This document shows positions 1 to 34,938 of a stretch of DNA of 34,938 nt, piece by piece (within the stretch, counting starts at the first letter, position 1; every line of letters begins with the position of its first letter). The notes beneath the pieces were generated by a model that worked only from the letters and a program-made list of their open reading frames with translations, searched no databases and was not told the origin of the DNA. Made by a program: the position numbers and the translations under genes. The stretch is from Candidatus Taylorbacteria bacterium RIFCSPHIGHO2_12_FULL_45_16 (GTDB lineage: Bacteria; Patescibacteriota; Minisyncoccia; Phycocordibacterales; PALSA-1337), in assembly GCA_001821055.1 (NCBI GenBank), contig MHRT01000001.1, positions 91,868 through 126,805 on the forward strand, written 5' to 3'.

Positions 1-330
1 ACCGAAGCCCGAAACGGAGAAGAGGGACTGGCTATCGCTCTTCGTGATCGGCCGGATTTGATTGTTCTCGATATCATCATGCCGGTCATGGATGGTATGA
101 CGATGATGCGCAAATTGCGTCAGACCAACGAATGGGGCAAAGAGGTACCGATTATTTTGCTTACGAACTTGAGCGCCGACAAAGAGGAGATCAATCAGGC
201 TATTGTCCGTAATGAGCCTGCTTACTATTTAGTCAAATCAAATTGGACAATCAGTGATTTGGTGGATAAAGTAAAGGAGCGTCTCTCTCGACAGCATCAA
301 ACCGTCTTCGTGGCTAGAGATACAGCATGA
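1..330 (+). CDS. Response regulator receiver domain protein, C-terminal part (start lies before the window)
   Basis: Frame is open to the window edge; translation has IVLDIIMPVMDGMTMMRKLR and IILLTNLS, typical of CheY-like receivers, ending at TGA 328-330. Confidence 0.85.
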   Translation, partial: TEARNGEEGLAIALRDRPDLIVLDIIMPVMDGMTMMRKLRQTNEWGKEVPIILLTNLSADKEEINQAIVRNEPAYYLVKSNWTISDLVDKVKERLSRQHQTVFVARDTA

Positions 331-345
331 AAGACTCCAAAATGA

Positions 346-351
346 TATAAT
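346..351 (+). promoter_or_regulatory. Putative -10 box (TATAAT) for the pilB operon
   Basis: Exact TATAAT, 11 nt before ATG 363. Confidence 0.55.
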
Positions 352-362
352 ATAGGGCAATT

Positions 363-2111
363 ATGCTCATCGAAGATACCCAGCTCTATAAATTCATCCT
401 CGACTCTGGTCTTGTGACCAAAGATGATCTTGAGACCGCCAAGAAAGACGCGGAAAAAGAAAACAAGCGCCTTGGCGATATTCTCGTTATCGCGGGCAAA
501 ATCACCGCAGACAATTTGCGTCGCATGGAAGCTTATGTCCTCGGTATTCCATTTGTCGATCTCAAGGGCAAGAAAATAGATTTTGACACACTCTCGCTTA
601 TACCGGAACCTATCGCTCGTGGACATAACATCGTTCCATTCAAAAAAACCGAGACTACCTTGGAAGTGGCGATGTTGGACGTGAATGACCTATCCGCTAT
701 TGATTTTATCAAGAAGAAGGTCAACCTCAAGATCCAACCACGACTGACTGATTCGGATTCCCTCAAAGAAGTTTTGGTCCAGTATCAGAAAAGTTTGAAG
801 GCTGAATTTGGCGACCTTATCCAAAAGGAGACGGCCACACTAAAAACCATCTCGGAAGATAACGGCGAGACCGCGACGGAAGCGGATATAAAGAAGCTGG
901 CCGAAGATCTGCCCGTAGTGCGCATTGTGGACACCTTGATCAAACACGCCGCCATTCAAAACGCGTCGGATATCCATATCGAGCCGATGGACAGCCAAGT
1001 ACTTGTCCGTTATCGCATTGACGGACTTCTCCATGATGCCATGGTGCTTCCGCGTCAAGCCGGTCCGTCTGTTTCGGCGCGCATCAAAGTCCTTTCAAAT
1101 TTGAAGCTTGATGAAAAACGATTGCCACAAGATGGCCGCTTCAAAGTGGACATGAATAATGAAAAAGTTTCGTTTCGAGTCTCTATTTTGCCGACCTATT
1201 ATGGGGAAAAGATAGTTATGCGACTGTTGCGCGAAAACATTTCCGGATTTACGTTAGAATATCTGAATTTTCACGGAGAGGGGTTGGAACGCATCCATCA
1301 CGCTTTGAAACAGACGACGGGCATGATACTGACGACTGGTCCGACAGGTTCCGGTAAGACCACTACGCTTTATACCATGTTGGATCTCTTGAACCAGCCC
1401 GATGTCAACATTTCCACAATTGAAGATCCGATCGAGTATCAGATCGGTCGTATCAATCAAACTCAAGTCCGTCCGGAGATTGGTTTTAGTTTCGCGCAAG
1501 GCATCCGCACGCTCGTCCGTCAAGATCCGGATATCATCATGGTGGGTGAAATTCGCGACAATGAAACGGCCGCATTGGCGGTGAATGCCGCATTGACCGG
1601 CCATCTGGTGCTTTCAACCCTACACACCAATAGCGCCGCTGGTGCCATTCCGCGTCTTTTGGACATGGGCGTAGAATCTTTCCTGCTTGTCTCCACGCTC
1701 AATGTGGTCATCGGCCAACGTTTGGTTCGTCAACTTACGGATACCAAGGAAAAATACGTTCTGAATAAGGCGGAGTTCGCGCAATTGGAAAAACTGGTTG
1801 ATTTGGAACGCGTGCTGGCGGCGCTCAAAGCGGACAAAATCGTAAAGCCAAACGACGCGGCGAAGGATTTGACTTTTTGGAAGGCGGTCGTTACCGGCGA
1901 TGAAGATGGCTTCAAAGGGCGCGTCGGCATCCATGAGATCCTCAAAATGAACCAGACTATCAAGGATTTGGTCATGAAAAACGCGACCGCGACCGAGATT
2001 GAGATCCAGGCTAAGAAAGAGGGAATGCTAACTATGCTTGAGGACGGGATATATAAGTGCGTGGAAGGCAAGACGACTATCGAAGAAGTGCTTCGGGTGG
2101 TGACGGAGTAA
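363..2111 (+). CDS. pilB: Type IV pilus assembly ATPase PilB / GspE family
   Basis: Walker A TGPTGSGKTTTLY, Asp-box TIEDPIEYQI, Walker B-like DPDIIMVGEIRD, GHLVLSTLHTN; N-terminal GspE_N-like region. Confidence 0.95.
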   Translation: MLIEDTQLYKFILDSGLVTKDDLETAKKDAEKENKRLGDILVIAGKITADNLRRMEAYVLGIPFVDLKGKKIDFDTLSLIPEPIARGHNIVPFKKTETTLEVAMLDVNDLSAIDFIKKKVNLKIQPRLTDSDSLKEVLVQYQKSLKAEFGDLIQKETATLKTISEDNGETATEADIKKLAEDLPVVRIVDTLIKHAAIQNASDIHIEPMDSQVLVRYRIDGLLHDAMVLPRQAGPSVSARIKVLSNLKLDEKRLPQDGRFKVDMNNEKVSFRVSILPTYYGEKIVMRLLRENISGFTLEYLNFHGEGLERIHHALKQTTGMILTTGPTGSGKTTTLYTMLDLLNQPDVNISTIEDPIEYQIGRINQTQVRPEIGFSFAQGIRTLVRQDPDIIMVGEIRDNETAALAVNAALTGHLVLSTLHTNSAAGAIPRLLDMGVESFLLVSTLNVVIGQRLVRQLTDTKEKYVLNKAEFAQLEKLVDLERVLAALKADKIVKPNDAAKDLTFWKAVVTGDEDGFKGRVGIHEILKMNQTIKDLVMKNATATEIEIQAKKEGMLTMLEDGIYKCVEGKTTIEEVLRVVTE

Positions 2112-2138
2112 TTTAAAAATCAAATCACACTTACTTTC

Positions 2139-3359
2139 ATGTCACATTTTACTTTCAGAGCAAAAAAAACAACTGGCGAAATCTATTCAAGCGAAAAAGA
2201 CGTGGCCGACCGCTATGAGCTGTACAATCTCGTGCGTGAAAGTGGCGATGAAATCGTCGAAATACACGAAACAGCGTCTTCAAAAAGCTTTCGGATGAAC
2301 ATATCTTTCGGTGGCTTGTTCAAACGGGTTAAAACAATAGATAAAATAAACTTCGCGCGCAACCTTGGTTCGATGTTGGAAGCGGGTTTGGCGTTGTCAC
2401 GCGCACTGTCGGTGTTGGAACGTCAGTCGCACAGCAAAGAATTCAAAAAAATCATCGCCGATCTCATCGAAAATATCAGTAAGGGCGCGACGCTGTCTGA
2501 TTCCATGGTCAAACACCCGAAAGTTTTCTCGCAACTTTTTGTTTCCATGGTCCACGCGGGAGAACAAAGTGGCACATTGGCAGAATCATTCAAGGTCGTC
2601 GCCAATCAAATGGATAAAAGCTACACCCTTGAACGCAAAGTCAGGGGCGCGCTTATATATCCGGCCGTCATCGTATGCGCTATGTTGATCATCGGTATCC
2701 TAATGTTGATATTTGTGATACCAACCTTAACAAAAACATTCGTCGAGCTTAATGTGACGCTACCATTGAGCACGAGACTGGTGCTCGGCGTGAGTGATCT
2801 CTTTCAGAATTATGGGCTGTTAATTTTGGTCGCGGTGATAGTCGCTTTCTTTGGCGTGACATGGTGGGCGCGTCGTGATCAAGGCAAGAAAGTGCTTCAT
2901 GCTCTGATCCTCAAGATTCCAATTATCGGCCCATTGGTCCAAGAAGTGAATACGGCTCGCACGGCACGCACACTCTCTTCGCTTCTCGGTTCCGGAGTAG
3001 ATGTGGTTGAATCCGTCAATATCACCGCTGGCGTTGTTCAAAATGTGTATTTCCGAGCGGTCCTCGAAAAAGCGCGTGAAGCCATCAAGAAAGGAGAACT
3101 TATGTCGGAGGTATTTTCCGAGGCCGACAAATTGTACCCTGTTTTCATCGCGGAGATGATAAGCGTCGGCGAAGAAACAGGTAAAACTGGGGAAATGTTG
3201 ATTGGCGTCGCGCATTATTACGAAGAAGACATTGAACAGAAAACCAAAGACATGTCCACTGTCATTGAACCATTTTTGATGATTATGATCGCGGCAGCTG
3301 TTGGATTTTTTGCTGTTGCCATGATCACACCGATGTATTCCTTAGTTGATGCGATTTAG
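2139..3359 (+). CDS. pilC: Type II secretion system F family / PilC inner-membrane protein
   Basis: FARNLGSMLEAGLALSRALSVLE, GEQSGTLAE, repeated GEETGKTGEML; three hydrophobic segments. Confidence 0.93.
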   Translation: MSHFTFRAKKTTGEIYSSEKDVADRYELYNLVRESGDEIVEIHETASSKSFRMNISFGGLFKRVKTIDKINFARNLGSMLEAGLALSRALSVLERQSHSKEFKKIIADLIENISKGATLSDSMVKHPKVFSQLFVSMVHAGEQSGTLAESFKVVANQMDKSYTLERKVRGALIYPAVIVCAMLIIGILMLIFVIPTLTKTFVELNVTLPLSTRLVLGVSDLFQNYGLLILVAVIVAFFGVTWWARRDQGKKVLHALILKIPIIGPLVQEVNTARTARTLSSLLGSGVDVVESVNITAGVVQNVYFRAVLEKAREAIKKGELMSEVFSEADKLYPVFIAEMISVGEETGKTGEMLIGVAHYYEEDIEQKTKDMSTVIEPFLMIMIAAAVGFFAVAMITPMYSLVDAI

Positions 3360-3364
3360 AATAT

Positions 3365-5230
3365 ATGAAGCATGAGTCAAGATCCATAAAGCATGAAAAA
3401 AAACGCAAAGAATGCGCTCCTTTTGCCTCTCATTTATTTACTCTCGTTGCGCACGATTCGTTCGCGTTTACCCTAATCGAGGTGCTCGTCGGAGCGGCGG
3501 TGTTTCTGATTGTTGCTTTGGCCGCTTATAATGCCTATATAGGTTTGTTCAAATTGATTGACTTGAGTCAGTACAAAATATTGGCGGTTAATTTGGCGAA
3601 TGAACAATTTGAAATTGCCCGTAACATGCCTTATAACGATGTCGGCATCACAGGAGGTATCCCATCCGGCAAACTCGCGCACACGCAGACGCTTGTCCGC
3701 GGAGGAGTGACATTTGGCGTGACGACCACGGTCCGCAATCTTGATCTGCCGTTTGATGGCACAATTGGCGGATCGCCAAATGATTTGTCCCCCGCAGACA
3801 ATAAACTGGTTGATATTATGGTGTCATGCGATGGCTGCAAAAACATGAAGCCAATCTCTCTGACCGGACAAGTGGCGCCGAAAAATTTGGAAACGGCATC
3901 GAACAATGGGGCACTCTTTGTGCGCGTATTTGACGCTAATGGTCAGCCAGTACAAGGCGCTTCAGTCAATATTGTCAATGTCGCCACTTCAACATCGATC
4001 ATCATCAATGACGTGACAGATGCCACGGGCATGTTGCAAATCATTGATGTTCCACCCGGAAATACAGCGTATCGTATAACAGTGACAAAAAACGGATATT
4101 CAACTGATCGCACATATCCACCCGGAGACATCGCCAATCCGACACCGCTCAAACCGGATGCGACCGTGCTTCTCCAGCAGGTCACTCAAGTTAGTTTTTC
4201 AATCGACAAACTCGGCATGATCAATGTCGTCAGCATAGGTCCGACATGCGCCAGCATCCCGGATTTCAACTTTGCTCTAGTGAGCTCAAAAACGATTGGG
4301 ACAAATATTCCAAAATTTTCCCAAAACTTGATGACTAATAGTTCTGGCACTCTTGATCTGACCGCAATGGAATGGGATACCTATACGGTAGTACCGACGG
4401 ATACTTCATATGTCGTCGCTGGACTCAATCCACTCAATCCGACGACGGTAAATCCGGATTCGGCCCAACAATTGCAAATTATAGCAACCCCACATATGCC
4501 ACAGAGCATATTGGTGACAGTGAAAGACGGCGCAACGCAGCTGCCAATTTCGGGCGCGACGGTAACTTTGTCGAAAAGCGGCTGGACGGATACCAAGACT
4601 ACGGGCAAGGGTTTTATCAATCAGACGGATTGGTCGGGAGGCGATGGTCAATCTGAATATATAATCACGAATAGATATATGTATGATAGCTTGGGGATTG
4701 ATGTGACGAGTTCCGTCGGAGAGACTATTCTCCGTTCTGCATTTGGTATCTATATGTTTTACGGCGCTTTGGAATCATCGACTTTTGACACCGGATCGGA
4801 CAGTAATTTCTATACATTGACATGGTCTCCGACCGACCAACCGGTGGAGACTGGACCGGACAATGTTCGTTTCCAAGTGGCCACGGCAACAAGCACGACA
4901 CCTACAGACTGGGAATTTTTGGGACCGGACGGCACCACCGAGACGTATTACACAATCCCAGATTCGCCGATGAATGAGGTACATAATGGCGACAGATATC
5001 TGCGTTATAGAATGCATCTAAAGACAGTTACGTCCACTTCGACTCCGAGAATCGCTGACGCGTCATTCACTTTCACATCATCGTGCACGCCTCCGGGACA
5101 GGTTATTTTTTCAAATTTATCCAATGTCATGTACCATATACGAGTCCAAAAAGATGGTTATACAGATTTTGAGTATGATGTGCCGGCGGATACCGATTGG
5201 CAAGAAGTGTTGGTAGTGCTGACGCAGTAG
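3365..5230 (+). CDS. Prepilin-like protein with N-terminal methylation motif and carboxypeptidase-regulatory-like (Ig-like) domains
   Basis: FAFTLIEVLVGAAVFLIVALAAYNAY class III signal; downstream VRVFDANGQPVQGASVNIVN...ITVTKNGYSTDRTYPPGD resembles CarboxypepD_reg repeats. True start may be internal. Confidence 0.8.
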   Translation: MKHESRSIKHEKKRKECAPFASHLFTLVAHDSFAFTLIEVLVGAAVFLIVALAAYNAYIGLFKLIDLSQYKILAVNLANEQFEIARNMPYNDVGITGGIPSGKLAHTQTLVRGGVTFGVTTTVRNLDLPFDGTIGGSPNDLSPADNKLVDIMVSCDGCKNMKPISLTGQVAPKNLETASNNGALFVRVFDANGQPVQGASVNIVNVATSTSIIINDVTDATGMLQIIDVPPGNTAYRITVTKNGYSTDRTYPPGDIANPTPLKPDATVLLQQVTQVSFSIDKLGMINVVSIGPTCASIPDFNFALVSSKTIGTNIPKFSQNLMTNSSGTLDLTAMEWDTYTVVPTDTSYVVAGLNPLNPTTVNPDSAQQLQIIATPHMPQSILVTVKDGATQLPISGATVTLSKSGWTDTKTTGKGFINQTDWSGGDGQSEYIITNRYMYDSLGIDVTSSVGETILRSAFGIYMFYGALESSTFDTGSDSNFYTLTWSPTDQPVETGPDNVRFQVATATSTTPTDWEFLGPDGTTETYYTIPDSPMNEVHNGDRYLRYRMHLKTVTSTSTPRIADASFTFTSSCTPPGQVIFSNLSNVMYHIRVQKDGYTDFEYDVPADTDWQEVLVVLTQ

Positions 5231-5271
5231 ATACGTGATGAGATACAATACTGTAGTATAATTAATAAAAT

Positions 5272-5877
5272 ATGAACCGTTTCCGAGGATTTACTTTAGT
5301 TGAGATTATCGTGGCAATCGCGATTTTGATTATTATCATGATCGCCGTAAGTTCTTTCCAATATAATGTCATCAACTACAATCGTTCTGGCGCGGTGGCA
5401 TTGACCAATGCCCAAGAAATACAGGCACTGCTCAAAATCATGACAAAGGAAATGCGATCCATGGAGCAGGGTTCTGACGGGGCGTATCCGCTGATTGCAA
5501 CCGCAACCAGTTCTATTACATTTTTTGCTGATGTGGACAATAATAGCAATAAGGAGCGTGTACGTTATTATATTGCTACAACCACATTGTATCGTGGCGT
5601 GATCAAGCCCGTTGGGTCCCCGGCAACATATCCATCAAACATGGAGACCAAAAAAATATTGATTACCGGTATCCGCAATTCTCCCACATCCCCGATTTTT
5701 GAATATTTTGACGCGATGTACTCTGGGACATCGTCGCCCATGTCGTATCCGCTCAATCTGACATCCATAAGATTAGTCAAAACAACGCTGACCATTGATA
5801 CTGATCCAGCAAAGTCTCCGGTTTTACGCACATTTACCACCCAAGTTGGGCTACGCAATCTAAAAGATAATCTATGA
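5272..5877 (+). CDS. Prepilin-type N-terminal cleavage/methylation domain protein (minor pilin)
   Basis: MNRFRGFTLVEIIVAIAILIIIMIAVSSF at the N terminus; TATAAT at 5257-5262. Confidence 0.88.
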   Translation: MNRFRGFTLVEIIVAIAILIIIMIAVSSFQYNVINYNRSGAVALTNAQEIQALLKIMTKEMRSMEQGSDGAYPLIATATSSITFFADVDNNSNKERVRYYIATTTLYRGVIKPVGSPATYPSNMETKKILITGIRNSPTSPIFEYFDAMYSGTSSPMSYPLNLTSIRLVKTTLTIDTDPAKSPVLRTFTTQVGLRNLKDNL

Positions 5878-7337
5878 GAATATTTCATATACAACGCGGA
5901 ATTGTGCTGGTGAATGTGCTTATTTTCGCCACGATAGCCGTGACGGTTACATCGGCCTTGGTCAATTGGGGAGCAAGCGTGCTTAAGACGACCCGCATGC
6001 TTGATCAGCGTGAACAGGCATTCCAAATAGCTGAAGCTGGCGTGGAATATTATCGTTGGCATTTGGCTCACGCACCTACTGATTATCAGGATGGCACGGG
6101 AGGTCCTGGACCGTACACACATGATGTCAAAGACGCCGATGGTGATGTGGTTGGACAGTATTCTCTGGTTATTACGCCTCCTCTTATCGGTTCGACGGTG
6201 GTGAAGGTAAGATCAACCGGCATCGTGGTGGGCAGTACCACCTCGCGAACTATTTTGGCAACGCTGGCCATACCGTCACTGGCAAAATTTGCCGTCGTGG
6301 CCAATCAAAACATGCGTTTTGGCGCGGGCACAGAAGTTTTTGGTCCCGTGCATTCCAACTCAGGCATTCGTTTTGACGGAGTCAGTCATAATTTGATTAC
6401 CAGTTCGGTGACTCAGTATAACGATCCTGACTCTGATGATTGCAATAATGGCAGATCATTTGGTGTTCATACTTGCGTCAATCCGGATGATCCACGTCCG
6501 CCGGCAACTGTGCCGAACAGACCAGATGTGTTCATGGCGGGTAGACAATTTCCAGTACAGTCGTTCGATTTCAATGGTTTGACTGTTGATTTGTCCCAAA
6601 TGAAAGAAGATGCGCAGGATGATGGCGTATATATTTCTGCTTCCGGGTCACAAGGGTATCATATCGTTCTTAGAACGGACGGAACATTTGACTTATACAA
6701 AGTTACGGCGCTACAGCCCGCACCGAACAATTGCACGAATACCAACAGCCAGGACAACTGGGGCACATGGAGTGTCAAGACGCAAGTCCATCCGACGACG
6801 GGCGCGAATAATGTGCCAAAAAACTACGAATTTCCTGACAACGGCGTGATTTTTGTGGAAGATCATGTGTGGGTTGATGGAACTATTGATGGCGCCAGGT
6901 TGACCATCGCGGCAGGAAGATTCCCGGATAATGTCTCAACTCGCAAAGATATAATGATAAATAACGATCTCATCTATAGTACGTATGATGGGAGCGAAGT
7001 TATCGCGTTGGTGGCACAGCGCAATATATCGACGGGACTTTTTAGCGATAATAATCTTCGTGTCGACGCGGCTCTAGTTGCCCAAAATGGTAGGGCCGGC
7101 CGTTATTATTACGAGTCGGATTGCCGTTCGGGAGGAGTTAACTATTACGTGAGGGATTCCATCACTCTTTTTGGCATGATTGCCACCAATAATCGTTACG
7201 GTTTTGCTTATACCGATGATACCGGTTATGATACGCGCAACATCATATATGACGGCAATCTACTTTATGGTCCACCGCCGTCATTTCCATTGACTTCCAG
7301 TCAGTATCAAACTATATCTTGGCAGGAAGTGCAATAA
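5874..7337 (+). CDS. PilX-like pilus assembly protein
   Basis: N-terminal hydrophobic segment GIVLVNVLIFATIAVTVTSALVNW followed by AFQIAEAGVEYYRWHL, typical of PilX/pilin-like proteins; overlaps the previous stop (ATGA). Confidence 0.72.
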   Translation: MRIFHIQRGIVLVNVLIFATIAVTVTSALVNWGASVLKTTRMLDQREQAFQIAEAGVEYYRWHLAHAPTDYQDGTGGPGPYTHDVKDADGDVVGQYSLVITPPLIGSTVVKVRSTGIVVGSTTSRTILATLAIPSLAKFAVVANQNMRFGAGTEVFGPVHSNSGIRFDGVSHNLITSSVTQYNDPDSDDCNNGRSFGVHTCVNPDDPRPPATVPNRPDVFMAGRQFPVQSFDFNGLTVDLSQMKEDAQDDGVYISASGSQGYHIVLRTDGTFDLYKVTALQPAPNNCTNTNSQDNWGTWSVKTQVHPTTGANNVPKNYEFPDNGVIFVEDHVWVDGTIDGARLTIAAGRFPDNVSTRKDIMINNDLIYSTYDGSEVIALVAQRNISTGLFSDNNLRVDAALVAQNGRAGRYYYESDCRSGGVNYYVRDSITLFGMIATNNRYGFAYTDDTGYDTRNIIYDGNLLYGPPPSFPLTSSQYQTISWQEVQ

Positions 7338-7398
7338 AAGTAATATCCTTTGTCAAAATAGACCTGCACGGATCGGGGATTTGCGTTACAATACTCTT

Positions 7399-8157
7399 AT
7401 GTCAAAAAAGCTTGTTATCGGTAACTGGAAAATGAATCCGGCGACGCTCGATGACGCGAAGAATATTATTCGCAAGATTCGCCGGACGGCGAATTTGTTG
7501 AAGAATACAGTTGTGGTCGTTTGCCCTCCGTTTGTTTACACGCAGAGCGCTATTTCCAGACGCGGTCCAAGCACGCTTAAAGTTGGCGCGCAGACCGTCT
7601 CGTATGAAAAGGAGAATTCTCATACGGGGGAAATAAGCGCCAAGACGCTTGTCGACATTGGCGTGGAATATGTGATAGCGGGGCATTCTGAAGAGCGTGC
7701 TCGTAACGATACCGATGAGATTGTTTCCCGACGAGTCAAGGCTATCATTGAGGCGGGAATGAACGCGGTTGTCTGTGTTGGTGAACGTGTCCGTGATGAC
7801 GGCGGAGGGTATCTCGAGACGCTCAAAAGTCAAATCAAAAACAGTCTAGCAGACGTACCAAGCAGTTTGGCCAAAAATATTATTATTGCGTATGAACCGG
7901 TCTGGGCCATCGGCGCCAAGGAGGCGATGATGCCAGAACAGATATATGAGATGTCTCTCTTTGTGAAAAAAGTGTTTTCCGATATTTTCAGCCAGAATCA
8001 AGCAATGAAGACTCTAGTTATCTATGGCGGATCGGTCAATTTTAGGAACGCTAGGGAAATCATCACTGTGGGAAAGGTCGACGGACTTTTAGTGGGGCGC
8101 GAAAGCGTGAATACGCCTGGATTTGTAGAATTACTTAAGGCGGTTGATGACATCTAG
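7399..8157 (+). CDS. tpiA: Triosephosphate isomerase
   Basis: KLVIGNWKMNP, VIAGHSEER, AYEPVWAIG, IYGGSVN, DGLLVGRESV. ATG 7399 preferred over the upstream TTG at 7381. Confidence 0.96.
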   Translation: MSKKLVIGNWKMNPATLDDAKNIIRKIRRTANLLKNTVVVVCPPFVYTQSAISRRGPSTLKVGAQTVSYEKENSHTGEISAKTLVDIGVEYVIAGHSEERARNDTDEIVSRRVKAIIEAGMNAVVCVGERVRDDGGGYLETLKSQIKNSLADVPSSLAKNIIIAYEPVWAIGAKEAMMPEQIYEMSLFVKKVFSDIFSQNQAMKTLVIYGGSVNFRNAREIITVGKVDGLLVGRESVNTPGFVELLKAVDDI

Positions 8158-8245
8158 TTATGATTTCTACTCGCCTCTGACAGGTGCTCGGCAATCAAAA
8201 CACCGCCTGGCGCTCGCCCGCACTTCATCTGCTATAATAACTAGC

Positions 8246-9412
8246 ATGAAGACAATCAGAGACATCGAGTATTTTGATGGGGTCAAAATGTTGATGCGTG
8301 TGGACTTTAATGTACCGATAAAAAATGGCGTAATTACAGATGATTTCCGGATTCGCGCGGCATTGCCGACGATTGATTTTTTGAACAAAAACGGCGCGGT
8401 AATTATCTTGGTAGGCCATCTGGAATCAATTGACGGGGAAAATCTGTCCTTGGAAACTGTCGCGTGGCATCTAGATAGATTGGGTCAGCCGGTAACTTTC
8501 ATCAAAGATTTCAAAAGCGCGCGGAAGATCATAGAGACGAGTTGCGAGAGACAAAAAGAATTGGGAATGGATGGCGAAGGACGGAACGGTAGGGTCTTTT
8601 TACTGGAGAATCTTCGTTTTTTTGATGGTGAAAAGAATAATGATGCGAAATTCGTCAAGGAGCTAGCTTCACTTGCCGATATTTACATAAACGAGGCATT
8701 TTCAGCATCGCATCGTGAGCATGCTTCTATAGTCGGTGTCCCTAGATTGTTGCCGAGCTATATTGGGTTGCAGTTTGAAAAGGAAGTTGAGCATCTCTTA
8801 AAGACATTCACGCCGGCTCACCCCTTTGTCTTTGTTCTTGGCGGAGCAAAGTTCAACACAAAACTTCGACTGATCGAAAGATTTTCAAAAATTGCTGACG
8901 TGATATTTTTCGGAGGCGCACTGGGGAATGACGCACTCAAGGCCAAAGGATATTCGGTTGGTGATTCGAAGATTTCTGACGGATCCGTGGATATTTCTGG
9001 GATCGTCAATCGACCGAATATTATCGCGCCGATTGATTTTGTTAATCAAGATCATGTAGTGAAAAATATAGAGGCTATTGACGCGAAAGACATTATCTTT
9101 GATAACGGTCCAAAAACTCTTGCTTTGATGGCTGAAAAAATCAAACAGGCTAGATTTATTCTCTGGAACGGCCCGTTAGGCTTCTATGAGGACGGTTATG
9201 ATGAAGGCACCAATGCTCTGGCCGGTCTGATTGCCACCCGCACCCAAAACGAAGGCGGGATTGTCTCAATAGTTGGCGGAGGTGATACTTTGGCGGCAAT
9301 TGCTGATCTAAGGATCAACGATAAATTCACCTTTGTCTCCACGGCTGGTGGAGCAATGCTTGATTTTTTGGCCAAAGGGACTTTGCCGGGGATTGAGGCG
9401 TTGGGGAAGTAA
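8246..9412 (+). CDS. pgk: Phosphoglycerate kinase
   Basis: MLMRVDFNVPIKNGVITDDFRIRAALPTI, LENLRFFDGEK, FVLGGAKFNTKL, WNGPLGFYE, SIVGGGDTLAAI. ATG 8246 with TATAAT at 8233-8238. Confidence 0.96.
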   Translation: MKTIRDIEYFDGVKMLMRVDFNVPIKNGVITDDFRIRAALPTIDFLNKNGAVIILVGHLESIDGENLSLETVAWHLDRLGQPVTFIKDFKSARKIIETSCERQKELGMDGEGRNGRVFLLENLRFFDGEKNNDAKFVKELASLADIYINEAFSASHREHASIVGVPRLLPSYIGLQFEKEVEHLLKTFTPAHPFVFVLGGAKFNTKLRLIERFSKIADVIFFGGALGNDALKAKGYSVGDSKISDGSVDISGIVNRPNIIAPIDFVNQDHVVKNIEAIDAKDIIFDNGPKTLALMAEKIKQARFILWNGPLGFYEDGYDEGTNALAGLIATRTQNEGGIVSIVGGGDTLAAIADLRINDKFTFVSTAGGAMLDFLAKGTLPGIEALGK

Positions 9413-9489
9413 AATTACCCGATTGGAGATTTTTCTACTATTCAGACAATGAAATATTATTCTCGATAAGTTTTCGGATGTTCAAGGGA

Positions 9490-9855
9490 TTATTTTAGTG
9501 TTTCAATAATTCTCTTTTTATTACCCTCAAAATCTTTTTTGTCTCCTGAGGTGTTTTTGGGATTGGGGAACACCCAGATATGCGCGTGAGGAACTTCTTC
9601 ACCGATAATCTTGCTCCAGATTTCTTCCTGTTTATAGGCTTTTTTCTGTGCAAGGGCAATTTTGCGCGCTATCTCGAAATAGTCACCAACATTTGGCACA
9701 TCCCAGACCCAGCGGTAGTGTTTTTTCGGTATGACCAGAGTGTGTCCTGGGGAAAACGGATCGATACTCAAAAATGCCATGAAATCTTGGTTTTCATAAA
9801 CGATATCGGCTGGGATTTCTTTGGCGATAATTTTGCAGAAGATGCAGTCTTTCAT
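9490..9855 (-). CDS. HIT family protein
   Basis: MKDCIFCKIIAKEIPADIVYENQDFMAFLSIDPFSPGHTLVIPKKHY and EVPHAHIWVFP (HxHxH-like triad). Confidence 0.92.
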   Translation of the reverse strand: MKDCIFCKIIAKEIPADIVYENQDFMAFLSIDPFSPGHTLVIPKKHYRWVWDVPNVGDYFEIARKIALAQKKAYKQEEIWSKIIGEEVPHAHIWVFPNPKNTSGDKKDFEGNKKRIIETLK

Positions 9856-9920
9856 GTAATGATTTTAGCATAAATAAAAGAGCGACTTTTGTGGACTTTC
9901 CCCATGTTATACTTCCTTTC

Positions 9921-11834
9921 ATGTCCTACAGCATCCGTCGACCACTTACTTTAGATGAACGAAACCGCATCGGTGGCGCGTCTGACATTGTGGCGCATCT
10001 TCTTTTTCATAGGGGTATTGTAGAAGCGGAAGCCGCGAACAGATTCCTTCTGCCTGATTACGACAATCATGTCCACGACCCATTCCTCCTCAAAGACGCC
10101 GAAAAATCAGCCGAGCGGATCATTTCGGCCATGAAAAACAACGAACGGATTGCGATTTATTCCGACTATGATGCTGATGGCATTCCGGCAGCCGTGATGT
10201 TCAATGATTTTTTCAACAGGATCGGCTACGCGAATTTTTCCATCTATATCCCACATCGTCACAATGAAGGTTTTGGGGTGAATGTTGAAGCAGTGGAACA
10301 GTTGGCAGGGGAGGGTGTGAAGCTCGTGATCACCTTGGACTGTGGCATTTCCGATGTTGAACCAGTCAGACGAGCCAACGAATTGGGCATAGAAGTAATT
10401 ATTACTGATCACCACGAACCGCCGACCACTCTACCGGTTGCCTTTGCGATCATTGATCATAAACAGCTTGATTGCGCCTATCCAGACAAAAACTTGTGTG
10501 GATCGGGGATTGGGTTCAAGTTGATTCAGGCGATATTGAAGCAAGCAAAGATTCAAGATTCAAGATTCAAGATTCAGGAAAAGAAGATTGAAAGAAACAA
10601 GGACGGAGAAGTGGGAAAAACAGGCAGAGGGGTGATTTTAAAAAATGGTTGGAAGGATGGTCATGAAAAGTGGCTTTTGGACATGGTCGGGATCGCCACA
10701 TTATCCGATATGGTTCCGCTCATCGGGGAAAATCGGGTCTTTGCTCGCTATGGTTTGGCAGTCTTGCGGAAAAGTCCGCGGAAGGGGCTTAGACGACTTT
10801 TAGTCAAATTGAACATGTCCCAAGCACATATCACCGAAGATGATATTTCTTTCATGATCACACCGCGGATTAACGCTGCCTCGCGAATGGGTGTGCCGAT
10901 GGATGCTTTCAAATTACTTGCGACCGATAATGATGAGGACGCGGATAAATTTGCCACGCATTTGGATGAAATAAATAACGAGCGCAAGGGAATTGTGGCG
11001 GCGTTGGTCAAAGAGATTAAAAAAATTGTCAGAGATAGGTATGGAGATAAAGGAAAAGTGCAAAGAAGCAGTGAAGCAATAAACAAAGAGCAAAAAATAA
11101 AACAAGGTTCGATGATCAATGGTCAAGTGAATACATTGCCGGCGGTGATTGTCCTTGGAAATCCGGACTGGAAACCTTCTTTGCTTGGTTTGGCCGCAAA
11201 CTCATGTGCCGAAGAATTTGATCGGCCGGTTTTCCTCTGGGGTCGAGATGGCGATAATATCATCAAAGGTTCGTGTCGTTCGAAGGGTAGGAGTAGCGTT
11301 GTGGAGATCATGCGTGGCGTTTCTGAAGGGATTTTTCTGCAATATGGCGGTCACAAGCATTCAGGTGGGTTTGCAGTGAAGAATGACCAGATTCATTTTT
11401 TGGAAAAGGAATTGAATGGAGCACTGGAAAGAAGCAAAGAAGGGGACTTTGATAAAATGGATATGAGTGAGATAGACTCTGATTTTATTGATGCGGAATT
11501 GAAACTGGATGACATTACTTGGAAACTTCAGGAAGATCTCGATCGGATGTCGCCATTCGGCATGGGTAACCCAAAGCCGCTGTTCATTTTCAAAAAAGTC
11601 CAGCCGACTGATGTACGTGTATTTGGCAAAGGTAAAGATCACGTGGAATTGGTTTTCAAGAGAAATGGTGGTACTGACATTTCGGCGATTGCGTTTTTTG
11701 GCGGAGATAATGAGTGGGCGAAGAATTTATTGGCTGATAAGAATCAAGTTGTAGATTTGGTCGCTTCAATTGAAAAATCGATATTCAGAGGAAGGAAGGA
11801 GTTGCGGTTGAGGGTCGTTGAAGTGATAGTGTAA
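9921..11834 (+). CDS. recJ: Single-stranded-DNA-specific exonuclease RecJ
   Basis: IAIYSDYDADGIPAAVMF, VITLDCGISD, VIITDHHEPP, PRINAASRMG, QYGGHKHSGGFAV. Start MSYSIRR at 9921 with TATACT at 9908-9913. Confidence 0.93.
   Translation: MSYSIRRPLTLDERNRIGGASDIVAHLLFHRGIVEAEAANRFLLPDYDNHVHDPFLLKDAEKSAERIISAMKNNERIAIYSDYDADGIPAAVMFNDFFNRIGYANFSIYIPHRHNEGFGVNVEAVEQLAGEGVKLVITLDCGISDVEPVRRANELGIEVIITDHHEPPTTLPVAFAIIDHKQLDCAYPDKNLCGSGIGFKLIQAILKQAKIQDSRFKIQEKKIERNKDGEVGKTGRGVILKNGWKDGHEKWLLDMVGIATLSDMVPLIGENRVFARYGLAVLRKSPRKGLRRLLVKLNMSQAHITEDDISFMITPRINAASRMGVPMDAFKLLATDNDEDADKFATHLDEINNERKGIVAALVKEIKKIVRDRYGDKGKVQRSSEAINKEQKIKQGSMINGQVNTLPAVIVLGNPDWKPSLLGLAANSCAEEFDRPVFLWGRDGDNIIKGSCRSKGRSSVVEIMRGVSEGIFLQYGGHKHSGGFAVKNDQIHFLEKELNGALERSKEGDFDKMDMSEIDSDFIDAELKLDDITWKLQEDLDRMSPFGMGNPKPLFIFKKVQPTDVRVFGKGKDHVELVFKRNGGTDISAIAFFGGDNEWAKNLLADKNQVVDLVASIEKSIFRGRKELRLRVVEVIV
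10548..10575 (+). repeat. Four tandem copies of the 7-mer AAGATTC inside recJ
   Basis: Direct reading: AAGATTC x4, perfect. Confidence 0.95.
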
Positions 11835-11843
11835 TAAATAGGG

Positions 11844-11880
11844 CATCTTATTTGCTGAAATAAGTGGGATGAGTTTTTTA
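11844..11880 (+). terminator. Putative intrinsic terminator after recJ
   Basis: CATCTTATTT-GCTG-AAATAAG..GATG stem followed by TTTTTT. Confidence 0.6.
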
Positions 11881-11898
11881 TTATGCTAATATATCTCC

Positions 11899-12456
11899 AT
11901 GAATCAAGTTATCATCTTCACCGACGGCTCATCTCGCGGCAACCCGGGCCCTGGTGGCTGGGGGGCGATAGTAATCACAAAGCAAATAAGCAAAGAAGGA
12001 AAGACGGAAAAAGAGTCTGTGGTAGAACTTGGTGGCTTTGAAAAAAACACCACAAATAACAGGATGGAGTTGACAGCGGTAATTTGGGGCTTGCGGAAAG
12101 CCTCAGAAATGTCCGGAAAAGTACGGAATGACATGATGGATTGGCATACCCAAGTTTACACTGATTCTTCCTATGTAATAAACAGCATTACCAAATGGAT
12201 CCATGACTGGAAACGGAACGGTTGGATGACTAAAGCAAAAAAAGGTGTGCTCAATAAAGATCTGTGGATAGAATTGGATGAAGTTTTGAATAAAATTGGC
12301 GCTAGAAATGTTTCTTGGCGACATGTTGGCAGTCATATTGGCATCGCCGGCAATGAACGTTGTGATTTTATTGCTACATCATTAGCTGACGGAGATAAGA
12401 TCGAACTATACAGTGGATCACTTTCCGGTTATCAAACCGAGGTTCCACCTCGGTAA
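11899..12456 (+). CDS. rnhA: Ribonuclease HI
   Basis: IIFTDGSSRGNPGPGGWGAI, NNRMELTAVIWGL, VYTDSSYVI, WRHVGSHIGIAGNERCD. Confidence 0.93.
   Translation: MNQVIIFTDGSSRGNPGPGGWGAIVITKQISKEGKTEKESVVELGGFEKNTTNNRMELTAVIWGLRKASEMSGKVRNDMMDWHTQVYTDSSYVINSITKWIHDWKRNGWMTKAKKGVLNKDLWIELDEVLNKIGARNVSWRHVGSHIGIAGNERCDFIATSLADGDKIELYSGSLSGYQTEVPPR
12436..12454 (+). repeat. Perfect hairpin ACCGAGG-TTCCA-CCTCGGT overlapping the rnhA stop region
   Basis: 7-bp perfect stem, 5-nt loop; encodes the ...EVPPR tail. Confidence 0.7.
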
Positions 12457-12468
12457 ACTTCAGCAAAA

Positions 12469-12501
12469 CTTTATCACTTCTTTATCATTTCTTTATCATC
12501 T
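12469..12501 (+). repeat. Three tandem 11-nt repeats, consensus CTTTATCAYTT, upstream of the ComEC-like gene
   Basis: CTTTATCACTT CTTTATCATTT CTTTATCATCT read directly. Confidence 0.8.
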
Positions 12502-12518
12502 TTTGGTATGGTGGAGGT

Positions 12519-13532
12519 ATGACCACTTTTGTCTCTCGGCCATTTATCATTGGAGCAACCGCCACGGCGCTCGTGTCGTGTCTGGCTGGATACGCGTGGC
12601 ATGAACAAAATAGGCCGCCAGTTTTGGAAGTATATATTTTTGCCTTGAAAAGCGGTCGGTCAATGTTCATTCGCACGCCTGACGATCGCAGGATTTTGGT
12701 TGATGGCGGAGGTAATGCCGAAATTATTCGTCATATTACGAACATATTGCCATTTTATTCTCGGGGCATTGATGTCGTTGTTGCCACAAATACCGATGGT
12801 AAAAATGTTTCCGGCCTGATAGATGTTATCGAGCGTTATGAAGTTGAACGCGCCTATATTCCACGATTCACCCTTGAAAATACAGGTACCACCAGTTCAA
12901 CCGATGATATTTACCGAACATTTCTCGGTGAACTTGGTGATCTGCATATTCAAACTCATGAAGTTGCGGCTGGTGACCAAATCCCCTTGAGTGGATCGGA
13001 TGACGGCAGTTCAGTGCAACGCGTGACCGCGCAGGTTTTATTTCCGGTACCTGCCGACATGTTTGAATATTCCAAGGCCAGCGCCCCTGAACTACTTTTT
13101 AGCCTTTCATATGGCAAAACGTCAATTTTATTTATGGGTGATGCCAGCAAAAAAGTTCAAAAATTATTGGCTTCTTCAAGTGCGGTGATTTCCGGATCTA
13201 TTGGCGATACCGATGTGTTGATCATCTCACATAGTGCTTTACCAGCCAATATGTCATCTGGGTTTATAAATATTGCGCGACCGAGAGCATTGATTTTTAA
13301 GAAAACAGTGACGAAATCATCAACTGATACTTCAAAATCTGCGAAATCAAAATCCACATCCATTACTTCTTCAATTTCCAAAGATGGCAAAAAGATTACT
13401 CCAAAGAAAAAAATCGTCGCAGACCCTCTGGTCGCGATTCTTGATGAGGACAGATTTAATCTGAAAGAAGCGGGGACCGTCAAAATCGTCTCAGATGGAG
13501 AGGGTGTGATTATTTCTGGAAATATTGAGTAA
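12519..13532 (+). CDS. ComEC/Rec2 C-terminal-like metallo-beta-lactamase-fold protein with N-terminal TM anchor
   Basis: SGRSMFIRTPDDRRILVDGGGNAEIIRHI, VVVATNTDGKNVSGLIDVIERY, SILFMGDASKKVQ, DVLIISHSA. Confidence 0.78.
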   Translation: MTTFVSRPFIIGATATALVSCLAGYAWHEQNRPPVLEVYIFALKSGRSMFIRTPDDRRILVDGGGNAEIIRHITNILPFYSRGIDVVVATNTDGKNVSGLIDVIERYEVERAYIPRFTLENTGTTSSTDDIYRTFLGELGDLHIQTHEVAAGDQIPLSGSDDGSSVQRVTAQVLFPVPADMFEYSKASAPELLFSLSYGKTSILFMGDASKKVQKLLASSSAVISGSIGDTDVLIISHSALPANMSSGFINIARPRALIFKKTVTKSSTDTSKSAKSKSTSITSSISKDGKKITPKKKIVADPLVAILDEDRFNLKEAGTVKIVSDGEGVIISGNIE

Positions 13533-13535
13533 TTT

Positions 13536-13781
13536 CTACTTGATGACCCCCGCCTTCTTGAGAGTCTGATAGGCGCCATTTTTCTGGATAGTACGAAGAC
13601 CACGGGCTGAGACGTTGAGTTGAAAACTCTTTTTGAGCTCGGCAACATAGATGCTTTTTTTCTGGAGATTTGGGTAACGACGAACCTTGCCACAGGGATT
13701 GAACTGTGTGGCGCGAGTGCGGTTGGAGTATCGTCCGCCGACAACTGAACCAACTTTGGTTATTTCGCAGATTTTGGCCAT
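13536..13781 (-). CDS. rpmB: 50S ribosomal protein L28
   Basis: MAKICEITKVGSVVGGRYSNRTRATQFNPCGKVRRYPNLQKKSIYV...SARGLRTIQKNGA. Confidence 0.85.
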   Translation of the reverse strand: MAKICEITKVGSVVGGRYSNRTRATQFNPCGKVRRYPNLQKKSIYVAELKKSFQLNVSARGLRTIQKNGAYQTLKKAGVIK

Positions 13782-13899
13782 GAAAGTAATAGAAACAGTA
13801 TGGTATCATAGATTACGTGTTTTGCAAAGTTTTGAAGTCCTAAATCCTAGATTCTAAATAAACTCGAAATTCAAAGTATAAAATTCGAAACCACTCCCC

Positions 13900-14502
13900 A
13901 TGATTACAATCCTTTCAATTACCATCCTCATACTTTCTGTCATCATCCATGAAGTCTCGCATGGCTACATGGCTGATTGCCTTGGAGACCCGACTGCTCG
14001 TCTGCAAGGAAGATTGACCTTGAATCCGATCAAACATATCGATCCGGTTGGATCCATCATCGTGCCCCTGATTACTTCCTTGGCCGGCTTTACTTTCGGT
14101 TGGGCCAAGCCGGTTCCGTACAATCCATACAATTTGAAAAATAAGCGCCAGGGAGAATTTCTCATCGCCCTCGCCGGCCCGCTTTCCAATATCGTCATCG
14201 CTCTGATCTTCGGATTAATTATTCGTTTCGTTGAACAAGGAGTAATGACACTGTTCATTCAAATCGCCTCATATATTGTCCTTATAAATATAGTCCTAGC
14301 GGTTTTCAACTTGATTCCTATACCTCCGCTTGACGGCTCTAAATTACTTTTTGCATTTTTACCACAGCAATACGGAAAGACCAGATTGTTCTTGGAAAGG
14401 TATGCGCCGATCCTAATCATTGTCGTTATTTTCTTTCTCTGGGAAGTCATTTCACCGATAATCTGGCCTATTTTCAGGGCTTTTACAGGGGTTGATTTTT
14501 AG
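13900..14502 (+). CDS. Site-2 protease family (M50) membrane metalloprotease
   Basis: VIIHEVSHGYMADCLGDPTA (HExxH), FNLIPIPPLDGSKLL. Confidence 0.92.
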   Translation: MITILSITILILSVIIHEVSHGYMADCLGDPTARLQGRLTLNPIKHIDPVGSIIVPLITSLAGFTFGWAKPVPYNPYNLKNKRQGEFLIALAGPLSNIVIALIFGLIIRFVEQGVMTLFIQIASYIVLINIVLAVFNLIPIPPLDGSKLLFAFLPQQYGKTRLFLERYAPILIIVVIFFLWEVISPIIWPIFRAFTGVDF

Positions 14503-14505
14503 CTA

Positions 14506-14534
14506 TTGACACATCAGCGGGTGCTTGTTATAAT
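14506..14534 (+). promoter_or_regulatory. Consensus sigma70 promoter TTGACA-N17-TATAAT
   Basis: Both hexamers exact with a 17-bp spacer; a second TATAAT occurs at 14554-14559. Confidence 0.85.
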
Positions 14535-14540
14535 GGTTAC

Positions 14541-14640
14541 GAATTGAATATGTTATAATGTTCGGTCTTAGGGTCAGTGAAGGTGGTTCCTCCAGCTGAT
14601 CCCGGGCGTTCCACGAAGTTTGTGGACGCCCGTTTTTATT
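14541..14640 (+). ncRNA. Candidate ~100-nt small RNA or leader/attenuator upstream of rpsL
   Basis: Consensus promoter, hairpin GGGTCAG...CTGATCCC (14571-14603), then a strong terminator. Confidence 0.5.
14603..14640 (+). terminator. Strong intrinsic terminator
   Basis: CGGGCGTTCCAC-GAAGTTT-GTGGACGCCCG (one bulge) followed by TTTTTATT. Confidence 0.85.
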
Positions 14641-14713
14641 TGCAAGAATTGTTTCCCCATGCTAATCTATCCCCACTGTCCTTTTTAAGGATCGGTACAT
14701 TATAAAGGCAAGA

Positions 14714-14824
14714 ATGAGTAATCGCTCCGGCCGCTCCAGCCTTTTCTCAAAAACGGCTGGGCAACTCAAGCCAAAAGCGGTGAAGAATTCAGGATTGCCA
14801 GTAAACACAAGAGGTAAGAGATAA
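14714..14824 (+). CDS. Candidate 36-aa basic small protein
   Basis: ATG...TAA: MSNRSGRSSLFSKTAGQLKPKAVKNSGLPVNTRGKR; TATAAA at 14701-14706 gives the leaderless spacing seen elsewhere in the window. Not in the supplied ORF track. Confidence 0.3.
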   Translation: MSNRSGRSSLFSKTAGQLKPKAVKNSGLPVNTRGKR

Positions 14825-14887
14825 GAAGTAAGAGCTAAGAAATTGCCCCAAGTTTTTCTTAACTCCTAGCTCTTACCTCCTATCTCC
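14815..14887 (+). repeat. Imperfect long inverted repeat directly upstream of rpsL
   Basis: TAAGAGATAAGAAGTAAGAGCTAAGAAA versus TTTTTCTTAACTCCTAGCTCTTACCTCCTATCTCC. Confidence 0.8.
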
Positions 14888-14893
14888 AAACTT

Positions 14894-15310
14894 ATGCCCA
14901 CAATAAATCAGCTCACCAAGCAAAATCGCGCGCGTTTCACTCGAAAATCAAAGTCGATTGCTTTGACGCGAACATTCAACACCATCAAAAACCACCCGAT
15001 TTTCTTTCCGGCTCCGTTCAAGCGTGGTGTTTGTGTCAAAGTCACCACCAAGACCCCGAAAAAACCAAACTCGGCTATCCGCAAGATTGCCCGTGTCCGA
15101 CTCTCCAATGGTCTTGAAGTTACCGCTTATGTCCCGGGAGAAGGTCACAATTTACAGGAACACTCGGTTGTTCTACTTCGTGGCGGTCGCGTCAAAGATG
15201 TCGGTCTCCGTTATACTGTGGTCCGTGGCGTTTTGGACGCGGCCGGAGTAGAGAAGCGCAGGAAAGGTCGAAGTCAATATGGAAACAAGAGGCCGAAAGC
15301 AGCGAAGTAA
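14894..15310 (+). CDS. rpsL: 30S ribosomal protein S12
   Basis: [60 protein letters not shown]. Confidence 0.96.
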
Positions 15311-15333
15311 TTTAATAATTAAACTATTAAACC

Positions 15334-15383
15334 ATTTAACAATTCCAGACAAACTCAATCGTTCAATAGTGAAATTGTTAAAT
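15334..15383 (+). repeat. Inverted repeat ATTTAACAATT...AATTGTTAAAT between rpsL and rpsG
   Basis: 11-nt perfect arms at 15334-15344 and 15373-15383. Confidence 0.8.
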
Positions 15384-15401
15384 TGTTGAATCGCTACCAT
15401 C

Positions 15402-15872
15402 ATGCGAAGAAAACTAAACATAAAAAGAGAGATTAGACCTGACATCAACTATCAATCTTTGAAGCTGGGCAAATTCACCAACTACATCATGGAATCAGGC
15501 AAGAAGAACATCGCCCGCGGCGTTGTCGCTGACTGTATGAATGTCATCAAAGAAAAGATGAAAGTCGAGAATCCTATTGAAGTCTTTGAGGCGGCCCTCA
15601 AGAATACTATGCCAGCAATGGAAGTTCGTTCACGACGAGTCGGAGGCGCCAACTATCAGGTTCCTCGGGAAGTCCGTCCGGAACGACGATCGGCTCTGTC
15701 TATGAAATGGATCATTGAAGCCGCTCGTAACAAGAAAGGCAAGCCGATTCACGAGAAGCTGGCCGACGAGATCATCGCCGCTTCCAAGAACGAAGGCGAG
15801 GCGATCAAGAAACGCGAGAACATGCACAAGATGGCCGAGGCCAACAAGGCTTTCGCTCACTTTGCGTGGTAA
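15402..15872 (+). CDS. rpsG: 30S ribosomal protein S7
   Basis: MRRKLNIKREIRPDINYQSLKLGKFTNYIMESGKKNIA...VEVRSRRVGGANYQVPREVRPERR-type S7 motif. Confidence 0.95.
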   Translation: MRRKLNIKREIRPDINYQSLKLGKFTNYIMESGKKNIARGVVADCMNVIKEKMKVENPIEVFEAALKNTMPAMEVRSRRVGGANYQVPREVRPERRSALSMKWIIEAARNKKGKPIHEKLADEIIAASKNEGEAIKKRENMHKMAEANKAFAHFAW

Positions 15873-15921
15873 TCAAGCGCAAGAGATTAGTTACTATTTT
15901 TTACATTTTTGACTCCACTAC

Positions 15922-16272
15922 TTAGATGCTCAGATCTTTCTTGATATCTTTCCAGTGTCCTTTCATGCGCTGAGCTAGAGCCATCACCTTCTTTGGATCT
16001 ATATTTTTGATGGTTTTATACTTATTGGCGATCTTAACTACTGCTGCCTTGTAGAGTTCTTCATTGAGGTCTTTGAGTTGCTCGATCTCATCCATGACTT
16101 CGGCTTTCATCTTGAGCATCCAACTTTTGAAAGCCTTTCGGTGTTGTGGTCCTTTTTTTGAGCCATAGAGATAATAGGCACCAGCGACTGTGGCAGCTAC
16201 AGCAGCGATACTTGCACCCATAGCGAAGGCGTGTGAAGAAGATTTCTTGGAAGGTGATTTTTTTGTAGGCAT
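15922..16272 (-). CDS. Small YtxH-like protein with one TM segment
   Basis: MPTKKSPSKKSSSHAFAMGASIAAVAATVAGAYYLYGSKKGPQHRKAFKSWMLKMKAEVMDEIEQLKDLNEE. ATG 16272 preferred over the upstream start at 16410. Confidence 0.65.
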   Translation of the reverse strand: MPTKKSPSKKSSSHAFAMGASIAAVAATVAGAYYLYGSKKGPQHRKAFKSWMLKMKAEVMDEIEQLKDLNEELYKAAVVKIANKYKTIKNIDPKKVMALAQRMKGHWKDIKKDLSI

Positions 16273-16300
16273 AATATATGTGGCTATAGATTGATAATGA

Positions 16301-16576
16301 CTATTTCTTGTCCTTGATACTCTTGCGGGTGAATAGATCGCGAAAGAGGCGAAAGATCCCCGCGAGACTGAGCTTGCCCTCGCGTATTTTGCCACGGAGG
16401 GCGTGAACATCCTCGACGACCAGGCCGCTTTCAGACCGTAACATGTCTGAAATCTTGTGTATGTTGTTGAGAATTTTAATTATAAATATAAGGGCGATGA
16501 TGAGGCCTATGGAGACAAGCACGACTGCGATCGAAGTGATAAAGAAAAATATATCGGCATGAATGAGTGTTTGCAT
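16301..16576 (-). CDS. Small single-TM membrane protein of unknown function
   Basis: MQTLIHADIFFFITSIAVVLVSIGLIIALIFIIKILNNIHKISDMLRSESGLVVEDV; paired with the 15922-16272 gene. Confidence 0.6.
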   Translation of the reverse strand: MQTLIHADIFFFITSIAVVLVSIGLIIALIFIIKILNNIHKISDMLRSESGLVVEDVHALRGKIREGKLSLAGIFRLFRDLFTRKSIKDKK

Positions 16577-16632
16577 GTTGCTATCATACTATACTTGGGA
16601 AGACGGCGCAGTAGGGGAATGGTTACAGAGAC

Positions 16633-16669
16633 TTGACAGGAATATACCATAGTATATACTTTGGTATAT
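16633..16669 (+). promoter_or_regulatory. TA1 promoter/operator: TTGACA-N16-TATACT overlapped by palindrome ATATACCA-N12-TGGTATAT
   Basis: -35 16633-16638, -10 16655-16660; palindrome arms 16642-16649 and 16662-16669 (perfect 8 bp). Confidence 0.85.
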
Positions 16670-16946
16670 GACTACAAATACCAAGACACTTTTAACAGTA
16701 AAGACCGAAAAAAGCCTCAAACAAGCGGCGCAGGAGACCGCAGCCGAGCTCGGTTTTTCGCTCGGAACTCTTGTGAATGCGCTACTTAAACAATTTGTAC
16801 GTACCAAAGAGATTAATTTTTCCGCGTCATACACTCCAACTCCGTATCTTATTGCTGCTATTGAGGAAGCAGAAAAAGAATATGCTGAGGGTCGTTTACC
16901 CAAACCTCTTCCGCTCGATGAGTTTATTGCCAGACTTAATTCCTAA
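16668..16946 (+). CDS. RelB/DinJ-family antitoxin (TA1)
   Basis: TLLTVKTEKSLKQAAQETAAELGFSLGTLVNALLKQFVRTKEINFSASYTPTPYL (RHH-like N terminus); followed by a toxin gene. Confidence 0.85.
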   Translation: MTTNTKTLLTVKTEKSLKQAAQETAAELGFSLGTLVNALLKQFVRTKEINFSASYTPTPYLIAAIEEAEKEYAEGRLPKPLPLDEFIARLNS

Positions 16947-16963
16947 AATGTTTTACTACAGAC

Positions 16964-17227
16964 ATGCTTTTTACCCAGTCTTCACGTTTTGAGAAAGAAT
17001 ATAAGAAACTTCCCAAAAAGTTGAAGGATAAAATTGTTGAACGATTAAAGATCTTTGTCACCAACGAATTTGATCCGCTTCTAAATAACCACATGGTCAA
17101 GTATAAATATGAAGGACACAGAAGTATTAATCTGACTGGTGACTGGCGGATCTTATATAAGAAAATCGACCATAAAACCTATGAGCTATATGCAGTTGGT
17201 ACGCATCATCAATTGTTTGGGAAGTGA
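16964..17227 (+). CDS. RelE/YafQ-family mRNA interferase toxin (TA1)
   Basis: QSSRFEKEYKKLPKKLKDKIVERLKIF...LNNHMVKYKYEGHRSINLTGDWRILYK...AVGTHHQLFGK. Confidence 0.87.
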   Translation: MLFTQSSRFEKEYKKLPKKLKDKIVERLKIFVTNEFDPLLNNHMVKYKYEGHRSINLTGDWRILYKKIDHKTYELYAVGTHHQLFGK

Positions 17228-17251
17228 TTATAGGCATTTATTTTTTATGAC

Positions 17252-17482
17252 ATGATAAACATCCAAGGACCAATAATTTTAATTCAAAAAACGCTGATTA
17301 TCCGTACATGCCGTCGTTGCGGATGCTCGCTTGACGTAATTTTGTGCAGTGATGAAACATATGAGGGCGGTCATTATTTTGGATTTGGACAACCGCATGT
17401 GGATGAGGAAGGAGTGTGGTTTTGTGAGTTGTGTTATATGAGGAAGTTTGAAAAAACGAGAAAAAGTACTCTTGTGTTATAA
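17252..17482 (+). CDS. Small putative zinc-ribbon protein
   Basis: CRRCGCSLDV...WFCELCYMRKFE: two CxxC pairs. Start uncertain. Confidence 0.5.
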   Translation: MINIQGPIILIQKTLIIRTCRRCGCSLDVILCSDETYEGGHYFGFGQPHVDEEGVWFCELCYMRKFEKTRKSTLVL

Positions 17483-17489
17483 TTTGGGC

Positions 17490-17879
17490 ATGAATAAAAT
17501 AACATTGAGTATAGTATCTTTTATAATCTTCTCCATCGTATTTGATATCATTTTGTTTTTGATTGATAAAAATATGCTTACAGATTTGTTATCAAAACCA
17601 CTTAATAGCGGTGTGATCATTTTATTTCTTCCAGCACTTGTGGCTACAATATCACTTCAAAAAAATTTACGACAATCTATTATTACTTCTATCTTGATTA
17701 TCGTGGTATACACAGCTCTATTTCTTGGCTTATTTGCTAATTGGAATTCCGAGTATGCTGGCATGAACCTTATTACTGTACCCATATTTATATTTGCATT
17801 CGCTTTAGGAGGGGCTCTTATTGGTTCATTTTGTAAACATATTCGTAATAAATTTTACAAAAATACCGTATCAAATTAA
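17490..17879 (+). CDS. Small multi-pass membrane protein of unknown function
   Basis: Four hydrophobic segments; ATG 17490 preceded by TATAAT 17478-17483. Confidence 0.6.
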   Translation: MNKITLSIVSFIIFSIVFDIILFLIDKNMLTDLLSKPLNSGVIILFLPALVATISLQKNLRQSIITSILIIVVYTALFLGLFANWNSEYAGMNLITVPIFIFAFALGGALIGSFCKHIRNKFYKNTVSN

Positions 17880-18039
17880 CAGGATTATATGATCCAGTTC
17901 AGTATTTGATTATTTTCTCATTTTCCTGTACATTACCCTCTACATAAAGCCTCGGCGCTTTTTTAATTCCGCCGATATTTTGCATCATTTATTACTAAAT
18001 TTGGCCCTAATTATCATTACGGCCACCCATTAATCCCAA

Positions 18040-20205
18040 ATGAACCGCGACTACCCACTAGAAAAAGTACGCAACTTCGGCATCATCGCTCACATCGATG
18101 CTGGCAAAACTACCACCTCGGAACGCATCCTGTACTACACCGGCATGATCCACAAGATCGGCGAGGTGCATGAAGGTGAGACGGTCACGGACTGGATGGA
18201 GCAGGAACGCGAACGCGGCATCACGATCACGGCGGCGGCCATTACCTGTTTTTGGAATCCGAGCTATAGGCGCGGCCTAAAAGGCGCTGATGGCAAAGAC
18301 GATGTCAGCAAAAAGGTCCGCTTCAACATCATCGATACTCCAGGACACATCGACTTTACGGTAGAAGTGAAGCGTTCTTTACGCGTACTCGATGGAGCAG
18401 TCGTCGTTTTTGACGGAGTTGCTGGAGTGGAACCACAATCAGAGACCAACTGGCGCTATGCCGATGAGAGCAAGGTTCCTCGTCTTTGCTTCATCAACAA
18501 GCTCGATCGCACTGGTGCGTCATTTGAGAAATCATACAAATCTATTTTGGAGCGCTTGAACAAGAACGCCGTTCGTTTTCAAATCCCTATCGGTTTGGAA
18601 GGAGATCATGTCGGTGTCGTGGATCTTTTGAGAATGAAAGCCTACTACTTTGAGGGGGAGAAGGGTATTGATGTCATTGAAAAGGAGATTCCGACAGATC
18701 TCTTGGAAGACGCCAAGAAATACCGCGCCGAAATGATTGAAAAAGTCGTGGAAACCGATGATGTGGCTATGCAAAATTTTCTTGACGGCAAAGAAATTTC
18801 CATTGCAGAATTCAAGGCTGTTGCTCGCAAGGCGGTAATAAATAACAAAATTTTTCCGGTTTTTACCGGCTCAGCCCTCAAAAATGTCGGCGTTCAGCTC
18901 ATTCTTGACGCGGTTGTTGACTATCTCCCGTCACCTTTGGACATTCCAGCCATCCGAGGCATTGATCCAAATACCGGAGCAGAGGTCTTTCGTCATGCCG
19001 ATGACAAGGAACCTTTCTCAGCTTTAGCATTCAAATTGCAAAATGATCCATTCGTCGGTGCCCTTACTTTCTTCCGTGTTTATTCCGGAACGATTGAAGC
19101 TGGTTCTTACATCTACAACTCCACCACTGGCAAGAGAGAACGTCTCGGCCGTATTGTCCGCCTTCAAGCTGACAAGCGCGAAGAGGTCAAGAAAGTTTTT
19201 GCCGGAGAGATCGCCGCGGCTGTTGGATTGAAAGATGCTCTAACCTCGCACACTTTCTGCGATGAAGACAAGCCGATAGTCTTGGAGACTATCAAATTCA
19301 TGGAGCCGGTCGTGTCCCTGCGCATTGAACCGAGGACCAAGGCCGACCAAGAGAAGATGGGCATGGCACTCCGCAAACTTGGCAATGAAGATCCGACATT
19401 CAGAGTTACGAGTAACCAAGAGACTGGCGAAACTATCATTTCTGGCATGGGAGAGCTTCATCTTGAAATCATGGTTGATCGCATGAAGCGTGAATTTGGC
19501 GTTGAAGCCAATGTCGGCGAGCCACAGGTGGCATATCGCGAGACCATCCTTGGCAGTGCCGAAGCTGAACACAAATACATCAAACAGACCGGCGGTAAGG
19601 GTCAATACGGCCATGTCCGTCTCAACTTGAAGCCGATGCAGCCGTTGGTTGAGGGCGAAAAGATCAAAAAGAACGTTAGCCGCTATGATGATTTTGAATT
19701 TGTTAATTCCATCAAAGGAGGCGTCATCCCCAATGAGTTTATTCCGGCAGTTGAAAAGGGAGTCCATGAAGCTATGGATAGAGGTATTGTTGCTGGTTTC
19801 AAGATGGTCAATATTTCCTGCGAACTGACTTTCGGTTCGTACCACGATGTTGACTCATCCGAGATTGCCTACAAGATTGCCGCTTCACAAGCATTCCAAG
19901 ATGCCGCCAAGCGTGCCAAGCCGGTTATTCTAGAACCTATCATGAAACTGGAGATCGTCGCTCCGGAAAAATACATCGGTGACATCAACGGTTCCATCGC
20001 TTCCAAGCGCGGCCAAGTCGAAGGTTCTGAACCTCGCGGCCAAGCCATCGCTATTCACGCCAAAGTTCCACTCTCGGAGATGTTTGGCTACACCACAGCT
20101 CTTCGTTCGATGACCTCTGGTCAGGGAAGCGCCATGATGGAATTTGATCACTATGAAGTTGTGCCGGGAAACGTCGAGAAGGAGATTGTCGAGAAGAGGA
20201 AATAA
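18040..20205 (+). CDS. fusA: Elongation factor G
   Basis: VRNFGIIAHIDAGKTTTSERILYYTG, EQERERGITITAAAITCFW, NIIDTPGHIDFTVEVKRSLRVLDGAV, GQYGHVRL. Confidence 0.97.
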   Translation: MNRDYPLEKVRNFGIIAHIDAGKTTTSERILYYTGMIHKIGEVHEGETVTDWMEQERERGITITAAAITCFWNPSYRRGLKGADGKDDVSKKVRFNIIDTPGHIDFTVEVKRSLRVLDGAVVVFDGVAGVEPQSETNWRYADESKVPRLCFINKLDRTGASFEKSYKSILERLNKNAVRFQIPIGLEGDHVGVVDLLRMKAYYFEGEKGIDVIEKEIPTDLLEDAKKYRAEMIEKVVETDDVAMQNFLDGKEISIAEFKAVARKAVINNKIFPVFTGSALKNVGVQLILDAVVDYLPSPLDIPAIRGIDPNTGAEVFRHADDKEPFSALAFKLQNDPFVGALTFFRVYSGTIEAGSYIYNSTTGKRERLGRIVRLQADKREEVKKVFAGEIAAAVGLKDALTSHTFCDEDKPIVLETIKFMEPVVSLRIEPRTKADQEKMGMALRKLGNEDPTFRVTSNQETGETIISGMGELHLEIMVDRMKREFGVEANVGEPQVAYRETILGSAEAEHKYIKQTGGKGQYGHVRLNLKPMQPLVEGEKIKKNVSRYDDFEFVNSIKGGVIPNEFIPAVEKGVHEAMDRGIVAGFKMVNISCELTFGSYHDVDSSEIAYKIAASQAFQDAAKRAKPVILEPIMKLEIVAPEKYIGDINGSIASKRGQVEGSEPRGQAIAIHAKVPLSEMFGYTTALRSMTSGQGSAMMEFDHYEVVPGNVEKEIVEKRK

Positions 20206-20239
20206 ATCCGTAAGATATGGCAGCTTATTTTGTCGGTGC

Positions 20240-20276
20240 TTGACATCTGAATAACCGTTGTATATACTTCGGTTAT
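20240..20276 (+). promoter_or_regulatory. TA2 promoter/operator: TTGACA-N17-TATACT overlapped by palindrome ATAACCG-N12-CGGTTAT
   Basis: -35 20240-20245, -10 20263-20268; arms 20251-20257 and 20270-20276 (perfect 7 bp). Confidence 0.88.
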
Positions 20277-20547
20277 GAAAACAGTCATAAACATAAAAGT
20301 AGATCGTGATATCAAGGAACATGCTTTCAAGGTGGCGAAAAACATGGGCCTTCCTTTGAGCACCATTATCAACGCTTTCCTGAAGAAGTTCATCGCTGAC
20401 CAGAGTATCACTTTTACCGCGCCCCTCAAGCCCTCCAAGAATCTTGAGAAGATCCTGAAGAGAGCAGATAAGGATATAAAAATGGGTCGAAACCTGTCTC
20501 CGGTTTTTACGAATGTTGAAGATATGATGGCCTATCTCAATAAGTAA
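20275..20547 (+). CDS. RelB/DinJ-family antitoxin (TA2)
   Basis: MKTVINIKVDRDIKEHAFKVAKNMGLPLSTIINAFLKKFIADQSITFTA. Confidence 0.87.
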   Translation: MKTVINIKVDRDIKEHAFKVAKNMGLPLSTIINAFLKKFIADQSITFTAPLKPSKNLEKILKRADKDIKMGRNLSPVFTNVEDMMAYLNK

Positions 20548-20565
20548 TTTCCATGAAATATCTTA

Positions 20566-20832
20566 ATGAAAATAAGCGGATTCATATTGCACAAAGATTT
20601 CAAGAAAACCTTCTCGAAACTACAGCGGGGTATTAAAGATACCTTCGAAGAAAGATCTTCGATATTTATCTCACAACCGTCACATATAGTGCTCAACAAT
20701 CACCCTCTGGGCGGCACGTGGGAAGACCATTGGAGTATCAATATCACCGGAGACATAAGAGCGATTTACAGGATTGAAGAAAATATCGCGATTTTCGTGG
20801 CTATCAGGACACACGGTCAGCTATATAAATAG
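20566..20832 (+). CDS. RelE/YafQ-family mRNA interferase toxin (TA2)
   Basis: LHKDFKKTFSKLQRGIKDTFEERSSIF...LNNHPLGGTWEDHWSINITGDIRAIYR...AIRTHGQLYK. Confidence 0.87.
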   Translation: MKISGFILHKDFKKTFSKLQRGIKDTFEERSSIFISQPSHIVLNNHPLGGTWEDHWSINITGDIRAIYRIEENIAIFVAIRTHGQLYK

Positions 20833-20966
20833 GTTCTTTGCTCATTGTGTCTGTGCATAACCCGCTTTTGAGAATATGGAGGGGGTGTTACTATATGGTC
20901 AGTAATTAGAGTTTCATCAACTTGATTGTTATTGTCTTTATTAATTCACTCTAAATTTTTATTGAA

Positions 20967-23900
20967 ATGAAAAAATCAATTCTCTCGTTTGTTATCCCGC
21001 TAGCGGTCTTCACCCTTGTGGCTGTTCTCGTTGTGCCAGGTAATGTCGGGGCGCAAGTCACTATACCCACAATTCAAGTTGTTTCACCTAATGGTGGTGA
21101 GCATTACAATGTTGGAGATACCATAAAAATCATAGTCAGAACGTCAAACTTACCATCCTTGACAAAAGTTCAGGTAGCACTGTCATCCGCTGGGGGGATG
21201 AAGGCCCTCAATGATTTAAATGATAGAGCGGGTGCCATTGGAGATGAGTGGACTTTCTTGTACAAAGTTGATCACAGTTTTTTTGTGACGCCGACGAAGA
21301 TATATGCATGGTTATGGGGTCCCTACGTGTATAATCCTTTGTATGATGATTACAGCGATAATTATTTCACCATTTCAGATGTTACTAATCCCACAATCAA
21401 CATAACTTCCAATCCCAACACGATTATTTTGGGTGAATCTTCGGTAGTTTCTTGGACTGCAACAAGCGAGAAGATATGTAGCAATATTGTTAGCTGTACG
21501 AATACCCAAACAATATGCTCTAGCAATTTTTTCGGTATTTCTTCTTCGGAATCATTATCTGGTAGCCGAACAGTTATTCCGAAAACAATAGGAATTATCC
21601 CCTTTTCATTGATTTGTAAGGGCGTAAATGGGACGCTTGTGCAAGCGACAACTACTATTAGTGTTGACCCCGTACCGAGTCCTTCCGTCACCGTTATTTC
21701 GCCAAATGGAGGAGAAGAATTGCGGATAGGTAAGATGTACGAAATAAAATGGGACGGTAGAAACTTCCCGGCTGATAACATGGTCGGGATTGCACTTGTG
21801 AATGAGGCAACTGTGAACACGTATCTACATGATCTCACTAATTACCTCTTTGATAATAAAATAACTACAGGTTCCGTGAGTTGGACTGTTCCTGATACAA
21901 TCACTCCTGGCAAATATCGTCTAAGGATGTTTTGTGGAATAAATGGCACGGATCGTTATTGTAGTGAAGATGGCTCTCTCGACAGTAACCCTCAATCACA
22001 AGACTATAGTGATTCGTTTTTTACCATCACTTCCACTCCGCCAACTTCCTGCTACAACTTCAGCGTCAATCTCCAGATCGGTTCCCGTGGTGACGATGTA
22101 ACCGCACTTCAAAAGTTCCTCATAGCTAAGGGATTTTCCATTAGCGAAGGAGTCACGGGCTATTTTAGCTATGGAACATTTACCGCTTTAACAAAATACC
22201 AAAGAAGTGTCGGTCTTCCCGCAACCGGTTTCTTTGGTCCGTTGACTAGGGCGAAGGTAAATAAGGATTGTCAATCTACCCCTGTAATCAATATCTCCTG
22301 GAGTAATGGTACAGACAAGGTGCTTGTTGGTCTGGTTGATAGCAGGTTTGAGAAAGATGGAACAGTATTGGGATGGATTCTACTTGATCAGAAACCCAAT
22401 GGTTCATTTGCCTGGAATGGACAAAGTATAAGTGATCTGAGTGGAAAAGTATCGTGGCCACCGCTTTCTTTGTCTTCAGGGCCGTTTCGTATTATCGCGG
22501 TTACGGCAGGTTCCGGCAAAAATTATTGTTTAGATTATAAACCAGAGTGTAGTATTGTTCTCAGTGAATACTTTAATATCTCAAATGAAAAAATTGATAT
22601 TAGACTTGAACCATTTATTTCAAATCAAAATTACGTCACTGTCACCAATCCTAGCGCAGGTGAAGTTCTTCAGACTGGATTTCAGTACAAAATCATCTGG
22701 ACAACCAACTCTCTTGATAAGGATCAATTGTTTGATATTACGGAATTTTCCGATAGCGGTAAAAGTTTGATTGCCGAAGGGGTCACGACGATGAATTGCA
22801 CCCAAGTTGTCTATGTCAGACCTGGAGAAAATAAATATACCTGTATCACAGATTGGATTCCGAAACAGGTCTCGTCAAAATCCCGATTGGTTGTTAGCAA
22901 GCGTGGGACGAATGAAGTGGGATATTCGGGAAGTTTCTCTGTTGTATCTAAGACAGGTACAGGGCCTTCCATCACCGTCCTTTCGCCGAATGGGGGAGAA
23001 TCTTGGACAAGAGGGACGACTCAGACGATAAAGTGGAATGACAATACGCCTATTCCAGCCTGTCCGACTGGAGCATACTGCACCCAACCCGCCCCCAAAT
23101 CTTATGACGTCAAACTGGCTCCATATTATCCACCATGCACAGGAAGGGTATGTCCTGCTTATCCATACATTGCACCTTACCCAATCGCTATTGGTATAAG
23201 CAAGCCATCTTATGAGTGGAATGTTGGTCTTACCAAAGGCGACGTGACGGCTCCTGACGGTTCTTATAAAGTTCAAATATGTCAGACTGGCACAAACACT
23301 TGCGACTTCAGCGACTCTTTCTTCACCATAGATTCTCGAACTATCAAGCCATCCATCAGCATAACAAGCCCAAATGGTGGAGAGGTATGGTATGGGAATA
23401 ATTCATATCAGTTGAGATGGAGAAGTGTAAATATGCCCAATGATGGTTATTTGAGAGCTCTTCTCATCGCACGTGATGGATCAACCTTTGATTCTCTTGT
23501 AAATAAGAGTTCCCCAGGAGAGATTTGTGTAATTGCCACTGAAGCGAATAAATCTTGTGTATCAATAAATTCTGGTTCTGTAACAATTCCGATTCTTGAT
23601 GGCTGGATAACCCCAGGTGAATATAAAGTTCGAATTGGTTGTTTTAAAATGAACTCACAAATTCCTTGTACAAATTATTTTGGTGAGACAGGAGATGAAA
23701 GCGATTCTTATTTCACTATTGCTTCTGAAATTTCCACCAACCCTCCTCCAACTCCTATACCCACTCCAACACCAACCCCAGTAAACCTCATCACTTCCTT
23801 CACTCAAGGCACGGCATATTCCTACGACAACTTCACAAAATCAGGCAACAGCATCACTTCAGCCGTTGAATCATCTGCCAATATCGGTGGAGCCATCTCC

Positions 23901-24251
23901 AACCGTCTCACATTAGATACTTCCAAGAAGTATAAGCTGACCTATACCCTCAATCTTAACTCCGGCACGGCTCCGAACATTCGTTTTGTCTCTGGCTCTG
24001 ATGGTAGAAGCTCAATCTATCTTACCGCAAGCAATACTAGAGCTCTGGATCAAATCGCCCAAAACGGCACCAATTCGGTAACCTTTACTCCCTCAAAGAC
24101 AAATGGTTACATTGAAATCTCCGTTGGAAGCGGCTCAAAAACTGACTTTTCCATGAGCAATATTTCTCTTGAAGAAGTCGGACCTTCAGCCCAGAGCGTC
24201 TCTTTTACGGCTCTAGTATTCGAAGCTATTGAAAAGTGGCTGGGGAGATAG
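20967..24251 (+). CDS. Large secreted multidomain protein: repeated SPNGGE-type Ig-like (Kre9/KNH-like) domains, PG_binding_1-like domain, proline-rich linker, C-terminal beta-rich domain
   Basis: Signal-like N terminus MKKSILSFVIPLAVFTLVAVLVVPGNVGA; repeats VVSPNGGEHYNVGD, VISPNGGEELRIG, TNPSAGEVLQTG, VLSPNGGESWTRG, ITSPNGGEVWYG; LQIGSRGDDVTALQKFLIAKGF...FGPLTRAKV; linker NPPPTPIPTPTPTPV. Confidence 0.85.
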   Translation: MKKSILSFVIPLAVFTLVAVLVVPGNVGAQVTIPTIQVVSPNGGEHYNVGDTIKIIVRTSNLPSLTKVQVALSSAGGMKALNDLNDRAGAIGDEWTFLYKVDHSFFVTPTKIYAWLWGPYVYNPLYDDYSDNYFTISDVTNPTINITSNPNTIILGESSVVSWTATSEKICSNIVSCTNTQTICSSNFFGISSSESLSGSRTVIPKTIGIIPFSLICKGVNGTLVQATTTISVDPVPSPSVTVISPNGGEELRIGKMYEIKWDGRNFPADNMVGIALVNEATVNTYLHDLTNYLFDNKITTGSVSWTVPDTITPGKYRLRMFCGINGTDRYCSEDGSLDSNPQSQDYSDSFFTITSTPPTSCYNFSVNLQIGSRGDDVTALQKFLIAKGFSISEGVTGYFSYGTFTALTKYQRSVGLPATGFFGPLTRAKVNKDCQSTPVINISWSNGTDKVLVGLVDSRFEKDGTVLGWILLDQKPNGSFAWNGQSISDLSGKVSWPPLSLSSGPFRIIAVTAGSGKNYCLDYKPECSIVLSEYFNISNEKIDIRLEPFISNQNYVTVTNPSAGEVLQTGFQYKIIWTTNSLDKDQLFDITEFSDSGKSLIAEGVTTMNCTQVVYVRPGENKYTCITDWIPKQVSSKSRLVVSKRGTNEVGYSGSFSVVSKTGTGPSITVLSPNGGESWTRGTTQTIKWNDNTPIPACPTGAYCTQPAPKSYDVKLAPYYPPCTGRVCPAYPYIAPYPIAIGISKPSYEWNVGLTKGDVTAPDGSYKVQICQTGTNTCDFSDSFFTIDSRTIKPSISITSPNGGEVWYGNNSYQLRWRSVNMPNDGYLRALLIARDGSTFDSLVNKSSPGEICVIATEANKSCVSINSGSVTIPILDGWITPGEYKVRIGCFKMNSQIPCTNYFGETGDESDSYFTIASEISTNPPPTPIPTPTPTPVNLITSFTQGTAYSYDNFTKSGNSITSAVESSANIGGAISNRLTLDTSKKYKLTYTLNLNSGTAPNIRFVSGSDGRSSIYLTASNTRALDQIAQNGTNSVTFTPSKTNGYIEISVGSGSKTDFSMSNISLEEVGPSAQSVSFTALVFEAIEKWLGR

Positions 24252-24260
24252 ATTCAAGAA

Positions 24261-24305
24261 AGGCGTAGGGTAGACCTACGCCTCACTCCCGCAGTTGCGG
24301 GAGTG
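24261..24305 (+). repeat. Two adjacent perfect hairpins between the secreted protein and the adk-like gene
   Basis: AGGCGTAGG-GTAGA-CCTACGCCT (24261-24283) and CACTCCCGCA-GT-TGCGGGAGTG (24284-24305). Confidence 0.9.
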
Positions 24306-24330
24306 TTTCCTACAGGCTAAACTATCTATA

Positions 24331-24936
24331 ATGTCAAATTCGCATAAACCGCAGGCCTATATTTTTATCGGCAGATCCGGATGTGGTAAAGGGACGCAGG
24401 TACAGCTCTTGGTCGATGTCTTAAAGATAAGAACCCCAGAAATTGATGTTTTGTATGTTCAAACGGGACAGGAGTTTCGGGATTTTATCCAAAAACCGAC
24501 GATTACTGCCAAAAAATCAAAGGAAATATACGATGCAGGCAGTCTCCAGCCGGAATTTTTGACGGTGAATATGTGGGTGCGACCACTGATTGATCAATAT
24601 AAAGGCAATCAACATTTGATTTTTGACGGCACGCCAAGAAAATTCCATGAAGCGGGAGTGTTGCATTCATGTTTTGGTTTTTATGGATTTGATAAACCGT
24701 GGGTCATTAATATTGATATAAGTGAAAATGAATCAATCAAACGATTATTGGCGCGTAAGCGTTTTGATGACAACGAGGTTGATATTCGCAAACGACTCTC
24801 GTGGTACGAGGTTGATGTCGTCCCAACGCTTGGATACTATGACGACAATCCAGCTTATAATTTTTTGAAGATTTTCGGTGAAGGGAGCATAGAAGAAATC
24901 CACGCTGATATTGTGAAAAAATTGGGCTTGGAGTAA
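24331..24936 (+). CDS. Adenylate kinase / nucleoside monophosphate kinase-like P-loop protein
   Basis: IFIGRSGCGKGTQVQLLVDVL, HLIFDGTPRK, RLLARKRFDDNEVDIRKRLSWY. ATG 24331 (MSNSHKPQ) preferred. Confidence 0.8.
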   Translation: MSNSHKPQAYIFIGRSGCGKGTQVQLLVDVLKIRTPEIDVLYVQTGQEFRDFIQKPTITAKKSKEIYDAGSLQPEFLTVNMWVRPLIDQYKGNQHLIFDGTPRKFHEAGVLHSCFGFYGFDKPWVINIDISENESIKRLLARKRFDDNEVDIRKRLSWYEVDVVPTLGYYDDNPAYNFLKIFGEGSIEEIHADIVKKLGLE

Positions 24937-25042
24937 AGTAAGGTGCGCGATATGGACCCCTGAATTACGCGAATTCCACGAATTTGCCGCCAAAAATAAC
25001 TGGCCTAGTATTTATTTATAGATTCGTATCACTTTCATTTTC

Positions 25043-25810
25043 GTGATTAATATAAAGACCAAACAAGATATTGCTATACTCCGAGAGGGCGGCAGACGAC
25101 ATGCTTACATTTTGAAAGAGTTGGCGAAAATGGTGAGACCGGGCACACATGTTGTTGATTTAGACACACACGCGACAAAACTTATTGAAAAAGGCGGTGA
25201 CATGCCCGCTTTTTTGAATTATCAACCATACGGGGCGGCACGACCATATCCGGCGACGCTCTGCGTTTCAATTAACGACGAAATTGTCCATGGTATCCCG
25301 ACTGAGGGCGATAAAGTACTCAAAGAAGGCGATATTGTAAGCATTGATTTGGGTATGACCCACAAAGGAATGGTCACTGACGCGGCTATTACTGTGCCGG
25401 TGGGTAGAATTCACAAAGAATTGAAGGAATTACTTGTAACCACCCAAAAAGCGCTTATGGCGGGTGTTAAGGCGGCGAGAGGAGGCGCTAAAGTAGGAGA
25501 CATCAGTAACTCCATACAACGAATTGGTTTAGCCCATGGCTATGGCATAGTTGAAGAATTAGCGGGCCATGGCGTGGGTTATCATGTGCACGAAGAGCCT
25601 TATGTGCCGAACTACGGCCAAGCGGTGAAAGGGGAGAGACTAAAACCAGGAATGGTGATTGCTATTGAGCCGATGTTTAATCTGGGGACGAAGAAAATTA
25701 GATTGGATATGGATGGGTACACATATCGAACGGCTGATGGGGAACCGAGCGCGCATTTTGAACACACCATCGTCATTACCAAAGGCGACGCAGAAATCTT
25801 GACGGTATAA
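25043..25810 (+). CDS. map: Methionine aminopeptidase type I
   Basis: SINDEIVHGIPTEGDKVLKEGDIVSIDLGMTHKGMVTDAAITV, GHGVGYHVHEEPYVPNYG, MVIAIEPMFN, EHTIVIT; GTG start. Confidence 0.95.
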   Translation: MINIKTKQDIAILREGGRRHAYILKELAKMVRPGTHVVDLDTHATKLIEKGGDMPAFLNYQPYGAARPYPATLCVSINDEIVHGIPTEGDKVLKEGDIVSIDLGMTHKGMVTDAAITVPVGRIHKELKELLVTTQKALMAGVKAARGGAKVGDISNSIQRIGLAHGYGIVEELAGHGVGYHVHEEPYVPNYGQAVKGERLKPGMVIAIEPMFNLGTKKIRLDMDGYTYRTADGEPSAHFEHTIVITKGDAEILTV

Positions 25811-25890
25811 TTGTATTTGATAATGCACGTTCAAAACCTCATGTTGCTTTTGCCTTGCTTCTTGTCATATTTAACCCTACAATGATATCC

Positions 25891-26499
25891 ATGAAAAATC
25901 ACCCAAAATACGAGCGCACGCTAGTCATTATTAAACCAGATGGAATACAACGCTCACTCGTCGGCGAAGTCATCAAGCGTTATGAGCAGATAGGATTGAA
26001 GCTGACGGCCATAAAAATGATGGTTGCCACGCCGGAATTGATCGAAAAACATTATACTCTTGATCCGGAATGGCGTACGGTGACAGGTCTGAAGACTATC
26101 AAAGGCTATAAGGACAAAGGTATGAAGCCACCATCGGAGGACCCGCATGAAATAACGACTAAGATCTTAAAAAATCTTATAAGATATATGACAAGCGGTC
26201 CGATTGTGGCTATGGTTTGGGAGGGCGCGCATGCAGTTGCTATCGTGCGCAAACTGACGGGCGGTACCGAACCCCTAACATCAGATGCTGGTACCATCAG
26301 AGGCGACTTTGTGATGGATTCCTACAAAATGTCGGATGATGATGGAAGGTCAGTCAGGAATATTGTTCACGCCTCGGGATCATCCAAAGAGGCCGAAGAT
26401 GAAATCAAGCATTGGTTCAAACCGGAGGAAGTTATAAGATACAAATCAATCCAAGAAAAAATACTTTATGATGTCAATCTGGATGGAATATTAGAATAA
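25891..26499 (+). CDS. ndk: Nucleoside diphosphate kinase (extended form)
   Basis: ERTLVIIKPDGIQRSLVGEVIKRYEQIGLKLTAIKMM, YMTSGPIVAMVWEGAHAVAIVRKLTGGTEP, GTIRGDF, NIVHASGSSKEAEDEIKHWF. Confidence 0.93.
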   Translation: MKNHPKYERTLVIIKPDGIQRSLVGEVIKRYEQIGLKLTAIKMMVATPELIEKHYTLDPEWRTVTGLKTIKGYKDKGMKPPSEDPHEITTKILKNLIRYMTSGPIVAMVWEGAHAVAIVRKLTGGTEPLTSDAGTIRGDFVMDSYKMSDDDGRSVRNIVHASGSSKEAEDEIKHWFKPEEVIRYKSIQEKILYDVNLDGILE

Positions 26500-26583
26500 A
26501 TTATTGCATATAGCACAACATCGTGTTGCGACTTCTTGTACACCTTTTATCAACTTGTTTTTTGTTCGGCGTATAATACAATT

Positions 26584-26790
26584 AACACAGGTTACGAAGT
26601 ATTAACCCTATACCACATTATTTGGGATCCCAAAGAACTTCGGTTCAAATTAGATCGCACCTTGGTGTTGATTTTGAGGGAACCCACCTAGTTCATCTAG
26701 GTTAAGCAATACTTCGTAGCCAACCAAAGAATCTCCCTGAAGTCCGTTTGTCGTTGGCAAGCGAGGCTGGTTATAGGGGATTTTTTGATT
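26584..26790 (+). ncRNA. Candidate structured non-coding RNA (~205 nt), family not recognised
   Basis: TATAAT at 26572-26577; 14-bp closing stem GGTTACGAAGTATT/AATACTTCGTAGCC (26590-26603 / 26708-26721); internal hairpins incl. GAAC-UUCG-GUUC; 3' stem followed by TTTTTT. No good ORF. Confidence 0.6.
26730..26786 (+). terminator. Terminator-like stem with T-tract at the 3' end of the ncRNA candidate
   Basis: AATC(T)CCCT ... AGGGGATT followed by TTTTTT; branched, with internal hairpin TCGTT-GGCA-AGCGA. Confidence 0.55.
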
Positions 26791-26819
26791 TATGGACTGA
26801 AAACACCTATACTTAACCG

Positions 26820-27185
26820 ATGCTTTCATATATTTTTGCTTTTGTCATTCTCACTATCGTTTTGATTGGTAACATCTTGGGACCGGAAATCACGCATATA
26901 AGCATGAGATACTACGATAGTATATTGCATATGCTTGCCGGCGCGGGTTTGGGGTTCTTTATATTGGCACTGATGTCAACACTAAAGTTAGGGCGCTGGC
27001 GCACAATCTTTGATGTCACTTTCGGTATGTTACTTTTGGGCATCATCTGGGAATTATTTGAAATTTACTTCAATATTACTGGATATGAATTGTGGAGCAC
27101 GATGTATTACTTTGACACGGTCAAGGATCTTATATTGGACGTGGTCGGAGCGGCATTGGTGGCTTTCATTATTATAAAAAAGTAA
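26820..27185 (+). CDS. Small multi-pass membrane protein (DUF2238/VanZ-like appearance), unknown function
   Basis: MRYYDSILHMLAGAGLGFFIL, GIIWELFEIYF, DTVKDLILDVVGAALVA; TTGATT-N17-TATACT promoter at 26785-26813. Confidence 0.6.
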   Translation: MLSYIFAFVILTIVLIGNILGPEITHISMRYYDSILHMLAGAGLGFFILALMSTLKLGRWRTIFDVTFGMLLLGIIWELFEIYFNITGYELWSTMYYFDTVKDLILDVVGAALVAFIIIKK

Positions 27186-27188
27186 TAC

Positions 27189-28562
27189 ATGTCTAATAAG
27201 CTTACGGTTACATTTTGCAGTGGGGTCGGCACGGTTACGGGCGCTAATTTTCTACTTGAAACGGAGAAGTCAAAAATATTGATTGATTGTGGCATGATTC
27301 AAGGCGAAAAGTTTGCCACAGAAGAAAACTCCAAGTTATTTTCCTATGATATTCCCACGATTGATGCTCTTCTAGTCACTCATGCGCATCTGGATCATGT
27401 AGGTCGTATCCCGAAATTGGTTAAAGAAGGTTATCTGGGACCTATCTATTCAACGCCAAAAACAAAAGAGTTGGCTGAAATTGTCTTGACTGACGCAGTT
27501 GGCATTTTGGCGTTGGAAGCGAAACAGAATGGCACATTGCCACTTTATGGGATAGAAGATGTGGAGATGGTTTTTATGTCTTGGAAAACTATTCCATATC
27601 ATCAGGAAGTCAAGATAGTGGATGATATTTCGGTTGTTCTAAAAGACTCGGGACATATACTGGGATCAGCGATGATTGAGGTTACTGTACGAGGTCCAGC
27701 CTCGCGCAAGATTTTATTTACCGGCGATTTGGGAAATTCACCGGCGCCACTTCTAAGAGACACGGAAGAGGTCGACGATGTTGATTTTATAATCATGGAA
27801 AGCGTCTATGGCGACCGTAATCATGAGCCGAAGGAGCTCCGATTGCGGCAGTTTGAAAAAGTGATTGACGATACTCTTGCTCGAGGTGGAACCTTGGTTA
27901 TACCAGCCTTTTCAATAGATCGCACGCAGGTTCTTCTTTACGAGCTGAACAATCTGGTTGAACAAAAGAAAATACCATCGGTGCCGGTTTTCGTGGACTC
28001 ACCGATGGCGATCAAAGCTACGGAGATCTATCAGTCAAGTCCGGAATTGTTCAATGATAAGGTACGACAACAGATCAAAAATGGTGATAATATTTTCAGC
28101 TTTCCACATTTGCAGTTCACCGTTTCTCAAAATGAGTCACGTGATATCGAGCGATTGCGGGGCGCGAAAATAATCCTGGCCGGTTCGGGCATGTCAGTCG
28201 GTGGTCGGGTCTTGAGCCATGAAGAAGACTTTCTGCCTGACCCAAAGAACACGATTCTTCTAGTCGGTTATCAGACGGCAGGTTCTCTGGGGCGCCAATT
28301 GGCCAATGGGGCGAAGAAAGTCAGCATTCACGGACGAACCATCAAAGTGAAGGCCCATATTGAGACTATTTACGGTTATTCGGCCCACAAAGACAGCGAT
28401 CATCTAGTTGAATTTGTGACAACAGCCAGCGATCGGTTGAAACAAATTTTTGTTGTGATGGGCGAGCTGAAGGCGTCGATGCACTTAGCTCAGAGGTTGA
28501 ATGATGAGTTGATGGTAAAAGCAATCGTACCGGAGAGGGAGAGGGGGTATGAGTTGGAATAG
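27189..28562 (+). CDS. MBL-fold/beta-CASP RNA-processing exonuclease (YSH1/CPSF-like)
   Basis: LLVTHAHLDHVGRIPKLV, FTGDLGNSPAPLL, TLVIPAFSIDRTQVLLYEL, FVDSPMAIKATEIY, LAGSGMSVGGRVLSHEE, HGRTIKVKAHIETIYGYSAHKDSDHLV. Confidence 0.94.
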   Translation: MSNKLTVTFCSGVGTVTGANFLLETEKSKILIDCGMIQGEKFATEENSKLFSYDIPTIDALLVTHAHLDHVGRIPKLVKEGYLGPIYSTPKTKELAEIVLTDAVGILALEAKQNGTLPLYGIEDVEMVFMSWKTIPYHQEVKIVDDISVVLKDSGHILGSAMIEVTVRGPASRKILFTGDLGNSPAPLLRDTEEVDDVDFIIMESVYGDRNHEPKELRLRQFEKVIDDTLARGGTLVIPAFSIDRTQVLLYELNNLVEQKKIPSVPVFVDSPMAIKATEIYQSSPELFNDKVRQQIKNGDNIFSFPHLQFTVSQNESRDIERLRGAKIILAGSGMSVGGRVLSHEEDFLPDPKNTILLVGYQTAGSLGRQLANGAKKVSIHGRTIKVKAHIETIYGYSAHKDSDHLVEFVTTASDRLKQIFVVMGELKASMHLAQRLNDELMVKAIVPERERGYELE

Positions 28563-28673
28563 TTAAATGGTACCCAGTTAAATAGTTTCTAAAATGTAAG
28601 ATATTATTTAGTGGATTTTATTTTCTCGTAAGCTTTCTCAAACATCTCCGGAATATCCGCAAATACGTCATGC

Positions 28674-29018
28674 CTATTTAACCTTCGCCACAACTCTGGC
28701 GAAAACTTCAGGCTTAAATTCTGCGAGATGAGCCAGAGCTTTGCGGTCGAGTTCGATGCCTTTCTTCTTGGCGGCTCCGATGAATTTGCTGTATGAGAAA
28801 CCGAGCGGACGGAGGGCGGCGTTGATCTTGACATTCCAGAGTCGGCGCATGTCGCCTTTTTTGTCGCGACGGTGGGCGAAGGCATAGGCACCGGCGTGCA
28901 TGAGGGCATCAACCGCAGCGGCTTCTTTTTTCGAACGACCAAAACGGAAGCCTTTGGCGGCTTTGAGGACGGTGCGGCGGTATTTGAGGGCGTGAGTGGC
29001 TTTTTTAACGCGGGTCAT
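28674..29018 (-). CDS. rplT: 50S ribosomal protein L20
   Basis: MTRVKKATHALKYRRTVLKAAKGFRFGRSK...AYAFAHRRDKKGDMRRLWNVKINAALRPLGFSYSKFI. Confidence 0.95.
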   Translation of the reverse strand: MTRVKKATHALKYRRTVLKAAKGFRFGRSKKEAAAVDALMHAGAYAFAHRRDKKGDMRRLWNVKINAALRPLGFSYSKFIGAAKKKGIELDRKALAHLAEFKPEVFARVVAKVK

Positions 29019-29036
29019 TGTGATTAGTTAAGTAAG

Positions 29037-29103
29037 TAGTAACTGGTAATTGGTAACTAGAGAATCGCAACTATATCTTCTAATCTCTAATTACTAGTTA
29101 CTA
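29037..29103 (-). repeat. Inverted repeat between rpmI and rplT
   Basis: TAGTAACTGGTAATT (29037-29051) versus AATTACTAGTTACTA (29089-29103), one mismatch. Confidence 0.85.
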
Positions 29104-29114
29104 ATCTCCTGTGC

Positions 29115-29300
29115 TTATAAGTTTACTAAGAATCGACTTTTGGCTTTATTGTCCATGTGAACGATACTCATTCGGTGCTTGTTGGTACTAGTGCGGCTGC
29201 GTTCCTTGGCATTAAAATGGTTTTGTCCAGACTTGCGCGACAAAATCTTGCCATTTTTGGTGATCTTGAGACGCTTGGCGTATGATTTTGTGGTTTTCAT
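29115..29300 (-). CDS. rpmI: 50S ribosomal protein L35
   Basis: MKTTKSYAKRLKITKNGKILSRKSGQNHFNAKERSRTSTNKHRMSIV; sits between infC and rplT. The ORF track start 29306 is also possible. Confidence 0.9.
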   Translation of the reverse strand: MKTTKSYAKRLKITKNGKILSRKSGQNHFNAKERSRTSTNKHRMSIVHMDNKAKSRFLVNL

Positions 29301-29322
29301 TGACATGGTATTTAAGTTAAAC

Positions 29323-29382
29323 AGTTTAATAGTACTCAGTCAAATGGTTGCGAAAGACTATTTGACTGGGTACTATTGAACT
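29323..29382 (-). repeat. 23-bp inverted repeat between infC and rpmI
   Basis: AGTTTAATAGTACTCAGTCAAAT (29323-29345) versus ATTTGACTGGGTACTATTGAACT (29360-29382), two mismatches. Confidence 0.9.
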
Positions 29383-29388
29383 AATTCT

Positions 29389-29898
29389 CTACTTTTTTTC
29401 TATTACTATACTTAAGCCTTTCGGACCTTTAACAACATCTTGGGACATCTTGTATTCGACGGTGACAAGTTTCAGGATGCGAGCCAAGCGCTCCTTGAGG
29501 AAATTGAGATCCATATACTTGGATCGTCCGACGAGGAAAAGGTCTATTTTGACCCGATTGCCTCTACCCAGCCATTCGGAAACCCTTTTAGCCTTGAGTT
29601 CTAGGTCGTGCTCGCCAGTACCGATTTTGACCTGGACTATTTTGAGCTCACTAGTCTGGACCTTGGCTTTGGCTGACTTCTCCTTCTTTTTTTCATCGTA
29701 CAAATACTTTCCATAATCCATTATCTTGGCGACCGGAGGAGTGGCTGTAGGGGATATCTCAATCAGGTCCAGTGCTCGTTTTTGAGCTTCTGCTAAAGCG
29801 ACAGAGAGCGTGATAACACCGAGATTTTCTCCTTCGGTGGTTATGACACGCAACTCGGGCGCTTTGATCTGATGGTTGATTTTGACGCGAATAGCCAA
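29389..29898 (-). CDS. infC: Translation initiation factor IF-3
   Basis: INHQIKAPELRVITTEGENLGVI, DLIEISPTATPPVAKIMDYGKYLYDEKKKEK, VQVKIGTGEHDLELKAKR...GNRVKIDLFLVGR. Confidence 0.95.
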   Translation of the reverse strand: MAIRVKINHQIKAPELRVITTEGENLGVITLSVALAEAQKRALDLIEISPTATPPVAKIMDYGKYLYDEKKKEKSAKAKVQTSELKIVQVKIGTGEHDLELKAKRVSEWLGRGNRVKIDLFLVGRSKYMDLNFLKERLARILKLVTVEYKMSQDVVKGPKGLSIVIEKK

Positions 29899-29920
29899 TG
29901 GATTGAGATTACAGTGGTTA

Positions 29921-29949
29921 TTTATAGCATAATAAGATCCTTAGTGCAA
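29921..29949 (-). promoter_or_regulatory. infC promoter: TTGCAC-N17-TATAAA (minus strand)
   Basis: GTGCAA 29944-29949 and TTTATA 29921-29926 on the plus strand; 17-bp spacer. Confidence 0.7.
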
Positions 29950-30007
29950 TGGCAACGGGTGAGGTCAGACATCCAGATCTAGAGGTTTGACCTCACCCGT
30001 TGCCATT
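29948..30007. repeat. 20-bp perfect inverted repeat in the infC/30050 divergent promoter region
   Basis: AATGGCAACGGGTGAGGTCA (29948-29967) and TGACCTCACCCGTTGCCATT (29988-30007). Confidence 0.97.
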
Positions 30008-30049
30008 ATCCACAATGCGGCTCTTCCTAAAGATTGGTACAATAACAGC

Positions 30050-30364
30050 ATGGCGACGACCCCACAGGAATTTCTCTCAAACGATTTTTCTCACCCGCAT
30101 CATCGCAAGGCGATTACGGCGATGATAGTGGCGGTGATTGTTTTTGGGCTGTTGGTTGGGGCGTACATTTATTCCAATTCTACACCTCCTCCACAACCGA
30201 CCGTCCAAAGAACTCCACAAACTCTTGCTTTGGACAATCCTCCTTCAAATCTTACTCAAGAGGAAATTGTCTCCCGCCAGAAGACGGCGGCACAGCCGAA
30301 TCCGTTATCCAAGCTGACGCCGGAACAAGTAAAGGCTCGCCAAGCACTAGTTGAAAATATTTAA
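30050..30364 (+). CDS. Small single-TM protein of unknown function
   Basis: KAITAMIVAVIVFGLLVGAYIYSNSTPPPQPT; repeated L(T/S)xEEIVxRQK/LTPEQVKARQ motif; TACAAT 30038-30043. Confidence 0.65.
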   Translation: MATTPQEFLSNDFSHPHHRKAITAMIVAVIVFGLLVGAYIYSNSTPPPQPTVQRTPQTLALDNPPSNLTQEEIVSRQKTAAQPNPLSKLTPEQVKARQALVENI

Positions 30365-30385
30365 TACGCTAACCAAGTAATTTAT

Positions 30386-31435
30386 ATGAAATCAAAAATT
30401 ATCGCGTCAACACTTCTCGTCATAGGTTTTCTCGCCGGAGCGTCAGCCCTGTCAGCTTTAGCGGATTGGACTGCCGCGCCAGCCGGTGGACCTCCAGGAT
30501 GCCCATCAACAGTTGAAGGATGTAACGCGCCGATTAATGTTGGCACAACAGAGCAAAGGAAGTCTGGTCCGCTTGTGGTTAATTTTAATAGCATTGGCGA
30601 CATCGGTCTTACGGTGCTTGGAAAGCTTAAGATTATTGATGCCGGAGCGGTTGCCGGTACAAACAACGGTAAAGTACTCACTTCTGATGCCAATGGCGTG
30701 GGTACATGGCAGACGCCAAGTGGGGGGACGGAGGGCAATAATATTTCCTCTGGTCCTGGAGTGGCAAAAGCATGGATTACTTGGTCAAATCGTAGCATAT
30801 TAGCCAGTTATAACATTTTGTCTGCGTCTATCGAAAATAGTGGCTATGATCTCAGAGTGACCTTCGTGACACCGATGACATCCGGATATATTGTTATATG
30901 CAATACGACTTTAAACAACACTACAGGCACAGAGGCACAAACATTTGCATGGAGCAGAACCAACACTAGTTTCATTGTCAGAAACTCATTTGCTTCTGGT
31001 GCTGATCCGATTCACAACGGAAATGTCGATTGTGTAGTATTTGCTGATGCCAACCCGAACCGCGTTATCAGCTTCTCAAACGGCAGTACATATCCTTACA
31101 ACACTCTCTCCTCATCCGGAAACAGCATAACTTCTGCCATTGAGACAAGTGCAAATATCGGTGGAGCCGCGTCCAATGCAATGACTCTAGACACAGCTAA
31201 GACATATAGAGTCACCTATACATACACTCCGAGTTCCGGTTCCTCGCCGAGTATCCGATTTGTTTCCACAGCGAATGGTAGGAGCACCATACAAGGTCTC
31301 AACTCTACAGCCTTGAGTGGCACCAATAGCGTTACATTCACTCCAACTTCTTCCAATGGTTACTTGGAAATATCTGTTGGAAATGGTGTATCTACAAGTT
31401 TTAATATGTCAAACGTAATACTACAGGAGTGGTGA
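30386..31435 (+). CDS. Secreted protein, CPR surface-protein type, with C-terminal beta-rich domain
   Basis: Signal-like MKSKIIASTLLVIGFLAGASALSALA; CNAPINVGTTEQRKSGPLVV, GKVLTSDANGVGTWQTP; C terminus similar to that of the 20967-24251 protein. Confidence 0.8.
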   Translation: MKSKIIASTLLVIGFLAGASALSALADWTAAPAGGPPGCPSTVEGCNAPINVGTTEQRKSGPLVVNFNSIGDIGLTVLGKLKIIDAGAVAGTNNGKVLTSDANGVGTWQTPSGGTEGNNISSGPGVAKAWITWSNRSILASYNILSASIENSGYDLRVTFVTPMTSGYIVICNTTLNNTTGTEAQTFAWSRTNTSFIVRNSFASGADPIHNGNVDCVVFADANPNRVISFSNGSTYPYNTLSSSGNSITSAIETSANIGGAASNAMTLDTAKTYRVTYTYTPSSGSSPSIRFVSTANGRSTIQGLNSTALSGTNSVTFTPTSSNGYLEISVGNGVSTSFNMSNVILQEW

Positions 31436-31471
31436 TATGCAAGATTATCATTGCTTGGTAAATGACTCTTT

Positions 31472-32557
31472 TCACAAGAACTTCTTTACTAGCCTTATTA
31501 GGCGTTCAAGTAGTTTCTCCGTAAAAAACCTCTTGCGCCATTCTTCAAGTCTTATTTCCCGGGAATGTTGAATATCGCGGACAAAATGGGCAGCCAGTTC
31601 CTCAGCGAATTTTGTGTTGGTGGTGACGATATTGGCCTCAAAATTATAAAGCAAGCTGGCGCTATCCAAGTTCATTGAACCAACCGTAGTCCATTCACCG
31701 TCAATGGTAGTTGATTTGCCGTGGATGATATTACCTTCATAAAGAAAGATACGCACACCTGATTCCAAAAGCGCGCTAAAATATGACCTAGCGGCATAAT
31801 CCAGAGTCGGGTAGTGATCAGTGCGTTCTGGAAGTATTATTTGGACATCAACACCCCGATTGGCCGCTAGTTTTATGACACGCAAAAGGTGATGAGTGGG
31901 GACGAAATAAGGAGTAGTAATGTAAATGTAGTTGCGTGCGATGCGAATAGCGTCGATCAATTGTGAGTATACATGTCTCCGTCCAGGAGAAGGATAGTTG
32001 GTAATATAGCTAAATTCATGATCGCTGGCATGGACCCGTTTTGGCAGAGGTTTGTCGTTCTTGGCGCGCCCCCACATACGGTCAAAAGCATTTTGCGTTT
32101 CTCGTACTACCAATCCTTCGAAACGGGCATTGGTATCGCGCCAGTCCTTCATGCTATCGCGGATGCAGATGCTGCCAGTGTACCCAATCTGGCCATCAAT
32201 AACCAAGGTGCGACGATGGTTGCGGAGATACCATGAGCGGAAATTGGGAACTTTAAAGTAACCGGGGATTAATGTTTTCCAAAATATCAACTCTATCCCA
32301 CGCTTTTTGAGATCAGTGACAATGTCCGATCCGAATATGGTGAAGCTACCAGCCGCATCCCAGAGGAAACGTACTTTTACTCCAGTGGCGGCTCGTTCAG
32401 CACAGATGTCGATGAGTTTCTTGCCGAGTTCATCATTGGCGAATATGAATTGCTCCAGAACGATGCTTTTTTTGGCTCTGGCGCAATCAGTAAACATGGC
32501 CACCCAAGCGTCTTCATTTGAGGCATAGAGGGTCCAGGAGGTTGGGGTGGGGGACAT
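31472..32557 (-). CDS. Phospholipase D-like / cardiolipin synthase family protein
   Basis: Two HKD-like motifs (HRRTLVIDGQIGYTGSICIRD; HGKSTTIDGEWTTVGSMNLDSASLLYNFE). ATG 32557 with TATAAT at 32564-32569 (minus). Confidence 0.9.
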   Translation of the reverse strand: MSPTPTSWTLYASNEDAWVAMFTDCARAKKSIVLEQFIFANDELGKKLIDICAERAATGVKVRFLWDAAGSFTIFGSDIVTDLKKRGIELIFWKTLIPGYFKVPNFRSWYLRNHRRTLVIDGQIGYTGSICIRDSMKDWRDTNARFEGLVVRETQNAFDRMWGRAKNDKPLPKRVHASDHEFSYITNYPSPGRRHVYSQLIDAIRIARNYIYITTPYFVPTHHLLRVIKLAANRGVDVQIILPERTDHYPTLDYAARSYFSALLESGVRIFLYEGNIIHGKSTTIDGEWTTVGSMNLDSASLLYNFEANIVTTNTKFAEELAAHFVRDIQHSREIRLEEWRKRFFTEKLLERLIRLVKKFL

Positions 32558-32700
32558 AGAGATATTATATAAGAAAATAAGGAAAGAAGGGAAATTGGTA
32601 AATAAAAAAGCCGCTGGGATCATCCATGCGGTTGCTCGAGCCGGAAATTGCTCAGATAAAGACTGGTCAATAGGCACTTCAAATATGCTACGATACTCCC

Positions 32701-33147
32701 ATGACCACCCTTGTCGACAACGGCAAAGCCCACTTCAACTACGAGATCCTCGAGAAACTCGAGGCTGGTATCGAGCTGCTTGGTTTTGAGGTCAAGGCGC
32801 TCAAATCGAAAAGTGGCTCGCTCGAAGGCTCGTACGTGATCGTCCGCGGGGGAGAGGCTTTCGCGATGAACATGTTTATTCCACCATATCAGGAAAAGAA
32901 TACGCCAAAAGATTATGAACCTCGTCGCAACCGTCGTCTGATCATGACCAGGGATGATATCCGGAAATTAGCCGGCATTGATAGTGGCAAATGGTTGACA
33001 ATAGTGCCAATTTCGATATATAATAAAGGACCTCTCATCAAAGTCTCTATAGCGGTAGTTCGCGGCAAGAAGAAATTCGATAAACGCGAATCGATCAAGA
33101 AACGCGAAACGGAGAGGACGATAAGAAGGGAGTTCGTTGACAGATAA
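32701..33147 (+). CDS. smpB: SsrA-binding protein SmpB
   Basis: NYEILEKLEAGIELLGFEVKALKSKSGSLEGSYVIVRGGEAFAMNMFIPPYQ...DYEPRRNRRLIM. Confidence 0.95.
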   Translation: MTTLVDNGKAHFNYEILEKLEAGIELLGFEVKALKSKSGSLEGSYVIVRGGEAFAMNMFIPPYQEKNTPKDYEPRRNRRLIMTRDDIRKLAGIDSGKWLTIVPISIYNKGPLIKVSIAVVRGKKKFDKRESIKKRETERTIRREFVDR

Positions 33148-33225
33148 AAGTTCCGAGTTCCGAGTACCTAGTTTCATGTGCTTTTTGACTAGATACTAAG
33201 AACTATTTAACTCGGTACTATTCAT

Positions 33226-33586
33226 GGGGATGATCGGCATAGACAGCAGATCATGTTCATTCGTGCGGCGTGAGCACCATTAACTCGTAAATCTGATGGA
33301 AAACCTAAATGCTAAAACAACCTCACCGTATTTTACGGCCAAGGACTTTGCATTCGCTCTTGCATAAAGAGCGCGCCCGCTCCTGGGGATTCTGACTAGG
33401 AGATCGGGTGTTATAACCTGAATGTAGGGAAGACGGGGATTCTCGACCCGTTGCCCGAAACAAAGAGATCGCGACTGCGTGTTTCGTTCGCTTTATAGCG
33501 TAGTCGTCAAACTTCAAAGCTTTCTACCGCCGTAGAATCGTTCGACACATATCTGTTGCACCCGGGTTCGATTCCCGGCATCTCCA
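33226..33586 (+). ncRNA. ssrA: Transfer-messenger RNA (tmRNA)
   Basis: GGGGATG...CATCTCC-A acceptor stem, T-arm CCGGGTTCGATTCCCGG, tag ORF ending ...KDFAFALA-TAA; adjacent to smpB. 3' CCA not encoded (CTA). Confidence 0.93.
33299..33367 (+). other. tmRNA proteolysis tag frame: ENLNAKTTSPYFTAKDFAFALA-stop
   Basis: Read directly; resume codon uncertain by a codon or so. Confidence 0.75.
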
Positions 33587-34938
33587 CTAGCGAGCCTTTT
33601 TGAGCCTCTGGGAGGGTAAATACCCTTAGAGGTAGCGACAGAATAGCGGTTTCAAACCCGCTTTTTCTGTTATAGGTCAATTTCTGCTCAAAAACCAGTT
33701 TGAGAACAAGCTTTTTCCTATGTATGTCTCCTGTCTCCCATTGTTTCAAAGGGTTTCTCAGAAAATCAAAAACAATTTCAAGAGCGGTTTCAATGTTCGG
33801 TCTATGTTGGTTCACTGACTTGACAGAATTTTTTAGAACCAACTCCTTTTCCATGAGTTCACTTATTCTTGTTTCATAGATTGCAACCATTCTATCTTCG
33901 GTCGTTCGAGATATTCTCTCAAGTAGTTTATTTCTTTCATCTTGCAAGGTTCTTATTTCTCCTTCGGTTCGTCTGGCTCTCGAAGCTACTCCTAACTCTT
34001 TCTTTTTCCACAAGTCACTAACTATCGCTTTGGTAAGTTCAAGAACTTGTTTGCTAGGTTTGATATTGTCTAATATAGCAACGAACTCCTTATCGATATT
34101 TTTTCTTGCTATGCTTTTGTTTCTTTCATCACAACCATTAGTCTTACAGCGATAGTATGGGAATCTGCCATTTCGACCTGTGCTCCAACTTGCTGTCATG
34201 GGTTGTTTGCAACAAGAACAAAGAACGAAACCTCTCAAAGGAAAATCTGGATTGAGAAGGTTCTTAACAAATGTTGTTGTCTTTTCTTTGAGGCGTTGTT
34301 GAATTATTTCATGTATAGAGAAATCAATAATCGGTTCATGGTCTGACTTTCTCATGCTTACTTCCCACGGAAGAAATTCAAGAAAACCTGCGTAGAAAAG
34401 ACTGTTACTTAATATCCTTTTTACGAATTCCAGATAGACTGGCTTACTGTTATTGATACTGTTAAGCAGTAAGAATCTCTGGACATCAACCTGTTCTTGA
34501 AATCTGCCAGAGGCAAAGCCTTCTAAGGCTTCCTTAACTATTTTAGCTTCTGGTTGAGGGGTAGCAACTGATAGATTACTCAAATTCTTTTTATATTTAT
34601 AACCAACCGCTAAACTTGGTAGGCAATAATGTCCTTGTTCAAGTCTGGCTCTCATCTTCTGCATTACTTGCCGTCTGTTTTGCTCACGCTCAAGCTCTCC
34701 AGTTGCCGCCATGATAGTTTCCACATATTTACCCTCTGGCGAGTCGGTAAAGACGAAATTAGGGCATTCTACACTAGCCTTACGCACTTTTATTGCCGTT
34801 TTAAGTTTCAAGTAATACTCTGTATCTCGAGCAAGTCTTTTGAGGTCATCGAAAATAATTACATAGTTGTTATAAGGCTTTTCATCCATGTAGCCAAGCA
34901 TCTCTGACATGGCGGGTCTTTTCATAAAGTCTCCGCCA
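33507..34938 (-). CDS. Large serine recombinase (Resolvase/Recombinase/zinc-ribbon family), N terminus beyond the window
   Basis: DDLKRLARDTEYYLKLKTAI, NFVFTDSPEGKYVETIMAATGELEREQNRRQV, GFVLCSCCKQPMTASWSTGRNGRFPYYRCKTNGC, coiled-coil C terminus; upstream codons GGDF-MKRPAM remain open to the window edge, so the tracked ATG is probably internal. Confidence 0.9.
   Translation of the reverse strand, partial: GGDFMKRPAMSEMLGYMDEKPYNNYVIIFDDLKRLARDTEYYLKLKTAIKVRKASVECPNFVFTDSPEGKYVETIMAATGELEREQNRRQVMQKMRARLEQGHYCLPSLAVGYKYKKNLSNLSVATPQPEAKIVKEALEGFASGRFQEQVDVQRFLLLNSINNSKPVYLEFVKRILSNSLFYAGFLEFLPWEVSMRKSDHEPIIDFSIHEIIQQRLKEKTTTFVKNLLNPDFPLRGFVLCSCCKQPMTASWSTGRNGRFPYYRCKTNGCDERNKSIARKNIDKEFVAILDNIKPSKQVLELTKAIVSDLWKKKELGVASRARRTEGEIRTLQDERNKLLERISRTTEDRMVAIYETRISELMEKELVLKNSVKSVNQHRPNIETALEIVFDFLRNPLKQWETGDIHRKKLVLKLVFEQKLTYNRKSGFETAILSLPLRVFTLPEAQKGSLVEMPGIEPGCNRYVSNDSTAVESFEV

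Follow-up and report, generated by a model that had tools for sequence, protein, structure and literature searches.

A small RNA gene downstream of ndk in Patescibacteria, very probably a 6S RNA too diverged for the Rfam model to recognise

Introduction

What does the gap from the ndk stop (26499) to the start of the next gene (26820) encode in Candidatus Taylorbacteria bacterium RIFCSPHIGHO2_12_FULL_45_16? All positions refer to the window, the whole 34,938-nt stretch of contig MHRT01000001.1 that was analysed. The original prediction had placed an unrecognised structured non-coding RNA in this gap and had leaned away from 6S RNA on account of a multibranched layout.

In canonical 6S RNA an outer stem closes the molecule, the product-RNA start lies in a large central bulge on the 5’ side, a hairpin faces this bulge, and a further stem forms the apex (PMC8414754). 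The central bulge is commonly reported to hold a small stem-loop on its 3’ side (PMC10406553), and a bulge-side hairpin is also described (PMC8414754). In shape the RNA is similar to an open promoter; it binds polymerase that carries sigma, and synthesis of the product RNA releases it (PMC9130861). Our literature search, the coverage of which was incomplete, found no paper on 6S RNA in Patescibacteria, the Candidate Phyla Radiation or Saccharibacteria.

Results

A small RNA gene between ndk and its downstream neighbour

The window contains a real small RNA gene, with the following surroundings:

25855 to 26499, plus strand: ndk, nucleoside diphosphate kinase (Pfam NDK), the upstream neighbour
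26524 to 26533, plus strand: upstream element TGTYNCAACT (here TGTTGCGACT), the window’s best-scoring site; a putative regulator or UP-type site
26555 to 26560, plus strand: -35-like box TTGTTT, 16 nt 5’ of the -10 box; relatives have TTGCAA or TTGCGC at equal spacing
26577 to 26582, plus strand: -10 box TACAAT; TAnAAT lies ~11 nt 5’ of P1 in nearly all order-level homologues
26588 to 26787, plus strand: predicted 6S RNA transcript of ~200 nt, from the model match (26588-26723) through the terminator to the T run; both ends predicted
26725 to 26787, plus strand: terminator hairpin and T run, a separate hairpin (fold z = -4.0)
26820 to 27185, plus strand: gene for a small membrane protein; a separate promoter, TTGATT-N17-TATACT, lies just before the ATG
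27189 to 28562, plus strand: beta-CASP metallo-beta-lactamase, RNase J/CPSF-like (Pfam Beta-Casp, RMMBL), the downstream neighbour

The core of the RNA (26588-26723) folds at -44.7 kcal/mol, whereas dinucleotide shuffles average -25.9 (z = -6.0) and none of 200 folded as well. The whole stretch 26584-26790 reached z = -5.9. An RNA on the antisense strand was rejected, since the fold there is weaker (z = -1.7) and the antisense model matches resemble mirror effects of the helices. Together with a promoter conserved in register, a separate terminator, and conservation and covariation among relatives, this fold bears out the claim that the gap encodes a structured non-coding RNA.

Across relatives the promoter layout stays in register as TAnAAT-N5-P1, which moves the -10 box from the TATAAT at 26572, as originally proposed, to TACAAT at 26577-26582. 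Its assignment rests on conservation, since this promoter was missed by the consensus promoter scan. Further upstream, TGTYNCAACT lies 53-54 nt 5’ of the RNA in nine genus loci (L003, L006, L007, L008, L010, L014, L016, L028 and L038) and 64 nt 5’ of it in the window; throughout the genus it sits ~20 nt 5’ of the -35 box and is a candidate binding site for a regulator. At the other end of the gene, the stem running into the T run was found as predicted, in the form of a separate hairpin; a hairpin and T run occupy the terminator position in all order-level homologues inspected, with unrelated sequences.

The gene neighbourhood is conserved within the order and lost outside it

In 36 of 38 order loci ndk lies directly upstream on the same strand, and in 35 of 38 the beta-CASP metallo-beta-lactamase lies downstream, often with the small membrane protein gene (no Pfam match) in between. 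A conserved order of this kind, with an RNA that ends in a terminator, is what one would see if the element were a cis-acting, riboswitch-like leader or attenuator of the membrane protein or metallo-beta-lactamase gene, or simply the 3’ end of ndk. Against such a reading, which is almost certainly wrong, stand a promoter box whose distance to P1 is constant and a terminator behind the RNA, as well as the downstream gene’s own promoter just before its ATG, which the promoter scan located as originally described. Moreover, outside the order the metallo-beta-lactamase was found at 0 of 29 phylum loci and ndk at 1 of 29 while the RNA was retained, as expected for an independent gene.

As a separate observation, TATAAT or TATACT occurs only ~5-12 nt before the ATG of downstream genes (26820 in the window; loci L002, L003, L004, L010 and L016), a spacing that suggests leaderless mRNAs in this lineage.

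Every helix covaries

The RNA comprises the following structural parts:

26590 to 26603, plus strand: P1 closing stem, 5’ strand (fold); every pair covaries
26604 to 26623, plus strand: 5’ central bulge of 20 nt, unpaired in the fold; U26611 is the predicted template of the product-RNA start
26624 to 26631, plus strand: P2 of the apical arm, 5’ strand GGGAUCCC; GGG near-invariant in 94 sequences, inner pairs covary
26635 to 26646, plus strand: P3, side hairpin GAAC-UUCG-GUUC, lineage-specific; covaries where present, often missing outside the family
26653 to 26673, plus strand: P4, apical hairpin GAUC.CAC-CUUG-GUG..GAUU with a CUUG loop; 9/9 pairs covary
26678 to 26685, plus strand: P2, 3’ strand GGGAACCC, the partner of 26624-26631 (covariation, fold)
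26686 to 26702, plus strand: P5, hairpin ACCUAG-UUCAU-CUAGGU on the 3’ side of the central bulge; near-invariant ACC/GG, covarying pairs
26708 to 26721, plus strand: P1 closing stem, 3’ strand (fold; covariation)

Folding recovered the 14-bp closing helix with its single G-U pair, and the inner hairpins P3, P4 and P5 fell at the positions predicted for them. The exception was GGGAUCCC, which had been read as a self-hairpin; its partner is instead GGGAACCC, the two forming helix P2 with one A-A mismatch, in agreement with the covariation.

Searching 60 related genomes with blastn yielded homologues in the genus, family and order, all of which follow one plan: TAnAAT, P1, an A/U-rich bulge, P2 with its A-A mismatch, an optional P3, P4, P5, P1 and the terminator. 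When present, P3 ranges from 12 nt to very long, and the P4 loop is of the CUUG type. Covariation, which the original prediction had put forward as a check, proved strong in every helix among order-level relatives: in 40 such sequences, 95.7% of pair cells were standard, and both partners vary in 34 of 38 pairs. The covariation score of these sequences was 0.640 (0.191 when shuffled, at most 0.083 with slid partners), and that of 94 phylum sequences was 0.714 (at most 0.098 with slid partners), in alignments that were structure-fitted, a bias favouring the structure, and with a large contrast to the controls. Compensatory changes in P2 and P5 were also seen in unaligned sequences.

A single-copy gene, nearly universal in the order

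Searches were run with three models of the RNA itself, which score the stretch 26588-26723 at 85.2 (R1), 97.1 (R2) and 85.5 bits (R3). Counted as lower bounds, with 10-12 candidates scored per genome, R1, built from five genus members, found the RNA in at least 39 of 297 order genomes, and the final model R3 in at least 231 of 297, with one copy per genome save for rare exceptions. Within the genus the RNA occurs in 30 of 35 genomes, always in single copy. The RNA is thus single-copy and nearly universal in the order of the window organism. Weak matches were also returned on a Pontiellaceae MAG contig (L114, 34.1 bits) and a Firmicutes MAG contig (L115, 31.3 bits), both of which are likely misbinned Patescibacteria contigs.

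Independent models connect the RNA to the 6S family

Rfam 15 gave no match at the locus even at E ≤ 5 (26450-26950), and the Rfam 6S model, RF00013, matched in 0 of 61 relatives’ genomes and nowhere else in the organism’s own genome, which therefore holds no rival 6S RNA. In this sense the RNA was rightly called unrecognised; it is, however, very probably not an RNA of a new kind but a far-diverged 6S RNA (ssrS) that lies beyond the reach of the Rfam model.

The connection comes from more distant relatives. R2 was built solely from order-level relatives of the window RNA, without any 6S input, and was run alongside RF00013 on the same 335 Patescibacteria genomes spread over the phylum. R2 matched at least 84 of these, a lower bound; RF00013 matched 29 at E < 0.005, five of them above the gathering score, with nothing in the window’s own order. 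In all 21 genomes where both models reached E < 0.01, they coincided in place and strand (e.g., G612:C12, R2 at 21011-21125 and RF00013 at 20991-21145), and with laxer filters R2 recovered 10 of the 10 Rfam-6S loci on which it was tried, at E-values of 0.0085 or better. RF00013 was also the sole recurrent Rfam family on 20 phylum loci of R2, and no family recurred at the RNA locus in 20 order loci. At some coincident loci the RF00013 alignments are full-length and exceed the gathering score. We observe, then, besides the gene, its structure and its conservation, a continuity with Rfam 6S.

The alignments locate what is shared. A core, GGGA...ACCCACCU..AGG, is common to this RNA and 6S and aligns to the 6S consensus, where GGGag...gcaCCCACCUggaAcagCaGG stands opposite GGGA...ACCCACCUAG...CUAGG of these RNAs; the conserved RF00013 core GGGag..gcaCCCACCU..AGG is present by Rfam alignments and column frequencies. 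The window’s version reads GGGAUCCC...GGGAACCCACCUAGUUCAUCUAGG, and E. coli ssrS has CACCUUGAAC...GGUUCAAGG at the same model positions. P5 aligns to CCCACCUgg..CaGG of Rfam 6S. By fold and covariation the RNA has the closing stem, large 5’ central bulge and apical stem of the 6S architecture (as defined in PMC8414754); the hairpin opposite the 5’ bulge, common though not universal in 6S, corresponds to P5 with its covarying pairs; and a conserved promoter box and a terminator were observed, such as a putative independent transcript of ~180-200 nt would have. The branching that had seemed foreign to 6S comes from P5, the bulge’s 3’-side hairpin, together with the lineage-specific P3, and the original lean away from 6S does not survive the matching of related phylum loci by both the RNA’s own model and the Rfam 6S model.

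Because RF00013 misses the window and R3 gave no meaningful match to E. coli ssrS, the homology to 6S is transitive. These two gaps, along with the branched apical arm, would fit a distinct new family that has converged on 6S in nothing but the short GGGA...ACCCACCU core. Such a family is very improbable, given that independent models coincide at 21 of 21 loci, that some of the alignments are full-length and over the gathering score, and that the order of elements is identical throughout. Also weighing against 6S identity are the short, 14-bp closing stem, the branched apical arm and a product-RNA start motif that shows no enrichment among 94 homologues.

Compared with canonical 6S/SsrS (RF00013; E. 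coli, B. subtilis), the RNA shares the closing stem, large 5’ central bulge, 3’-side hairpin, apical arm and core, and is likewise a single-copy gene, with a predicted independent transcript of ~200 nt. It differs in that RF00013 is blind in this order, that its 14-bp closing stem is followed by a separate terminator, that its apical arm carries the extra P3, and that its neighbours are ndk and the beta-CASP nuclease gene. The Patescibacteria 6S RNAs that Rfam does recognise (e.g., in G612, G539 and G384), on which RF00013 and the window RNA’s own model coincide, differ from it in a longer closing stem, a -10 box further upstream, the lack of P3 and other neighbours. In other classes, too, the closing stem is longer, and the -10 box lies mostly ~20-30 nt upstream of the modelled start.

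A further candidate is a relative of Ms1 RNA, a 6S-shaped RNA on core polymerase without sigma that would store polymerase rather than block promoters. Ms1 is structurally related to 6S, which it replaces in Actinobacteria; it is polymerase-associated, has a central bubble and occurs where Rfam 6S is absent (PMC9130861). However, where Rfam matches these RNAs in the phylum, it does so specifically with its 6S model. Ms1, at ~300 nt, also exceeds the ~200 nt predicted here with the terminator included, carries additional terminal hairpins (PMC9130861) and binds core polymerase, and no sequence link to it was found. An Ms1-like RNA thus appears improbable, and 6S remains the preferred reading.

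Other RNAs and features of the window

RNase P RNA, tmRNA and tRNA had been considered for the locus and gave no Rfam match there, nor did SRP RNA. RNase P RNA is encoded elsewhere (G000:C10:7242-7701); it and its relatives scored above the Rfam gathering score in 14 of 61 genomes, and, being mostly below this score, it indicates that standard RNA models underperform in this order generally. The only Rfam 15 match in the window is the tmRNA at 33226-33589 (tag peptide AKTTSPYFTAKDFAFALA), into which the 3’ end of a long recombinase-like ORF on the minus strand (33507-34925) extends; the ORF may belong to an element that has integrated at the tmRNA gene. The window also contains two small-gene pairs (16668-17227 and 20275-20832), each with an antitoxin-like protein followed by a protein of 87-88 aa, which, judged by eye from the translations, resemble RelB/RelE-type toxin-antitoxin modules.

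A predicted product RNA and mode of action

The E. coli product start, which we take to be template U44 of ssrS, projects through the Rfam alignments onto U26611, for a predicted product 5’-AUAGGGUUAAUACUUCG. This product has GG at positions 4/5 and 5/6, AA at 9/10 and a template adenine beside the start, which are reported hallmarks (PMC8414754). As a general rule the prediction of the product start is weak, because no enrichment of a conserved start motif was found among the 94 homologues across the phylum.

Polymerase binding, sequestration, release, product-RNA synthesis and the exact product start are what we infer by analogy with known 6S RNAs. Downstream of ndk, a promoter of its own would drive transcription of the RNA by itself, up to its own terminator ~200 nt on. 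It would mimic an open promoter, with P1 in the place of the downstream DNA duplex and the P2/P4 arm in that of the upstream one; the melted region would correspond to the bulge at 26604-26623 and the P5 side facing it. In this form the RNA would bind and hold RNA polymerase holoenzyme with the housekeeping sigma factor, and it would be released once polymerase copied the bulge and P1 into the short product RNA. That the 6S RNAs of Patescibacteria have, phylum-wide, branched off from this canonical action, for example by holding core polymerase or by lacking product-RNA release, seems unlikely.

Discussion

The kind of RNA described here is already known, and Rfam recognises some of its Patescibacteria members. 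New are its phylum-wide extent and its near-universal presence in an order where the Rfam model sees nothing, as well as an apical arm bearing the side hairpin P3, a short closing stem with the RNA’s own terminator behind it, and the conserved ndk-6S-metallo-beta-lactamase neighbourhood. Also new is a seed alignment for the lineage, a basis for a better family model: RF00013 sees 6S in about one in ten of the sampled phylum genomes and in none of the 61 around the window’s genome.

6S RNA restrains transcription globally, and Patescibacteria are a very large group of mostly uncultured bacteria with reduced genomes. The predicted product RNAs can be searched for directly in existing metatranscriptomes. 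That the gene is nearly universal and single-copy in this order suggests that such control of polymerase is retained even in minimal genomes.
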